DNA of 64,000 bases from Methylocystis echinoides (lineage in GTDB: Bacteria > Pseudomonadota > Alphaproteobacteria > Rhizobiales > Beijerinckiaceae), in contig NZ_CP156084.1 of NCBI RefSeq assembly GCF_040687965.1, forward strand, positions 2,852,501 to 2,916,500, given 5' to 3'. Positions 1 to 64,000 of this stretch are shown one piece after another. A program made the translations under genes and the position numbers. Under the pieces are notes generated by a model, which saw only the letters and a list, made by a program, of their open reading frames with translations, was not told the origin of the DNA and did no database searches. Position 1 is the first letter of the stretch. Every line of letters starts with the position of its first letter.

Positions 1-19
1 AGGCGCGGGGAAAGGTTGA
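1..19 (+). CDS. 3' end of an upstream gene, possibly hisA
   Basis: One frame reads Gly-Ala-Gly-Lys-Gly followed by TGA at positions 17-19, nine bases before hisF. In related genomes hisA usually precedes hisF, so this is probably its last codons. Five residues cannot be identified from sequence, so the assignment rests on gene order only. Confidence 0.3.
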
Positions 20-28
20 GAAGGCCTG

Positions 29-808
29 ATGCTGAAAGCCCGCGTCATCCCCTGTCTGGACGTGAAGGAAGGCCGCGTCGTCAAGGGCGTCAATTTCGTC
101 GATCTGCGCGACGCCGGCGATCCGGTCGAATGCGCGATCGCCTATGACGCGGCCGGCGCCGACGAACTCTGTTTCCTCGACATCACCGCAAGTCACGAGA
201 ACCGCGGCATTCTCCTCGACGTCGTGCAGCGCACGGCGGAAGCCTGTTTCATGCCCTTGACCGTCGGCGGCGGCGTGCGCACGCTCGACGACATCCGCAA
301 GCTGCTGCTCGCCGGCGCCGACAAGGCCTCGATCAACACCGCCGCCGTCGCCAACCGGCAGTTCGTGCGCGAAGCTGCCGAGAAGTTCGGCGCGCAATGC
401 ATCGTCGTCGCCATCGACGCCAAGCAGGTCGGCCCCGGCAAATGGGAGATTTTCACGCATGGCGGTCGTCGTCCGACCGGCGTCGACGCCGTGGATTTCG
501 CGCGCGAGGTTACCGCGCTCGGGGCGGGGGAAATCCTGCTGACCTCCATGGATCGCGACGGCGCCAAGATCGGTTTCGACATCGCCTTGACGCGCGCGGT
601 GGCGGACGCAGTTTCGGTTCCCGTCATCGCTTCGGGCGGCGTCGGCAATCTCGATCATCTGGTCGCGGGTATTCGGGACGGCCACGCCACCGCGGTGCTC
701 GCGGCGTCGATCTTCCACTTCGGCGAATATACGATCCCGCAGGCCAAGCGGCACATGGCGGCGGCGGGGCTGCCGGTGCGGCTCGATGGATTGGAGGCGG
801 TGGGGTGA
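29..808 (+). CDS. hisF: Imidazole glycerol phosphate synthase cyclase subunit HisF
   Basis: HisF is the cyclase half of the HisF-HisH glutamine amidotransferase. It uses ammonia from HisH to convert PRFAR into imidazole glycerol phosphate and AICAR, in the cytoplasm, in histidine synthesis. The 259-residue protein has the full (beta/alpha)8-barrel length. Catalytic Asp11 (PCLDVKEG) and Asp130 (VVAIDAKQ) fall at the family's usual numbers, and phosphate-binding glycine motifs TVGGGVR and ASGGVG are present. The start has a GAAGG-like ribosome site. It is followed by hisE after a 139-base gap holding a palindromic repeat, and is probably the continuation of a his operon that begins outside the window. 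Confidence 0.98.
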
Positions 809-837
809 GGGGGCTCCTTCCCAACATCACTCAGGCG

Positions 838-927
838 CGTCATGGCCGGGCCTGTCCCGGGCGTCCGCGCCTAGCCATTCGCCGGATCCTTCCGCCGTGG
901 ATGGCCGCGACGCGCGCGGCCGTGACG
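838..927. repeat. Palindromic intergenic repeat between hisF and hisE
   Basis: Two arms of about 30 bases are imperfect inverted repeats. The left arm begins CGTCATGGCCGGGCC near 838 and the right arm ends GGCCGTGACG at 927. Each arm can also fold on itself, around GGCCGGGCC-type cores. The outer bases are shared while the inner stem bases differ. This resembles the mobile palindromic repeats common between genes of rhizobial genomes. It lies inside the presumed his operon and could modulate hisE expression. Confidence 0.6.
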
Positions 928-947
928 TGCGATCTCGGGAGATTGTG

Positions 948-1271
948 ATGACCTTCACCCTCGACGATCTCGCTGCGCTCATCAAGTCGCGTCGAGCGGA
1001 CGACGCCTCGACCTCTTACACCAAGAGCCTGTTCGACGCCGGCGTGCCGCGTATCTCGAAGAAGTTCGGCGAGGAGGCGTTCGAAGCGGTCATCGCCGCA
1101 ATGGAGGGCGACAACAAATCGCTGACCAGCGAAGCGGCGGATGTTCTCTACCATTTGCTGGTCTTGCTCGAAGCGCGCGACGTGGCGCTCAGCGAGGTGC
1201 TCGCCGAACTCGGCCGCCGCACGGCGCAATCGGGACTAGCCGAGAAGGCTTCGCGCGGAGCGGCACAATGA
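948..1271 (+). CDS. hisE: Phosphoribosyl-ATP pyrophosphatase HisE
   Basis: HisE hydrolyses phosphoribosyl-ATP to phosphoribosyl-AMP and pyrophosphate, the second step of histidine synthesis. The 107-residue length and all-helical MazG-like pattern fit the family: an acidic helix [10 protein letters not shown] followed by [12 protein letters not shown], the metal-binding acidic helices. The start at 948 is chosen over an in-frame upstream start at 786 because it has a GGGAG site six bases upstream, and because the extra 54 residues would translate the intergenic repeat. Its stop overlaps the coaA start (ATGA), indicating translational coupling. Confidence 0.95.
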
Positions 1272-2227
1272 CCTTACCCGGCGCCGAAAATGACGCGGCG
1301 ATCTCGCCATACCGCCATTTCTCGCGCGCCGAATGGGCGTCGCTTCGCGCCGACACCCCGCTGACTCTGACGCTCGACGATCTGACCCGGTTGAAATCCG
1401 TGGGCGACCCGATTTCGCTCGAAGAAGTCATCGAGATTTATCTGCCGCTATCGCGCCTGCTGGCGCTTTACGTCGCCGCGACGCAGGGCCTGTTCAAGGC
1501 GACGCAGCGCTTCCTCGGCGCCGAGGACGGCAAGGTTCCCTACATCATCGGCGTCGCCGGCTCGGTCGCCGTGGGTAAATCCACGACAGCCCGCATCCTG
1601 CGCGCGCTGCTCTCGCGCTGGCCCAATACGCCGAAAGTCGAACTGATCACCACGGACGGCTTTCTGCTGCCCAACGCCGTGCTCGAACGCGACGGTCTGA
1701 TGGAGAAGAAAGGCTTTCCGGAGAGCTACGACAACAAGACGCTGCTGCGCTTCCTCTCCGCGGTCAAGGCCGGACAGCGTCATGTCTGCGCGCCGGTCTA
1801 TTCGCATCTCGTCTATGACGTGCTGCCGGGTGAGACGACTTGCGTCGACGGTCCCGACATTCTCATCGTCGAAGGCGTCAATGTGCTCGCGGCGCGCACC
1901 TCGCGTCAGCCGAAGGAAATTCCCTTCGTCTCGGATTTCTTCGACTTCTCGGTTTACCTCGACGCGAGCGAGGAACTGCTCGAACGCTGGTACGTCGACC
2001 GCTTCTTGAGGCTACGGGAAACGGCGTTCCGCGATCCGCGTTCGTATTTCGGGAAATACGCCGACCTCTCCGACGAGGAGACGGTGCGCGTCGCAAAAGA
2101 CATCTGGACGCGCATCAATCTCGAAAACCTGCGCCAGAATATCGCCCCCACGCGCCCACGCGCGAGCCTGATCCTAACCAAGGGCGCGGATCACAAGATC
2201 GAGGAAGTGGCGCTGCGGAAGCTGTGA
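1268..2227 (+). CDS. coaA: Type I pantothenate kinase
   Basis: CoaA phosphorylates pantothenate with ATP, the first committed and feedback-controlled step of coenzyme A synthesis. The 319-residue protein has the P-loop GSVAVGKS at residues 98-105, the conserved [12 protein letters not shown] region (here [10 protein letters not shown]), and the segment FPESYD expected of bacterial type I enzymes. It overlaps hisE by four bases, an order (hisF-hisE-coaA) common in Hyphomicrobiales. A stem-loop followed by TTTT downstream of the stop probably ends the transcript. Confidence 0.97.
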
Positions 2228-2251
2228 CGAGGTTGGGGGCGCGGGTGCTCC

Positions 2252-2306
2252 GCCCCTCGTGCTTCGAGACGCCTGCTGCGCAGGCTCCTCAGCATGAGGG
2301 GCTTTT
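2252..2306. repeat. Single palindromic repeat, probable terminator between coaA and clpB
   Basis: The outer arms GCCCCTCGTGCT (2252-2263) and AGCATGAGGGGC (2291-2302) pair with one mismatch. An inner perfect stem GCCTGC-TGC-GCAGGC sits between them, and the right arm is followed by TTTT. It shares the TTCGAGACG...CTCAGCATGAGG framework with the elements near 25.1-25.9 kb and 31.4-31.5 kb. It sits between two convergent genes, where it could act as a terminator for coaA. Confidence 0.7.
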
Positions 2307-2360
2307 GCATCATATCACCTTTACTTGGGCGAGGGCGCGGCGCCGCCTGCGCAACGCGCC

Positions 2361-4988
<2,628 letters not shown>

Positions 4989-5077
4989 AGGTTCCCCTCT
5001 CGACCTTGAGGCGGGCCCAATAAAGCAGCGCGCCTCAGTCATGGAATCTCGGCCCCTTGCGGCGGCCCTCGGGTCCG

Positions 5078-5105
5078 ATATGGGGAGGCTTCGATGGCGT
5101 TAAAG
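5078..5105 (-). promoter_or_regulatory. RpoH (sigma-32) type promoter of clpB
   Basis: Read on the minus strand the sequence is CTTTAA, 14 bases, then CCCCATAT. The sigma-32 consensus is CTTGAA, 13-15 bases, CCCCATNT, so this is one mismatch in the -35 and none in the -10 element. Transcription would start near 5071, giving a leader of about 80 bases before the clpB start. ClpB is a classic heat-shock gene. Confidence 0.75.
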
Positions 5106-5321
5106 AGGGCGGCGCGCCGGAGCGTGGCTGGGACAAAAGGCCGCGACAAAGCGGCGTGGCCCAGGCTTGCGCGGCAATCGCTTCAGCCGCTGCCCGGCGG
5201 GCGGGTCCGAGTCGCCGACGCGGGGGCAATCACCGGGTCGCCGTGCCAGGGTATTTGCATGGTGCATCAAGAATTATTCACCAGCTTGTGCGTCGTTGGG
5301 CCGGCCACCCCGGCAATAGAG

Positions 5322-6014
5322 CTAGAGGGTGACTAGCTCGGCGAGCTTGCTCGCGACTTCTGCCATCGGCTGTTCTGCGGTGCTCAGGCCGCTCCGCGAG
5401 GCCAGCAGAGGGCTGACCTCGCGAAGAGCTTCATACGTAGTGTTATGCACGATGGGAACGAGCCGCTCACCCGCGAGGAGCGCCGAAAGTTCTTTGTCGG
5501 CGATGCCTTCGGTTGGGAGGCGGCGCAGCAGCGCAGGGGTCACCAGCACGATCCCAATCCGCGAATTGGCCAAGCCCTTGTCGATGGCGCGGAGCAACGG
5601 GGTACCAAGGCCAACGTCCTTCTCGCTGAACCAAACCTTGACCCCGAGCGACTCAAGCAGATCGTGCAGCTCCTTGGCGGGCCCCTGCCGGTCGTCCCAC
5701 GCATGGCAGAGAAAGATGTCCCGAAGGTCAAGGGACGCTCGCTTCTCGACTCCCTCGCGGACCGGCGAGAGCGCTCGCACCTCGGCAACCGTGTACACCA
5801 CGGACGAACCGGGTCGCGACCAGCGCGGCTTTGCGCTGCCGCTGGATCCGCCGCCGCTGCTCCGGCCGCCCCCGCTGATCGCCGTTGCAGAATAGGAAGG
5901 GGGCGAGTACGACCCGTAGCCGCTGTAGCGGCCATAGCGGCCACGGCATGCAGGGCAGGCCGCTGCAGCGCTCGCTGAGCGATGGCCTTCTACTGGTGCT
6001 GTGCATCTTGCCAT
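5322..6014 (-). CDS. TIR-domain protein with N-terminal Cys/His motif
   Basis: The C-terminal part (about residues 98-195) is a TIR domain: strand-one motif RDIFLCHAWDD, box-2 region VWFSEKDVGLG, and helix DKELSALL with Glu175 where NAD-cleaving TIR domains carry their catalytic glutamate. Bacterial TIR proteins often hydrolyse NAD or make cyclic ADP-ribose signals in phage defence. The N-terminus has Cys4, His11, Cys20 and Cys23 in a compact arrangement that could bind zinc, followed by a low-complexity Gly/Ser/Tyr linker (about 25-68). No defence partner gene is adjacent. It lies between clpB and a MOSC gene. Whether it is an NADase or only an adaptor cannot be told from sequence. Confidence 0.85.
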   Translation of the reverse strand: MARCTAPVEGHRSASAAAACPACRGRYGRYSGYGSYSPPSYSATAISGGGRSSGGGSSGSAKPRWSRPGSSVVYTVAEVRALSPVREGVEKRASLDLRDIFLCHAWDDRQGPAKELHDLLESLGVKVWFSEKDVGLGTPLLRAIDKGLANSRIGIVLVTPALLRRLPTEGIADKELSALLAGERLVPIVHNTTYEALREVSPLLASRSGLSTAEQPMAEVASKLAELVTL

Positions 6015-6357
6015 TTACTATGACTAGCTGAGTCGGAACAAATTGGCAACAGCCGCAGGCGCGGCCGTCGTCAAAGATGCAGAACTTACATCCCCTGAGA
6101 GGGGGCCGAACGTCCAGCCCGCCGCTGCGCACCGCACCGGAGCCTGAAGAAAGGGAGTGGTGGGCCATTATGCCAGGGCCCCTAGCAGGGGTCACGAGGC
6201 GGTGACGGGAGACGGTTCACTAAAGGCCCCAAAATCCGCTAACCGTTGAAATGGATCAGGCGGGATGGCGCATCGGCAAACCACACGCTAGCCGGCTTGA
6301 CAAATAGCGTCCGCTACCGGCCATGAGGCGCCAGCTGTCGCAGCCCTTGGAGCCGCC
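6015..6357. other. Intergenic region between divergent TIR and MOSC genes
   Basis: This 343-base stretch lies between two divergently transcribed genes and should hold both promoters. I see no convincing -35/-10 pair, RNA gene or repeat. A minus-strand reading frame covering part of it contains clustered cysteines but overlaps the TIR gene in another frame and is not supported. Confidence 0.4.
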
Positions 6358-7113
6358 ATGCGCCTCGCTCGTCTCTACCGTTATCCCGTTAAGGGCCTCT
6401 CGCCCGAGCCGCTCCCGTCGGCCGATCTTCCGACCGGCGGCTACTTCCCCTGCGACCGGCTGTTCGCGCTGGAGAACGGACCCTCGGGCTTTGATCCGAC
6501 CGCGCCGGCGCATCAGCCCAAAATCAAGTTTCTCATGCTCATGAGGCAAGGCGCGCTCGCCGGACTTGCGACTCGATACGATGAGGCTTCCGGCGTGTTG
6601 ACCATCGAACAGGATGGGCGCGACGTCGCGCGGGGCGATCTGCGGCGGCCCGAGGGCCGCGCCGTGATCGAGGCTTTCCTGACCGATTATCTCGGGGCGG
6701 ACATTCGCGGCCCGGTCAAACTCCTCGAAGCGCCCGAGGGCTTCCGCTTCACCGATTCGGCCTCGGGCTTCGTCTCGCTCATCAATCTGTCGAGCGTCGC
6801 CGCGATCGAAGCGGCGCAGGGCGCGCCGGTCGATCCGCTGCGCTTTCGCGGCAATCTTTACGTCGAGGGGGCGGAGCCTTGGGCGGAAGCCGAGTGGCCC
6901 GGTCGCCGGCTGCAGATCGGCGGCGTGACCCTCGCCGTCCTGAAGATGACCGATCGCTGCGCCGCGACGGGCGTCGAGCCGGGCACGGGCCGGCGCGACA
7001 TGGATCTGGTGCAGACGCTGCGCAAGACCTTCGGCCACATCGATTGCGGCGTCTACGCGCGAATCGAGACCGGCGGCCGCATCGCCCAAGGCGACGCGCT
7101 GACGCTGCTCTGA
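6358..7113 (+). CDS. MOSC domain-containing protein
   Basis: The 251-residue protein combines an N-terminal MOSC beta-barrel domain (about 1-110, starting RLARLYRYPVKGLSPE) and a MOSC domain with the conserved cysteine at 201 in the motif MTDRCAATGVEPGTG. These families, related to YcbX, YiiM and the mitochondrial mARC enzymes, bind molybdenum cofactor through that cysteine and reduce N-hydroxylated substrates. The physiological substrate here is unknown. The start is the first ATG, and a strong hairpin eight bases after the stop ends the unit. Confidence 0.9.
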   Translation: MRLARLYRYPVKGLSPEPLPSADLPTGGYFPCDRLFALENGPSGFDPTAPAHQPKIKFLMLMRQGALAGLATRYDEASGVLTIEQDGRDVARGDLRRPEGRAVIEAFLTDYLGADIRGPVKLLEAPEGFRFTDSASGFVSLINLSSVAAIEAAQGAPVDPLRFRGNLYVEGAEPWAEAEWPGRRLQIGGVTLAVLKMTDRCAATGVEPGTGRRDMDLVQTLRKTFGHIDCGVYARIETGGRIAQGDALTLL

Positions 7114-7120
7114 AACGAAA

Positions 7121-7142
7121 GAGCCGCCCCAAGGGGCGGCTC
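7121..7142. terminator. Bidirectional intrinsic terminator
   Basis: A perfect ten-base stem GAGCCGCCCC / GGGGCGGCTC with an AA loop lies between the convergent MOSC and DUF4167 genes. A-rich bases precede it and T-rich bases (CATCGATTTT) follow, so it can serve both strands. Confidence 0.85.
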
Positions 7143-7158
7143 TCATCGATTTTATCTA

Positions 7159-8040
7159 TCAGAAACGATCCGGCTCGAAGGGAAGCTCGGTCGCCTGCGG
7201 CGCCTCCTCCCGGACCTCGCCGGCCGCTTCCTCGACCTGCTGGCGCGGGCGGCGCCGACGGCGCGAACTCAGGTGGAAATTCACCCCCTCGTGCTCGCGG
7301 GCCTGCGGGCGCTCGGCGGGAGCGAAGGCCACGTCGACGGCCTCCGTCTCGCCGGGGCCGGCCGCGCCGCGCGCGGGCGGGGCGGTGATAAAGGACGGCA
7401 ATGTCGGCGCCGGCTCGTCGCTCGTCTCCGGCCGCTGAAAGCGGCGCTCGCGGAAGCCGCGGCGCGGCTGCTGCTCGCCTTCGCCGCCGCGCTCACGGAA
7501 GGGAGGCCGCTCCGGCCGCGGCGGGCGTTCGCCGCGCTCCGGCCGCTCCATGCGTTCGGGCCGCTCCCCGCGCATTTCGCCGATGGGCCGCTCCTCATAG
7601 GGCTGCGGCTGGGGTTGCGGCTGCGCGAAATGCGGCTGAGGCTGCGGCTGATTATAGGGCTGCGGCTGATAGACCGGCTGGGGCAAGCGCTCCGAGAGCG
7701 GCGCGAAGCGATCGGGCAGGGCGGCGAAATCGTCGTCCTCCTCCACCTCGATCTCCGCCTCGACCGGCGGGCGGCCGAAGCCGTTCGCCTGCTGCTGCGC
7801 CTGCTGAGCCGCAGCGATGAGGCGGAAATAATGCTCGGCGTGCTGAAGCAGGCTTTCCGCCATGATCGTGTCGCCGGACGACTGCGCGTCGCGGGCGAGC
7901 TGCAGATACTTCTCGGCGATGTGCTGGGCCGTGCCGCGAATCTTTACGTCAGGACCATTCGACTCATAAGAACGGGTGAGCGGGTTCGGGCCCTTGCGGC
8001 CGCTGCGCCCCCGCATGCGCTTGTTCTGTCCTGGTCTCAT
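7159..8040 (-). CDS. DUF4167 domain-containing protein
   Basis: The first 85 residues match the alphaproteobacterial DUF4167 domain: a basic start RMRGRSGRKGPNPLTRSYESN, then VKIRGTAQHIAEKYLQLARDAQ and a helix ending HAEHYFRLIAAAQ. The remaining two thirds are low complexity: Gln/Pro repeats (QPQPYNQPQPQ), then Arg/Glu/Pro-rich repeats, then a basic tail RRRRRPRQQ. The basic regions suggest RNA or ribosome association, but no function is established that I can state. Genes for prmC and clpB flank this family in many related genomes, and that order is kept here apart from the inserted TIR and MOSC genes. Confidence 0.92.
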   Translation of the reverse strand: MRPGQNKRMRGRSGRKGPNPLTRSYESNGPDVKIRGTAQHIAEKYLQLARDAQSSGDTIMAESLLQHAEHYFRLIAAAQQAQQQANGFGRPPVEAEIEVEEDDDFAALPDRFAPLSERLPQPVYQPQPYNQPQPQPHFAQPQPQPQPYEERPIGEMRGERPERMERPERGERPPRPERPPFRERGGEGEQQPRRGFRERRFQRPETSDEPAPTLPSFITAPPARGAAGPGETEAVDVAFAPAERPQAREHEGVNFHLSSRRRRRPRQQVEEAAGEVREEAPQATELPFEPDRF

Positions 8041-8545
8041 CCACTCCCCCGAAAGCTTCGCGCGCTACAGGCGCAAATGACGCTAAGGCCGCGTCCGCGA
8101 CGCGCCGCTCCTTCCCGCCGAAGGATAATCGCCCGGCCGGCGGCCATTCGCGGCCGCGCACTCGGACGGATTGCTTACAAGGGCGCCTGGCCGCGCCCGT
8201 TCAAATCTGCCGTCTTTGGCTGCGCGATTCTCATCAGTCGACGTTCGACATCGCCTCGACTCGATCGTCCGATGCAGCCGGCGGATTTCAACGGTCGCGC
8301 ATCTTCAAGGGACGCGCGCGACGACAATCACCGTCGCCTTAATCCACCGGGATCATGCAGCTTACACGCCAGCCCTTGCCGGCCTTGCCGGGGTTTCCGC
8401 TTGCGAGGCGGACCCGCAAATAATCGAGATCCTCATCTCGAATGTCGGTCAGCTGTATTTACAAAGACTATAGTGGCTTGACCCCCCTGCGCCAAGTGCG
8501 GCGTCGCATTGATGCGGAGAAAAACCGAGCACTGTAGCGAATATG
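8041..8545. other. 505-base intergenic region without a supported gene
   Basis: Between DUF4167 and prmC, both on the minus strand. Both strands were read: no frame has a ribosome site with plausible protein composition, no tRNA fold was found and no strong hairpin stands out. It should hold the DUF4167 promoter. Confidence 0.4.
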
Positions 8546-9445
8546 TCACGACCTCGGCTGCACGGGCCTGGCCGCCACGACGCGCTGATGGCCGCCGGCG
8601 TCCCGCGCGATGCGGGCGACGGCGAAACCCGAGGCGCCGAGCAGGGCGGCGACGCTCGCCGCCTGATCGAAGCCGACTTCGAAGGCGACGAGGCCGTCAG
8701 GGGCCAGCAGGCGCCCGAGGTCGGCGACAATGTCGCGATAACAGGCAAGACCGTCGGCGCCGCCATCGAGCGCGAGCGCGGGATCGTGGAGGCGCACCTC
8801 CGGGTCGAGCGTCGCGAGATCGCCGGCGCGAATATAGGGCGGGTTCGAGACAATGACGTCGAAGGGCCCGTTCAGCGCAGCGCCCCAGCGGCCGCGCACC
8901 ACCTGCGCCCGCGCATTCAAGCCGCAGCGCGTCAGATTCGCGCGCGTGGCGGCGCAGGCGTCCGGCGAAAGGTCGACGGCGACGCCGAACGCGCCCGGCA
9001 TTTCGCTGAGCAGCGCGCAGAGAATTGCGCCCGAGCCGGCGCCGAGATCCAAGATCGAGAACGGCGCGTCGCGATTCTCGATCAGCGCGAGCGTCGTCTC
9101 GACCAGCGTCTCCGTGTCCGGGCGTGGATCGAGCACATTGGGGGCGACGGCGAGATCGAGCGTCCAGAACCCCCGCGCGCCCAAAATGCGCGAGACCGGC
9201 TCCCGCGCCGCCCGGCGGGCTGCGTAAGAGGAGAGCCGTTGCGATTGCTCGTCGGTCAGCGGCGCATCCGGCGACATCGTCAGCTCGAGCCTCGTCAATC
9301 CGGCGGCCGCGCGCAGCAGGAGCCGTGACTCCTCCTGCGCCTGCGCCGCCTCTACCCCGCTCTCGACGAGAGCGGCGGCGACGCGCGCAAGCGCGTCGGC
9401 GCGGGAAGGAGAGCGGGTCTGGGCCTTTGCGGGGGCGGCGGTCAC
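8546..9445 (-). CDS. prmC: Release factor glutamine methyltransferase PrmC
   Basis: PrmC methylates the glutamine of the GGQ motif in release factors RF1 and RF2 using S-adenosylmethionine, which speeds translation termination. The 299-residue protein has an N-terminal helical domain (about 1-95), the SAM-binding motif LDLGAGSGAI and the substrate-binding NPPY motif (VSNPPYIR). It starts with GTG six bases after the htpG stop, so the two genes are probably cotranscribed. In many relatives prfA precedes prmC; here htpG does. Confidence 0.95.
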   Translation of the reverse strand: MTAAPAKAQTRSPSRADALARVAAALVESGVEAAQAQEESRLLLRAAAGLTRLELTMSPDAPLTDEQSQRLSSYAARRAAREPVSRILGARGFWTLDLAVAPNVLDPRPDTETLVETTLALIENRDAPFSILDLGAGSGAILCALLSEMPGAFGVAVDLSPDACAATRANLTRCGLNARAQVVRGRWGAALNGPFDVIVSNPPYIRAGDLATLDPEVRLHDPALALDGGADGLACYRDIVADLGRLLAPDGLVAFEVGFDQAASVAALLGASGFAVARIARDAGGHQRVVAARPVQPRS

Positions 9446-9451
9446 TTTCGC

Positions 9452-11350
9452 TTACGCGCTCCTGGCGATGAGGGCGCTCAGGCGGCGGGCGAAGGCGGCC
9501 GGGTCGACCGGCGGTTCGCCGTCGGCGACGCGCGCCAGATCGAACAGCAGATGCATCCCGTCCGCGGCGCCGTCGCGGCCCGTCTCGCGCAAGCTCGCGG
9601 CGAGCGCGGCGACGGCCGGATGCTTGGCGTTGATCTCCAGTATGGGCTTGCCGAGCATGGACTTCTGCCCGCTTTCCGCGAGAATCCGCGCCAGTTGCCG
9701 GTCGAGCCCCTTCTCGGAAGCGACGAGACAGGCGGCGCTTTCGGTCAGGCGCGTCGAGATGCGCACGTCCTCGACCTCGTCCGTGAGCGTCTCCTTGAGC
9801 GCCCCGACCAGATCGCCGATGTTTTCGGCCTGCGGCGCCTCGTCCGTCCTCGCCTCTTCGGCGAGCGGGATGAGATCAATGTCCGCCTGTCCCTGCGTCA
9901 CCGATTTGAACGGCTTGCCGTCGAAACCGAGCGCGCTCGTCACCCAGAAGGCGTCGACCGCGTCGTCGAGCAACAGCACTTCGACGCTCCTTGCGCGGAA
10001 GCCTTCGAGCTGCGGGCTCGTGGCGAGGCGCTTGGCGTCGTCGCCGGTGATGTAATAAATGGCCGTCTGATTTTCGCGCAGATCAGCGACATAGTCCTTG
10101 AGCGTGCGCGTCTTGCCCTCAGCCTTGGTCGAAGCAAACCGCGCGATCTCGAAAATGCCGTCGCGGCGGCTCGGGTCCTCGTGCAGGCCTTCCTTGATGA
10201 CCGCGCCGAAATTCTCCCAGACGGAGGCGAATTTCTCGGGCTCGTTCTCGGCGAGCTTGCCGAGGTCCTGCAGCAGTCGCGTCGCGACCGCCTTGCCGAT
10301 CGCGGCGAGGACGGGGCTTTTTTGCACCATCTCGCGCGAGACATTGAGCGGAATGTCGGCGCTGTCGACGACGAGCCGCACGAATCGCAGCCACGCCGGC
10401 AGGAGTTCGACGTCACGCGAGATCAGCACGCGGCGCACGTAGAGCTTCGACATGCTCTTGCGGCTCGGCTCGAACAGGTCGAAAGGCCGCGCGCCCGGCA
10501 CGAAGGCGAGCACCGTATATTCCATGCGCCCTTCCGCGCGCCAATGCGCGACGAGCGCCGGCTCGTCGAAGGCGCCGGCGAGCTGCCGGTAGAAGTCCGT
10601 ATATTGCTCGTTCGTGATCTCGGACTTGGGCTTGGTCCAGAGCGCCACGCCATCGGCGATGCGCCGCGGCTCCTTGCCCGGCTCCTCGATGAGGTCGATC
10701 GGAGTCGAGACGGCGCCCGAGTGCTCGCGAACGACGCTTTCGATTCGCCAGGGCTCGAGAAATTCGTCGCTCTCGGCGTTGAGATGGAGCGTGACGCGCG
10801 ACCCGACCTGCGGCGCGTCCGAAAGCGGCAGCGGCGCGATCGAATAGGTTCCCTTGCCCGGCGAGGACCACAGCCAGGCTTCGCTCTCGCCGGCCCGGCG
10901 CGTCTCCACCTCGACGAGATCGGCGACCATGAACACGGAATAGAAGCCGACGCCAAAGCGACCGATCAGCGACGAACCCTCCGCCGCCCCGTCTTTGCCG
11001 AGCCTCTCGAGAAAGGCGCGGGTGCCCGAATTGGCGATGGCGCCCAAGGCGCTGATGAGCTCCTCGCGGGACATGCCGACGCCATTATCGGCAACCGTCA
11101 GCCGCCGCTTCTCCTTGTCGAGCGTAAGGATGATGAGGGGCGCGCCGGCGTCAGCGGCGAGCTTTTCGTTCGAGAGCGACTCATAGCGCAGCTTTTCGCA
11201 GGCGTCCGCGGCGTTCGAAATCAACTCGCGCAAAAACACCTCGCGCTCCGAATAGACGGAGTGCGTCATCAGTTCCAGAAGCTGCGCGACATCCGCTTCA
11301 AAGCCGAATTGGGCGGCTTGCGGCGCTTCGGTGGCAGCGTCGTTCGTCAT
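9452..11350 (-). CDS. htpG: Molecular chaperone HtpG (Hsp90)
   Basis: HtpG is the bacterial Hsp90, an ATP-dependent dimeric chaperone. The 632-residue protein has the GHKL ATPase domain with ELISNAADACEKLRY and ADNGVGMSREEL near the N-terminus, the glycine lid around LIGRFGVGFYSVF, a middle client domain and a C-terminal dimerisation domain, without the eukaryotic MEEVD tail. The start at 11350 (MTNDAATEAPQ) is preferred to an in-frame start 54 codons upstream, because the family begins close to the residues GFEADVAQLLELM. It leads a likely two-gene unit with prmC. Confidence 0.97.
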   Translation of the reverse strand: MTNDAATEAPQAAQFGFEADVAQLLELMTHSVYSEREVFLRELISNAADACEKLRYESLSNEKLAADAGAPLIILTLDKEKRRLTVADNGVGMSREELISALGAIANSGTRAFLERLGKDGAAEGSSLIGRFGVGFYSVFMVADLVEVETRRAGESEAWLWSSPGKGTYSIAPLPLSDAPQVGSRVTLHLNAESDEFLEPWRIESVVREHSGAVSTPIDLIEEPGKEPRRIADGVALWTKPKSEITNEQYTDFYRQLAGAFDEPALVAHWRAEGRMEYTVLAFVPGARPFDLFEPSRKSMSKLYVRRVLISRDVELLPAWLRFVRLVVDSADIPLNVSREMVQKSPVLAAIGKAVATRLLQDLGKLAENEPEKFASVWENFGAVIKEGLHEDPSRRDGIFEIARFASTKAEGKTRTLKDYVADLRENQTAIYYITGDDAKRLATSPQLEGFRARSVEVLLLDDAVDAFWVTSALGFDGKPFKSVTQGQADIDLIPLAEEARTDEAPQAENIGDLVGALKETLTDEVEDVRISTRLTESAACLVASEKGLDRQLARILAESGQKSMLGKPILEINAKHPAVAALAASLRETGRDGAADGMHLLFDLARVADGEPPVDPAAFARRLSALIARSA

Positions 11351-11790
11351 GAGGTCTCCAAAATGCGAATCGGCTCCCGTGGAGCCTTCGATCAAATTGC
11401 GAATGGGAGCGGCCGTGCAGCCGCGCTTTCCAAGTTCGTCATTCGCCGGCGAAATACAAGAGCCCCCAAAAGACAAGGTCGGCTCGGGATTTCTCCCGGC
11501 CGACCCGTCCATCGCTACGACATTTTATGGTCTGAACCGCACGATCCCGGGGGGCTGGGGGGCTGACGAAAACCGGAAAAGCGCGTCCAGACCTGTCGCG
11601 GCAATGAGAGAAAATATTGTCCAAGGCGTTTGACATGCAAGGGGCCCAATGCAGGCGGAATTGTGAATTTTCATTGTTACAGCCAAGCTTATGCGCGCTA
11701 AGCGGCATATTGTGACGCTCTCCTGACAAAGGGGGCTTGCCCTGAGGCCGTCATCGCGCAAACATGACAGAACACAGCGGGAGATGCTTC
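11351..11790. other. Divergent promoter region htpG / DUF2794
   Basis: About 440 bases separate two divergent genes. A CTTGGA hexamer and a CTCCCATTC motif occur upstream of htpG on the minus strand, but 19-20 bases apart, too far for a standard RpoH promoter. A locally A+T-rich stretch near 11640-11720 precedes DUF2794. No gene or RNA is supported. Confidence 0.35.
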
Positions 11791-12207
11791 ATGGCGGAGT
11801 CGGAGACGACGGAGCCGAGTCGTTCTCGCCCAGCCTTCGTTGTCGTGGCCGGCTCGGGCCATGCAGGGCAGGGCGATCAAGCGAGGTCACAAGCCCGGGT
11901 GGCCGCTCCGGTCTCCTTCGACCGCCGCGAGCTGAACCTTTTGTTCAACCTCTACGGCGCCAAGGTCGCCGCCGGCGAATGGCGGGATTACGCCCTGGAT
12001 TTCACGCCGGCCAAAGCGGTTTTTTCGATTTTTCGGCGCTCCAGCGAGGCGCCGCTCTACCGGGTCGAGAAAGATCCCGAGCTCGCGCGCAAACAGGGAG
12101 CCTATGCCGTCGTCGCCGCCTCCGGCCTCGTCATGCGGCGCGGTCATGATCTGTCGCGCGTCCTGCGCGCGCTCGACCGCGGCCTGAGGCTCGTCGGCGC
12201 CGAATAG
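11791..12207 (+). CDS. DUF2794 domain-containing protein
   Basis: Residues from about 40 onward match the small alphaproteobacterial DUF2794 family: FDRRELNLLFNLYGAKVAAGEWRDYALDF, then AVFSIFRRSSEAPLYRVEKDPELARKQGAYAVV and a C-terminal GHDLSRVLRALDRGLRLV. No function is known to me. The start at 11791 has GGGAG eight bases upstream and gives 138 residues; a start nine codons earlier at 11764 is possible. A strong terminator follows directly. Confidence 0.88.
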   Translation: MAESETTEPSRSRPAFVVVAGSGHAGQGDQARSQARVAAPVSFDRRELNLLFNLYGAKVAAGEWRDYALDFTPAKAVFSIFRRSSEAPLYRVEKDPELARKQGAYAVVAASGLVMRRGHDLSRVLRALDRGLRLVGAE

Positions 12208-12213
12208 GCGACA

Positions 12214-12241
12214 AAAAAAGCCCCGCGGGGCGGGGCTTTTT
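12214..12241. terminator. Bidirectional intrinsic terminator
   Basis: The stem GCCCCGC / GCGGGGC with a GGG loop is flanked by a seven-A run on the left and a five-T run on the right, extending the pairing. It lies between the convergent DUF2794 and Bax-inhibitor genes. Confidence 0.9.
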
Positions 12242-12276
12242 CCAAGCTTCGACGATGACGCTTAGTCGTTGCGCCC

Positions 12277-13047
12277 TTAGTCGTTGCGCTGACCGAACAG
12301 GAACAGCAGCGACTGGAACATGTTGATGAAGTCCAGATAGAGCGAAAGCGCGCCGAAGACGCTCTTCTTCTGCGCAACTTCGTAGCCGTCGCCCTCGTAA
12401 TACATGTCTTTGATGTTCTGCGTATCCCAGGCGGTGAGGCCCGAGAAGATCAGAACCGACAGGATGGAGAGGGCGAACTGGAGGCCGCTCGACTGCAGGA
12501 ACAGATTGACCAGGCCGGCGATGACGAGACCCCAGACGCCCATCACGAGGAAGGAGCCGAAAGCCGACAGATCGCGCTTCGTCATATAGCCGTAGAGGCT
12601 CAGGCCCCCGAAGGCCGCCGCCGTGATGAAGAACACGCGGGCGATCGAGGCGCCGGTGAACACCAGCAACAGCGAGGACATCGACAGGCCCATCACCGCC
12701 GAAAAGGCGAGAAACAGGTTCCGCGCCGTCGCCGCCGACATGGTGTTGGCGCGCGCGCCGATCATGAAGACGAAGGCGAGGGGCGACAGGATGACGAGCC
12801 AGCGCAGCGGCGTAGTGTAGAGCATCTGCCCGAAGGGCGACAGCGCCACCAGCTTGCCGCCGACGAACTGCGGATTCGCCAGCATGAAGGTGCCGAGCGC
12901 GACAAGGCCCGTCACGGCGAGGCCGAGCGTCATGTAATTATAGACGCCGAGCATGTAAGCGCGCAGGCCCTCGTCGATCTCGGCCGTGGTCGACCGGGCG
13001 ACCCCGCGGCCGTAGCCGAAGCTCGAGTTGCGGTCGTAGTGAGACAT
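12277..13047 (-). CDS. Bax inhibitor-1 / YccA family membrane protein
   Basis: The 256-residue protein has about seven hydrophobic segments starting after residue 35 (YMTLGLAVTGLVALGTFML) and ends in a short polar tail. Residues such as FSGLTAWDTQNIKDMYYEGDGYE in the last loop match the UPF0005/BI-1 family, whose members are inner-membrane proteins including pH-dependent calcium leak channels and, in E. coli, the FtsH modulator YccA. The exact role here is unknown. The start at 13047 follows GAGAGGATCGCT; an earlier in-frame start lacks family similarity. A 13-base duplication lies at its 3' end. Confidence 0.92.
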   Translation of the reverse strand: MSHYDRNSSFGYGRGVARSTTAEIDEGLRAYMLGVYNYMTLGLAVTGLVALGTFMLANPQFVGGKLVALSPFGQMLYTTPLRWLVILSPLAFVFMIGARANTMSAATARNLFLAFSAVMGLSMSSLLLVFTGASIARVFFITAAAFGGLSLYGYMTKRDLSAFGSFLVMGVWGLVIAGLVNLFLQSSGLQFALSILSVLIFSGLTAWDTQNIKDMYYEGDGYEVAQKKSVFGALSLYLDFINMFQSLLFLFGQRND

Positions 13048-13540
13048 AGCGATCCTCTCGATCTCCGAGGCCTTACGCGCGTGCGGACTCGCCCTCGCTC
13101 GTGGCCTCAACCATTATGGCTTCCAGCAATATGGCTTGGCCCGAATTGGGTGGCAAGGCGGGCGCGGATGAACTCTTGTTAAGGTGGCGCCTTGCTTAAC
13201 GGCGGGAAAAAGACGTCCCTGCGGCGGGTCGGCGGCCCGCGGCGCGCCGAGGTCACGCTTTCGGCTTGCGGCTTTTCGCAGTTGCGAAGGGCGTTTCGAC
13301 CTCGCGGCGGGCGCCCGTGCGTCGCTCGATGAGGCCGACCCACAGCCCCTCTGGAGCCGCCACGGCGACTGCGCGGCATGCTGCAAAGCCGCATAGATGA
13401 CCGATTGTCGCACCCTTGCTGTACGAGGGGAATACGCTAACATCGACCAAATGGCGTCGCGCGCTCCGCGGACGGGCGGCGCTCAACCAATTTATCCTGA
13501 GAGTCGCGTGTCCTTGTCACACGGAGACCAGGAGGACAGC
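13048..13540. other. Divergent intergenic region, 493 bases
   Basis: This lies between the BI-1-like gene (minus) and the anchored periplasmic protein gene (plus). Both strands were read and no coding frame with a ribosome site is convincing. The last 60 bases contain the ribosome site AGGAGG for the plus-strand gene. No RNA gene is recognisable. Confidence 0.35.
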
Positions 13541-14329
13541 ATGAGTGGCGACGGTTCAACTTTGTTGCTTTACATGAGGCCCCTCAAGCGCTTGGCAATC
13601 GCCGCGGCGCTCGCCGCCGTCGCCGGTTTTTCGGCGGTCCCGGCCCAGGCGCATGGCCGGCTCGGTGCGGCCGAGGGGCGCTGCCGCCTGTTCATCGGGC
13701 CGGACACCATGAACTTCACCGGTTATCTGCCGGAGGCCTCGAAGAACGAGTTCTGCGAGGACATTCCCTCCACGGGACCGATGATCATGGTGCTCGACGC
13801 CGAGCAGGACGAACTGCGCGACATGAAAATCGAGTTGCGAATCGTCAAGGACGTCGGCGGCGAGGACAAGGAGAGCGAGAACCTCGAGGCGGTCACCGTG
13901 GCCTACCAGCCGCCCAAGAGCTACCCGACCGGGACGGTTAATTTCGAGCACAACTTCAAAGAGGGCGGCTATTTCGTCGGCATCGTGACCGTCACGGGCG
14001 ACCACGGCGAGCGCTGGGTGTCCCGCTTCCCCTTCTCGGTGGACCGGACCTTTTTCCGCGACCTTCCCGTCTATCTGACCATGGGTCTGGGAGTCATCGC
14101 GGCCTTTGTGATCTACCTGATCCATCGCCGCCGGACTCCGCCGCCGCAAATTTCGACGGCCGCCGCGGCGTTCAAGTCGCCTCAGCAGACGTTCGACCTG
14201 CCGGACGACCCCGACGCGCCGGCGCCGGACGAGGGCGAGGCGGCCGGCGAACCCAAGGACGAGGCTGCCGCTGGCAAAGGCGACGACGACCACGACGATA
14301 CGGATAAATACAGGACGGCGGCGGAGTAA
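13541..14329 (+). CDS. Unrecognised periplasmic protein with C-terminal membrane anchor
   Basis: The 262-residue protein has a signal peptide ending AQA near residue 37, a periplasmic domain with two cysteines (48 and 72), one membrane segment (about 176-194, LTMGLGVIAAFVIYLI) followed by HRRR, and a highly acidic Asp/Glu-rich tail that would be cytoplasmic. The periplasmic part looks like a beta-sandwich, with regular hydrophobic alternation around FVGIVTVTGDHGERWVSRFPF, but I cannot name a family. The start has AGGAGG five bases upstream; an internal start at 13574 would also leave the signal peptide intact. It is monocistronic, ending at a terminator. Confidence 0.8.
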   Translation: MSGDGSTLLLYMRPLKRLAIAAALAAVAGFSAVPAQAHGRLGAAEGRCRLFIGPDTMNFTGYLPEASKNEFCEDIPSTGPMIMVLDAEQDELRDMKIELRIVKDVGGEDKESENLEAVTVAYQPPKSYPTGTVNFEHNFKEGGYFVGIVTVTGDHGERWVSRFPFSVDRTFFRDLPVYLTMGLGVIAAFVIYLIHRRRTPPPQISTAAAAFKSPQQTFDLPDDPDAPAPDEGEAAGEPKDEAAAGKGDDDHDDTDKYRTAAE

Positions 14330-14349
14330 GGCGCTCCTTTAAGGAAGGC

Positions 14350-14381
14350 GAGGCGGTCACACAGCGGGACCGCCTCTTTTT
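14350..14381. terminator. Intrinsic terminator
   Basis: Perfect nine-base stem GAGGCGGTC (14350-14358) / GACCGCCTC (14368-14376) followed by TTTTTC. It ends the preceding plus-strand gene and touches the 3' end of the convergent transglycosylase gene. Confidence 0.9.
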
Positions 14382-14382
14382 C

Positions 14383-15177
14383 TTAGTCGTCTCCGCCGTC
14401 GATCTGGCGGCCGATAATGGCGATGGCGCGCTGGTAGACCGAGGCGGCGTTCCAGGCCTGAATCGCCTCGAAATTGGGTTCCCCGGGCTGATAGCCTGCG
14501 CCGGGACGCCAACCATGGGCATGCAGGAAATTCGCCGTCGCGACCAGCGCCGCCCCGGCGTTGTCGAGATTGCCGCCGCCGCCATAGTTCAGGATGTTCT
14601 TCGGCAGGAATTGGGTCTGGCCGATCTCGCCGTGCATGGAGCCGCGCGCGTTCGGGGACAGCGTCCCGTTGTCGATCAGCTTGAGGGCGGCGTAGAGCTG
14701 ATCGGTGAAATAATCTGAACGGCGGCAGTCATAGGCGAGGGTCGCGACGGCCGAGAGCGCGTGCTGATTGCCGTGCACTGCGCCAAATCCCGTCTCCATG
14801 CCCCAGATGGCGATGAGCGGTCCCGGCGGCACGCCGTACCGCTGCTGGATCGACGAAAATAACGCCCCCTGAGAGCGCTTCAGCTGACGGCCGCGCGCGA
14901 CGATGGCGGAGGCGCCGCGTTTCGACATGAACTGGTCGAGCGACAGTCGGAAGCTCTTCTGACCCCGGTCGGCCGAAATGGTCGCGGCGTTGTAATGCGT
15001 GTTCATCAATGCGGCGATGCCGGCCTGGCCGACGCGCCCCTGCGCTTCTTGCGCAAAATTTTGCTTCCAGTTTTCAAAGCCGCCCGGGCCATTGCCGCAT
15101 TGCGCCGCCTGCGCCGCCCCGCCAGCCGCGCCCGCGGCGAAAGCCAGCGCCGCGGCGCTCAAGAAAAACCTTTTCAT
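14383..15177 (-). CDS. Lytic murein transglycosylase, MltB-like
   Basis: The enzyme would cleave peptidoglycan glycan strands in the periplasm, leaving 1,6-anhydro-muramic ends. The 264-residue protein has a signal peptide (residues 1-26, ending AQA), then a lysozyme-like domain with the catalytic glutamate in IWGMETGFGAVHGNQHALSAVATLAYD. The later motif GEIGQTQFLPKNIL is the usual substrate-cleft strand. No lipobox is seen, so unlike E. coli MltB it is probably soluble. The start at 15177 is chosen because the signal peptide begins there. Confidence 0.92.
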   Translation of the reverse strand: MKRFFLSAAALAFAAGAAGGAAQAAQCGNGPGGFENWKQNFAQEAQGRVGQAGIAALMNTHYNAATISADRGQKSFRLSLDQFMSKRGASAIVARGRQLKRSQGALFSSIQQRYGVPPGPLIAIWGMETGFGAVHGNQHALSAVATLAYDCRRSDYFTDQLYAALKLIDNGTLSPNARGSMHGEIGQTQFLPKNILNYGGGGNLDNAGAALVATANFLHAHGWRPGAGYQPGEPNFEAIQAWNAASVYQRAIAIIGRQIDGGDD

Positions 15178-15347
15178 CGGGCCTCCTCCGGGGCTCGTTC
15201 GACATGCCGCGAGCCTAACCAATTTTGTCCCGGCGGCAACTGCTCGGCGAACAGGCTGGTTTATGTTCGCATATTGTTCTTGCCGAGGGGAGAGCCTCAG
15301 GCTAAGGTCAAGCTATCGTCTTTCGACAGTTCCAGGAGCGCGCGGTC

Positions 15348-16886
15348 ATGGCGGTGCGGGTGGCGACGGTCGCCTTCGAAGGGGTGGAGGCGCGACCCGT
15401 CGATGTGCAGGTGCAGATTTCGCCTGGGGCCGTCGTCTTCAACGTCGTGGGGCTGGGCGACAAGGCGGTGGCCGAGTCGCGGGAGCGCGTGCGCGCGGCG
15501 CTGATCGCCTCCGGCCTCGCATTGCCCGCCAAGCGCATCACCGTCAATCTGGCGCCGGCCGACATGCCCAAGGAGGGCAGTCATTACGATCTGCCTATCG
15601 CATTGGGCGTCATGGCGGCGATCGGCGCGATTCCCTCTGATGCGCTCGAGGGCTTCGTGGTCCTGGGCGAGCTCGCGCTCGACGGGACGCTCACGCCCGT
15701 CGCTGGCGTCCTGCCGGCGGCGGTGGCGGCGAACGCACGGGGGCAGGGGCTGATCTGTCCGAAGGAATGCGGCCCGGAGGCGGCTTGGGCGTCGCGCGAC
15801 ATGGACGTTCTCGCCCCGCGCTCGCTCATTCAACTCGTCAATCACGTCAAGGGCGTCCAGGCCCTGGCGCGCCCGGAGCCCGCCATTCGCGCCCGCGCCG
15901 TCGACATGCCGGACCTTGCCGACATCAAGGGACAGGAGAGCGCCAAGCGCGCGCTGGAGATTGCCGCCGCGGGCGGACACAATCTTTTGATGAGTGGTCC
16001 GCCGGGCGCGGGAAAGTCCATGCTGGCGGCCCGGCTGCCCTCGATCCTGCCGCCGCTCACCCCCCGCGAGCTGCTCGAAGTCTCGATGATCCATTCGGTG
16101 GCGGGGCAGATCGCCGGTGGCGAATTGACCGATCGGCGGCCCTTTCGCTCCCCGCATCATTCGGCCTCGATGGCGGCGCTCGTCGGCGGCGGGACGCACG
16201 CCCGGCCGGGCGAAATCTCGCTTGCCCACCACGGCGTTCTATTCCTCGACGAATTGCCGGAGTTCCAGCCGCAGGTTCTCGACAGTCTGCGACAGCCGCT
16301 CGAGACGGGAGAAGTCGCCGTCTCGCGGGTCAATCATCGCGCCGTCTATCCGGCTCGTTTCCAGCTCGTCGCGGCGATGAACCCCTGCCGCTGCGGGCAT
16401 GGGCGGGACCCGGGCTACGCCTGCCGGCGCCAGCCCAACGAGCGCTGCGTCGCCCAGTATCAGGCGCGCCTGTCGGGTCCGCTGCTCGACCGCTTCGACC
16501 TGCAGATCGAAGTGCCGGCCGTCAGCGCCGCCGATCTCGTCCTGCCGCCGCCCGCCGAGGGATCGAGAGAGGCGGGCGCGCGCGTCGCCCATGCCCGCGC
16601 CGTACAGCGAGATCGATTTGACGCGCTGGGCCTCCCGGGCGTTACGACCAACGCCGCCGCGCCGGCCGCGGTCATCGAACGCGTCGCCGAGCTGGACGCC
16701 CCGGGGGCGGCGCTCATCCGCGAGGCCTCCGACCGCTTCGCGCTCACCGCGCGGGGCTTCCATCGGGTCTTGAAACTCGCCCGCACGATCGCCGATCTCG
16801 ACGGCGCAGACCAAGTGTCGCGCCCCCATCTTGCCGAGGCGCTCGCCTATCGTTCGGGACTCTCGTCGGGACGAATCGCGGCGTGA
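15348..16886 (+). CDS. comM: YifB/ComM family Mg-chelatase-like ATPase
   Basis: ComM-type proteins are hexameric AAA+ helicases that promote branch migration when transforming DNA recombines; many non-competent bacteria also carry one. The 512-residue protein has an N-terminal Lon-substrate-like domain (about 1-170), a Mg-chelatase AAA+ core with Walker A SGPPGAGKSM and Walker B VLFLDELPEF, the sequence MNPCRCGHG typical of YifB, and a C-terminal lid domain. AGGAG precedes the start. Its TGA overlaps the GTG start of the kinase gene, so the two are translated together. Confidence 0.95.
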   Translation: MAVRVATVAFEGVEARPVDVQVQISPGAVVFNVVGLGDKAVAESRERVRAALIASGLALPAKRITVNLAPADMPKEGSHYDLPIALGVMAAIGAIPSDALEGFVVLGELALDGTLTPVAGVLPAAVAANARGQGLICPKECGPEAAWASRDMDVLAPRSLIQLVNHVKGVQALARPEPAIRARAVDMPDLADIKGQESAKRALEIAAAGGHNLLMSGPPGAGKSMLAARLPSILPPLTPRELLEVSMIHSVAGQIAGGELTDRRPFRSPHHSASMAALVGGGTHARPGEISLAHHGVLFLDELPEFQPQVLDSLRQPLETGEVAVSRVNHRAVYPARFQLVAAMNPCRCGHGRDPGYACRRQPNERCVAQYQARLSGPLLDRFDLQIEVPAVSAADLVLPPPAEGSREAGARVAHARAVQRDRFDALGLPGVTTNAAAPAAVIERVAELDAPGAALIREASDRFALTARGFHRVLKLARTIADLDGADQVSRPHLAEALAYRSGLSSGRIAA

Positions 16887-18622
16887 CCGCTTTGGCCCTC
16901 CTTCTCCTCTTCAGTGCCGGCGTCCTGTTGACGGCCGCCGCGTTCGTGGCTTTCCGCGCCCATCGGCGCAGCGTCGCGCTCGACATCGAAGTCGCGGAGT
17001 TGCGCGCGGCGGCGGCGGCGCGCAGGAAGGCGGAGGCGGCGACTGTCGCCAAGTCGCGCTTTCTTGCGGTCGTAAGTCATGAAATCCGGACGCCGCTCAA
17101 CGGCGTCATGGGGTTGGCCCAGCTCCTCGGCATGACCCGGCTCGACGCCGAGCAGGCGAGTTACGTCGAAGCGATCGGCGACTCGAGCAGGGCGCTCGCT
17201 CAACTGATCGACGACATTCTCGATTATTCGAAATTGGAGGCCGGCAGGGTCGCCTTGCGTCGCGACAGCTTCGCGCCCGCCGGGCTCGTCGAAAGCGTCG
17301 TCGAATTACTGGCCCCACGCGCCCAGGCGAAGGGACTGGAAATCGCGAGCGTCGTCGCGCCCGATGCCCCGCGCGAGATCACGGGCGATCCGGCGCGTTT
17401 GCGTCAGGTTCTGATCAATCTTGTCGGCAACGCCGTGAATTACACCGAGCGAGGCGGCGTCGGCGTGCGGCTGTGGCGCGACGGCGAGACGCTGCGGATC
17501 GACGTGCGCGACACGGGCCCGGGCGTGCCCGCGGCGGCGCGGGAGGCCATCTTCGAGGATTTCACGCAGGTGGATCCCTCCGCGACGCGCCGGCAGGGCG
17601 GAACCGGGCTCGGCCTCGCGATCTCACGGCGGCTCGTCGCGCTGATGGGCGGCTCCCTTCTCCTTGCAAAATCGTCGAGCGAGGGGTCGACCTTCTCGGT
17701 CGCCTTGCCGGCGCCGCGCCTCGGTCTCGCAACCGGGGCCTCGCGCCCCTTGCAGGGCCAAAGCGCGCTGATCGTGGGCGGAAGCCGGTTCGAGGCGCCC
17801 TATATCGCCGAGACGCTCCAGGCGTCGGGCGCCTCAGCGACCGTCGCCACGGCGCCCGACGCAGGCCTGCGCCTGTCGAAAAAGGAACCTTTCGACGCCG
17901 TGATCATCGATTGTGCGCTCGGGGCGGACTCGGTCGCCAGTCTCGCCAGGGCGGCGCGCGCCGCAGGCGCGGGCCGGCTTTTCCTGCTCTTCTCGCCATT
18001 GGAGCGGCGCGCTTTCGGCGAAGCGGCGCTGCGTGATTTCGACGGCTGGCTGGTCAAGCCGGTGCGTCGCGCTTCCCTGGCGGCGCGACTGGCGCGCGCC
18101 ACGGTTCGCCAACAGGCCCCCATCCAAACGGTCGAGCCTATCGCCATGCTCGACGGTCTGAGCGTGCTGGTCGCGGAGGACAACGACGTCAACGCGCTGA
18201 TCCTGACGCGCAGCCTGGAAAAGCTCGGCGCCCGGGCGGCGCGCGCGCGAGACGGGGCGGAAGCGCTGGCCATGGCCTTGCACGCCATCGATGGCGGCGC
18301 GGAAGCTTACGACCTCATTGTTATGGATCTGTTCATGCCGGAGCTGGACGGCCGCGAGGCCGCACGCCGCATACGGGACGCCGAGTTCCGCGCGCGGGCC
18401 TCCCGCACCCCGATCATCATGCTGACCGCGAGCGCTCAGGAAGACGATTCGCGCGCGGCGCGGCGCGCCGGCGTCGACGCCTATCTGACGAAGCCTGTCG
18501 AACTCGCGGCGCTCGCCGCGACCGTCGAGGAGCTCAGGCTCACGCCCTGCGTCAACGCCAGCATTCAACCCGTCGCTTGCGCGCCCGCGGGGGCGATGGC
18601 GCCGAAGCCGCCGGACCGGTAA
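16883..18622 (+). CDS. Hybrid sensor histidine kinase with two receiver domains
   Basis: The 579-residue protein has one N-terminal membrane segment (about 4-24), a short coiled coil, a HisKA domain with phosphorylated His66 in VVSHEIRTPLNG, and a HATPase domain with INLVGNAVNYTE and DTGPGVP and GGTGLGLAIS. A first receiver (about 290-395) lacks the acidic pair after strand one (IVGGSRF) and looks degenerate. A second receiver (about 420-550) is intact, with the acceptor aspartate in VMDLFMPELDG. No periplasmic sensor domain is present, so its signal is probably sensed in the membrane or cytoplasm. It uses GTG and overlaps comM by four bases. Confidence 0.93.
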   Translation: MTALALLLLFSAGVLLTAAAFVAFRAHRRSVALDIEVAELRAAAAARRKAEAATVAKSRFLAVVSHEIRTPLNGVMGLAQLLGMTRLDAEQASYVEAIGDSSRALAQLIDDILDYSKLEAGRVALRRDSFAPAGLVESVVELLAPRAQAKGLEIASVVAPDAPREITGDPARLRQVLINLVGNAVNYTERGGVGVRLWRDGETLRIDVRDTGPGVPAAAREAIFEDFTQVDPSATRRQGGTGLGLAISRRLVALMGGSLLLAKSSSEGSTFSVALPAPRLGLATGASRPLQGQSALIVGGSRFEAPYIAETLQASGASATVATAPDAGLRLSKKEPFDAVIIDCALGADSVASLARAARAAGAGRLFLLFSPLERRAFGEAALRDFDGWLVKPVRRASLAARLARATVRQQAPIQTVEPIAMLDGLSVLVAEDNDVNALILTRSLEKLGARAARARDGAEALAMALHAIDGGAEAYDLIVMDLFMPELDGREAARRIRDAEFRARASRTPIIMLTASAQEDDSRAARRAGVDAYLTKPVELAALAATVEELRLTPCVNASIQPVACAPAGAMAPKPPDR

Positions 18623-19455
18623 TCTTCGACCGCCTGCCGGATTTCTTCCTTGGTGTTCATCACGAAGGGGCCTTGCTGCTCGACAGGCTCGTCGATCGGC
18701 GCGCCGCTGAGCAGGAGCGCCTTGGCGTCGGCCTGCGCCGACAAGATCGCCTCGCCGCCATAGCGGTCGAACACGACCGTTTCGCCCGAACGGGCGTGGC
18801 CCTCGCCGTTGATCACGACGGGGCCGTCGAGCACCGCGAGGACCAAATTGTGCCCTTCTGGCATAACGAAGGCGGCTGTCTTTCCGGCGTCGAGGCGGAC
18901 ATCCCAGATGTTCATCGGCGTCGACGTCTGCGCCGGACCCCTGACGCCCTCGAACTCTCCGGCGATCACCCGGACGAGCCCGCTGTCGTTGCGCAGATCG
19001 ACGCGCGGAATGTCCAAGTCTTTGAGGGTCTGATAGCGCGGGGCCGCCATTTTCAGCCGCGCCGGCAGATTGACCCAGAGCTGCAGGATTTCGAGCCGCC
19101 CGCCCCGCCGTGAGAAGGCCTCCGAATGATATTCCTCGTGCAGCACGCCCGAGCCGGCCGTCATCCACTGGACGTCGCCCGGGCCGACCAATCCGCCAGC
19201 GCCGGTTGAATCGCGGTGCGCCACCTCGCCGTCGAGGACGATGGTCACGGTCTCGAAACCTCGATGCGGATGCTGGCCGACGCCCCGCCTGTGGTCTGTG
19301 GGCGCAAAATCCATGGGCCCGGCGTAATCCAGGAGAATGAAGGGACTCACCCGCGCGCCATGCTCGGCGTGGGAGAACAGCCGATGGACGGGGAAGCCGT
19401 CGCCGACCCAGTGCATCGTCTCTGGCGGCGGATAGACGCCAATGATTTTCCTCAT
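18565..19455 (-). CDS. Pirin family protein
   Basis: Pirins are two-domain cupins binding iron; some bacterial members oxidise quercetin, others modulate metabolic enzymes. The 296-residue protein has the N-terminal cupin metal ligands in HPHRGFETVTIVLDG and in GDVQWMTAGSGVLHEEYHSE, and a C-terminal cupin domain. Its last 58 bases overlap the 3' end of the hybrid kinase gene on the opposite strand. The start is the ATG at 19455, with TTTGAGGAGT just upstream. Confidence 0.93.
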   Translation of the reverse strand: MRKIIGVYPPPETMHWVGDGFPVHRLFSHAEHGARVSPFILLDYAGPMDFAPTDHRRGVGQHPHRGFETVTIVLDGEVAHRDSTGAGGLVGPGDVQWMTAGSGVLHEEYHSEAFSRRGGRLEILQLWVNLPARLKMAAPRYQTLKDLDIPRVDLRNDSGLVRVIAGEFEGVRGPAQTSTPMNIWDVRLDAGKTAAFVMPEGHNLVLAVLDGPVVINGEGHARSGETVVFDRYGGEAILSAQADAKALLLSGAPIDEPVEQQGPFVMNTKEEIRQAVEDYRSGGFGAIAPAGAQATG

Positions 19456-19597
19456 GCGCGACTCCTCAAAGCTTATTTTGGTCCGCGCACGCGAAATTCA
19501 AACGCCGCGCCTGCGCCGGCGGCCCGGAGAGCCTTGACGCGGAGCGCGGGAACACGAACAAGGCCTCAAGGGAGCGTTTCGTCGGGGATTTTCTACA

Positions 19598-19918
19598 ATG
19601 GCCTGGATCATTCTTCTGATCGGCAGCCTGTGCGAAGTCGGCTGGCTCGTCGGCATGAAATACGCCGAAGGCTTTACGCGGCTGTGGCCGACCGTGATCA
19701 TGCTGTTCTTCATGATCGCCAGCGTCGGCTGTCTCGGGATCGCGGTGAAATATATTCCGGCCGGAACGGCCTACGCCGTCTGGACGGGCGGCAGCGTCGC
19801 CGCCGTGACCGTCGTCGGCGTCTATCTTTTCAACGAGCCGGCCACCCCGATGCGTCTGGCGTCGATCGCCCTGATCGTCACCGGGATGATCGGCCTCAGA
19901 TTGAGCGGCGTGAATTAG
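19598..19918 (+). CDS. sugE: SMR family exporter of the SugE/Gdx type
   Basis: The 106-residue protein has the four helices of the small multidrug resistance family. Glu13 and Trp16 in SLCEVGWLVGMKYAEGF and the helix-three motif PAGTAYAVWTGGSVAAVTVVG match the Gdx subgroup, which exchanges guanidinium ion for protons as an antiparallel dimer; other SMR members export quaternary ammonium compounds. One gene alone implies a homodimer. It overlaps the neighbouring amidinotransferase gene tail-to-tail by four bases. Upstream I could not recognise a guanidine riboswitch. Confidence 0.9.
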   Translation: MAWIILLIGSLCEVGWLVGMKYAEGFTRLWPTVIMLFFMIASVGCLGIAVKYIPAGTAYAVWTGGSVAAVTVVGVYLFNEPATPMRLASIALIVTGMIGLRLSGVN

Positions 19919-21027
19919 AAATAGCGCTCAAGCGTCCCCCGGCGGCGCACGTCCAGAGTCGCGCAATGGAAGGCGCCGCCGAAGGCGGCGTAATGCAGGA
20001 AGGGGACCGGGATCGGCTCGAAGCCCCATTTCTCCACCTGCCGCATCATCTTGGTGTGATGCGGGTCGACGATCATGCGTTTCTCGTCGACCATCAGAAT
20101 GTTCATGCTCAGCCATTTGCCGCACATGGAGGTGATCTTGAGGATGCGGTCCTCGATCGGGTCTGGCTCCGGCGCGACGAGAATGTCCCACTTTTTCAAG
20201 ATGTCGGGCAGTTCGTCCGGATCGATGTATTCCGGATTGATCAGGATTTTGCCCGGGCCCAGCGGCAGGATGGTCGTGTCGATATGCATGGGGTTGGGGC
20301 AGCGGCTCTTGATCTCGTGAATGCGATAGCCGTCGCCGAGATGGCGCCGCAGCCAGTCGACGCCCATGGCGTTGGTCACATTCGAGCGGGTGACGAAAAT
20401 ATCCCGACCGCAGCGGAAGAAGTCGGCCGCGTCGAAGACCGGCTCGAACTCGGTCAGGATGTAGCGAATCGGCTCGCCCTTTTCGGGCAGCTTGAAATTC
20501 GGGTCGAAAAGCTCGTCGGTCAGTTGCGGCTTGGGGGCGGAAGTCCAGCGCGCGCCACGGCGAAAATACTCCTTCAGAATCGGCCGATAAGAGTGGGTCT
20601 CGAAATAGCGGCAGGGCCAGGCCATCGGCGTTTCGAGAATTTCGTCGCCGATCACCAGCATCGAATCGCGCGGGCAGGAATTGCAAAAGCCGCGCGACGA
20701 CCAGTAAGGGGTCGAAAATTTCGCCTTGTGATTGAAGGGCTCCGGCCGGGTGACCTTCACCCCCAGTGATTCGAGAACCTTGATGAAATTGTCGAGCTCT
20801 TCCTGGGCCGGCTCGATCATGAACTTGGGAAAACGAAAGCCCGCGGCCAGCGCCTGCGCGCGCGCCGCCATGCCGGGAATATTGCAGGTCACGACGGGAT
20901 GGTCGGAGGGGATCGTCGAGCCTTCGAGCCGGCCCACGATGATTTCCTCGAGTGGGTCCCACTCATTGTGAGAGTTGACGGGACATTCGGCCGTGACGGA
21001 AGCAGGCAATGGCGCGTAGACATTCAT
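19915..21027 (-). CDS. Amidinotransferase of the glycine/arginine amidinotransferase family
   Basis: These enzymes move the amidino group of arginine to an amine acceptor (glycine in the creatine pathway, other amines in natural-product pathways) through a Cys-linked intermediate. The 370-residue protein has the triad Asp202 (FDAADFFRCGRD), His248 (NPMHIDTT) and Cys355 (GGAFHCATLDVRRRG), spaced as in animal AGAT. The acceptor cannot be inferred; the loop near ARW and the Leu in place of Cys after the catalytic cysteine differ from animal AGAT. No pathway genes adjoin it except the guanidinium-type exporter. Confidence 0.92.
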   Translation of the reverse strand: MNVYAPLPASVTAECPVNSHNEWDPLEEIIVGRLEGSTIPSDHPVVTCNIPGMAARAQALAAGFRFPKFMIEPAQEELDNFIKVLESLGVKVTRPEPFNHKAKFSTPYWSSRGFCNSCPRDSMLVIGDEILETPMAWPCRYFETHSYRPILKEYFRRGARWTSAPKPQLTDELFDPNFKLPEKGEPIRYILTEFEPVFDAADFFRCGRDIFVTRSNVTNAMGVDWLRRHLGDGYRIHEIKSRCPNPMHIDTTILPLGPGKILINPEYIDPDELPDILKKWDILVAPEPDPIEDRILKITSMCGKWLSMNILMVDEKRMIVDPHHTKMMRQVEKWGFEPIPVPFLHYAAFGGAFHCATLDVRRRGTLERYF

Positions 21028-21121
21028 CGTAAAAAGCCCTCGGTCATGCTCCTCTTGCCCGGCTTCAGCCGGCCGGGGTCGACTTGAATATGTCTCCGAA
21101 ACGGCGTCTGTCCACCGCCTC

Positions 21122-21151
21122 TTGCAATTGCCGCGGCTTTCCCTCTATATG
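21122..21151 (+). promoter_or_regulatory. Probable promoter of rpmI-rplT
   Basis: TTGCAA at 21122-21127 and TATATG at 21146-21151 are separated by 18 bases, a fair match to a housekeeping promoter. Transcription would begin near 21158, just before the folded leader. Confidence 0.5.
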
Positions 21152-21161
21152 CGGCGCTTCT

Positions 21162-21241
21162 GAACCGCCCGGCCAGTGATGGGCTGCCGTGGCGGTTCTT
21201 TTCGCTCGCGCGAAAAGCGCCCGCAAGGTCCATCAGAGGCC
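21162..21241 (+). promoter_or_regulatory. Structured leader of rpmI-rplT, possible attenuator
   Basis: GAACCGCC (21162-21169) pairs with GGCGGTTC (21191-21198), extended by CGGC/GCCG, and is followed by TTTT: a terminator-like hairpin with no upstream gene to terminate. Its bases 21171-21182 (GGCCAGTGATGG) can instead pair with 21230-21241 (CCATCAGAGGCC), ten pairs around a tandem A-G/G-A mismatch. That alternative encloses a perfect eight-base hairpin CTTTTCGC/GCGAAAAG (21198-21217), which hides the T-run. The two states exclude each other. Ribosomal protein L20 represses its own operon in other bacteria, so L20 is the natural candidate ligand. Confidence 0.55.
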
Positions 21242-21285
21242 AGGGCGCGTCAAAAACAACGGGGCCAGCGGCCCAGGAGAGCAAA

Positions 21286-21486
21286 ATGCCCAAGCTGAAG
21301 ACGAAATCCGGCGCCAAGAAGCGCTTCAAGATCACCGGAACCGGGAAAGTGGTCTATGCCCACCGGGGCAAGCGCCACGGCATGATCAAGCGCACGAACA
21401 AGCAGATCCGAAATCTGCGCGGGACGAATGTTCTGTTCAAGACGGACGGCGACAACGTCAAGAAATATTTCCTGCCGAACGGCTGA
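21286..21486 (+). CDS. rpmI: 50S ribosomal protein bL35
   Basis: The 66-residue basic protein begins [20 protein letters not shown] and contains the conserved [19 protein letters not shown], typical of bL35, which binds 23S rRNA in the large subunit. GGAGAGC precedes the start, and a small hairpin GGGCC-AGC-GGCCC lies just upstream of that ribosome site. It is cotranscribed with rplT 40 bases downstream. infC, which often leads this operon, is absent. Confidence 0.98.
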
Positions 21487-21526
21487 TCGTCCCGCAATCT
21501 AACGCAGAATTTCGAGGAGTTTCGTC

Positions 21527-21892
21527 ATGGCTCGCGTGAAACGGGGCGTTACGTCCCACGCCAAGCACAAAAAGACGCTGAAGGCCGCCAAGGGCTTTTA
21601 TGGCCGCCGCAAGAATACGATTCGCACCGCCAAGGCCGCAGTCGACCGCGCGATGCAATACGCCACGCGCGATCGCAAGGCCAAGAAGCGCACCTTCCGC
21701 GCTCTGTGGATCCAGCGCCTCAACGCCGCCGTGCGCGAGCACGGCCTGACCTATTCGCGCTTCATCGACGGCCTCGCCAAGGCGGGCGTCGGCGTCGACC
21801 GCAAGGTTCTGTCCCAGCTTGCTATCGAGCAGCCGGAGGCCTTTGCGGCGATCGTCGCGCAGGCCAAGGCGGCCTTGCCGGCGGCTGCGTAA
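21527..21892 (+). CDS. rplT: 50S ribosomal protein bL20
   Basis: bL20 is an early assembly protein of the large ribosomal subunit and a translational repressor of its own operon in several bacteria. The 121-residue protein shows the basic N-terminal helix [28 protein letters not shown], and the globular RNA-binding C-terminal domain with [25 protein letters not shown] lies upstream of the start and a terminator follows. Confidence 0.98.
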
Positions 21893-21918
21893 CACGCTGA
21901 AACAAATAGATTTTTGAA

Positions 21919-21950
21919 AGCGTCCGCCGAGTCCCGGCGGGCGCTTTTTT
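21919..21950 (+). terminator. Intrinsic terminator of rpmI-rplT
   Basis: AGCGTCCGCCG pairs with CGGCGGGCGCT (one wobble) around a short loop and is followed directly by TTTTTT. Confidence 0.9.
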
Positions 21951-22031
21951 GATTTATTCCAATTTTTGGCGGATCAAAAGAAGCGGCTGGAGTGTTGCAC
22001 CTGTCAGAGGAGGTCGACAGGAGTAACGCTC

Positions 22032-22175
22032 ATGAAAGGCAAACAGAAAAGCGGCATGGTCGCCGCCGCGCTCGGCAAGGTGTTGGACGCCGTGCGCGCT
22101 CTCCCCGGACCTGCCCCCGTGTTGAGGCCGGTTCCGGTCCCGGTGCGCCGGCCCACCATCCCGCGCCCGTATTAG
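22032..22175 (+). CDS. Possible small basic, proline-rich protein (47 residues)
   Basis: A frame starting ATG at 22032 has GACAGGAG eight to nine bases upstream. It encodes MKGKQKSGMVAAALGKVLDAV and then a tail of alternating Pro/Val/Arg (PAPVLRPVPVPVRRPTIPRPY). There is no membrane segment or known motif. It lies alone between the rplT terminator and lpdA. The ribosome site and regular amphipathic start favour a real gene, but its shortness leaves doubt. Confidence 0.4.
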   Translation: MKGKQKSGMVAAALGKVLDAVRALPGPAPVLRPVPVPVRRPTIPRPY

Positions 22176-22410
22176 GACATGTCCCTTTTCATACACCTCT
22201 CGCGCCTGCGCCGGCGTCGCCTTGTCTTCACGACTCTCGCGAAGACCCACTCACCGGCCGACGCAGGCGTCTTCCCCACACTTTGAAGGCTGGCGGCGGC
22301 GCGCCGCCTTCTGCTCCCGACTCTGAACCCAATGGCGAGGGCGGCCTCGACGAGGCGCGTGCGCGCGGCTAACACTGCGGCAGCGTGCGGCGGCAACAGG
22401 CGAGGCATCG

Positions 22411-23847
22411 ATGGGCGCTTACGACGTTCTGGTCATCGGCGGCGGGCCGGGGGGCTATGTCGCGGCGATTCGCGCCGCCCAACTCGGCCTGAAGACCGCA
22501 GTGGTCGAACGCGAGCACCTCGGCGGCATCTGTCTCAATTGGGGGTGCATTCCCACCAAGGCGCTGCTTCGATCGGCGGAAGTCTACCGACTGGCCAAAG
22601 AGGGCGCGCATTTCGGCGTCACGGGCGCCGGCCTGAGCTTTGACGCCGCGCGCATCGTGGCGCGTTCGCGCGAGGCGGCGGCGCGGCTCAACGCCGGGGT
22701 CGGTTTCCTGTTGAAGAAGAACAAGGTCGACGTCATCTGGGGCGAGGCGCGGCTTCTCGGCAAGGGCGACGTCAAGGTCGGCGCCCCGACCAAACCGCCC
22801 GTCACGCCGCAACTCCCGGCCCCCAAGACGACGCTGGGGGAGGGCGTCTATCAGGCCAAGCACATCATCATCGCCACCGGCGCGCGCCCGCGCGTCCTGC
22901 CCGGCCTCGAACCGGACGGGCGCTTGGTCTGGACCTATTTCGAATCATTGAAGCCGGACCGCTTTCCGAAGTCGCTGCTCGTCGTCGGCGCTGGCGCGAT
23001 CGGCGTGGAATTCGCCTCCTTCTTCCGGACCTTCGGCGTCGAGGTCGCGCTGGTCGAGGCGCTGCCGCAGATCCTCCCCGCGGAGGATGCGGAAATCGCC
23101 GCGCTCGCGCGCAAGAGCTTCGAGAAGCAGGGCGTCGCCATACGGACGGCGACGATGGTCGCTGGGCTCGAGAGGAAGGCGGACAGCGTCGTCGCCACTC
23201 TGAAAGGTCCCGATGGCGCGACGGAGACGCTGGAGGTCGAGCGCGTCCTGTCCGCGGCGGGCGTGGTGGCCAATGTCGAAAATCTCGGGCTCGAGGCGGC
23301 CGGCGTGGCGCTGGAAAAGGGCGTGATCAAAATCGACGGCCTCGGCCGGACGTCGGCGCCGGGCGTCTACGCCATTGGCGACGTCGCGGGCGGGCCGATG
23401 TTGGCGCACAAGGCCGAACATGAGGGGGGTTCCTGCGTCGAGGCGATCGCCGGCCTGCCGGCGCATCCACTCGACAGAGCGCTCATTCCCGGCTGCACCT
23501 ATTGCCATCCGCAAGTCGCTTCTGTCGGGCTCACGGAGGAGAAGGCGAAGGCCGCCGGCTTCGAGATCCGGGTCGGCCGCTTCCCCTATCTCGGCAATGG
23601 CAAGGCGATCGCGCTCGGCGAGCCAGAGGGTCTCGTCAAGACGATTTTCGACAAGAAGACGGGGCGCCTGCTCGGCGCGCATCTCGTGGGAGCGGAGGCG
23701 ACGGAGCTCATTCAGGGCTTCGTCATCGCCATGAATCTCGAGACGACCGAGGAGGAACTGATGAAAACCATCTTCCCGCATCCGACGCTGTCCGAGACGA
23801 TGCACGAGAGCGTGCTCGACGCCTATGGGCGGGCGATCCATGTATGA
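22411..23847 (+). CDS. lpdA: Dihydrolipoyl dehydrogenase
   Basis: Lpd (E3) reoxidises dihydrolipoamide of 2-oxoacid dehydrogenase or glycine cleavage complexes, passing electrons through FAD to NAD. The 478-residue protein has the FAD motif VIGGGPGGYVAAIRAAQLG, redox cysteines 41 and 46 in GGICLNWGCIPTK, an NAD motif VVGAGAIGVEFASFF, a second FAD motif VYAIGDVAGGPMLAHKA and the C-terminal His-Glu active-site region HPTLSETMHESV. A Pro-rich segment of about 20 residues near residue 130 (TKPPVTPQLPAPKTT) is a small insertion. No E1 or E2 gene is adjacent. Confidence 0.94.
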   Translation: MGAYDVLVIGGGPGGYVAAIRAAQLGLKTAVVEREHLGGICLNWGCIPTKALLRSAEVYRLAKEGAHFGVTGAGLSFDAARIVARSREAAARLNAGVGFLLKKNKVDVIWGEARLLGKGDVKVGAPTKPPVTPQLPAPKTTLGEGVYQAKHIIIATGARPRVLPGLEPDGRLVWTYFESLKPDRFPKSLLVVGAGAIGVEFASFFRTFGVEVALVEALPQILPAEDAEIAALARKSFEKQGVAIRTATMVAGLERKADSVVATLKGPDGATETLEVERVLSAAGVVANVENLGLEAAGVALEKGVIKIDGLGRTSAPGVYAIGDVAGGPMLAHKAEHEGGSCVEAIAGLPAHPLDRALIPGCTYCHPQVASVGLTEEKAKAAGFEIRVGRFPYLGNGKAIALGEPEGLVKTIFDKKTGRLLGAHLVGAEATELIQGFVIAMNLETTEEELMKTIFPHPTLSETMHESVLDAYGRAIHV

Positions 23848-23925
23848 CGGCCGCTTGACCTTGGCGTTTGCTCGTTGAGCTGGTTAGCATGGAGGCGAAG
23901 ATAGCCTTCGTCGGAGGTTTCAAAA

Positions 23926-24480
23926 ATGAAACTTTTTGTTCTCGCCGTTCTGGCGTCGTCGACCGTCATCGCAACGGCGGCGCCGGCTTTGGCGAAGGTT
24001 CCCCCCTTCGCCGCCAAGTGCCCGATGGACATCGTTGTCGAAACCGATCGCGCTGGCCGGGCCTACGTCAGCGGGAAAAAGGCGTCGGTGCGTTCGAAAA
24101 ACGCAAACTATTTTGAAGTGAGGGGCGCCGGCGTCACCATCAGCGTGGCGCGTGACGCAGGCTCGCTCATCGTGACCTACACAGGCGCTCACGGGGCAAA
24201 CGGCGTTTGCCAGGTCACGGAACAAGAGACGCTCGAGAGCGCGGCGCCGGCGCCCGCCAGGGCAGATGACGGCGTGCCTGCGCGGGACAAAGGCGCCTGC
24301 CTGCGCGCGGTCAAGAAGAAAACCAACAACCCGAAAGTGACGGTGGTCGACGCCATTTCCTCGGAAGCGAACAATACTGTGACGATCGGCGTTGGCCCCG
24401 AGCGCGCGCCGTGGCGCTGTCTGGTGAAGCGCGGCGTCGTCGCGGACGTCATGTCGCAAACGAATGAAGGCGGGCTTTGA
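23926..24480 (+). CDS. Exported protein of unknown function
   Basis: The 184-residue protein has a clear signal peptide (1-23, ending ALA), a first domain with two cysteines and regular beta character, an Ala/Pro linker near 108-118, and a C-terminal domain with two cysteines. That domain carries SSEANNTVTIGVGPERAPWRC, a pattern seen in small periplasmic or surface domains that I cannot name. Four mature cysteines suggest two disulphides. The next gene, an exported peroxiredoxin, starts at or within its last codons, so the two are probably coupled. Confidence 0.75.
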   Translation: MKLFVLAVLASSTVIATAAPALAKVPPFAAKCPMDIVVETDRAGRAYVSGKKASVRSKNANYFEVRGAGVTISVARDAGSLIVTYTGAHGANGVCQVTEQETLESAAPAPARADDGVPARDKGACLRAVKKKTNNPKVTVVDAISSEANNTVTIGVGPERAPWRCLVKRGVVADVMSQTNEGGL

Positions 24481-24484
24481 TCCG

Positions 24485-25042
24485 ATGACCTATCCTCCCG
24501 CGAAACGCGCGCTTCTTTCTCTGGCCTTGTGCTTCGTGGCCACCGCGGCGCTCGCCGCGCTGAAGCCGGGCGCCGACGCGCCCGACTTTTCCATCAAGGC
24601 GGCGCAAGGCGGGAAGGACTTCACTTTCTCGTTGCAGGAGGCGCTGAAGAAGGGGCCGGTGGTGCTTTATTTCTACCCCAAGTCCTTCACCAGCGTTTGC
24701 ACCGAGGAGGCGCATGAATTCGCGGAAACCATGGATCAATTTGCATCCATGAACGCGTCGGTCATCGGCGTGTCGGGGGACGGGATCGAGACGCAGCGCG
24801 AGTTTTCCACGAAGGAGTGCCGCGACAAATTTCCTGTCGGGGCGGACCCGCAGTTCAACGTCATCAAGGCCTATGACGCGTCGTTCAGCCTGCCGATCGC
24901 GGGGTCGGTGTTCGCGAACCGTATTTCTTACGTGATCTCGCCTGAGGGAAAGATCTTGTCGGCGGTGTCCGACTCTGGCGCGACGAAGCACATTGAAAGC
25001 GCGCTAGAGACCGTGAAGAAGTGGAAGGCTGGTCAAAAGTAG
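24485..25042 (+). CDS. Exported peroxiredoxin, Bcp/AhpC-TSA type
   Basis: Peroxiredoxins reduce hydrogen and organic peroxides with a reactive cysteine. The 185-residue protein has a signal-like hydrophobic stretch (8-25, LALCFVATAALA), so it is probably periplasmic, then the thioredoxin fold LYFYPKSFTSVCTEEAHEF with peroxidatic Cys72. The resolving cysteine of Bcp at +5 is replaced by His; Cys112 (TKECRDKF) is the only candidate. A start at 24464 is also open and would overlap the preceding gene by 17 bases. A repeat array follows the stop. Confidence 0.85.
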   Translation: MTYPPAKRALLSLALCFVATAALAALKPGADAPDFSIKAAQGGKDFTFSLQEALKKGPVVLYFYPKSFTSVCTEEAHEFAETMDQFASMNASVIGVSGDGIETQREFSTKECRDKFPVGADPQFNVIKAYDASFSLPIAGSVFANRISYVISPEGKILSAVSDSGATKHIESALETVKKWKAGQK

Positions 25043-25054
25043 CGCTCGCCAGAG

Positions 25055-25866
25055 CCCCCTCATCCTGAGGAGGCCCGAAGGGGCGTCTCGAAGGGTCGGC
25101 TGGCAAGAGGTGACTGACGGATTTCCTCGTCCTTCGAGACGCGCTTCGCGCGCCCTCAGGATGAGGAAATCCTCCTGCGCGGACCGCGCTCGCGGGCGTT
25201 CTTGCTTGGCGCCTCGCCCCGAGAGCCCCCTCATCCTGAGGAGGCCCGAAGGGCCGTCTCGAAGGGTCGGCTGGCGGGACGTGACTGACGGATTTCCTCG
25301 TCCTTCGAGACGCGCGCTTCGCGCGCCCTCAGGATGAGGAAATCCTCCTGCGCGGACTGCGCTCGCAGCGCGCTTGCTTGGAGCGACGCCCCGAGAGCCC
25401 CCTCATCCTGAGGAGGCCCGAAGGGCCGTCTCGAAGGATCGGCTGGCAAGACGTGACTGACGGACTTCATCGTCCTTCGAGACGCGCGCTTCGCGCGCCC
25501 TCAGGATGAGGAAATCCTCCTGCGCGGACTGCGCTCGCGGGCGTTCTTGCTTGGCGCCTCGCCCCGAGAGCCCCCTCATCCTGAGGAGGCCCGAAGGGCC
25601 GTCTCGAAGGATCGGCCGGCAAGACGTGACTGACAGATTTCCTCGTCCTTCGAGACGCGCGCTTCGCGCGCCCTCAGGATGAGGAAATCCTCCTGCCAGC
25701 GTTGGGACGGTTGTTCGCCTGCGCTTAGAGCCGTTGGCGGTCTCTTCCCCCTCATCCTGAGGAGGCCCGGAGGGCCGTCTCGAAGGATGGGCCGCTTGGG
25801 ACTATCGGATTTCCTCGTCCCTCGAGACGCGCGCTGCGCGCCCTCAGGATGAGGAGATCCTCCTGC
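25055..25866. repeat. Tandem array of ten palindromic elements in five inverted pairs
   Basis: Five units begin with CTCATCCTGAGGAGG at 25059, 25230, 25402, 25575 and 25751, a period of 171-176 bases. Each unit holds one reversed element (CTCATCCTGAGG ... CGTCTCGAAGG) and one forward element (CCTTCGAGACG ... CTCAGGATGAGG). Within elements the inner stem varies: GGCCC-TTC-GGGCC in the reversed copies and GCGCGC-TTC-GCGCGC in the forward ones. The unit spacers (GGACTGCGCTCGC-type) are also repeated. It fills the space between the peroxiredoxin gene and aspS; both point toward it, so it may also stop transcription. Confidence 0.9.
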
Positions 25867-25877
25867 ATACGGCTGGC

Positions 25878-27659
25878 CTATGCCGTCTTCTCCGGCAGGT
25901 TCAGCCGGATATGCAGTTCGCGCAGCTGCTTCATCGTCGCTTCGGACGGCGCGCCCATCAGCAGATCCTCGGCGCGCTGATTCATCGGGAAGAGCGTCAC
26001 CTCGCGAAGATTTTCTTCCTCCGCGAGCAGCATGACGATGCGGTCGACGCCCGGCGCAATGCCGCCATGCGGGGGCGCGCCATATTGGAAAGCGCGATAC
26101 ATGCCGCCGAATTTCTCGATCAGCACGTCCTCGCCATAGCCGGCGATCTCGAAGGCCTTCTTCATGATCTCTGGGCGATGGTTGCGGATCGCCCCCGACG
26201 ACAGCTCCACGCCGTTGCAGACGATGTCGTATTGATAGGCGAGAATGTCGAGCGGGTCTTTCGTCTCCAAGGCCTCCATGCCGCCTTGCGGCATTGAGAA
26301 GGGATTGTGCGAGAAGTCGATCTTCTTGTCTTCGTCGTTCCACTCGTACATGGGGAAATCGACGATCCAGCAGAATTCGAAAACGTCGGGCTTTGACAGG
26401 CCGAGTTCATGGCCGATGCGCAGGCGCGCCATGCCCGCGAGCTTGGCGGCGGCGGCTTCCTCTCCCGCCGAGAAGAAGACCGCGTCGCCCGCCTTGACGC
26501 CCGCCTTGGCGGCGATCATCGCCTGCACGTCGGCGGGGATGAACTTGGCGATTGGCCCCTTGCCGACGAGCGCGCCGGCTTCCGCTTCGAAGATGATATA
26601 GCCGAGCCCCGGCGCGCCTTCGGAGCGCGCCCAGTCGTTGAGCTTGTCGAAGAAGCTGCGCGGTTGGCTCGCGGCGCCGGGCGCCGGTATGGCGCGCACG
26701 GTCTTGCCGCGGAACGCCTTGAAGGAGACGCTCTCGCCCTCGAACTCCGCCGAGAGGTCGACGATCACGAGCGGATTGCGCAGATCCGGCTTGTCGGAGC
26801 CATATTTCAGCATGGCCTCGCGATAGGGGATGCGCGGGAAGCTTTGCGTGACCGGCTTGCCGTTCGAGAACTCTTCGAAGACGCCGCGCAACACGGGCTC
26901 GATCGCCTCGAACACGTCCTCCTGCGTAACGAAGCTCATCTCGACGTCGAGCTGATAGAATTCGCCGGGCGAGCGGTCGGCGCGGGCGTCCTCGTCGCGG
27001 AAGCAGGGCGCGATCTGGAAATAGCGGTCGAAGCCCGCGACCATGAGCAGCTGCTTGAACTGCTGCGGCGCCTGCGGCAGCGCATAGAATTTGCCTGGGT
27101 GCAGACGCGACGGCACCAGAAAGTCGCGCGCGCCCTCAGGGCTCGACGCGGTCAGGATCGGCGTCTGGAATTCGAAGAAGCCGCCCTGCTTCATGCGCGT
27201 TCGGATCGAATCGATGATCCTCCCGCGCAGCATGATGTTGGCGTGCAGCTTTTCCCGGCGCAGGTCGAGGAACCGATATTTGAGGCGCGTGTCCTCGGGG
27301 TAGTTCTGGTCGCCGAAGACGGGAAGCGGCAATTCCCCCGCGGGCCCCAAGACCTCGATCTCGCTCACATAGACCTCGACTTGGCCTGTCGGCATGTCGG
27401 GGTTCTCGGTGCCGGCCGGACGGCGGCGGACCTCGCCGTCGAGGCGCACGACCCACTCCGACCGCAGTTTCTCGGCCTGGGCGAAGGCCGGCGAATCGGG
27501 GTCCACGACGCATTGGGTGAGGCCATAATGGTCGCGCAGGTCGATAAACAGCACGCCGCCGTGGTCGCGGATGCGGTGGCACCAGCCGGAGAGGCGGATT
27601 TTCTGACCCGCGAGCGCCTCGTTGGGCTCTCCACAATTATGCGAACGGTAGCGATGCAT
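25878..27659 (-). CDS. aspS: Aspartate--tRNA ligase
   Basis: AspRS charges tRNA-Asp in the cytoplasm. The 593-residue class II synthetase has an N-terminal anticodon-binding OB fold (about 1-105), class II motif 2 ([24 protein letters not shown]), a bacterial GAD insertion domain in the middle, and motif 3 ([14 protein letters not shown]). Bacterial-type length fits. Whether it is discriminating or also charges tRNA-Asn depends on the presence of GatCAB elsewhere. Its 3' end is eleven bases from the repeat array. Confidence 0.97.
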
Positions 27660-27779
27660 GGGCCGCTTTCGGTTTGGAAAAGCCTCGGAAATCGCCGGGA
27701 CGACCGGCGGATTTGCGCCAAGAAGCGCAATGGCCTCCCCGCTGTCAAGCCGAGCCGGCCTCTGCCTCGGCGCGACGGG

Positions 27780-27965
27780 TCATTTCCGAAAAAAGGCCTC
27801 GGCGGCGGCGGTCGCGGCGCGTTTGGCCTGCGCGGCCTGCTCGAGCCGGGCGATCTCCGCCTTCAACGCCGCGATGCGCTCCTCGAGCTCCGCGATCGAA
27901 AGAAGGTCAAGCGGCTGGCTGAGTTGCCCGGCCGGGCGGGGGCGGGGAGGATCCTCGTCGCTCAT
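27780..27965 (-). CDS. DUF1192 domain-containing small protein
   Basis: The 61-residue protein matches the short alphaproteobacterial DUF1192 family: DLLSIAELEERIAALKAEIARLEQ forms a coiled-coil helix, followed by KRAATAAAEAFFRK with the typical Phe-Phe end. The function is unknown. GTAGGAGAAATAC precedes the start. It lies 120 bases upstream of aspS on the same strand. Confidence 0.9.
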   Translation of the reverse strand: MSDEDPPRPRPAGQLSQPLDLLSIAELEERIAALKAEIARLEQAAQAKRAATAAAEAFFRK

Positions 27966-28083
27966 GTATTTCTCCTACGAATGCTTTACCTCTCGAGGTC
28001 AAGTTGATTGTCAAAGTTCGCTTCAATTGAGTCTAATGCGCTTCTGACCGGATGCGATGACTTGGATTGGAAGGAGTACGGTC

Positions 28084-28587
28084 ATGAGGCTCATGCTTTG
28101 GTTTGTCCCGCTTCTGCCGATCCTGTCCGTCGAGAGGTTGTCGAGCCTGCTGTCGAGCCCCTTCGCCTTGACGGTGCAGGGTCGGATCAGAGGCGCAGCC
28201 TATGCAATGATGCAGTCGGCCGACGCCGTCGGGTTTGACTCAACGCGCTTTGTTCTCCTCGGCTTGACGACGTCGAGCCTGGCCATTCTGGGGGCGGTCG
28301 TCTCGGCGCCGCAATTCGCCGACCGGGGGATCGTCTCGAAGGGCTTTGTCAGCCTGCTCGAGGTCGGGGCGGTCGCCCTTGGCTGGGTGTCGCTCGTGCC
28401 TGCAGAAGGGCCTGTTAGCGTCGCCGCGATCTGCTTTGCGGCGGGCGTCGGCTTCATGCTCCTGCTGGGCGGCGCCTGCGCGGCGAGCGTCGCCAGGATC
28501 GCTGTCGTCCCTATCCTGGAGGACGCTTCGACCACGAAGAACAGGGCCTCCGCCCGCCGGGAAGCCGTCATCCACCGAAGCAGGTGA
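28084..28587 (+). CDS. Unrecognised integral membrane protein
   Basis: The 167-residue protein starts with AAGGAG seven bases before ATG. It has four hydrophobic segments: residues 2-15, about 59-78 (FVLLGLTTSSLAILGAVVSA), about 93-111 and about 116-137 (AAICFAAGVGFMLLLGGAC), ending in a basic tail. No family is recognised. It has ordinary codon use and runs toward ppdK, 149 bases downstream. Confidence 0.6.
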   Translation: MRLMLWFVPLLPILSVERLSSLLSSPFALTVQGRIRGAAYAMMQSADAVGFDSTRFVLLGLTTSSLAILGAVVSAPQFADRGIVSKGFVSLLEVGAVALGWVSLVPAEGPVSVAAICFAAGVGFMLLLGGACAASVARIAVVPILEDASTTKNRASARREAVIHRSR

Positions 28588-28736
28588 CCGGCCTGCCAGG
28601 CGCGCCCCGCGTCACGCGCCTGAAAAAAGAGCCCTCGCCGCCACAATTGTCCCGCCTATCTGCTATTGTGCGCCCGCGAACCCGAACCGGGTTCGGCCGC
28701 AGAGGGCTCACCCGGCGTGGCGGGAAGATAGGTGCA

Positions 28737-31415
28737 ATGACAAAGTGGGTTTATCGTTTCAGCGCCGGCCGGTCGGAGGGATCGGCCGCCATGCGGGACT
28801 TGTTGGGCGGAAAAGGCGCCAATCTCGCCGAAATGGCCGCGCTGGGCCTTCCCGTTCCGCCAGGCTTCACCATCACCACCGAAGTCTGCGCCCATTTCTA
28901 CGCCAACGGCCACGCCTTTCCAAAGGGCCTCGAGGCCGAGGTCGACGCCGCCATGGAGGAGATCGGCCGGATCGCGGGCCACGCCTTCAACGATCCCAAA
29001 TGGCCGCTCTTAGTCTCGGTCCGGTCGGGCGCCCGCGCCTCCATGCCCGGCATGATGGACACGGTGCTCAATCTCGGCCTCAACGACAAGACGGTCGAGG
29101 CCCTCGCCCGCTATTCGGGCGACGCCCGCTTCGCCTGGGACTGCTACCGGCGTTTCATCGAGATGTATTCCTCGGTCGTGCTCGGGGTCGAGCACCACAT
29201 TTTCGAGGAGGCGCTCGAGGAGATCAAAGAGGCGAAGGGCCTCACGCTCGACACGCAGCTTTGCGCCGACGACTGGCGCGCGGCCGTGGCGCGCTTCAAG
29301 GCGATCGTCGAAGCTAACGCCGGCGTGAGCTTTCCGCAGGAGCCGCGCGCGCAGCTCTGGGGGGCGATCCGCGCGGTCTTCGCCTCCTGGATGAACCACC
29401 GCGCCATCGTCTACCGCCATCTGCACAATATTCCCGAGAGCTGGGGCACTGCGGTCAATGTGCAGGCGATGGTGTTCGGCAATATGGACGCCAATTCCGC
29501 GACCGGCGTCGCCTTCACGCGCAATCCGTCGACGGGGGTCAAGGAGCTTTACGGCGAATATCTCATCAATGCGCAAGGCGAGGACGTCGTCGCGGGGCTG
29601 CGCACGCCGCAGCCGCTCACCGAGGTCGCGAGCCGCGCCTCGCCCGGCGAGAAAATCTCGCTCGAAGCGGCCATGCCGAAGATTTTCGCGGAGTTCACGC
29701 AGGTCGCGGACAAGCTCGAGCGCCATTACCGCGACATGCAGGACATGGAGTTCACCGTCGAGCGAGGCAAATTATGGATGCTGCAGACGAGGAACGGCAA
29801 GCGCACCGCGCGCGCGGCGTTGAAGCTCGCCGTCGACATGGCCAATGAGGGGCTCATTACGCGCGAGGAGGCGTTGCTGCGCGTCGAGCCGACGTCGCTC
29901 GATCAGTTGCTCCATCCGACCATCGATCCGGCGGCGAAGCGCGACATTCTGGCGACGGGGCTGCCGGCCTCGCCCGGCGCCGCCTTCGGCGAGATCGTGT
30001 TCAACCCGGAAGAGGCGGAGACGCTCGCGGCGTCGGGCCGCAAGGTCATTCTCGTGCGCACCGAGACGAGCCCCGAGGACATCCACGGCATGCACGCCGC
30101 CGAGGGGATTCTGACCGCGCGCGGCGGCATGACCTCGCATGCGGCGGTCGTCGCCCGCGGCATGGGGAAGCCTTGCGTCACGGGCGCCGGCGCGCTGCGC
30201 ATCGACTACGAGGATCAAAGCTTCACAGTCGCCGGCAAGCGTTTCGTCAAGGGCGACAAATTGACGATCGACGGCTCGGCCGGCCATGTGATCTTCGGCG
30301 AAGTTAAGATGCAACGCCCGGAGCTGACGGGCGAATTCGCGGTGCTGATGGGCTGGGCGGACAAGATCCGGCGGCTCAAGGTGCGCGCCAACGCCGAGAC
30401 GCCCGCCGACGCGCGCGCCGCGCGCCGCTTCGGCGCGGAGGGCATCGGCCTTGCGCGCACCGAGCACATGTTCTTCGAGGGCGAACGCATCGTCGCGGTT
30501 CGCGAGATGATCCTCGCCGACGACGCCGAGGGGCGCCGCGCGGCGCTCGCCAAGCTGCTGCCGATCCAGCGCGAGGACTTCAAACATCTCTTCGAGATCA
30601 TGGCGGGCCTTCCGGTGACGATCCGCCTGCTCGATCCGCCGCTTCACGAGTTTCTGCCGCATAACGACACAGAGCTTGCGGCGGTCGCCCGCGCCATGGG
30701 GGCCGATCCTGTGAAGCTGAGGCGCCGTGCGCTACAGCTTTCCGAGTTCAACCCCATGCTGGGTTTTCGCGGCGTGCGCCTCGCGGTGGTCTTTCCCGAG
30801 ATCGTCGATATGCAAGCGCGCGCGATTTTTGAAGCCGCCATTGAGGCGAGCCTGTCGACCGGTGAGCCCGCCCGCATCGAAATCATGGCCCCGCTGGTCT
30901 TCGCCCGCGCCGAGCTTGATCTCGTGAAAGCGCGCATCGAGGCGATGGCGGCGCTGGTCGAGCAGGAGACGGGCGTTCGCCCGCGCTTCGAAGTCGGCAC
31001 GATGATCGAACTGCCGCGCGCTGCGCTGCGCGCCGACGAGATCGCGCCCTCCGCCGATTTCTTTTCCTTCGGCACCAATGATCTCACCCAGACGACGCTT
31101 GGCATCTCGCGCGACGACGCCGGCTCCTTCCTGGGGGCCTATGTCGAACAGGGCGTGCTGCCGCATGATCCCTTCGTCTCGATCGACCAGGAGGGCGTCG
31201 GCGAACTCGTCGCGCTCGGCTGCCAGCGCGCCCGCGCCGCGCGCCCGGACATTGCGCTCGGCGTCTGCGGCGAGCACGGCGGCGATCCGGCGTCGGTGGC
31301 CTTTTTCGAGACGATCGGCATCGATTACGTCTCCTGCTCGCCTTTCCGCGTGCCGATTGCGCGCCTCGCTGCCGCTCAGGCGGTTCTGGGGCGCAAGGCG
31401 GACGGGACGGCGTAA
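28737..31415 (+). CDS. ppdK: Pyruvate, phosphate dikinase
   Basis: PPDK interconverts pyruvate, ATP and phosphate with phosphoenolpyruvate, AMP and pyrophosphate. In bacteria it supplies PEP for gluconeogenesis or works in glycolysis. The 892-residue protein has the N-terminal nucleotide-binding domain (LLGGKGANLAEMAALGLPVPPG), the swivelling phosphohistidine domain with GGMTSHAAVVARGMG, and the C-terminal PEP/pyruvate barrel with the catalytic cysteine in GVCGEHGGD. The start at 28737 (MTKWVYRF) fits the family; an in-frame GTG 51 codons upstream is not supported. A pair of palindromic repeats follows the stop. Confidence 0.97.
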   Translation: MTKWVYRFSAGRSEGSAAMRDLLGGKGANLAEMAALGLPVPPGFTITTEVCAHFYANGHAFPKGLEAEVDAAMEEIGRIAGHAFNDPKWPLLVSVRSGARASMPGMMDTVLNLGLNDKTVEALARYSGDARFAWDCYRRFIEMYSSVVLGVEHHIFEEALEEIKEAKGLTLDTQLCADDWRAAVARFKAIVEANAGVSFPQEPRAQLWGAIRAVFASWMNHRAIVYRHLHNIPESWGTAVNVQAMVFGNMDANSATGVAFTRNPSTGVKELYGEYLINAQGEDVVAGLRTPQPLTEVASRASPGEKISLEAAMPKIFAEFTQVADKLERHYRDMQDMEFTVERGKLWMLQTRNGKRTARAALKLAVDMANEGLITREEALLRVEPTSLDQLLHPTIDPAAKRDILATGLPASPGAAFGEIVFNPEEAETLAASGRKVILVRTETSPEDIHGMHAAEGILTARGGMTSHAAVVARGMGKPCVTGAGALRIDYEDQSFTVAGKRFVKGDKLTIDGSAGHVIFGEVKMQRPELTGEFAVLMGWADKIRRLKVRANAETPADARAARRFGAEGIGLARTEHMFFEGERIVAVREMILADDAEGRRAALAKLLPIQREDFKHLFEIMAGLPVTIRLLDPPLHEFLPHNDTELAAVARAMGADPVKLRRRALQLSEFNPMLGFRGVRLAVVFPEIVDMQARAIFEAAIEASLSTGEPARIEIMAPLVFARAELDLVKARIEAMAALVEQETGVRPRFEVGTMIELPRAALRADEIAPSADFFSFGTNDLTQTTLGISRDDAGSFLGAYVEQGVLPHDPFVSIDQEGVGELVALGCQRARAARPDIALGVCGEHGGDPASVAFFETIGIDYVSCSPFRVPIARLAAAQAVLGRKADGTA

Positions 31416-31434
31416 GGGTCTCATTGCGAAGCGG

Positions 31435-31540
31435 CCTCGCCCTTCGAGACGCGCGCTTCGCGCGCTCGTCAGGGTGAGGATGCAGAAAGCCCCTCATGCT
31501 GAGGAGCCGCCTGGGCGGCGTCTCGAAGCACGAGAGGCGT
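31435..31540. repeat. Inverted pair of palindromic repeats downstream of ppdK
   Basis: A forward element CCCTTCGAGACGCGCGCTTC...GTCAGGGTGAGG (about 31439-31480) is followed by a reversed element CCCCTCATGCTGAGG...CGTCTCGAAGCACGAG (about 31490-31535). The reversed one has the inner stem GCCGCC-TG-GGCGGC, where the copy after coaA has GCCTGC-TGC-GCAGGC: different bases, same pairing. It lies between convergent genes. Confidence 0.85.
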
Positions 31541-31554
31541 CGCCACGTGTTTTT

Positions 31555-32229
31555 TCACGCGCTTTCCAATTCCTCGCCGAGATGATTGGCTTCGAAGCGG
31601 CGCACCATCAGGCGGACGAGATAGAGGCCGAACTCGGGGTTCTGGAAGTAAAGCTGCTCGAACTGCTCGTAGGTGATGGCGAGAAGGCTTACGTCGGTGA
31701 GGCATTTCGCCGAGGCCGTGCGCTTGCCGCTCTTGGTGAACAGCGCCATCTCGCCGAAAATTGCGCCAGGCTCGAGAATGACGCCGCGCTCCGAAATTTC
31801 GATTTTTCCTTCGACCACCAGATAAGCCTTTTTGGCGACCGCCCCCTTCTCGAAGACGAAGTCGGTCGCGCGGAAGCTTTCGGGATGCATGAAGGGCTTG
31901 AGCCACTCGAAATTGAAATCGGTCACGCTCGCCTCGCGCACGCTGGCGATCAGCCGGCGCATTTCCCGCAAGCGGCTGAAATTGAGCGGAAAATTGATGG
32001 CGTGTTTGGTGATCGTCGGCAGATTGCCGGTCACGAGCCCAAGGGTGACGCCGAGCACATTGGCGACCATCGCGGCCGCGCGCAGCGGGATCATCCGCTT
32101 GAAATAGGTGGATCCTACGATCGCCGCGGCCTCGGACCAGGCGAGCGCTGCGAGGGCCGTGGCCCCGACATATTTTCCGCTTTCCGACGCGGCCCAACTG
32201 GTCACAGCGTCGATCAGGGTTTCAGTCAT
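31555..32229 (-). CDS. Cyclic nucleotide-binding domain protein, possibly membrane-bound
   Basis: Residues about 110-215 form a cNMP-binding beta-barrel (ESFRATDFVFEKGAVAKKAYLVVEGKIEI and GAIFGEMALFTKSGKRTASAKC). The phosphate-binding cassette FGEMALF...RTASA resembles nucleotide-binding members. The N-terminal third has hydrophobic helices (YVGATALAALAWSEAAAIVGS and AAAMVANVLGVTLGLVTG), so it may sit at the membrane. There is no DNA-binding helix-turn-helix, so it is not a CRP-type regulator. Its effector function is unknown. Confidence 0.85.
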   Translation of the reverse strand: MTETLIDAVTSWAASESGKYVGATALAALAWSEAAAIVGSTYFKRMIPLRAAAMVANVLGVTLGLVTGNLPTITKHAINFPLNFSRLREMRRLIASVREASVTDFNFEWLKPFMHPESFRATDFVFEKGAVAKKAYLVVEGKIEISERGVILEPGAIFGEMALFTKSGKRTASAKCLTDVSLLAITYEQFEQLYFQNPEFGLYLVRLMVRRFEANHLGEELESA

Positions 32230-32340
32230 CGTTTCTCCTCTGCAAATTTGGAGCCCGCTGCTTCCTTAAGCCCGCTCCAGCGTTTTTATAAGAGCCCGCG
32301 ACGCTCGACATTCATGCGCGTCCGCGCACATTGGAGCTCC

Positions 32341-32757
32341 ATGCGACAGACGACAAGAATCATCAGGGTCGAGACCGGCGGACGGGGCTTCTACGACGTC
32401 ACGGCGACGCTTGCCGATTTTCTGCGCGGCGCGCGCATGGGCGAGGGGCTGCTCACGGTCTTTTGCCGGCACACCTCGGCCTCGCTGCTCATTCAGGAGA
32501 ACGCCGATCCGAGCGTCCTGCGGGATCTCGAGTCCGTGTTCTCGCGGCTCGCGCCGGAGGGGGCGGCCTATGCCCATGACACGGAAGGCCCAGACGACAT
32601 GCCGGCGCATATTCGCGCCGCGCTGACGCAAACGCAGCTCTCCATTCCCGTCATCGGCGGCGCGCTCGCGCTCGGAACCTGGCAGGGCGTCTATCTCTTC
32701 GAACACCGCCGCCGCCCGCACCGGCGCGAAATCGCCCTGCATCTGATGGGGGAGTGA
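32341..32757 (+). CDS. YjbQ/UPF0047 family protein
   Basis: The 138-residue protein matches the YjbQ family, small trimeric proteins with a metal-like His site; some have weak thiamine phosphate synthase activity in complementation tests. Motifs: TGGRGFYDVTATLADFL, VFCRHTSASLLIQENADPSVLRDLE, PDDMPAHIRAALTQTQLSIPV and LGTWQGVYLFEHRRRPHRRE. The start at 32341 follows TTGGAG by five bases; an earlier ATG at 32314 is weaker. Confidence 0.92.
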   Translation: MRQTTRIIRVETGGRGFYDVTATLADFLRGARMGEGLLTVFCRHTSASLLIQENADPSVLRDLESVFSRLAPEGAAYAHDTEGPDDMPAHIRAALTQTQLSIPVIGGALALGTWQGVYLFEHRRRPHRREIALHLMGE

Positions 32758-32948
32758 CGGGTCCGCTCCTCATTGTGCGAAGCGGGGGAGGACTGCGGGG
32801 CGCCTCATTCTGACACGCGACCTCGAGCTGAGCTGCAACGCTTCTGCAAGCATAACGGGTCGATAATCACGATCAGCAAAAGTCTTTGCGTGTGGGCGCG
32901 CGGCAACTCCGCGTCCCTGTCCGCGCCCCGTGGGATTTGGGTTCGCTT

Positions 32949-34298
32949 ATGCGTCGACAGTCGAAAAGACGCCGGAGTGGGGACGCCAGGGCGCCCTGGG
33001 CGTTGAGCGTCATGGCGCCCTGGGCGCTCGGCGTCGGGGTTCTGGTCTCGTTCACGGCGAGCGCAGGGCAAGACCCCGTCGGCGACTGGAACGTCTCGCC
33101 GTTGACCGCCCGCGCCCGCGCCGCCGCCAAGCCCGCGACCTTTCAGCTCGCCTCTTTCGGCGAAGCGGCGTCGGGCGATCTGGGGCTTTCCGGCCAGAGC
33201 CGGGCGCTGGTTCAGAGCGCCCGCCTGATGGTCGGCGCGCCGGACGATTTGCGCTCCATCCCCGACGAGAGCGAGCCGCATGTCGATCTGAAGCCCGATG
33301 TGAGAAACTTCCCCGAGGTCGACCGCACGCATAAGGGCGACCCCATCGTCGCCATGCGGCCCGGCTTCGAGACGCGGGTCATCAATCCCGCTGCGCTCGG
33401 CCTCGCCGAGCCGGCCCAATTGACCTTCAGCATAAAGGGCAAGCATGGCGCTCGCGCCAATCTCGCGCTTGCGCCCCGCGGTCCCGTGCCCGGCGACGAG
33501 GCGATCTACGAGGCCGAGGCCGCGCGCGCCGAGGCGCTGACGACGACGCAGACGCAGAAATCGACCGCCGCCGCCTCGCCGGCGCAGAACGCCTCGACCT
33601 CAACGCCGCCATCGCTGTCAAACGAAACCCCGGCTGCGGCCGAGCCAAGCGCCGACAAGCCGGTGACGAAAAGCGCGAGCGAAACGCCCCGCGACACAGG
33701 CCCCAAGGATCTTGCCGAGCGAGTCCTGCATGGCGCGACGCCCGCCGTCGCGCGCGCCGTGGCGCTGAGCTCATCGACGCCCGCGCAGCCGGACGCGCTG
33801 CCGATCGAGGTCTCGTCCTTCCCGCGCGCCACGCTGGCGCTCGGCAAGGATGCGCGACCCGATTACGGGGCGCTCGCCAGCCGCGACAATATGGACCGTG
33901 AAAGACGCTGCCTCGCCGAGGCCGTTTATTTCGAGTCCCGCAGCGAGCCGGAGGCGGGGCAGGCGGCCGTGGCGCAAGTCGTTCTCAATCGCGTTCAGAG
34001 CGGGCTTTACCCATCGAGCGTCTGTGGCGTCGTGTACCAAAACCGCAGTCACTACAAGGCGTGCCAGTTCTCCTTCGCCTGCGAAGGAAAGTCGCTGCGC
34101 ATCACCGAAACGGAGTCATGGGCGACCGCCGTGCGCATCGCCAATGAGGTCATGGACGGGCGCACCTATATCACCGACGTCGGCCGCTCGACGCATTACC
34201 ACGCGACCTACGTCAAGCCGCGCTGGGCGCGGGCGCTGACCCGCATGGACATGATTGGCCGTCACATCTTCTATCGGCTGAAGCCCGGCCAGACGTAA
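32949..34298 (+). CDS. SleB-type cell wall hydrolase
   Basis: The last 130 residues form a Hydrolase_2 (SleB/CwlJ) domain, with the likely catalytic glutamate in RRCLAEAVYFESRSEPEAGQ, then QVVLNRVQSGLYPSSVCGVVYQN and CQFSFACEG. These enzymes cut peptidoglycan; in non-sporulating alphaproteobacteria they are assumed to remodel the wall. The N-terminus has one hydrophobic stretch (about 21-38) after a basic start, a signal anchor. A long low-complexity Ala/Thr/Ser/Pro region (about 180-290) connects the two. The ATG at 32949 is preferred over a TTG 21 codons upstream. Confidence 0.92.
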   Translation: MRRQSKRRRSGDARAPWALSVMAPWALGVGVLVSFTASAGQDPVGDWNVSPLTARARAAAKPATFQLASFGEAASGDLGLSGQSRALVQSARLMVGAPDDLRSIPDESEPHVDLKPDVRNFPEVDRTHKGDPIVAMRPGFETRVINPAALGLAEPAQLTFSIKGKHGARANLALAPRGPVPGDEAIYEAEAARAEALTTTQTQKSTAAASPAQNASTSTPPSLSNETPAAAEPSADKPVTKSASETPRDTGPKDLAERVLHGATPAVARAVALSSSTPAQPDALPIEVSSFPRATLALGKDARPDYGALASRDNMDRERRCLAEAVYFESRSEPEAGQAAVAQVVLNRVQSGLYPSSVCGVVYQNRSHYKACQFSFACEGKSLRITETESWATAVRIANEVMDGRTYITDVGRSTHYHATYVKPRWARALTRMDMIGRHIFYRLKPGQT

Positions 34299-34420
34299 CG
34301 CGCGCAGAGGGCGCGCCAGTCGCTCGTCGCCTTGCGCGTGATGAGCAGGGTCCAGATCGCCAGCGCGGCCCAGGTCGAAACAATCGGATGCGCGGCCGTC
34401 CATTCGGAAAGAAAGTCCAC
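34271..34420 (-). CDS. Small membrane protein of 49 residues, antisense to the sleB end
   Basis: A GTG at 34420 is preceded by GAGGAGGACGACAG, a near-perfect ribosome site. The frame reads MDFLSEWTAAHPIVSTWAAL, then AIWTLLITRKATSDWRALC and ends WPGFSR. Residues 12-28 form one membrane helix followed by a positive segment. The stop lies inside the sleB gene, giving a 28-base tail-to-tail overlap. It is 100 bases downstream of pabC on the same strand and may share its transcript. No family is recognised. Confidence 0.55.
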   Translation of the reverse strand: MDFLSEWTAAHPIVSTWAALAIWTLLITRKATSDWRALCARYVWPGFSR

Positions 34421-34520
34421 CTGTCGTCCTCCTCGCGTCGCCGTCGCGCGTGAGGCAAGCGTCCAGAGAGAGGACTTAACAAATCGCGAGCGCGCGTCGC
34501 GCGCCTGCCGGCGTGGTTAA

Positions 34521-35276
34521 TCAGTCGATCAGCCGCGCGCGGACGAGGCCCCGCACGGAATTGCCGAGATAGAAGTCGCGCGGCAGCTCTTGGAGACGCA
34601 GGATCGCCTCACGCGCCCGGCCCGCGGCGATGAGCTTTGCGCGCAGCGTTCCGGGCAGCAATCCGCAGGAAAGCGGCGGGGTCAGCAGGACGTCCCCTTG
34701 CGGGACGAAGAGATTGCAACGCGCGCTCTCGCAGAGTTCGTCGCGCTCGTTGAGGAAGAGAACCTCCTCGGCGCCTCGCGTTTTCATGGCCGCGGCAAGC
34801 GTGTCCTCGTAAAGCGCGCGGCGCGTCGTCTTGTGGCGCAGCAGCGGATCGGATGAGGAAAAGCGGCGCGCCGCAATGGCGACCCGCCAGATTGTCTCGG
34901 GCGGAACGGGGACAATGGGGGTCGCGCTCGTCTCGATCGCGCCGTCGCGCGACAACACCAGCCGTACCCTGAGCCTCTCAGGGAGGGCGACGCGCTGCTC
35001 GCTTTCCTGCAAACCGTCGGACTCGCGGATCTTGGGGCCATCTAATCCCTCCCCGCAAGGGGGAGCGATGATCGGCGTAACGGCAGAGGTTGCCGAGGCC
35101 AGCGCAGCGCAGACCTTCGCTTCGTCGTAGCGAAACCCCAGAGCGGCGCTCGACGCTGCGAGGCGGGCGAGATGTTCGGGCAGGAGGTCGAACCCGCCCG
35201 CACGCGTCCACAGCAGCGTTTCGATCAGCCCGAAGTCGTCGGCGCGCCGGTCAGGAACCGGGCCTTGATCAGACAT
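34521..35276 (-). CDS. pabC: Aminodeoxychorismate lyase-like aminotransferase class IV
   Basis: PabC converts aminodeoxychorismate to p-aminobenzoate and pyruvate for folate synthesis, using PLP. The 251-residue protein shows the class IV pattern: DFGLIETLLWTR, PLP lysine about 149 (LLRHKTTRRALYE), EEVLFLNERDELCESARCNLFV and SCGLLPGTLRAKLI. The first 52 bases overlap pabB, fixing its role as partner. Residues about 65-98 (around PIIAPPCGEGLDGPKIRES) do not fit the family and look like a repeat-derived insert, so activity needs confirmation. Confidence 0.88.
   Translation of the reverse strand: MSDQGPVPDRRADDFGLIETLLWTRAGGFDLLPEHLARLAASSAALGFRYDEAKVCAALASATSAVTPIIAPPCGEGLDGPKIRESDGLQESEQRVALPERLRVRLVLSRDGAIETSATPIVPVPPETIWRVAIAARRFSSSDPLLRHKTTRRALYEDTLAAAMKTRGAEEVLFLNERDELCESARCNLFVPQGDVLLTPPLSCGLLPGTLRAKLIAAGRAREAILRLQELPRDFYLGNSVRGLVRARLID
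35000..35080. repeat. Repeat-like segment inserted in frame in pabC
   Basis: Bases around 35046-35066 read ATCCCTCCCCGCAAGGGGGA, a short palindrome typical of intergenic repeats in alphaproteobacteria. It lies in the part of pabC that encodes residues alien to the aminotransferase family. The exact borders cannot be fixed without a homologous uninterrupted sequence. Confidence 0.5.
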
Positions 35277-36409
35277 TCCTCATACTCTTCGCGGGCGCGC
35301 GAGTCGGCGACGACAGCCGAGCCGACATTGCAGACGAGTTCGTGGTCCGGGAAAATGGTCAACGTCCGGATTGCGACATTGAAGCGGATGTCGCCGCTGG
35401 GCGCGATGACGCCGAGCGAGCCGCAATAGACGCCGCGCGGCGCGCATTCGAGGTCGCGGATGATTTCCATGGCGCGGATCTTCGGCGCGCCGGTCACCGA
35501 GCCGCAGGGGAAGAGGCCGGTGAAGAGATCGGCGAGCGAGACGTCGTCGCGCAGTTTGGCCTCGATCCCCGACGTCATCTGATGCAGCGTCGGATAGGTC
35601 TCGATCGTGAAGAGGTCGGTGACCTTCACCGAGCCGACCTCCGAGAGCCTGGAAAGATCGTTGCGCAGAAGATCGACGATCATGAGATTTTCGGCGCGCG
35701 ACTTCTCGTCCTCGACGAGATATTGGGCGCGCGCCATGTCCTCGGTCGGCATGACGCCGCGCTGAGCCGTCCCCTTCATCGGCCGGGCGCGGATGGCGCG
35801 GCCCTGCGCCTCGAAGAAAACCTCCGGCGAGAGAGAGACGACCGTCTCCTCGCCGAGCGCCACGACGCCCCCATAAGCGACGGGCTGGCGCTTGCGCAGC
35901 GCGCGGTAGAGCGCCAGCGGATCGCCGTCATAGCGCCCGTAAAGCGGGAAGGTCAGATTGATCTGATAGACGTCGCCGGCGAAAATATAGTCCCGACACG
36001 CGCGGAAACGCTCGGCATACTCGCTCTCGCTCCAGGCGGGCGTCAGCGTCACGCGCGGGGCGGGGCCTTCGGCCGGCGGCAGGGTCCAGGGGCGGGCCGC
36101 GCGGAAGGCGCCGAAGAGCAGCAGCGGCGTGCGCGAGCGCGGCGTCGTCTGGGTCCAGAATTTCGGCTCCAGCGCATAGCCCAGCTCATAGCTGGCGTAG
36201 CCGGCGAGATAGAGACCCCGCCGCGACGCGGCCTCCATGCGGGCGAAAGCGTCCCCGACGTCGGCGGCTTCCCGGGCGACGATGATCTCCTCCGGCGCGT
36301 CGAAGAGCTGCGCCCGGCCGCCGTCGCGCCCGTCCTCGAACACGATGTAGGGCCGCGCCGGCGCGTCGGTCTGCGTCGGGGCGTCGGTGCGGGCGGCGGC
36401 GTCTGGCAT
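35225..36409 (-). CDS. pabB: Aminodeoxychorismate synthase component I
   Basis: PabB aminates chorismate to 4-amino-4-deoxychorismate, with ammonia from PabA, in folate synthesis. The protein of about 394 residues has the chorismate-binding fold with ACRDYIFAGDVYQINLTF, RPMKGTAQRG, ENLMIVDLLRNDLSRL, LFPCGSVTGAPKIRAMEII and YCGSLGVIAPSGD. The PMKGT motif marks PabB-type enzymes rather than TrpE. It is followed by pabC with a 52-base overlap. The start at 36409 is likely, but an in-frame start 16 codons earlier is possible. The first 20 residues are a Thr/Ala/Asp-rich leader. Confidence 0.93.
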   Translation of the reverse strand: MPDAAARTDAPTQTDAPARPYIVFEDGRDGGRAQLFDAPEEIIVAREAADVGDAFARMEAASRRGLYLAGYASYELGYALEPKFWTQTTPRSRTPLLLFGAFRAARPWTLPPAEGPAPRVTLTPAWSESEYAERFRACRDYIFAGDVYQINLTFPLYGRYDGDPLALYRALRKRQPVAYGGVVALGEETVVSLSPEVFFEAQGRAIRARPMKGTAQRGVMPTEDMARAQYLVEDEKSRAENLMIVDLLRNDLSRLSEVGSVKVTDLFTIETYPTLHQMTSGIEAKLRDDVSLADLFTGLFPCGSVTGAPKIRAMEIIRDLECAPRGVYCGSLGVIAPSGDIRFNVAIRTLTIFPDHELVCNVGSAVVADSRAREEYEECLIKARFLTGAPTTSG

Positions 36410-36547
36410 CTGGGGCGGGGCTCGTTTCACGCGGGATGTTACAACAACCGCCCTCACCTATGAAAGGCGGGGCAATTGCGCAATCTCGATTTCCGCCGGG
36501 CGCGATACAGGTTTTGATCTTGGGGGCGGCGCGAGCTATGGAGAGCC

Positions 36548-37402
36548 ATGTCAACCGCCTCGCAACCCGCGCAGCCGCTGCGCCTTCTCTTTATCGGCGA
36601 CGTGCTCGGCCGGTCCGGCCGTGCGGCGGTGACCCGTTATGTGCCGCGCCTGCGTGAAAAATGGGCGCTCGATTTCGTGGTCTGCAACGGCGAGAACGCG
36701 GCCGGGGGATTCGGCATCACCGAGGCGATCTGCGAGGAAATGCTCGGGGCCGGGGTGGATTGCGTCACGCTCGGCAACCACGCCTTCGATCAGCGCGAAA
36801 CGCTGGTTTTCATCGAGCGCCAGCCGCGCCTCCTGCGGCCGATCAACTATCCGCCCGGCACGCCGGGGCGGGGCGCCAATCTTTTCACCGCGGCGCGCGG
36901 CCAGCAGATTTTGGTCGTCAATCCCATGGGCCGGGTCTTCATGGACGCCATCGACGACCCCTTCGCCGCCATGGAGCGGGAGCTCGGCGCGTGTCCGCTG
37001 GGCGTGGGCTGCGACGCCGTCGTGGTCGATATGCACGCCGAAACCTCGAGCGAGAAAATGGCGATGGGCCATTTCGTCGACGGCAAGGCGTCGCTCGTCG
37101 TCGGCACCCATACCCATGTGCCGACGGCCGACGCGCAGATTTTGCCGGGCGGCACCGGCTATCTCACCGACGCCGGCATGACCGGCGACTATGATTCCGT
37201 CATCGGCATGGACAAGGAAGAGCCGGTGCGCCGCTTCATCCGCAAGACGCCGGGCTCGCGCTACGAGCCGGCCAATGGCGAGGCGACGCTGTGCGGCGTG
37301 GCCGTCGAGGTGGGGCAGGACGGGCTTGCCGGCATGATCGCCCCGGTGCGGCTCGGGGGCCGGCTGCGGCAGGAGTGGCCCCAGGAATGGGGCGCGCCCT
37401 GA
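36548..37402 (+). CDS. YmdB family metallophosphoesterase
   Basis: The 284-residue protein belongs to the TIGR00282 / YmdB family, two-metal phosphodiesterases that can hydrolyse 2',3'-cyclic nucleotides and affect RNA turnover and developmental decisions in Bacillus. Metal-binding motifs: FIGDVLGRSGR, NGENAAGGFG, GNHAFDQRE and VVGTHTHVPTAD. It lies divergent from pabB with 138 bases between. The target in alphaproteobacteria is unknown. Confidence 0.93.
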   Translation: MSTASQPAQPLRLLFIGDVLGRSGRAAVTRYVPRLREKWALDFVVCNGENAAGGFGITEAICEEMLGAGVDCVTLGNHAFDQRETLVFIERQPRLLRPINYPPGTPGRGANLFTAARGQQILVVNPMGRVFMDAIDDPFAAMERELGACPLGVGCDAVVVDMHAETSSEKMAMGHFVDGKASLVVGTHTHVPTADAQILPGGTGYLTDAGMTGDYDSVIGMDKEEPVRRFIRKTPGSRYEPANGEATLCGVAVEVGQDGLAGMIAPVRLGGRLRQEWPQEWGAP

Positions 37403-37469
37403 TTTCATCTCTGTTCAGCCGCGCTTGCGTCCATTAGATAAGGCGGAACGGGACGGCGGAGCGCGACAG

Positions 37470-38354
37470 ATGAAATGGGAAGATCTGCAGACCTCTGAAA
37501 ACATCGAGGATCGCCGGGGCGAGGGCGGCGGGTTCGGCGGACCGGTTGGCGGCGGTGGCATCGGCCTCGGCACCATAGTCGTTCTCGGCATCATCGGCTG
37601 GGCGCTCGGCATCAATCCGTCGCTGCTGATCGGCGGCGCCGACATGCTGAGCCGTATGGGCGGCGGCCATCGAATCGAGCGGGAGGATCGCACACGCGAC
37701 ACGTCGCAGCCGACCGACCAGCTCGGGCGATTCGTCGCCAAGGTCGTGGGCTCCAACGAGCAGGTCTGGTCGCAGATCCTGCCGCAGCAGGAGGGCGTGG
37801 CCTTCCGGGCGCCGCGGCTCGTGCTGTTCGACGGCGCGACGAGCTCCCGTTGTGGAACCGCGCAGTCGGCGATGGGGCCGTTTTACTGCCCGCTCGACCA
37901 ACGCATCTATCTCGACACCTCGTTCTTCCGCGACATGAAGCAGCGCTTCGGCGGCGGCGGCGACTTCGCCTATGCCTACGTCATCTCCCATGAGATGGGG
38001 CATCACATCCAAAATCTTCTCGGCCTTTTGCCCAAGGTGCAGCGCGCCCAGGCGCGCGCGGGCAGCCGCGCCGAGGCCAATTCGCTTTCGGTCCGCGTCG
38101 AGCTGATGGCCGATTGTCTCGCCGGCGTCTGGGCCAACAACGGCAACAGAAGCCAGAATTTCCTGGAGGAGGGCGATCTCGAAAAGGCGGTCGCCTCGGC
38201 CCAGGCGATCGGCGACGACCGCCTTCAGCGCGCGCAGCGCGGCATGGTGGTCCCCGACAGCTTCACGCACGGCTCGTCGGCGCAACGCACCGAATGGCTG
38301 TTGCGCGGCCTGAAGAGCGGCCGAATCGACGATTGCAACACCTTCGGCCGGTAA
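37470..38354 (+). CDS. YpfJ-type putative neutral zinc metallopeptidase
   Basis: The 294-residue protein starts MKWEDLQTSENIEDRRG, has a Gly-rich stretch and one membrane segment (about 33-52, IGLGTIVVLGIIGWALGINP), then a periplasmic or cytoplasmic domain with the zinc motif HEMGHH (VISHEMGHHIQNLLG) and a distal RVELMADCLAGVW acidic motif. This matches the KPN_02809/YpfJ family. The substrate is unknown. Confidence 0.93.
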   Translation: MKWEDLQTSENIEDRRGEGGGFGGPVGGGGIGLGTIVVLGIIGWALGINPSLLIGGADMLSRMGGGHRIEREDRTRDTSQPTDQLGRFVAKVVGSNEQVWSQILPQQEGVAFRAPRLVLFDGATSSRCGTAQSAMGPFYCPLDQRIYLDTSFFRDMKQRFGGGGDFAYAYVISHEMGHHIQNLLGLLPKVQRAQARAGSRAEANSLSVRVELMADCLAGVWANNGNRSQNFLEEGDLEKAVASAQAIGDDRLQRAQRGMVVPDSFTHGSSAQRTEWLLRGLKSGRIDDCNTFGR

Positions 38355-38358
38355 AGGT

Positions 38359-38874
38359 CTAAAAGGTCCGACGGGCGCGACAGGCGAGTTCCGCGCAGCC
38401 GAGCTTCTTAGCGAGGCGCGCGAGATCGGCCGTCGCCGCCGCGCGGAGCGCGCTTTTCGTCGCGATAATGCCGACCGGCTCAGAAAAGCCCGGCGCCAGC
38501 CGCGTCCAGAATGAATGCGGCGCGAGGCGGAGCACGAGCGCGCGGTCTCGTGCGCCATAGGCGAACACGTCGTCGATTTCGTCGACGAAGCCGCGCTCGA
38601 CCGCGCTTCCCGCCGAGAGCAGCAGGATGTGGTCGCGGCGCGCGACGTCGAGGCCCTGCGCAAGCCCTTCCTCCGCCGACGCGGTCTCGACGAGCGCGCA
38701 GCCGGCTTCGTCGGCGATGGTCTCGAGGCCGCGTTGGGGCGCGCCGATCAGCACGGCGTCCGCCACGAGGCCCTGCACGCATGATTCGACGAGAGAGGCG
38801 AGACTGCGCGCGATCGCGTCGCGCCGCAGCGGCGCGGCGGACGGTCCATGGGCGAGGAGAAGAGCGGTCAGCAT
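38359..38874 (-). CDS. Glycosyltransferase-A-fold-like protein, weak assignment
   Basis: The 171-residue protein resembles the N-terminal half of family 2 glycosyltransferases: MLTALLLAHGPSAAPL as first strand, an alternating beta/alpha pattern around LIGAPQRGLETIADEAGCALVET, and a hydrophobic strand DHILLLSAGSAVERGFVDEI where the DxD metal site would lie. The DxD acids are not present, so catalysis is doubtful. No signal or membrane segment is seen. It converges with the metallopeptidase gene, with four bases between stops. Confidence 0.55.
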   Translation of the reverse strand: MLTALLLAHGPSAAPLRRDAIARSLASLVESCVQGLVADAVLIGAPQRGLETIADEAGCALVETASAEEGLAQGLDVARRDHILLLSAGSAVERGFVDEIDDVFAYGARDRALVLRLAPHSFWTRLAPGFSEPVGIIATKSALRAAATADLARLAKKLGCAELACRARRTF

Positions 38875-38997
38875 TGCGCATCACATAGCCGAAAGCGCGC
38901 TGCGGCGGAATGCGGCGCCAAATATTGAGGCGTCGGAGCTAAGGACCGGGCGCCGGCCATTGCGCGGACAGCCGCCATCGGTCACCATCCGGCCGCC

Positions 38998-40536
38998 ATG
39001 CCGCTCAGCCCTTTCCCGCTCGAACTGCTCACGACCCAGCAAATGGCCCGCGCCGATCGAATGACGATCGAGAGCGGCGTGCCGAGCATTGAGCTGATGG
39101 AGAGCGCGGCCGTGGCGATCGCGCGCGTGGCGAGCCGCATTCTTCAGCGCACCAGCGGACGGCGGGTGCTCGTGCTGTGCGGGCCCGGAAACAACGGCGG
39201 CGACGGCTATGTGGCGGCGCGGCTTCTGCGCGCGCAGCGTTACAAGGTGCGCGTCGCCTCGCTCGTGCCGCCCGACCAGCTGCGCGGCGACGCGGCGCGC
39301 GCGGCGGCGGGATGGACCGGAACGCTGCTGCCGGCGCAGGAGTGCGATTTTCACGGCGTCGACCTCGTGATCGACGCGCTCTTCGGGACGGGGCTGGCGC
39401 GCGATCTCGATCCCACCGCGCAGACGCTGGTCAACCGCCTCAACCAATGGCGGCGCGAAACCAAACAGAATGTCGTCAGCGTCGACATCCCCAGCGGCGT
39501 CGACGGCACGACGGGCGCGATTCGCGGCGCGGCGGTCGAAGCTGACGAAACCGTCACGTTCTTCCGGGTGAAGACGGGCCATTTGCTGCTGCCCGGACGA
39601 TCGCGCTGCGGGCGGCTGACCTGCGCCCATATCGGCATCCGCTCGAGCACGCTCGAAACGCTCGGCGTAAGGACCTTCGTCAACGCGCCGGCGCTGTGGC
39701 TCTCGGCGCTGCCACGGCCCAAGGTGGAGGGCCACAAATACACGCGCGGCCATGCGCTGGTCGTCTCCGGCGGCGCCTCTTTCACCGGCGCGGCGCGGCT
39801 CTCGGCGGCGGCGGCGCTGCGATCGGGCGCCGGACTCGTGACCCTCGCGAGCCCCAGCGACGCGCTGCTCGTCAACGCCAGCGCGCTCACCTCAGTGATG
39901 GTGCGCCCCGCCGACGGCGCCAAAGGCCTCGCCGCCGTGCTCGCCGACGAGCGCAAGAACGCGGTGGCGCTGGGCCCTGGCCTCGGCGTGAGCGAAGCGA
40001 GCTGCGAGCAGGTCGAGGCGGCGTTGACGCCGCAGGCCTATCGGCGCGCCGCCGTGCTCGACGCCGACGCGCTGACGAGCTTCGAGAGCGATCCCTTCCG
40101 CCTGTGGCGCGCCACCCGCGCCGCGCCGGGGCCGGTTGTCATGACGCCGCACGCGGGCGAATTCGGGCGGCTGTTCGCCGAATGCGACAATGATCGCGCC
40201 AATCGCTCCAAACTCGACAAGGCGCGCGACGCGGCGCGGGTGAGCGGGGCCGTTGTGCTCTACAAGGGCCCGGACACGGTCGTCGCCGCGCCTGACGGCC
40301 GCGTCTCGATCCAGAGCTGGGCGAGTCCGTGGCTGGCCACGGCCGGCTCTGGCGACGTGCTGACTGGAGTCGTCGCGGGGCTGCTGGCGCAACGGATGGA
40401 CGGATTTCTCGCCGCGTCCTGCGCTGTCTGGATGCATGCGCGCGCGGCTGAGATTTTCGGCCCCGGCCTTATCGCTGACGACATTATCGCTACGCTGCCG
40501 CAGGTGTGGCGCGAACTCTGCGGCGCCAGCGATTGA
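38998..40536 (+). CDS. nnr: Bifunctional NAD(P)HX epimerase/dehydratase
   Basis: This enzyme repairs hydrated NADH and NADPH: the N-terminal YjeF_N half (about 1-215) epimerises, the C-terminal ribokinase-like half (about 230-512) dehydrates using ADP. Motifs: VLCGPGNNGGDGYVAARLL and VSVDIPSGVDGTTG in the first half; LVVSGGASFTGAARLSAAAALRSGAGLVTL and PWLATAGSGDVLTGVVAGLL in the second. Both halves look complete. The start has no upstream alternative with similarity. Confidence 0.95.
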   Translation: MPLSPFPLELLTTQQMARADRMTIESGVPSIELMESAAVAIARVASRILQRTSGRRVLVLCGPGNNGGDGYVAARLLRAQRYKVRVASLVPPDQLRGDAARAAAGWTGTLLPAQECDFHGVDLVIDALFGTGLARDLDPTAQTLVNRLNQWRRETKQNVVSVDIPSGVDGTTGAIRGAAVEADETVTFFRVKTGHLLLPGRSRCGRLTCAHIGIRSSTLETLGVRTFVNAPALWLSALPRPKVEGHKYTRGHALVVSGGASFTGAARLSAAAALRSGAGLVTLASPSDALLVNASALTSVMVRPADGAKGLAAVLADERKNAVALGPGLGVSEASCEQVEAALTPQAYRRAAVLDADALTSFESDPFRLWRATRAAPGPVVMTPHAGEFGRLFAECDNDRANRSKLDKARDAARVSGAVVLYKGPDTVVAAPDGRVSIQSWASPWLATAGSGDVLTGVVAGLLAQRMDGFLAASCAVWMHARAAEIFGPGLIADDIIATLPQVWRELCGASD

Positions 40537-40637
40537 CCGCGGGTGGGCCGGCCCGTCACAAAACAGTGATTAAGCTGGCGTCAGAAAAGAAACTTGCTGT
40601 GGAACTATAGCTTGCGGCCGCTGCGCCTTGTGCGGGC

Positions 40638-40651
40638 AGTCACGCGTGACT
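40638..40651. promoter_or_regulatory. Perfect 14-base palindrome upstream of carbonic anhydrase
   Basis: AGTCACGCGTGACT is an uninterrupted inverted repeat lying about 80 bases before the carbonic anhydrase start. It could be an operator for a dimeric regulator. No TTGACA/TATAAT pair is obvious around it. Confidence 0.35.
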
Positions 40652-40731
40652 AGACTGCAGAGAGTCCCGCGCGGACGCGGTTTATGGCGAAGCTCCCGCG
40701 CCAATCTCGGGACGATAAAGACAGGCGTCGA

Positions 40732-41367
40732 ATGCGGTCACACGAGAAGCTTCTGCTCGAAAACAAAGCCTGGGCCGACGAAAAAAAGCATCGGGAGCCC
40801 GATTATTTCGAACGCCTCGCCCATGGCCAGCAGCCGGAGTTCTTATGGATCGGCTGCGCAGACAGCCGCGTGCCAGCGGACATCATCGTCAACGCCGAGC
40901 CGGGTCTCATCTTCGCGCATCGAAACATCGCCAATCAGGTCATTGCGACGGACTTCAACTGCCTCAGCGTCGTGCAATACGCCGTTCAGGTCTTGAAGGT
41001 GAAGCACATCATCGTTTGCGGCCATTACAATTGCGGCGGCGTCAAGGCTGCGCTGTCCCATCAGCGTTCGGACTACACGCTGCTGAACAAATGGCTGCTG
41101 CACGTCAAGGACGTCTATCGACTCCACCGGGACGAGTTGGACGCCATCAATTCCTTAGACGACAAGGTAAACCGCCTCGTCGAGCTCAACGTCATCGAAC
41201 AAGTCAATCATCTATCCTATACATCCATCGTGCAGAACGCCTGGAAAAGCGAACAACGTCCCCTCGTGCATGGTTGGGTGTATGCGCTCGACGACGGCCT
41301 CTTGAAGCAGCTCGTCACCCTGGGACCCGAAAGCCAGGTCGACAGAATCTACGAGTGGGACGCTTGA
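40732..41367 (+). CDS. can: Beta-class carbonic anhydrase
   Basis: The enzyme interconverts carbon dioxide and bicarbonate with a zinc site. With the start at 40732 the ligands fall at Cys42, Asp44 (IGCADSRVP), His98 and Cys101 (VCGHYNCGGV), the same numbers as in E. coli Can, which is the reason for choosing this start over an ATG 16 codons upstream at 40684. The sequence FLWIGCADSRVPAD and the 211-residue length fit the E. coli-type subgroup. It is followed after 34 bases by a SulP transporter, suggesting a bicarbonate uptake or supply unit. Confidence 0.94.
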   Translation: MRSHEKLLLENKAWADEKKHREPDYFERLAHGQQPEFLWIGCADSRVPADIIVNAEPGLIFAHRNIANQVIATDFNCLSVVQYAVQVLKVKHIIVCGHYNCGGVKAALSHQRSDYTLLNKWLLHVKDVYRLHRDELDAINSLDDKVNRLVELNVIEQVNHLSYTSIVQNAWKSEQRPLVHGWVYALDDGLLKQLVTLGPESQVDRIYEWDA

Positions 41368-41401
41368 TCCCCCCAAGCGGTTGAACAGGAGACGTCAAGC
41401 C

Positions 41402-42964
41402 GTGCTGCGCAAGCATCTCGACTATTACATGCGCTATCTCGACCACGACATCCCGGCCGGGATCGTGGTGTTTCTCGTGGCGCTGCCGCTGTGTCTCGGC
41501 ATCGCCGTCGCCTCGGGCGCGCCGCCCTTCTCCGGCGTCATCGCGGGGATTGTCGGCGGGCTCGTCATCTCCGTCGTCAGCGGCTCGCAGCTGAGCGTCT
41601 CCGGCCCGGCGGCCGGCCTCACCGTCATCGTGGCGGCCGCCGTGGACAAACACGGCCTCGGCGGCATGCTGCTCGCCGTCGCGCTCGCCGGCCTCATCCA
41701 GATCGGCATGGGCTACGCCCGCGCCGGCGTGATCGGCGCCTATTTCCCTTCGGCCGTCATCAAGGGCATGCTCGCCGCGATCGGCCTCATCCTGATCATG
41801 AAGCAGTTGCCGCATGCGGTCGGCTATGACGCGGACGCCGAAAGCGACCTCTCGTTCCTCGAGGACGACAACAACGCGACCTTTTCCTTCGTCTGGTCGT
41901 CGATGAGCTCGATCTCGCCCGGCGCGACGATCGTGGCGCTGGCGTCGCTTGCGATCCTGCTGTTTTGGGAAACGGAGAGGGTGAAGGAAAACAGGTTTCT
42001 TTCGCTCGTTCCCGGGCCGCTCGTGGCCGTCGTCTTCGGCGTTCTCTTCAATGTTTTGGCCCAGAGCCTGGCGCCCGCCCTTGGCATTGCGCCGCAACAT
42101 CTCGTTACTTTGCCGCAGATCTTCGGTCCCATGCAATTTGCGGCGGAAATCCGGTTCCCAGATTTCGGGTTGCTGACCAACTACCATATCTACGTCACGG
42201 CGGCGACGCTCGCTCTCGTCGGCAGTCTCGAGACATTGCTGAGCCTCGAGGCCGTGGACAAGCTCGACCCGCTCAAGCGCACTGCGCCCACCAATCAGGA
42301 GCTCAAGGCGCAAGGCGTCGGCAATTTCATCAGCGGCATGATGGGCGGCCTGCCGATCACCGCGGTGATCGTCCGCAGCTCGGCCAACATCAACGCCGGC
42401 GCGCACACCAAGGTCGCGTGCATCGTGCATGGCGTGCTGCTGCTGTTGAGCGTGATGTTCCTCGCCGCCGTGCTGAACATGATCCCGCTCGCTTGTCTCG
42501 CCGCCGTGCTGCTGCTCACCGGCTACAAGCTCGCGAAGCCGAAACTCGTCATCGAGCAGTTCGAGAAAGGCTTCGCCCAGTTCGCGCCCTTTGCCGTCAC
42601 CATCGCGGCGATCCTGTTGACGGACCTGTTGAAGGGCATGGCCATCGGCATGGCGGTGGGCCTGTTCTTCGTGCTCTACGGCAATTACCATTCCGCTTTC
42701 ACGCTCACGCGCGACAACAAGAATTACCTGCTCCGTCTGCAGAAGGACGTGTCCTTCCTCAACAGGGCGCCCTTGCGCAACTTGCTCGCCGACATCGAGG
42801 AAGACAGCTATGTCGTCATCGACGGCACGCGCGCGACCTTCATCGATCACGACATCATGGAGACCCTCGAGGACTTCATGAAAGCTGCGGGCGACAATAA
42901 TATCCGCGTCGAGCTGAAAAATGTTCGCGGCCTTGCGCCAGCGCCTGTGATGGTCGCGGCCTGA
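41402..42964 (+). CDS. SulP family anion transporter, candidate bicarbonate carrier
   Basis: The 520-residue protein has ten or more membrane helices. The SulP signature is seen in GIVVFLVALPLCLGIAVASGAPPFSGVIAGIVGG and SGSQLSVSGPAAGL, and the sequence FISGMMGGLPITAVIVRSSANINAG is typical of the subgroup that sits beside carbonic anhydrases. The C-terminus carries a short STAS-like domain (RNLLADIEEDSYVVIDGTRATFIDHDI). Start: GTG at 41402 after ACAGGAGACG; TTG at 41381 is also open. Linkage to carbonic anhydrase suggests bicarbonate rather than sulfate, but this is inference. Confidence 0.9.
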   Translation: MLRKHLDYYMRYLDHDIPAGIVVFLVALPLCLGIAVASGAPPFSGVIAGIVGGLVISVVSGSQLSVSGPAAGLTVIVAAAVDKHGLGGMLLAVALAGLIQIGMGYARAGVIGAYFPSAVIKGMLAAIGLILIMKQLPHAVGYDADAESDLSFLEDDNNATFSFVWSSMSSISPGATIVALASLAILLFWETERVKENRFLSLVPGPLVAVVFGVLFNVLAQSLAPALGIAPQHLVTLPQIFGPMQFAAEIRFPDFGLLTNYHIYVTAATLALVGSLETLLSLEAVDKLDPLKRTAPTNQELKAQGVGNFISGMMGGLPITAVIVRSSANINAGAHTKVACIVHGVLLLLSVMFLAAVLNMIPLACLAAVLLLTGYKLAKPKLVIEQFEKGFAQFAPFAVTIAAILLTDLLKGMAIGMAVGLFFVLYGNYHSAFTLTRDNKNYLLRLQKDVSFLNRAPLRNLLADIEEDSYVVIDGTRATFIDHDIMETLEDFMKAAGDNNIRVELKNVRGLAPAPVMVAA

Positions 42965-43038
42965 GGGGGCGATTTTCGCGCCCCCTGCATCGGCGTAACC
43001 AAGCGAATCAGGGCGGCCATGGCTCGCCCTGATCGCTT
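42964..43038. terminator. Two stem-loops between convergent SulP and GDPD genes
   Basis: AGGGGGCG (42964-42971) pairs perfectly with CGCCCCCT (42979-42986). A second stem pairs AAGCGAATCAGGGCG (43001-43015) with CGCCCTGATCGCTT (43025-43038), with one bulged base. No long T-run follows either, so termination may be inefficient or factor-assisted, but the position between convergent stops is typical. Confidence 0.65.
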
Positions 43039-43056
43039 CGCTTCGCTGGCTGTTTG

Positions 43057-43827
43057 CTAGGTCGGCGTAAAATTTTCGAAGACGATCTGATCCGCCCATG
43101 GCGCCGCCGCTTCGGCCTGCGCGGGCGAACGCACGGTCCAAGCCGTCACGGGTAACTGCAACGCCTGCCGCGCAAGAAAGGGGATCGCATGCGGCAGATC
43201 GGCGACGCGCCATGACAGGAAATCTGGCCGGGTGCGCGGGAAATGCAGAAACTCCGTCATCTCCGCGCGTTGCGCCGGGCTCAGCATCGGCCAGTCTTTG
43301 TCGCCATAAGTCGCCTCGCCGACGATGCCGAGGGGAATATGGGCGACGCCGAGAGCCTGCGCATTGGCGCGCAGAAAGGCGATGGGCGTCGGGTCGAAGC
43401 TCTCGATGACAACGGGACCCGAATAGGGGCCAAGAAGCGCCGCGGCGCGCTTCGCTACTGTCAGATCGCCGTCGAAATTGCTTTTAAGTTCGACGACCAG
43501 GGGCGTGCGGCCGGCGATGGCGTGAAGAAATTCGGCGAAGGTGGGGATCGTCTCCTTCGAGCCTTTCAGCACCAAGCGCGAGAGCGCTTGCGCGTCGAGA
43601 GCGTCGACCCGGCCGCTCGCGGCTGTTAGGCGCTCCAGCGTGTCATCGTGGAAGACGACGAGGTCCCCGTCGCGCGTCGCCTGTACGTCGCATTCGACGC
43701 CATAGCGGCTGGCGATGGCGGCGCGGGCGGCGCCCACCGAATTCTCGATGACGCCGGCCGCCGCCTGATGCAGGCCCCGATGCGCGATCGGCCGTGCGAT
43801 CAGCCAATCGAGCGCGCGGATGGTCAT
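43057..43827 (-). CDS. Glycerophosphodiester phosphodiesterase
   Basis: The enzyme hydrolyses glycerophosphodiesters to glycerol 3-phosphate and an alcohol. The 256-residue TIM-barrel protein has no signal peptide, so it is cytoplasmic like UgpQ. Catalytic and metal motifs: IAHRGLHQ, VIENSVGAARAA, GVECDVQATRDGDLVVFHDDTLERLT. Its start overlaps the stop of the RidA-family gene by four bases. Confidence 0.93.
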   Translation of the reverse strand: MTIRALDWLIARPIAHRGLHQAAAGVIENSVGAARAAIASRYGVECDVQATRDGDLVVFHDDTLERLTAASGRVDALDAQALSRLVLKGSKETIPTFAEFLHAIAGRTPLVVELKSNFDGDLTVAKRAAALLGPYSGPVVIESFDPTPIAFLRANAQALGVAHIPLGIVGEATYGDKDWPMLSPAQRAEMTEFLHFPRTRPDFLSWRVADLPHAIPFLARQALQLPVTAWTVRSPAQAEAAAPWADQIVFENFTPT

Positions 43828-44306
43828 CCGAAGATCTCGAATATCGCTTCGACCTCGACCGCGGCGTCGAGCGGCAATTGCGCGACGCCGACCGCGAAGC
43901 GCGCATGTTTGCCGTTTTCGCCGAGCACGGCGGCGAAGAGGTCCGAGGCGCCGTTCACGACCTGGGGCACTTGGCCGAAGTCGGGGCGCGCGTTGACGTA
44001 GCCGCCGATCCGCACGGCCCTGAGCAAAGCGAGATCGCCCACCGCCGCCCGCGCCTGCGCCAAGACGTTCAACGCCGCCTGCCGCGCCGCGGCCTGCCCG
44101 TTTTCGAGCGAGACCTCCGCGCCGAGCTTGCCCTTGTGCGCCGGATCGATCCCGGTGGCGCCCATCGGCAATTGGCCGGAAATGAAGAGCAGCGCGCCTG
44201 TGCGGACGAAGGGGACGTAATTGGCGACCGGCGCGGCGGCCGCCGGCAACGCGAGACCGAGGGCGGCGAGACGCGCGTCAGGAGTCCCGTCGGTTGGATT
44301 CGTCAT
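43824..44306 (-). CDS. RidA/YjgF family protein
   Basis: RidA proteins hydrolyse reactive enamine/imine intermediates from PLP enzymes. The 160-residue protein is of the longer subgroup (with an N-terminal extension to about residue 20): NYVPFVRTGALLFISGQLPMG and VLAQARAAVGDLALLRAVRIGGYVNARPDF. The arginine that binds the carboxylate in canonical RidA (C-terminal CVA/R site) is not evident, so this is a divergent member. It is translationally coupled to GDPD. The start at 44306 is chosen over an upstream in-frame ATG at 44378 that adds unrelated residues. Confidence 0.9.
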   Translation of the reverse strand: MTNPTDGTPDARLAALGLALPAAAAPVANYVPFVRTGALLFISGQLPMGATGIDPAHKGKLGAEVSLENGQAAARQAALNVLAQARAAVGDLALLRAVRIGGYVNARPDFGQVPQVVNGASDLFAAVLGENGKHARFAVGVAQLPLDAAVEVEAIFEIFG

Positions 44307-44410
44307 GTTCGTGCTTCCCCGAGAAAAGAATTGCTCCGGCGCCACCCTGACCCTAATTTCAGCCGTCCCGCGACGCAATGGCGGCGCTGTCCAGACGGTG
44401 AAAGGGTCTC

Positions 44411-45229
44411 ATGAATTCGACGCGCGCGCTTTTCGCCGCCATTCTCGCCGCCCCTCTGACCCCCGCCGCTCCAGCTTTCGCCCAAGGCGAACCGCCGCTC
44501 GCGAGCCACCGCGCAATCTACGAACTCACCCTCGACAAGGCCTCCGGCTCGAAGGCGCCGGCGCAGGCGCGTGGCCGCATCGTTTTCGAATTTGCAGCCT
44601 CCTGCGAGGGCTATGTGCAGAATTTCCGGCAGATAACCGAGCTTCAGCCGGCCGAAGGCGCGACCAAGCTGTCCGACATGATCTCCGCGACATTCGAATC
44701 ATTGGATGCGAGCGACATGAGGTTCAAGGTCGAGACCAAGGTCGACAATCGCGTCAGCGAAGCAACCGACGGCAAAGCGCGCCGAGAGAAGGACGGAAAG
44801 ATCCTCATCGATCTCACCAAGCCAAAGCGCGCGCATGTCGATCTCGAGGGGCAGGTTTTCTTCCCCAGCGAACATCTCATTCACATCATCGAGGCGGCGC
44901 GCGCGGGACAGCAACTCCTGGAGGCGCGCGTTTACGACGGCACCGGCCGCGGCGACAAGAGCTTCGATACGTTGACCGTCATCAGCAAGGCCATTGAAAC
45001 GCCAGCTTCGGAAAAGGCGACGGAGTCGCTCAAGGGCCTGAAGCGGTGGCGGGTCGCCGTGTCTTATTTCGAGACCGGCAAGCGCGACGGCCAGCCGATC
45101 TACGTTCTCTCCTTCGATCTCTACGAGAATGGAATCTCCCGCGCGCTGTCGCTCGACTACGGCGATTTTGTTCTCAAGGGCGAGATGAAGGAGCTTGCGC
45201 TGCAGCCCGCGACGGCCTGCAAGAAATAG
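44411..45229 (+). CDS. eipB: EipB/DUF1849 periplasmic envelope protein
   Basis: EipB is a periplasmic beta-spiral protein needed for envelope integrity in Brucella and conserved in alphaproteobacteria. The 272-residue protein has a signal peptide (1-24, ending FAQ) and the family pattern HRAIYELTLDKASG, GRIVFEFAASCEGYVQNFRQ, YDGTGRGDKSFDTLTVI, and SLDYGDFVLKGEM. Cys65 and Cys270 match the two cysteines that form the disulphide in Brucella EipB. Confidence 0.92.
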   Translation: MNSTRALFAAILAAPLTPAAPAFAQGEPPLASHRAIYELTLDKASGSKAPAQARGRIVFEFAASCEGYVQNFRQITELQPAEGATKLSDMISATFESLDASDMRFKVETKVDNRVSEATDGKARREKDGKILIDLTKPKRAHVDLEGQVFFPSEHLIHIIEAARAGQQLLEARVYDGTGRGDKSFDTLTVISKAIETPASEKATESLKGLKRWRVAVSYFETGKRDGQPIYVLSFDLYENGISRALSLDYGDFVLKGEMKELALQPATACKK

Positions 45230-45345
45230 CCTGTTAATGTCGACGCACGGATGTCCGGGCAAAGGGGACAGCCTGCGGCAAACCTCGTGTAGCATGTTTC
45301 CGTGACGATGAGCGCGCCGCGCGCCTGTCGTGAAAGGAAGCTGCG

Positions 45346-46140
45346 ATGACGACGGCCGGCGCCTATCTGTCGGTATCCAGAAATCTCGACCGCTGGCGCG
45401 CCATCGCCGCGAACAAGCCGACGGTTGCGCTGGAGACGAAATATTTCAAGGCCAATATTGGCAGGGCGACGTCGATCGACGCGCTGCTCAAGGACCGCCG
45501 GCTGTTCAATTACGCCATGAAGGCCTTCGGACTCGGCGACCGAACCAACGCCCTCGGCATGATGCGAAAGGTGCTGGAGCAGGGCGTCGACAATTCGAGG
45601 GATCTGGCCCGTACGCTCAGCAACGCCAATATCCTCGCCTTCGCCGAAGCCTTCGACTATGCGGGAGGCAAAGCAGATGTGACGTCTGGCGATTTCGTCA
45701 AGACAATCACGGGGCGCTATGTCGAGCAGGCCTTACAGGCCCAGCAGGGGGAGACAAACCCTGGCGTGGAGCGGGCGCTCTATTTCAAGGCGCGCGCGCC
45801 GCAGCTTTCGAGCGTCTATGGCGTGCTCGCCGACAAGAACCTTCTCGAAGTCGTGCAGACGACGCTCAACATTCCCGCCGCGTCGGCGGCGCAGCCGATC
45901 GACACGCAGGCGCGCCTCCTCAAGGCGAAGCTGAATGTCGAGGACTTCAAGGACCCCAAGAAGCTCGAGAAATTCATTGCGCGCTTCGCGGCGATGTACG
46001 ATCTCAACAATCCTGGCGCCGGAACGGCGGCGTCCGCGAACGCCAACGCCATCCTCTACGGCGCTTCGTTCCTGGACCAGCCGGTCGGCGTGGATGTGTC
46101 CTTGCTCTTGCGGCGTCAGAATGCCGCGCGGGGCTTTTAG
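45346..46140 (+). CDS. DUF1217 domain-containing protein
   Basis: The 264-residue protein matches DUF1217, an alphaproteobacterial helical family usually encoded in flagellar clusters, with segments such as YFKANIGRATSIDALLKDRRLFNYAMKAFGL, FAEAFDYAG and YFKARAPQLSSVYGVLADKNLLEVVQTTLNIP. No signal peptide is seen. No flagellar gene is nearby, so this is an orphan copy, and its role here is unclear. GAAAGGAAGC precedes the start. Confidence 0.85.
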   Translation: MTTAGAYLSVSRNLDRWRAIAANKPTVALETKYFKANIGRATSIDALLKDRRLFNYAMKAFGLGDRTNALGMMRKVLEQGVDNSRDLARTLSNANILAFAEAFDYAGGKADVTSGDFVKTITGRYVEQALQAQQGETNPGVERALYFKARAPQLSSVYGVLADKNLLEVVQTTLNIPAASAAQPIDTQARLLKAKLNVEDFKDPKKLEKFIARFAAMYDLNNPGAGTAASANANAILYGASFLDQPVGVDVSLLLRRQNAARGF

Positions 46141-46147
46141 GGCGCGC

Positions 46148-46399
46148 TCAGCGATCGCCGGAGGCGCCGCCTCCGTTCAAGCCGCCGTAAAAGCCGTTCC
46201 ACCCGCCGCGGGGCTTTTCCTCACGCTCGGGCGCGGGCTCGATCGGCTTCTGGATGAACGCGCCGCCGTGGGTCTTTTTCGCGGTTGCGGCTTTCGCCGC
46301 AGGCTCGCGTCCCGCCGCCGCGATGGGCGCGGCGAGCGCCATCGCGAGAATGGTCAGGAGGGTTACCGGCAGGCGTCCCATGCGCGGCTCAATGGTCAT
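46148..46399 (-). CDS. Small exported protein, unknown
   Basis: The 83-residue frame starts with AGGAAGG seven bases upstream. A signal peptide (about 7-30, LPVTLLTILAMALAAPIAAAG) is followed by a Lys/Ala/Thr stretch, Pro/Glu-rich EPAPEREEKPRGG and a Gly-rich end WNGFYGGLNGGG. There is no recognised domain. It converges on the DUF1217 gene with seven bases between stops and runs downstream of the DUF1614 gene, probably in one transcript with it. Confidence 0.6.
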   Translation of the reverse strand: MTIEPRMGRLPVTLLTILAMALAAPIAAAGREPAAKAATAKKTHGGAFIQKPIEPAPEREEKPRGGWNGFYGGLNGGGASGDR

Positions 46400-46449
46400 T
46401 CGCCCTTCCTGCCATTGCTGAGCGCGATGCGCAAGCGGCGCTGCGCGCT

Positions 46450-47187
46450 TCAGCCCGCGCTGACGCTTTCATGGCGCCTTCCGAGCAGACCGCCGATCAG
46501 GCTTGCAAGCAGTACGGAGAGAACGCCGGTCATGAAAATGCCGTCGAAGGTTCCTGCGCCGCCGATCGACAGCACGGGCGCGCCGAGGCGCGTGAGCTTG
46601 TCGAAATTCATCAGATCAGCGCCGATCAGGACGCCGAGGCTTCCGCCGGCATAGGCCAGCGGCGCCGCATGTCGCCAGGATATCAGCAAGGCGACGAGGG
46701 TCGCAGCCAGCGGTCCGACGAAGATCGGCAGGGCAATGCCGATGCCGCGCACGGGCTCCGCATAGGCGTAGCAAACCGCCGCAACGCAGGCGGCGGCGAT
46801 GAGGCCGCGCCCCCATAGCTTGTTTTTCGACAGAAGATAGATGGACAGCACCGTCGGGATGACCGCGCCGCCGACATTCACCGCGAGGATGACTTCCGGC
46901 GCAGCCGAAATTCTCGGCGCGACATAAGGAACGCCGAAGTAATAGATGATCTCTTCTTGCCGCAGATATCTTTCGCTGCCGAGCGTCCCGAGCGGGATAT
47001 TGATGTAGCTGCCGATCAGCGAGGCGAGGAGGAGGTAAACTGCGGTCCCGGGGCTGACGCCAAGTTGCACATAGACGTACTGCAGAATGCGCAACTGGAT
47101 CAGGACTGCGAGAACCGCGACAATGCCGACGAGCAGCATGAAGAAGGGCGGCGCGACAGGCAGATATTGGGTATCGCCGAAATGCAT
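46450..47187 (-). CDS. DUF1614 domain membrane protein
   Basis: The 245-residue protein has about seven membrane helices, a loop GSYINIPLGTLGSERYLRQEEIIYYFGVPY between early helices, and GGAVIPTVLSIYL and SIGGAGTFDGIFMTGVLSVLLASLIGG further on. This is the DUF1614 pattern, seen in bacteria and archaea with unknown function. The repeated Gly-Gly-Ala/Gly motifs suggest a transport-like fold. CCAGGGGAAGAGCCC precedes the start at 47187. Confidence 0.88.
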   Translation of the reverse strand: MHFGDTQYLPVAPPFFMLLVGIVAVLAVLIQLRILQYVYVQLGVSPGTAVYLLLASLIGSYINIPLGTLGSERYLRQEEIIYYFGVPYVAPRISAAPEVILAVNVGGAVIPTVLSIYLLSKNKLWGRGLIAAACVAAVCYAYAEPVRGIGIALPIFVGPLAATLVALLISWRHAAPLAYAGGSLGVLIGADLMNFDKLTRLGAPVLSIGGAGTFDGIFMTGVLSVLLASLIGGLLGRRHESVSAG

Positions 47188-47521
47188 GGGCTCTTCCCCT
47201 GGCGTTCTGTCGGGAAATGGGGCGGCGAGGGGCGATCGTCCACAATTGCCCAGCAGCCGCAGGCTTCGCAAAGCTCGAGCCGATCGCGGCGCGTCAAAAG
47301 AACGTCAAAAAAGTTTCACCACGGGGGAACAGGTCTTTGATCTGGCAGTTTTATTGGTGCGGTTCGAGGAAAGCGTTAATTCGCGATCCGCTGACAACCG
47401 CAAACGGCCCGTCCCCTCCAAAAGAGGGGCGGGCCGTTAACATGTACGCGTTCCGGCCGCAGCCCTATATTCAGTCGAGCAGCCAGGAAGGCTGGCGTTT
47501 TCCAATAAGCGAAAGACACTG
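47188..47521. other. Divergent promoter region with a strong hairpin
   Basis: This 334-base region separates the DUF1614 gene (minus) and the S10 peptidase gene (plus). It contains a stem AACGGCCCGTCCCCTC (47403-47418) paired with GAGGGGCGGGCCGTT (47424-47438, one bulge). No T-run follows, so it is not a standard terminator. The first 130 bases downstream of 47250 are A-rich and may hold promoters. Confidence 0.5.
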
Positions 47522-49018
47522 ATGAACTCTTTGCATACGGCGCTCGCTGCGCTGATCCTGTCGATGAGCGCCTTCGCGCACCCCGGCGTCGCTGAAGAGA
47601 CCCCGCCCAATCGTAAAGGCCCCGACGAACAAGCGCGCGGCCTTCCCGTGGAGAGCGTCACCAACCACGTCGTCACCTTGCAGGGCGAGAAAATCAGCTT
47701 CACCGCCCGCGCTGGCTCCGTGCGTCTGCGTGACGCCCAAACCGAGGCGCCGCAGGCGGAGGTCGCTTGTATTTCGTATGAACGCGCCGGCGTCGATCAG
47801 ACGACGCGGCCGATATTGTTCGTGTTCAATGGCGGCCCGGGGGCGGCCTCCGCTTGGCTCGCGCTCGGGGCCTTGTCGCCTTGGCGGCTGCGCTTTTCGC
47901 CCGAGACAGTCTCTCCTTCGACGCCGCCGGCGCTCGTGGAGAACGCGGAAAGCTGGATACCCTTCGCCGATCTCGTGTTTATCGATCCGCCGGGAACGGG
48001 CTTCAGCAAAATCCTCTCTGATAGCGATGAGGTGAAAAAGCGCTTCTATTCCGCTCAGGGCGACGCCGACGCGCTCGCCGTCGTCATCCGCAAATGGCTG
48101 ACCGCACACGGGCGCCTCGCCTCGCCGAAATTCCTCGTGGGCGAGAGTTACGGCGGCTTTCGTGGCGTGAAGCTTGCGAATTCGCTGAGAGAGCATGAAA
48201 ACATCGGCGTCGAGGGGCTCTTTCTGGTCTCGCCGGCGCTCGACTTCAGCTGGCTGCTCGCTGGCGGCAACCCGCTCGCGCGGGCCGCGTTGCTGCCGTC
48301 TTTCGCAGCGGTCGCCCGTCACGCGAAAGACCGCGCGGATGTCACGGACGCAGAGGCTTACGCCGCCGGAGAGTATGTGACCGATCTGCTCAAGGGCGCG
48401 AGAGATGCGCCCGCGCTAGCGCGCATGAGCGCCGCCGTTGCGCGGTTCACGGGGCTCGACCGGGAGTTCGTGTCGCGCCTCGGCGCTCGCATCGACGCAA
48501 GGAGTTTCTCTCGTGAACGCGCGCGGGACGCGGGCCGTGTCCTCAGCGTCTATGACGCCGAGATCTCGGGTTACGATCCGCAGCCCTTCGCCCCGGATAG
48601 CGACTGGGCCGATCCTTTGCTCGAGTCCTGGCGCGCGCCGCTCGGCGCCGCGATGACGCGCTTGACGATCGAGAAGCTCGGCTGGCCCATTGGCGAAGCG
48701 CGCTATTCTGTCTTGAGCAGCCAGATTTCGCATCAATGGCGCTATGGCGACGAAGGACGCGCCAACGCCGAAGTAATCTCTGGTTTGCGCGAGGCGCTCG
48801 CGCTGGATCCAAAAGCGAAGCTGCTCGTCGTGCACGGCCTCTACGATCTCACGACCCCCTATTTTGCAACCAAGCTCATGCTCGATCAGTTGCCGGATTT
48901 CGGCGATGCTTCGCGGGCGCGGCTGATCGTGCTCAAGGGCGGCCATATGCCCTATCTCTACGAGGAGTCCCGTAAAGCCATGCGCGACGCCGCAAAGGCG
49001 TGGCTGGAGACGCGCTGA
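47522..49018 (+). CDS. S10 family serine carboxypeptidase
   Basis: The 498-residue alpha/beta hydrolase belongs to peptidase family S10. The oxyanion region FNGGPGAASAWLALGALSPWR and IDPPGTGFSK, the serine in VGESYGGFRG, the aspartate in VHGLYDLTTPYF and the histidine in LKGGHMPYLYEES form the catalytic set. A signal peptide (1-24, ending VAE) suggests periplasmic location, where it would trim peptides. Bacterial members are common but little studied. Confidence 0.93.
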   Translation: MNSLHTALAALILSMSAFAHPGVAEETPPNRKGPDEQARGLPVESVTNHVVTLQGEKISFTARAGSVRLRDAQTEAPQAEVACISYERAGVDQTTRPILFVFNGGPGAASAWLALGALSPWRLRFSPETVSPSTPPALVENAESWIPFADLVFIDPPGTGFSKILSDSDEVKKRFYSAQGDADALAVVIRKWLTAHGRLASPKFLVGESYGGFRGVKLANSLREHENIGVEGLFLVSPALDFSWLLAGGNPLARAALLPSFAAVARHAKDRADVTDAEAYAAGEYVTDLLKGARDAPALARMSAAVARFTGLDREFVSRLGARIDARSFSRERARDAGRVLSVYDAEISGYDPQPFAPDSDWADPLLESWRAPLGAAMTRLTIEKLGWPIGEARYSVLSSQISHQWRYGDEGRANAEVISGLREALALDPKAKLLVVHGLYDLTTPYFATKLMLDQLPDFGDASRARLIVLKGGHMPYLYEESRKAMRDAAKAWLETR

Positions 49019-49140
49019 GCGGATCCCGCGCATGTCATGTTGCAGCGCGGCAGGTTCTTTGAGTAGATTGCAAGGGAGCCGCTCGCGCGGCTGACTTTTG
49101 GATCGACGCGATCTCGCGCTCGAGGACTGGAGCCGGAAGC

Positions 49141-49344
49141 ATGGGTGCCAAGCAGAAATCCCTCTTGCAACATGAGCAGGCGCGATTCGAGGACGCGCGT
49201 CGCCAGATGGGGCTCGCGGCGATGGATTTCAGCATCCCCGACGAGCAGTTTCTCGAGCTTCGTTCGCAGGTGCGGCGCCTGCAGAACGACGTGAAGAAGC
49301 TCGAGCGCAAATCGAAGAGCCTTTTCGGTCTGTTCAGTTTTTAA
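49141..49344 (+). CDS. Small coiled-coil protein, unknown
   Basis: The 67-residue protein is helical and charged: KSLLQHEQARFEDARRQMGLAAMDF, then EQFLELRSQVRRLQNDVKKLERKSK with heptad-spaced hydrophobics, and a hydrophobic end LFGLFSF. GGAGCCGGAAGC precedes the ATG. No family is recognised. Confidence 0.65.
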   Translation: MGAKQKSLLQHEQARFEDARRQMGLAAMDFSIPDEQFLELRSQVRRLQNDVKKLERKSKSLFGLFSF

Positions 49345-49566
49345 GAAACCCTATTCCTTTTCTTAGCGCCTCGCGCGGGAGCTCTTTCAGCTCCGCGCGG
49401 GCTAAATCTTTGAGAATGCGCTGAACGGGATTGACGGCGAGGCGATCAGGAGGCACGCAAAGCAACATCTGTCCCGCTTGATCGTTGTGCGAAGACCCGC
49501 GATTGCCGAGCGCGCGTGAATCGGCGGGGATGGTTGCGGCGGCGAAGTTTTCTTGCAGGAGAAACA
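49345..49566. other. Short intergenic region with a hairpin
   Basis: A stem CGCGCGGGAGCT / AGCTCCGCGCG with a CTTTC loop (about 49371-49397) lies just after the small coiled-coil gene and may stop its transcript, although no T-run follows. A minus-strand frame here (49334-49585) overlaps the next gene's start and is judged unlikely. Confidence 0.4.
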
Positions 49567-50022
49567 ATGTCCCAGGCGCAGGCAAAGTTTCCTCAAACCG
49601 TCATGTCGGGAAATTATGCGCAGTTCAAACACGAGTTCCTGGAGCTTTTGTTCGGCGTCCTCGTCGATGAGCGGCCCATATTCGGAAACGACTTGGATTC
49701 CCTTTTGGTCTACACGGCCATATCCCGCCATTATTTGCGGGACGAGCGATTCGGCCTGTCGCCCGACGAGGACGATGTCGATCAGCGTGGCGGCCTGACA
49801 GCTTCGAAAGTCGCCGAATCCACCCGCCTGCCGCGTGAAACAGTTCGACGGAAACTTCACCAGCTCGGGAGCAGGGGCCTGCTGGAGAAAGGCCCGCGCG
49901 ACGAATGGCGGGTGGCCGTGAGAGACGGACAGCCCGTCATCCGGACCCAATATTCCCACGAGTGGCAACGTGAAATGAAACGAATTGTGAAGTTCGTGAG
50001 AGCGTTGAAAGATCACGTTTAA
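49567..50022 (+). CDS. Winged-helix transcriptional regulator
   Basis: The 151-residue protein starts with CAGGAGAAACA before ATG. Residues about 75-120 form a winged helix: LTASKVAESTRLPRETVRRKLHQLGSRGLLEKGPRDEW, similar to the DNA-binding part of MarR/IclR-like regulators with recognition helix PRETVRRKLHQL. The N-terminal part (LELLFGVLVDERPIFGNDLDSLLVYTAISRHYL) is helical and may dimerise. No ligand domain is evident. Neighbours give no target. Confidence 0.8.
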   Translation: MSQAQAKFPQTVMSGNYAQFKHEFLELLFGVLVDERPIFGNDLDSLLVYTAISRHYLRDERFGLSPDEDDVDQRGGLTASKVAESTRLPRETVRRKLHQLGSRGLLEKGPRDEWRVAVRDGQPVIRTQYSHEWQREMKRIVKFVRALKDHV

Positions 50023-50411
50023 GCCAATCGCTGTCGAGCTCCCGTTAATCTCTTCTCCGCGGTCGCGCGCGAAAAGCCCATTGCCCTCCTCGCCCGTGAC
50101 GGCAGAGCCGTAGCGCGGCTGAATTTTCGCGCCCCGCAATGGTCAAGCTTGACTTGCTTATCCCGGTGCGCATTGTGGAAACTACGTAGTCGTTGCGTGA
50201 ACGTCTCGGATCGCGGGATCAGTTGAAACTGCGCCCGCCAACCCGACGCGCCTCGGAAGCTTGCCTATTTTTGTGCCGGAAGGCTGGAAAAGTCGTGGCG
50301 GGCAACCAAAACGTAAAAGAGGCCGTTTGCGCGTAGATGCTTTTTCAACCACCCTCGTGCTGTCCGGCCGCCACGGCGCGGATGCGCGCGGCGCCTGTCG
50401 CGGGGTCACCC
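50023..50411. other. 389-base intergenic region
   Basis: Between the winged-helix gene and the small membrane protein. It contains the ten-base palindrome ACTACGTAGT near 50182-50191 and a TTGACTTGC stretch near 50150 that could be a -35 element. No coding frame or RNA gene is supported on either strand. Confidence 0.35.
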
Positions 50412-50636
50412 ATGACTTTGTCCCTGATCCACCAATTCTTCGCCGCCGCGGGCATCGTCGCCCTCGGCATGTGCGCCTTGCTCTTTGGCGTTTGTTCGCA
50501 ACTCTCGAGCCTTCTCCTCGCCTTCTCGACCTATAGGGTTGCAAGGGATGGCGACTGGGAGGCGACAAGGATCGGCTTGGTCCTCACTGGCGCCTGCATC
50601 GTCCTTACAGCGCGCCTGACCTCGATTTTCTTTTAG
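50412..50636 (+). CDS. Small membrane protein, two helices
   Basis: The 74-residue frame encodes two hydrophobic helices: FAAAGIVALGMCALLFGVCSQLSSLLLAF and IGLVLTGACIVLTARLTSIFF, separated by the polar loop STYRVARDGDWEATR. Composition is typical of a real membrane protein. The ribosome site is weak (GGGTCACCC), and a start 25 codons upstream is open. No family is recognised. Confidence 0.5.
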   Translation: MTLSLIHQFFAAAGIVALGMCALLFGVCSQLSSLLLAFSTYRVARDGDWEATRIGLVLTGACIVLTARLTSIFF

Positions 50637-50677
50637 GTTCAAGTGCGAAAAAGAAGAGCGAGGCGTTGGCCTCGCTC
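50637..50677 (-). terminator. Hairpin with T-run on the minus strand
   Basis: GAGCGAGGC (50656-50664) pairs perfectly with GCCTCGCTC (50669-50677). Read on the minus strand it is followed by TTCTTTTTCG, so it is probably a terminator for leftward transcription from the gene ending at 50862. Confidence 0.6.
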
Positions 50678-50861
50678 CAGTAGGCGCTCAGGATCGGGCT
50701 CTATGAATGAAGCCGCGCCGTCACGCGCGTGCACAAGATGAAAATCCGTCCTTAAACGCGTTCATCGTGCCCGAATTGTTTTTTCGTAGCCAGTGATATC
50801 CTTAGCTTCGCCGCCGCTTTCCTCGAAGAGCGTTAACGCAGTCGCTGCGCGTGCGACGATT

Positions 50862-51116
50862 TCACCGAGGCTTATACCAGGGCACGAAAAAGCCGAAGAT
50901 GCCGGACAGCACGGCAAAGACGATGACTGTCGCGATTATGATCGGAATTTCCGTCGTTCCCCACATGGCGAGGATCGCGCCGAGGACGGCGCCGGCGACG
51001 CCGCAGATGATGACGCTCGGCGTCAAGGCCATGTCGAACTCGACCATGCCCCCATATTTATCAACCTCTTTGCCTGAAGTGCGGGCGTCCGGCTTTTTCG
51101 AGTCGTCGTGAGTCAT
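50862..51116 (-). CDS. Small inner-membrane protein, two helices
   Basis: The 84-residue protein begins with a polar, charged stretch (MTHDDSKKPDARTSGKEVDKYGG), then two helices, SVIICGVAGAVLGAILAMWG and IPIIIATVIVFAVLSGIFGFF, ending VPWYKPR. AGAGGGGGTCGAC precedes the ATG. The hairpin arrangement and length are those of small stress-related membrane proteins, but no family is recognised. Confidence 0.7.
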   Translation of the reverse strand: MTHDDSKKPDARTSGKEVDKYGGMVEFDMALTPSVIICGVAGAVLGAILAMWGTTEIPIIIATVIVFAVLSGIFGFFVPWYKPR

Positions 51117-51206
51117 GTCGACCCCCTCTTATCTACGCCGCAGCGCCACTATTTAGCGCGCCGACCGGCGCAGGCGAGTGGGCGCCCGTCGCATGAGAGG
51201 GAGACG

Positions 51207-51237
51207 AAAAAAGGGAGCGCATGAACGCGCCCCCTTT
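51207..51237 (-). terminator. Intrinsic terminator of the small exported peptide gene
   Basis: Read on the minus strand, AAAGGGGGCGC and GCGCTCCCTTT pair around a short loop and are followed by TTT, giving a run of Ts. It lies 30 bases after the stop of the Cys-Tyr-Cys peptide gene. Confidence 0.75.
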
Positions 51238-51266
51238 CCGGTTTTCCGCCCCCGCAGAAAGTCAAA

Positions 51267-51398
51267 TCACGGGTCCATGCAGTAGCAGGCGCCGCCGTCG
51301 AAGTTGTTGAAGCCTTCGGGAGCCGCAGAAGCTGCGCTGGCGAAGCCGATGCTCAGGGCGATCGCAATGGCGGCGATGATGGCGGCGGATTTCCTCAT
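51267..51398 (-). CDS. Exported 43-residue peptide ending in a Cys-Tyr-Cys motif
   Basis: ATG at 51398 is preceded by GAGGGAGCTGAAC. The frame reads MRKSAAIIAAIAIALSIGFA, then SAASAAPEGFNNFDGGACYC and MDP before TGA. The first 26 residues are a textbook signal peptide with an Ala-x-Ala cleavage site. The mature part would be about 18 residues, with Cys-Tyr-Cys near its end. It has its own terminator, supporting a real gene. The cysteine pair could bind metal or form a disulphide with a partner; no known family is recognised. Confidence 0.65.
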   Translation of the reverse strand: MRKSAAIIAAIAIALSIGFASAASAAPEGFNNFDGGACYCMDP

Positions 51399-51548
51399 GT
51401 TCAGCTCCCTCGGTTCGTGTTCCGTTTCGATGGTCAGACGTTAGACCATGCGCCTCGGGTCGTAGGTGCGATGGCGCACATGATCGGCGAAGCGCTTGCA
51501 GGATTGCGCGTCACGCAGTTTTGGCGACGTTCGCGCGGCCGATCCGGT

Positions 51549-51815
51549 TCACCAGCCGTAATAGCCGCCGCGATATCCGTAAGCCGGGCCGTAGCCATAG
51601 GCCGGATAGCGATAGCCGTAGTAATGCGGCTGGCTCGCCGCCGCGCCGATCATCGCGCCCATCGCCATGCCAGCGATGGCGGCGCCAGCCACGGCGCCCG
51701 CATTCGGACCGGAGCGGTAGTAGTAGCCGCCCGCTGACACCGGGGTCGCCGCAATCGTGCTGGCCAGCGCCAGAGCCACAATCGAGCCTGTGAAGATCTT
51801 GCCGAAGTTGGTCAT
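51549..51815 (-). CDS. Exported Gly/Tyr-rich protein
   Basis: The 88-residue protein has a signal peptide (about 1-28, ending VSA), a hydrophobic Gly/Ala zipper-like segment (AVAGAAIAGMAMGAMIGAAAS) and a C-terminus of repeating Tyr-Gly-Pro (YGYRYPAYGYGPAYGYRGGYYGW). Such proteins occur widely in Hyphomicrobiales as surface-associated or outer-membrane-linked small proteins of unknown role. The start at 51815 follows CATGGAGGGAGCA. Confidence 0.75.
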   Translation of the reverse strand: MTNFGKIFTGSIVALALASTIAATPVSAGGYYYRSGPNAGAVAGAAIAGMAMGAMIGAAASQPHYYGYRYPAYGYGPAYGYRGGYYGW

Positions 51816-51977
51816 TGCTCCCTCCATGGAACGCTGTTTCCTTGTCGATGAGAGGAAGCTACAGGGGAGCGAGCGCCCTGAATGTGCGGTCGGGCACACG
51901 AAAGACGCGACGCCGCGTCTTGCTTATTCGGCGGCGATGGAACAAGGCAGTGCGGAGACGGCGCGCAAGGAGCCCGA

Positions 51978-52199
51978 ATGAATCAAGAATTGATCGACGA
52001 GGCCTTCCGCGCCGCGACGCGAATGGCGACGGATCGCAACATGAACGTTTCTGACGACGCGCTCATGCGCGCCGTGCGCGCCGTCGCCGGGGAAGGGGAC
52101 GCTCAAGGCGAGCCCGAGGAAATCGCGGAGGACGCCCTGGAGCTATTGGGCAAAGGCATTGGGCCGACTGCGCCCCGGCGGGGACGCAGGCCCTTTTAA
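51978..52199 (+). CDS. Small acidic-helical protein, unknown
   Basis: The 73-residue protein reads MNQELIDEAFRAATRMATDR, then SDDALMRAVRAVAGEGD and EEIAEDALELLGKG with a basic Arg-rich end. It has helical character, no signal peptide and no recognised family. AAGGAGCCCGA is the ribosome site. Confidence 0.6.
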   Translation: MNQELIDEAFRAATRMATDRNMNVSDDALMRAVRAVAGEGDAQGEPEEIAEDALELLGKGIGPTAPRRGRRPF

Positions 52200-52219
52200 C
52201 TCTCCCCAGATTCGCCCGC

Positions 52220-52468
52220 TCAATCGCCGTGGGGGGCGCCCGCGCCAGCGGCGCCCTCGAGAACAATGTTGCCTGACGGATCTTGCGGATACGCGAAGGG
52301 CAGGGCCGACGCCCACCGGGGCAAAACAACATAGCCGCGAGCGTAGTAGGGGGGAGGCGCGCACGCGAGTGGCGGCTGACCGTAAGAGCAACGGTAACCA
52401 TGCGCGAGAGAAGGCTGAGCCCCGCAAAGCAAGGCGAACGAGCACGCAAAAAGGAGAGTCCTGGACAC
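52220..52468 (-). CDS. Small exported protein with cysteines, unknown
   Basis: A GTG at 52468 has GGAGG five bases upstream and opens an 82-residue frame. A hydrophobic signal (TLLFACSFALLCGAQPSLA) is followed by HGYRCSYGQPPLACAPPPYYARGYVVLP and a Gly/Ala-rich end. Two cysteines lie in the mature part. It converges with the preceding plus-strand gene. The composition resembles other short Tyr/Pro-rich envelope proteins of this region. Confidence 0.55.
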   Translation of the reverse strand: MSRTLLFACSFALLCGAQPSLAHGYRCSYGQPPLACAPPPYYARGYVVLPRWASALPFAYPQDPSGNIVLEGAAGAGAPHGD

Positions 52469-52795
52469 GCCATCCTCCCGGCAAGACGCGGTGTGAGAGC
52501 ACACCGACCGGATGGTTATATGGCCGTCACAAAACCTTTGTAGAGGCGCTGACCTGATTTTGGAGCAAAGCGTTGCGCAGCTACAGAAAGGACTTTCAAC
52601 CGTCCGCGTGGCCGCACAAATTAGTGGCTGATTTCAAGGGCAAGGCGAAGCGCCGTCTAAGCTTTTCTCCCCGTTTGAGTGAGAGGAAGCGGCCCGCAGG
52701 CGATCCCCCTCGATCGACTTTCAAAAAATCCGAATAGAGCCTTTACATCGAACGCGTGCATTGTCCCGGCCGACATCCAATTGGAGATCGCGCTC
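52469..52795. other. Region upstream of the kdp operon
   Basis: This 327-base stretch should carry the KdpE-controlled promoter. It has a perfect seven-base hairpin CGGTGTG-AGAG-CACACCG (52489-52506) and an A+T-richer part near 52720-52750 with TTTACATCG, but I cannot recognise a KdpE box or clear -35/-10 pair. Confidence 0.4.
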
Positions 52796-52879
52796 ATGGA
52801 CGACCTCGCTTTTCTTGGACTCGGCTTGCTCCTCTTCGGCCTCGTCGCCGTTTATGCGCGCGCTTGCGCGCGGTTCTAG
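52796..52879 (+). CDS. 27-residue membrane peptide preceding kdpF
   Basis: ATG at 52796 follows GGAG at eight to nine bases. The frame encodes MDDLAFLGLGLLLFGLVAVY and ends in ARACARF: one membrane helix with an acidic start and basic end. It lies 13 bases upstream of kdpF and about the same size. Comparable tiny frames precede kdpF in other genomes as I recall, so it is probably a genuine part of the operon with an unknown role. Confidence 0.6.
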   Translation: MDDLAFLGLGLLLFGLVAVYARACARF

Positions 52880-52892
52880 AGGAGGCTCGCCA

Positions 52893-52979
52893 ATGTCGGA
52901 ACCCGTCATCGGCCTGATCGTCGCCGTGCTGCTCGGCTGCTATCTCCTCTACACGCTACTTTGCCCCGAAAAACTCTAA
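52893..52979 (+). CDS. kdpF: Potassium-transporting ATPase subunit KdpF
   Basis: KdpF is a single-helix peptide that stabilises the KdpFABC complex. The 28-residue sequence MSEPVIGLIVAVLLGCYLLY ending LLCPEKL matches its usual pattern and length. GGAGG lies seven bases before the ATG. It precedes kdpA by 30 bases. Confidence 0.88.
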   Translation: MSEPVIGLIVAVLLGCYLLYTLLCPEKL

Positions 52980-53009
52980 TCGAAGGGCCGGCAGCGTCCG
53001 GCTGACGCC

Positions 53010-54719
53010 ATGACTCTGATCGGATTGGCCCAGATCACCATTGTCCTTATTGCCGCCATCATGGCCGCAATTCCGCTTGGCGGCTATCTCGCTCGCGTTC
53101 TTGCGGGCGAAAGAACGTTGCTGTCTTCCCCACTGATCCCGGTGGAGAGAGTCTTTTACCGCATCGCCGGCGTCGATCCCGCGCAGGAGCAAGGCTGGTT
53201 CGCCTACACGCTCGCCATGCTGGCCTTCAGCATCATCGGCTTCGTCTCGCTATACGCCCTGCAACGGCTGCAGGGCGTTCTGCCGCTCAATCCGCAGGGC
53301 TTCGCCGGCGTCCCAGCCGACCTCGCCTTCAATACGTCTCTGAGCTTCATCACCAACACCAACTGGCAGAACTACGGCGGCGAGACGACGATGAGTCATC
53401 TCACGCAAATGCTCGGCCTGACGGTTCATAACTTTGTCTCGGCCGCGACGGGCCTCGCCGTGGCTTTCGCGCTCGTGCGCGGATTCGCGCGCTCCGAATC
53501 CGCGACCGTCGGCAATTTCTGGGTCGATCTCACGCGCGCGACGCTTTACGTGCTGCTGCCGCTCTCCATTGTCTTTGCGCTCGTCCTCGTCTCGCTTGGC
53601 GTGCCGCAGACTCTTGCGGGCTCCGTCGAAGCGACCACCCTCGAAGGGGCGAAGCAGATCATATCGATCGGGCCCGTCGCCAGTCAGGAGGCGATCAAGG
53701 AGCTTGGCACGAATGGCGGCGGCTTCTTCAACGCAAATGCGGCGCATCCTTTCGAGAACCCCAACGCCCTGTCCAACATGCTGGAGATCTTCGCGCTGCT
53801 TCTTGTTCCCTTCGCTTCGGTCTTCGCCTTCGGCAAGACCGTCCTGGATCCAAGGCAGGGACGCGCGATCGCGGTCACGATGGGTATCGTGCTCGTCGCC
53901 GGCGCGCTGATCGCCTATTGGGCGGAAGCCGCCGGCAATCCGCTTCTTACCGAGATCGGCGTCGATCCGTCGCCTGGAAACATGGAGGGCAAGGAAGTGC
54001 GTTTCGGCGTCGCAACCAGCGCGCTGTTCGCGGCGGCGACGACGGGCACGAGCACGGGCTCGGTCAACGCGATGCATGACAGCTTCACGCCGCTCGGCGG
54101 CCTCGTTCCGCTCTTCAACATCTTGCTGGGCTGCATCTCGCCGGGCGGCGACGGCGCCGGGCTCTACGGATTCCTCGTTCTCGCCGTGATTGCCGTTTTC
54201 GTCGCCGGGCTGATGGTCGGCCGGACGCCGGAATATCTCGGCAAGAAGATCGAGACGCGGGAGATGAAGCTCGCCATGCTTGCTGTGCTGATCTACCCGC
54301 TCACGGTGCTCGGTTTCACCGCCGCGTCGCTTATGCTGAAGACCGGCCTCGACAGCCTCGGCAACGCCGGACCGCACGGGCTTTCGGAAGTCCTGTACGC
54401 CTTCGCCTCGACCAACGCGAATAACGGCTCGGCCTTCGCGGGCCTCGCCGGCAATACGCCATGGTACAATACGACGCTCGGCGTCGCCATGTTCGTCGGG
54501 CGCTTCTTCTTCGTCGTGCCGGTTCTGGCGCTTGCAGGCTCCTTCGCCGCCAAGAAGAAGGCGCACGCTTCGGTCGGCACGTTTCCGACGCATGGGCCGC
54601 TCTTCGTCGGCCTGCTGCTCGGCGTCATCGTCATCCTCTACCTGCTGCAATATTTCCCGGCGCTCGCGCTCGGCCCCATCGTCGAGCATTTTCTCATGCA
54701 CGCCGGCAAGAGCTTCTAA
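53010..54719 (+). CDS. kdpA: Potassium-transporting ATPase potassium-binding subunit KdpA
   Basis: KdpA is the channel-like subunit that selects potassium in the KdpFABC pump. The 569-residue protein has about ten membrane helices and four filter repeats, seen in [54 protein letters not shown] and [14 protein letters not shown]. Length and order match the family. It is followed after ten bases by kdpB. Confidence 0.98.
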
Positions 54720-54729
54720 GGAGCCGATC

Positions 54730-56778
54730 ATGTCTCCAAAAGTCGCCGCTCCCGGCCTGTTCGATCCCGACGTCGTCAAGCGCGCCTGCATCGACGCCTT
54801 CATCAAACTCGACCCGAGAAAGCTTTCGCGCAATCCCGTCATCTTCGTCACCGAGATCGTGTCCTTCGTCGTGACGGGCTTCTTCGTCCGCGATCTCCTC
54901 GCCCACAATGGCGTCGCCTTTTTCTCAGGCCAGATTGCGGCCTGGCTGTGGTTCACCGTTCTCTTCGCGAATTTCGCCGAGGCGGTCGCGGAAGGACGTG
55001 GCAAGGCGCAGGCGGACGCGCTGCGAAAAACGCGCTCCGACACCCACGCAAAACGGCTGATCGACCCGGAGGGCGCCGCCGGGATGAAGAAAGTCTATCA
55101 GGGAGTCTCCGCTCTCGAATTGAAGATCGGCGACATGGTTCTCGTCGAAGCGGGAGACCTTGTTCCAGGCGACGGCGAAGTCGTCGAAGGCTGCGCCTCG
55201 GTCAATGAATCGGCGATCACCGGCGAGTCCGCGCCCGTCATCCGCGAGGCTGGCGGCGACCGGTCGGCGGTGACGGGCGGCACAACCGTTCTATCCGACT
55301 GGATCAGGGTCAGGATCACGGCGGCGCCGGGCTCCACTTTCATTGACCAGATGATTGCGCTCGTGGAAGGCGCGCAACGGCAGAAGACGCCGAACGAGCT
55401 TGCTCTGTCGATCCTGCTGGCGGGCCTGACCATCGTATTCCTGATCGTCTGCGTCACGCTGTGGCCGTTGGCGCTCTATTCGGGAACGACCCTGTCGATC
55501 ACGGTCCTGATCGCGCTGCTCGTCTGCCTGATCCCTACGACCATCGGCGGCTTGCTGTCGGCGATCGGTATCGCCGGCATGGACCGTCTCGTCCGCTTCA
55601 ACGTCGTCGCCACTTCCGGACGCGCCGTAGAGGCTGCGGGCGACGTCGACACGCTGCTGCTCGACAAGACCGGCACCATCACCTTCGGCAATCGCATGGC
55701 AAACGAGTTCGTCCCCGTCGGCGGCGCGACCGATCAGGCCCTGGCGGAGGTGGTGCTGCTCGCCTCTCTTGCGGACGAGACGCCGGAAGGGCGTTCCATC
55801 GTCTCGCTCGCGACGTCGAGTTACGGCGTAGCGGCTCCGCCGCTCGGCGCGGAGGCGACGATCGTTCCCTTCTCGGCGCACACACGCGTTTCCGGCGTCG
55901 ATTTGCCTCGCCGTTCGCTGCGCAAGGGGGCGGTGGACGCAATCGTCGGGCAGGCTGCGTCTGTCCCCGTTGATTTCGAACGGGCGGTCGAGCGCATTTC
56001 ACGCTCGGGCGGAACGCCCCTGGCGGTCGCCGAGAACGGGCGCCTGCTCGGCGTGATCCATCTCAAGGACATTATTAAGCCGGACATCAAGGCCCGCTTC
56101 GCTGCGCTGCGGGCGATGGGAATCAAGACGGTGATGGTGACGGGCGACAATCCGATCACCGCGGCCGCCATCGCCGGCGAAGCAGGCGTCGACGATTTCA
56201 TTGCGCAAGCGAAGCCTGAGGACAAGCTCGCCTATATCCGCAAGGAACAGCAGGGCGGGCGTCTCATCGCCATGTGCGGCGACGGCGCCAATGACGCGCC
56301 CGCGCTGGCGCAGGCCGATGTCGGCGTCGCGATGCAGACGGGCACGCAGGCGGCGCGGGAAGCGGGCAATATGGTCGACCTCGACAGCGATCCGACGAAG
56401 CTCATCGAGATCGTTCAGATCGGCAAGCAATTGCTCATGACGCGCGGCTCGCTGACCACCTTTTCGATCGCCAACGACGTCGCGAAATATTTTGCGATCA
56501 TTCCGGCCCTGTTCGTGGTCGCATTTCCAGAACTCGACGCGCTCAACCTCATGAAGCTGGCCTCGCCCCAGTCGGCGATCCTCTCCGCCGTCATCTTCAA
56601 TGCGCTCGTTATCGTCGCCCTGATACCGCTCGCCTTGAGGGGCGTCGAATACCGTCCCGTCGGCGCGGCCGCGCTCTTACGCCGCAATCTGCTCGTCTAC
56701 GGGCTCGGCGGACTCGTGGTCCCCTTCGTCGGGATCAAGGCGATCGACCTGATCGTGTCCGCGCTTCATCTCGCCTGA
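54730..56778 (+). CDS. kdpB: Potassium-transporting P-type ATPase KdpB
   Basis: KdpB hydrolyses ATP to drive potassium uptake through KdpA. The 682-residue protein has the P-type features: actuator [11 protein letters not shown], phosphorylated aspartate in [13 protein letters not shown], nucleotide-binding domain and [18 protein letters not shown] hinge, with about seven membrane helices. The start at 54730 ([16 protein letters not shown]) follows TAAGGAGCCG. Confidence 0.98.
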
Positions 56779-56789
56779 GGAGGCTACCC

Positions 56790-57389
56790 ATGTTGTCGCA
56801 ATTTCGTCCCGCGATCTTCATGATCCTGCTGTTCACCGCCTTCACCGGCCTCGCTTATCCCCTGGCGATCGCCGCCATCGCCCAGCTCGCATTCGCGGTC
56901 CAGGCCAATGGCGGGCTGATCGAGCGCGACGGCAAGGTCGTCGGCTCGGCGCTCATCGGGCAGAACTTCGTCAGCGACCGGTATTTTCACGGACGCCCTT
57001 CCGCCACGCTCGGGAGCGATCCCGCAGATCCAGCCAAGATGGTCGAAGCGCCGTATAATGCGGCAAATTCCATGGGCTCCAATCTCGGGCCGACATCGAA
57101 GAAGCTTGTGGATCGCGTGAATGGGGCGATCGAAGCCGAATTCGCCGCAGGGCGAATTGGCATGGTTGCGGCGGACGCGGCCACGACCTCCGCCTCGGGT
57201 CTCGACCCGGACATCTCGCCGCAATACGCTCTGGCGCAAGTCGCCGCCGTCGCAAAGGCACGCGGCCTTGCCGAGGATCGTGTCCAGGCCCTTGTCGAAG
57301 CGCATTCTGACAACCGCATCTTCGGCGTCTTCGGAGAGCCGCGCGTGAATGTCCTAAAGCTGAACATGGCGCTGGACACGCTGAGATAA
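56790..57389 (+). CDS. kdpC: Potassium-transporting ATPase subunit KdpC
   Basis: KdpC is the single-span subunit that raises the ATP affinity of KdpB. The 199-residue protein has the N-terminal membrane helix (AIFMILLFTAFTGLAYPLAIAAIA), the conserved GSALIGQNFVSDRYFHGRPSAT and the C-terminal ALAQVAAVAKARGL and FGEPRVNVLKLNMALD. Eleven bases separate it from kdpB. Confidence 0.97.
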   Translation: MLSQFRPAIFMILLFTAFTGLAYPLAIAAIAQLAFAVQANGGLIERDGKVVGSALIGQNFVSDRYFHGRPSATLGSDPADPAKMVEAPYNAANSMGSNLGPTSKKLVDRVNGAIEAEFAAGRIGMVAADAATTSASGLDPDISPQYALAQVAAVAKARGLAEDRVQALVEAHSDNRIFGVFGEPRVNVLKLNMALDTLR

Positions 57390-57408
57390 CATCGGAGAAG
57401 CGTCGAGC

Positions 57409-60087
57409 TTGAGCCTCGGAGAGCGCCGCCCCGATCCTGACGCGCTCCTTGCCCTGACCGGCAAGGACGGACAGGGAAAGCTTCGCGTTTTTCTTGGCGC
57501 CGCGCCAGGCGTGGGCAAGACCTATGCGATGCTCGCGCGCGCCAGCGCGGCGCGCGCCAACGGGCAGGACGTCGTCATCGGGCTTGTCGAAACCCACGGC
57601 CGCAAAGAGACAGAGGCTTTGGTCGAGGGCCTCGAAATTCTGCCGAGGCGAAAGATCGCCTATCGCGGTCGCCTTATCGATGAATTCGACATCGACGCGG
57701 CTCTGGCGCGCAAGCCGCAGCTCATCGTCGTCGACGAACTCGCTCATACCAATGCGCCGGACAGCCGGCATCCCAAACGCTGGCAGGACGTCGAAGAGCT
57801 TCTGGACGCCGGCGTCGATGTCTGGACCGCGCTCAACATTCAGCATCTGGAAAGTCTCGCAGACGTCGTTTCGCGGATCACCGGCGTCGCGGTTCGCGAG
57901 ACCGTGCCCGACCGCATCCTGCAAGGCGCCGACGTCATCGTCGTCGACATCACGCCGGACGAGCTTCTCCAGCGATTGCGGGAGGGGAAGGTCTATGTTC
58001 CCGAAACCGCACGACGGGCGACGCAGAATTTCTTCACCCCACGAAATCTGACGGCCCTGCGCGAACTCGCGCTGCGACGTACCGCCGAGCGCGTCGACGA
58101 TCAGATGGTTGCGTTCCTGCGGCAAGGGGCCATTGAGGGGCCCTGGGCGACCGCCGAGCGGCTCCTCGTTTGCGTCGGGGCCGAAGGGTCTGAGGGCGTG
58201 GTGCGGGAGGCCGCCCGCCTCGCGAGCGCGCTCAACGCCTCCTGGGTCGCAGCCTTTGTCGAACGAACGGGGCATGAAGCGCAAACCGCCGAAGCCGTTC
58301 GGAAAGTGGATGACGCCCTGCGTCTGGCGGAAAGACTGGGCGCCGAGATCGCGCGGCTTTCCGGCGACGATCTCGCGGGGGAAATTCTGAAATTCGCGCG
58401 TCAGGAAAACATCACGCAGATCGTCCTCGGCCGATCCCGCACGGGTTTTCTGGGCAAGCTTTTCAGACGCTCGCTGCCGGACGAGATTGCTCGGCGCGCG
58501 AAGGACATCGCCGTGCTTCTCGCCGGCGTCGGCGAAGGCGCCCCGGCGCAGTTCGAATGGAAGCCGCCCAAGCCTTCTCAGCTCTCGGCGGACTTCGCCG
58601 CCGCCGCAGGGGCCGTTCTCCTTACCGTCGGCTTTGGCGTCTTGCTCGATCACTGGCTTCCGATCCCGAACATAGCGGTGATCTTTCTGCTGCCGGTGAT
58701 GGTCTGCGCCATTTGGCTCGGCCTTTCGTCCGCGATCGCCGCCGCCGTCCTGTCGTTCTTCGCCTGCGACTTCTTCTTTGTGGAGCCGCGCTATGGTTTC
58801 GCCGTGTCGAAGCCGCAGGAGTTCATCGAACTTCTGGTTTCGCTTGCGGTCGCGACAGCCACAGGGATGCTCGCGAGCCGCATGCGCGAGCAATCCCACG
58901 CCATGCTGCGCAGAGCCGAAACAGCGCAATCCCTCTTCGATTTCTCGAGAAAACTGTCGGCCGCGACCAGTGAAGAAGATATTTTGTGGGCGACGATGAC
59001 CCAGGTCCAGAAGGCGCTGGAGGCCCCGCGCGTCGTTCTCCTCGCGCCCGACGACGGCGAGCTTGCGATCTCTGCGTCATGGCCCCCGTTCGACCAACTC
59101 GACGCGGGCGAGGAAGGCGCGGCCAGATGGGCGCTGGAAAAGGGGGAGGCGGCCGGTTGGCGAACCGGCACCCTGCCCAACGTACGCTTCCAGTTTCGTC
59201 CGCTCGCAACCCCGCGAGGCGTCGTCGCCGTCTGCGGCGTCGAACCCAAGCGACGAGACGAGGCCTTCACCGGGCAGGAAGAGCGCATGCTGACCGCGCT
59301 TCTCGAACAGACCGCGATTGCTATTGACAGATCACGCCTCGTCGACGGCTCGATAAAGGCGGCGGCGCTGGCAGAGAATGAACGATTGCGCACCACCCTG
59401 CTCGCGTCGCTTTCGCACGATCTTCGCACGCCCCTCGCCTCGATCACCGCCGCGATCACGAGCCTTCGGAGCCTCGGAGAGAAGCTGCCCTCCGACGACC
59501 GCCGGGACCTCATGGCGTCGATCGAGGAGGAGGCCGCGCGGCTCGGCGGCTTCATCGCCAATTTGCTCGACATGACGCGCATAGAAGCGGGGGGCCTCGC
59601 ACCCACCCGCGATCTCGTCAATGTCGCGGCTGCGGTTCGCACCGCCGTCGAGCGCGTCCGGAAAGCCTATCCGGAGCAGAAAACGGCGATCAGCGTCTCT
59701 CCCGACCTGCCTCCAATACGCGGCGACGCCAGCCTTCTGGGACAAGTCCTTTTCAACCTTCTGGATAATGCGCACAAATATGGCGGTCCAAGGGGCGTAA
59801 TCGTACATGCGCGTCGGGAAGGGGCGGATGTGGTCATTACCGTCACGGATGAAGGGCCCGGCGTGAAGCCCGCGGATCTCGAACGCATCTTCGAGAAATT
59901 CTACCGCGGCGGGCGCACAGACGGGCGCAAGGCCGGCACGGGCCTCGGCCTCTCCATTTGTCGCGGGCTCGTGCAGGCGATGGGCGGAGAGATCGTCGCC
60001 CAGAGTCCCGCGATCCGCAGGCGCGGAACGAGAATTGTCATGCGTTTCCCGGCCGTCGAAGAAGCCCCGGGCGGAGCAAGGCCATGA
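57409..60087 (+). CDS. kdpD: Sensor histidine kinase KdpD
   Basis: KdpD senses potassium limitation and phosphorylates KdpE. The 892-residue protein has the cytoplasmic KdpD domain with Walker A GAAPGVGKTYAML (about 30-42), a universal-stress-protein-like domain (about 245-370), four membrane helices (about 400-490), a GAF-like domain and the kinase core with LSHDLRTPLASITA, NLLDNAHKYGGP and GTGLGLSICRGL. It starts with TTG at 57409, behind GGAGAAG at nine bases; the residues SLGERRPDPDALL are family-like. It is part of the kdpFABCDE unit. Confidence 0.96.
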   Translation: MSLGERRPDPDALLALTGKDGQGKLRVFLGAAPGVGKTYAMLARASAARANGQDVVIGLVETHGRKETEALVEGLEILPRRKIAYRGRLIDEFDIDAALARKPQLIVVDELAHTNAPDSRHPKRWQDVEELLDAGVDVWTALNIQHLESLADVVSRITGVAVRETVPDRILQGADVIVVDITPDELLQRLREGKVYVPETARRATQNFFTPRNLTALRELALRRTAERVDDQMVAFLRQGAIEGPWATAERLLVCVGAEGSEGVVREAARLASALNASWVAAFVERTGHEAQTAEAVRKVDDALRLAERLGAEIARLSGDDLAGEILKFARQENITQIVLGRSRTGFLGKLFRRSLPDEIARRAKDIAVLLAGVGEGAPAQFEWKPPKPSQLSADFAAAAGAVLLTVGFGVLLDHWLPIPNIAVIFLLPVMVCAIWLGLSSAIAAAVLSFFACDFFFVEPRYGFAVSKPQEFIELLVSLAVATATGMLASRMREQSHAMLRRAETAQSLFDFSRKLSAATSEEDILWATMTQVQKALEAPRVVLLAPDDGELAISASWPPFDQLDAGEEGAARWALEKGEAAGWRTGTLPNVRFQFRPLATPRGVVAVCGVEPKRRDEAFTGQEERMLTALLEQTAIAIDRSRLVDGSIKAAALAENERLRTTLLASLSHDLRTPLASITAAITSLRSLGEKLPSDDRRDLMASIEEEAARLGGFIANLLDMTRIEAGGLAPTRDLVNVAAAVRTAVERVRKAYPEQKTAISVSPDLPPIRGDASLLGQVLFNLLDNAHKYGGPRGVIVHARREGADVVITVTDEGPGVKPADLERIFEKFYRGGRTDGRKAGTGLGLSICRGLVQAMGGEIVAQSPAIRRRGTRIVMRFPAVEEAPGGARP

Positions 60088-60764
60088 GCGGCGAGAGGGT
60101 TCTCGTCGTAGACGACGAGCCGCAAATTCTGCGCGTGCTGCGCCCGGCATTGATCGCCTCGGGCTACCAGGTCGTCGGCGCCGCCACGGCTGCGGAAGCC
60201 TTCGCCGCATTGCGCGACGGCATGCCGGACATCGTCATCCTCGACCTGGGTCTTCCCGACATGGATGGAAAGGAAGCGCTTCGGAAAATGCGCATATTGA
60301 CCAATACGCCCATCATCGTGCTGTCCGCGCGCGACCGGGAGACGGAAAAGGTCATGGCCCTCGACTTTGGCGCCGACGACTATGTCGAAAAGCCTTTCGG
60401 CATGGACGAATTGCTGGCCCGCATGCGCACGGCGCTCCGGCGCGCCCGCAGCGACGTCGAGCCCGAGCAAATCAACGTCGAGGAGCTCGTGATCGATGTC
60501 GGCAAGCGCCTCGTCCTCAAGAAAGGCAGGACGATAAAGCTCACGCCGAAAGAATTCGATCTGCTGATCTTCCTTGCTAGACGCGCCGGACGAGCCGTGT
60601 CGCAGCGAGAAATCCTGAAAGCCGTCTGGGGACCCGCTCATGAAAACGACGGCCAGTATTTGCGCGTCTTCGTGGGACAGCTGAGAGGAAAGATCGAGGA
60701 CGACCCAGCGCATCCGCGCCTTCTGACAACGGAACCGGGTGTGGGATATCGGTTCGCAGGCTAA
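60084..60764 (+). CDS. kdpE: Response regulator KdpE
   Basis: KdpE activates kdp transcription when phosphorylated by KdpD. The 226-residue protein has a receiver domain (VLVVDDEPQILRVL, acceptor aspartate in IVILDLGLPDMDG, lysine in YVEKPFG) and an OmpR-type winged helix (KLTPKEFDLLIFLARRAGRAVSQREIL, ending EPGVGYRF). Its ATG overlaps the kdpD stop (ATGA), as expected for stoichiometric two-component pairs. Confidence 0.97.
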   Translation: MSGERVLVVDDEPQILRVLRPALIASGYQVVGAATAAEAFAALRDGMPDIVILDLGLPDMDGKEALRKMRILTNTPIIVLSARDRETEKVMALDFGADDYVEKPFGMDELLARMRTALRRARSDVEPEQINVEELVIDVGKRLVLKKGRTIKLTPKEFDLLIFLARRAGRAVSQREILKAVWGPAHENDGQYLRVFVGQLRGKIEDDPAHPRLLTTEPGVGYRFAG

Positions 60765-60862
60765 GCTGGAGTCGACGGGTCATGACCCCCGCTCAAGCAT
60801 CGGCTTTGCTTGGGCGCCGAGGTGAAAGAGTTCCGAAAGCTACGGCAAGGCGCAACTGGTGC

Positions 60863-61273
60863 TCAGTGCGGTGCGGGAATCCCGGGCAGCCAGTCGACGC
60901 CGGCGGCGGAAAGCTTCTTCGGCGCGCCAAAGTAACCACGAACCTCGGGCGGAACACGCGCAAGTTTTTCGTTAACGAGGGTGATCGCTTGGGTGACGCT
61001 GCCCCTGACATCAAGCCCCGGCAGTTCAACCCATCCAGCTCCCAAGCACTCAGAAAGCAAGTCGAGTTCGTCGTGCTTGGCTTTATGAGTGAGTAGCTCC
61101 GCCAGAAGGTCTGCAGAGGGGATACCCAGCGCGCGTGCGAGGGCGTCGAGCGGCGACTCGCCTTTGCGCCATCTCCCAACGTAATGAGCTATAATTGCGT
61201 GCTTCGAGGCGCTCCACTCGCTGTCGATGTTGGGAGTTGGTCTGATTTGGTCCAAGCACCAGCGCGTCTGCAT
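60863..61273 (-). CDS. Hypothetical protein, unknown
   Basis: A 136-residue frame with soluble, helical character: HYVGRWRKGESPLDALARALGIPSADLLAELLTH, then ELDLLSECLGAGWVELPGLDV and VNEKLARVPPEVRGYFGAPKKL. AGGCAGGCTCGCT precedes the ATG. The A+T-richer composition than the kdp operon suggests separate ancestry. No family is recognised. It converges on kdpE. Confidence 0.5.
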   Translation of the reverse strand: MQTRWCLDQIRPTPNIDSEWSASKHAIIAHYVGRWRKGESPLDALARALGIPSADLLAELLTHKAKHDELDLLSECLGAGWVELPGLDVRGSVTQAITLVNEKLARVPPEVRGYFGAPKKLSAAGVDWLPGIPAPH

Positions 61274-61493
61274 AGCGAGCCTGCCTATCTCAGATCTTGG
61301 TTCGCCCTTGGAAGACTTTATCGGCGACTAGCTGTCGATTCCATTGATTTTGAGTTGCAGCCAAGATTCGAAAATGACCTTCGGAAGGGCGACGTCATCT
61401 TCGGCGCGTCACAGCGATCCTCAAGGGGCCGCGCTCAGCCTGGAAGGTAACTAAGCGCAGCCGATCGCGCTGTTTATGTGAGCCGAAAACCGA

Positions 61494-61832
61494 TTAAGGC
61501 CCGCCCAAGGACGGCATGGGGGGCAAGGATCGAATCGCCTGGCCAACACCTGCATAAGTCGACGCGCCCTGTTGGTTGACCGTCGCGCTATTACTCAGAT
61601 TGCTGCCTGCCTTCCCGATGGCGACTTGTTGCACCCCGTAAAAGTCCACGGCGCTGTTCTGCGTGGTGCTATCTACGTTGTTCTGACCAAACGACACACC
61701 GGCTTTGGCGCTCAGAAGGGGATTGTTGCCGAAGTTGACGCCGATGAAGCTCGGCTTGACGCTGATGAAATTTTGCGCTTGCGCCTGAGCGGCTGCGATC
61801 GAGACAAGAACGGCAATTGTGAAATATCTCAT
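61494..61832 (-). CDS. Small exported Asn/Gln-rich protein A
   Basis: The 112-residue protein has a signal peptide (1-19, ending AQA), then polar, Asn/Gln/Ser-rich beta-prone sequence: SFIGVNFGNNPLLSAKAGVSFGQNN, STTQNSAVDFYGVQQVAIGK, SNLSNSATVNQQGASTYAGVGQ. Regular Gln/Asn and Gly spacing is reminiscent of curlin-like or other fibre-forming surface proteins, but no curlin consensus is complete. It lies downstream of protein B on the same strand, so both may be cotranscribed. Confidence 0.65.
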   Translation of the reverse strand: MRYFTIAVLVSIAAAQAQAQNFISVKPSFIGVNFGNNPLLSAKAGVSFGQNNVDSTTQNSAVDFYGVQQVAIGKAGSNLSNSATVNQQGASTYAGVGQAIRSLPPMPSLGGP

Positions 61833-61955
61833 CTTCTGCTCCTCGATTTTCCGCTGATACGCCGATTGCGACAGGCAGGACGCGCGCTCCCTCGAAGAGA
61901 AGACCGCGGCCGCCGTTGGCCGCGATCCTTTTCAAGCCAGGAGAGCAGCGACGTC

Positions 61956-62255
61956 TCATGGAGCGCCGAAGTTCAGCGGAACCTGCGCCTGGATAACGGT
62001 CGCCTTGTTGATGGCGTCGCCGCCCTTCGAAGTGTTGCCAATCGACTGATTGATGGTCGCTGACTGCGACAGATCGCCATGCCACTGGTTGACCGGGACC
62101 TGCGCTTGCACGACGAAAGCCTTGTTGAGCGCAAAGCCGCCCTTCGAGGTGTTGCCGATCGACTGATTCAGCGTGAGCGACTGGGTCAGATCGAGAGCAA
62201 ATGCGAAGCTAGTGGAAAGAACCAGAGCCGCAGGAATAAGAAGGAGCTTCCTCAT
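61956..62255 (-). CDS. Small exported protein B with two internal repeats
   Basis: After a signal peptide (1-20, ending AFA) the mature 79 residues are two near-identical 35-residue repeats (22-56 and 61-95). They share the core NQSIGNTSKGG, which occurs at 30-40 and 69-79, and ends KAFVVQAQVPVN / KATVIQAQVPLN. The DNA repeats are likewise similar, so the duplication is fairly recent or conserved by conversion. The Asn/Gln/Ser/Gly pattern suggests beta-strand turns and possible self-assembly. No family is recognised. Confidence 0.7.
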   Translation of the reverse strand: MRKLLLIPAALVLSTSFAFALDLTQSLTLNQSIGNTSKGGFALNKAFVVQAQVPVNQWHGDLSQSATINQSIGNTSKGGDAINKATVIQAQVPLNFGAP

Positions 62256-62508
62256 GAGTATTCTCCATACTTAATTGAAGCTGCCTTTTGGCGCTTCAGG
62301 TGAGGAAGTAGGCCGTGGCAAGCACACGCACAGGCGCCTCTTTGGATAGGTGTCCATAGGGGTTAAGTGCTATTACTTACAATCTCTGCGGTAGACCCTG
62401 CGAGGCTCAAGAGATCGTCGCGTCCGCATATCAAGAGGAACGCGAGTTCAAAGGCGCTTTCCGCGGATCGCGCAGATCGCGTCACTCGCAGGCGCTCAAA
62501 GGGGAATT
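62256..62508. other. Intergenic region upstream of protein B
   Basis: This A+T-richer region lies between the two secreted-protein genes and the glycosyltransferase gene, all on the minus strand. It should hold the promoter for protein B. No gene or RNA is recognisable. Confidence 0.35.
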
Positions 62509-63411
62509 TCAGGGTTTAGGATCGCCGGCAGATAACAGACGTAATGCTGCGGACTTAAGCGTAGATCGCGTGTTCTGTGGCAAGCGGTGGTACACTGTGA
62601 TAATAGAAGCGATAAGCCATTTTTGATATCGGGGCAGGTCGCTTCGCCTGATCTCTCTCATCGTAGCTTTTCGAATCGCAGCATTTTGTTCTGAGCCGCA
62701 AGCCCACCGCTTGCTTAAGCTGCCTCTCTTGAAGAATTTCCAGCAAAGAACTTCTGGCGTACGGACAAAGTCTCCCAAAAGCGCCATATGAAGAAGCCAA
62801 GTATGGTCAGCAGAGTACTCCCCGCAATCGTTTGGCATGATGCCGCCAATGCGATGGAAAGCCTCAGCGCGGAAAAGGCCACGATTCGGGACCCACCAGT
62901 TCGCGCCTGTCAGAAACGCGGCTGCTCGCCTGATTGCGCCAGTCACGTTGGTCAAGCTGGTGAAAGCATAGATGCTGGAAGAGCCGTCAAGGTCTATTAC
63001 CTCTACGTCGCTAAACGCAATGATCGCGTTCGGCCGGGCGGATAGCTCATGCGCCAGTCGCTCGACATATGTGGGCGCGACAACATCGTCGTGAAAAGCA
63101 AAGAACATCAGCTCGCCGTGGGCTTGCGCCATCAGGTCGTTGGAGTTCCGCAACCACCCCAAGTTCGAGTCGCGAGGCGCGACGCGCACGTTCGCTCGTG
63201 TGGCGGCAAAGCGCTCGACGATTTTCAGCGTCGAGTCAGTCGAACAATCGTCGCCGATGAGGATTTCGAGGTTCGGCCAAGTTTGGGCGGCTAGGCTGTC
63301 AAGGGTGCGCTGGATGAAGTCCTCTGCATTGTAACACGGGACGAGCGCCGTAACCTTCGGGCGCCACTCCATCTCGCCGACAGGGCCAGGCGCATTGCCG
63401 CCATCAGTCAA
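62509..63411 (-). CDS. Family 2 glycosyltransferase
   Basis: The 300-residue protein begins with the GT2 domain: VTALVPCYNAEDFIQRTLDSLAAQ, LIGDDCSTDSTLKIV, and a metal-binding acidic pair in FFAFHDDVVAPTYV. The acceptor motif GEYSADHTWLLHMAL lies near residue 215. It has no membrane helix, so it is probably peripheral. The donor and acceptor sugars cannot be predicted. It neighbours a FAD oxidoreductase and probably belongs to an exopolysaccharide or O-antigen locus. Confidence 0.92.
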   Translation of the reverse strand: MTDGGNAPGPVGEMEWRPKVTALVPCYNAEDFIQRTLDSLAAQTWPNLEILIGDDCSTDSTLKIVERFAATRANVRVAPRDSNLGWLRNSNDLMAQAHGELMFFAFHDDVVAPTYVERLAHELSARPNAIIAFSDVEVIDLDGSSSIYAFTSLTNVTGAIRRAAAFLTGANWWVPNRGLFRAEAFHRIGGIMPNDCGEYSADHTWLLHMALLGDFVRTPEVLCWKFFKRGSLSKRWACGSEQNAAIRKATMREIRRSDLPRYQKWLIASIITVYHRLPQNTRSTLKSAALRLLSAGDPKP

Positions 63412-63454
63412 TAGTCACCCCCTCAATCTGTCGATTGGCGCGCCTGGTTGCGCG

Positions 63455-64000
63455 TCAATTTCCTATAAGCTCCTGCGCCAAATTCCAAGCCAGCCAAGGC
63501 GCTGTCGAATATTTTCCAGTGTCTACCGAGTAGTAGCGCCCGCGCCTCAATATACCGAACCGGTCTCGCCTATGCAGCGTTGACCGCGGGTCTGCAAGCG
63601 AACCCCGGCCCTGAGCAAAAACGAAGCCTCCTTGAACGACGATCGTTTCAGCGGAATCGAAAATCTTGCTCGTCCAGGGCAAAAGCTCTCCCAAGGCTGC
63701 CCGCACCTTCGCAATCAACTCCTTCTGTTGCGAGGTGGTCCAGGGCTGCAGCGCCGGCGGGCTGATCTCGTTAGATTCAAAAATAAGACCGGCAGGATAC
63801 CATGAAGCGTAAAAATCGCGTCCGTTATAGTTCTTAACGTCTCCGAAGGGGCCGAAAGCGACTACGACGCTAGGAAGGTCGAGATCATTTGGGGTCTGGA
63901 TGAAAAGGGAATGTCGAAACCGATTTGACCATTGGTCTGGAGCCGGCGCCCCTGCCGTCAGATCAATTTCCAGCCGACCATGCCACAGCGCATTCACTAC
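63455..64000 (-). CDS. C-terminal part of a FAD-dependent oxidoreductase (truncated by window)
   Basis: The visible ~180 residues end in a pattern I associate with DAO-type FAD oxidoreductases of polysaccharide clusters: TIVVQGGFVFAQGRGSLADPRSTLHRRDRFGI, then GRYYSVDTGKYSTAPWLAWNLAQELIG. The N-terminal FAD motif lies beyond the window edge. The substrate is unknown. It probably precedes the glycosyltransferase gene in the same operon, 43 bases upstream. Confidence 0.6.
   Translation of the reverse strand, partial: VVNALWHGRLEIDLTAGAPAPDQWSNRFRHSLFIQTPNDLDLPSVVVAFGPFGDVKNYNGRDFYASWYPAGLIFESNEISPPALQPWTTSQQKELIAKVRAALGELLPWTSKIFDSAETIVVQGGFVFAQGRGSLADPRSTLHRRDRFGILRRGRYYSVDTGKYSTAPWLAWNLAQELIGN

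Follow-up and report, generated by a model that had tools for sequence, protein, structure and literature searches.

The rpmI-rplT mRNA in the window (the whole stretch of DNA that was analysed, 64,000 nt) probably carries a translational operator of the L20 type at its 5' end. Comparison of leaders across the alphaproteobacteria makes it likely that this L20 operator is found throughout the class and that it uses two long-range contacts: the loop of a 5' hairpin would pair with the first two codons of rpmI, and a second helix would close the spacer between the Shine-Dalgarno (SD) sequence and the AUG. As a ribosomal protein leader with an L20-type translational operator, the element would belong to a known kind of regulator, with a structural form and a lineage that are new for it.

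The window stems from a Methylocystis-like genome, Methylocystis being the nearest named relatives of its rplT. The locus comprises the following features.

19915-21027, minus strand: divergent ORF of 370 aa that has its upstream region in common with rpmI; we take its sequence to resemble an amidinotransferase
21122-21127 and 21145-21150, plus strand: promoter-like -35 (TTGCAA) and -10 (CTATAT) elements, read directly and by consensus match
21162-21169, plus strand: 5' strand of helix P1, GAACCGCC, from covariation in alignment A1 and within the match of covariance model R1
21170-21173, plus strand: 5' strand of helix P2, CGGC, from the covariation alignment
21180-21184, plus strand: apical loop with (U)GGGC, which pairs with 21288-21292 as the 5' side of the long-range pseudoknot
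21186-21189, plus strand: 3' strand of P2, GCCG, followed by a bulged U at 21190, from the alignment
21191-21198, plus strand: 3' strand of P1, GGCGGTTC, from the covariation alignment
21198-21217, plus strand: local hairpin P3, CTTTTCGC/GCGAAAAG, which holds the 5' strand of P4 (moderate evidence)
21204-21207, plus strand: 5' strand of the long-range helix P4, GCUC, from a scan of 221 leaders and correlated evolution
21275-21279, plus strand: SD sequence AGGAG of rpmI, read directly
21279-21282, plus strand: 3' strand of P4, GAGC, followed by N-AA, between SD and start codon, from the scan and the tree test
21286-21486, plus strand: rpmI, ribosomal protein L35 (ORF)
21288-21292, plus strand: 3' strand of the pseudoknot, consisting of the G of AUG, codon 2 CCC and an A, from the association of loop and codon 2
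21527-21892, plus strand: rplT, ribosomal protein L20, the candidate ligand (ORF, relatives found)
21916-21948, plus strand: strong terminator hairpin of the operon, 3' of rplT

The promoter-like pair described in the original prediction was present. By consensus matching, a -35/-10-like pair was found upstream of P1 in 193 of 245 representative leaders, and P1 usually started 9-13 nt past the -10 box, which places the hairpin essentially at the 5' end of the mRNA. A match to rpmI was found in 145 of the 149 genomes of the window's family. Elsewhere in the window, at 25004-25852, the list of ORFs contained near-identical peptides on both strands, for example MRKSSCADRARGRSCLAPRPESPLILRRPEGPSRR, which suggests that intergenic repeats are clustered there, in the space between two genes.

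Leaders were gathered at three levels (family, order and class), and about 300 alphaproteobacterial leaders were compared in total. The whole hairpin at 21162-21198 reads GAACCGCC-CGGC / GCCG-U-GGCGGTTC and is directly followed by TTTT at 21199-21202. Its folding energy was -26 kcal/mol, and equal stability was reached in none of 200 shuffles. In alignment A1, which comprises 58 leaders, 92.4% of the P1/P2 cells were paired and both sides had changed in 95 cells, compared to 27.6 ± 4.6 after shuffling. When the partners were slid by 1-3 columns, pairing fell to 35-60%. The P2 pair 10-30 was CG in 52 sequences and UA in 6, while the inner P2 pairs were invariant. In nearly all Rhizobiales and in many alphaproteobacteria outside this order a single hairpin was present directly 5' of rpmI; it consists of P1 and the CGGC/GCCG helix (P2) with its bulged U, and its apex reads GGGCU or GGGCAU. 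The covariance model R1 matched the window at 21161-21209 with 54.8 bits. Among the Rhizobiales it recovered 89 of 90 leaders, and in a diverse set from the class 46 of 89 (only about half of the diverse non-Rhizobiales leaders). In a genome search across the class, all 42 matches at E≤1e-5 were located just upstream of rpmI. Outside the Alphaproteobacteria R1 gave ten weak matches, none of them at rpmI, and it did not match 23S rRNA. The P1/P2 hairpin thus departs from chance so far that we regard it as virtually certain to be genuine. By comparative evidence the RNA is a ribosomal protein leader, that is, a covarying structured RNA that lies consistently 5' of ribosomal protein genes. Three leaders, L325, L402 (upstream of rpmI) and L171, had a long insertion in the apex of the hairpin with the flanking GGGCAUGCC and P1 kept, as if the loop tolerated an extra stem.

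The conserved partners of this hairpin region lie at the initiation site of rpmI. P4 is a helix of 4-5 bp between GCUY just past the hairpin and RAGC at positions -7 to -4 of the AUG. We scanned 221 leaders and found that 4-mers at +17 to +22 after the GCC of the hairpin were complementary to positions -7 to -4 in 145 of them, versus 102 after permutation (z 8.4); control stretches showed no comparable peak at -7 to -4. A possible additional pair 5' of P4 (X-Z) did not rise above the permutations. The fourth pair of P4, with counts reduced to families, was CG in 14, CA in 2, UG in 3 and UA in 13. Sign tests on independent pairs of the tree left too few supported pairs, and a model of dependent versus independent rates was used. 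On the protein tree with 145 tips dependent rates were clearly preferred (LR 46.8, p=1.7e-9); in this model C:A was left quickly and U:G was the intermediate. Compensation was also seen at the third pair, as GCAC/GUGC in L102 and L327 and as GCGU/ACGC in L365 and L394. The GC/GC pairs were kept in nearly all leaders, and in each of the 161 leaders in which both elements occur the P4 G-C pairs were followed by a single base and by AA ahead of the AUG. From the scan and the tree test we hold with high confidence that P4 is real.

Some leaders deviated from the common form of P4. Rhizobium leaders, for example L097, L103 and L107, had GCUU/UAGC, which gives three pairs (GCU/AGC) plus a possible shifted U-A, and their linker to the AUG, at about 150 nt, was unusually long. 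In a few leaders, including some from the window's family, GCGU followed the hairpin and AGGC preceded the AUG, with no P4 pairing.

The second long-range contact is between the apical loop and the beginning of the rpmI reading frame. The GGGCAU loop is perfectly complementary to AUGCCC, the first two codons of rpmI, and in relatives with this loop the pairing covers the whole AUG. The window has the shorter GGGCU type of loop with 4-5 pairs: UGGGC at 21180-21184 pairs with GCCCA at 21288-21292 (U21180-A21292 plus GGGC with GCCC), and the first two bases of the AUG stay unpaired. Among 229 leaders chosen by stem quality alone, a GGG loop was combined with a CCC codon in 216, and departures from GGG/CCC in genuine hairpins were mostly matched by the partner. 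To this set we added leaders with second codons other than CCC. The table of G as first loop base against codon 2 ending in C then read 237/2/0/21: a G-first loop went with a C-ending codon in 237 of 239 leaders, and with other codon ends the loop base was not G in all but two. Fisher's test gave 6e-29, a value that is not corrected for phylogeny. Compensated variants were GGACAU-AUGUCC (L102, L180), CGGCAU-AUGCCG (L162, L173, L198), AGGCAU-AUGCCU (L178, L185, L493, L494) and UGGCAU-AUGCCA (L472, L473, L491). In 15 further leaders without CCC at codon 2 the terminal loop pair was complementary in 6 and lost in 9. The inner GGCAU-AUGCC was constant across these searches and carries no evidential weight by itself. 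The CCC codon was kept in all four AT-rich relatives, in which CCC makes up 7% of the proline codons. A widespread operator whose pairing extends into the start codon would explain this near-universal CCC at codon 2, AT-rich genomes included, and if it is true, a synonymous proline codon is constrained throughout the class. Together, these associations make the pseudoknot between loop and start region very likely.

The helix of loop and start region (21180-21184 with 21288-21292) encloses P4 (21204-21207 with 21279-21282), so that both can form at once. Two nested long-range helices with the conserved AA between them would form one pseudoknot with P1/P2, and its 3' side, SD-RAGC-N-AA-AUGCCC, would hide the initiation site. 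Alone, each long-range helix is presumably too short to be stable. With 4-6 bp to bridge 70-100 nt, such helices require support, and a stabilizing protein is therefore likely. We propose that free L20 binds and stabilizes the pseudoknot, and that this would block loading of the 30S subunit on rpmI and, by coupling, on rplT. When 23S rRNA is plentiful, it would take up L20 and the site would open. The joint formation of both long-range helices and the lowered translation are what we infer from the conserved pairings.

L20, named as candidate ligand already in the original prediction, is still the best candidate and is a known regulator of rpmI-rplT elsewhere. It is the natural choice because it represses rpmI-rplT of E. 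coli via a long-range pseudoknot, and because L20 sites share G-C pairs and an AA. What the L20 sites described so far have in common is an AA dimer together with two G-C pairs in succession (PMC7247131). P4 has GC/GC in nearly all leaders and is followed by the AA in all 161 leaders with both elements, which may reflect this signature, although an AA beside the AUG has other possible causes. The 23S rRNA of the window's genome has GAAUCCC ... GGGGCUCAAGCC near the L20-binding helices, and this resembles GCUC ... GAGC-N-AA, a visual likeness that is suggestive only. By analogy to these systems we consider L20 quite probably the ligand. The pseudoknot operator could also be real and respond to L35, another factor or temperature, or have no ligand and act as a 5' stability element or a constant brake. 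L20 binding is a proposal here, L35 is encoded first, and the hairpin occupies the 5' end of the mRNA, a place where stability elements are located. On the other hand, the gene pair is under L20 control in E. coli and Bacillus via a comparable or rRNA-like site, and invariant G-C pairs followed by AA would suit the described L20 signature, which leaves a different ligand rather unlikely.

The leader had been predicted to be autoregulatory through mutually exclusive folds, and in such a transcription attenuator 21162-21198 with the T-run would terminate, while pairing of 21171-21182 with 21230-21241 would antiterminate. Both structures exist in the window: the hairpin is followed by TTTT, a terminator-like match lies at 21181-21198, and the duplex with its ten pairs around AG/GA is used in the minimum-energy fold of 21155-21300. 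The hairpin proved to be strongly covarying. The T-run was not conserved, since at least four T after the hairpin occurred in only 43 of 110 Rhizobiales representatives and in 4 of 67 others, and we rejected an intrinsic terminator at 21198-21202 for this reason. The antiterminator duplex was private to the window's genome; none of the other relatives that share the 12-nt 5' strand unchanged had it, and they scored at the level of shuffled sequences. Covariation in relatives was the check that came with the prediction, and since the first fold was conserved and the second was not, the attenuator model fails by its own standard. The lack of a conserved T-run and of the antiterminator in relatives makes attenuation unlikely, and the covariation of the hairpin and its position at the 5' end of the mRNA suit an operator better. 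We consider an attenuator very improbable. A ribosomal protein leader with alternative pairings stands, but not with the pairings that had been named, and control by terminator and antiterminator has no conserved basis. Conserved long-range partners in the SD-AUG spacer and at the start codon instead indicate translational control.

The predicted second perfect hairpin at 21198-21217 (P3) and a hairpin GGGCC-AGC-GGCCC next to the SD sequence were likewise present. Occlusion of the SD sequence by ordinary linker hairpins was at chance level over 170 leaders. Counterparts of P3 were found mainly in the window's family. At least three of the four GCUY bases were locally paired in 75% of 57 family leaders, and the mean folding z of the region was -1.07 in these leaders versus -0.34 elsewhere. 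In this family P3 and P4 draw on the same GCUC bases. P3 may compete with P4 and would then represent the open state of the operator, so that mutually exclusive folds may still exist.

We also considered a local pseudoknot, in which the apical GGGC(AU) pairs with GCUY or AUGC directly after P1 and not with the start codon. The raw counts were good, with GCUY in 80 of 109 U-loop leaders versus 23 after shuffling and AUGC in 22 of 55 AU-loops versus 9 of 109 U-loops, but we dropped this candidate as scarcely credible, because the AU-AU association was not significant on the tree (p 0.51; single positions 0.9 and 0.008), the P4 variants GCAC and GCGU would break the pairing, and GCUY is accounted for by P4 and GGG by codon 2.

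A search of Rfam, which had been suggested for the leader, gave no match. At the gathering score of Rfam 15 the whole window had no family match, and with permissive E-values the leader and twelve relatives had no relevant match and none to the Bacillus L20_leader. We found no earlier description of an alphaproteobacterial L20 leader in Rfam 15 or in the open literature (subscription papers and preprints were outside this scope). Regulation of rpmI-rplT by L20 is known from Gammaproteobacteria and Firmicutes and has been proposed for Deltaproteobacteria. An AA dimer and two G-C pairs also occur in the deltaproteobacterial L20 leader candidate (Eckert et al. 2020, PMC7247131), which comes from a different lineage and presumably has a different scaffold from the element in the window. 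The list of new ribosomal protein leaders in the same study contains no alphaproteobacterial L20 motif. The alphaproteobacterial rpsB motif and the L2 and L17 candidates are also class-wide leaders, some with pseudoknots, but belong to different genes and have different structures. The L20 leader of Bacillus (infC-rpmI-rplT) is, like the element in the window, a leader of an L35/L20 operon and has L20 as its ligand; there, attenuation occurs by an L20-stabilized terminator upstream of infC, whereas we found neither an Rfam match nor a conserved intrinsic terminator.

The operator of E. coli is the closest in its working. It acts on translation of the same gene pair by a long-range pseudoknot at the rpmI initiation region, which extends up to a point six bases 5' of the rpmI start (PMC6962249; PMC10931766). 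The comparative evidence for a long-range pseudoknot in the window is a likeness of working, from which we do not deduce homology. The E. coli operator has an irregular hairpin besides the pseudoknot, one strand of the pseudoknot lies in infC, and the operon is transcribed through infC. In the window the upstream position is taken by the divergent ORF, the operon has its own promoter-like site, and the element is 5'-terminal on its own mRNA and combines pairing of loop and start codon with P4. As both infC and the arrangement of E. coli are lacking, we do not class the element as a member of the E. coli type. If our reading is true, the logic of the long-range pseudoknot of E. coli L20 is reproduced by a different route, and another independent structural solution for one ribosomal protein would be useful for studies of rRNA mimicry and convergent evolution.
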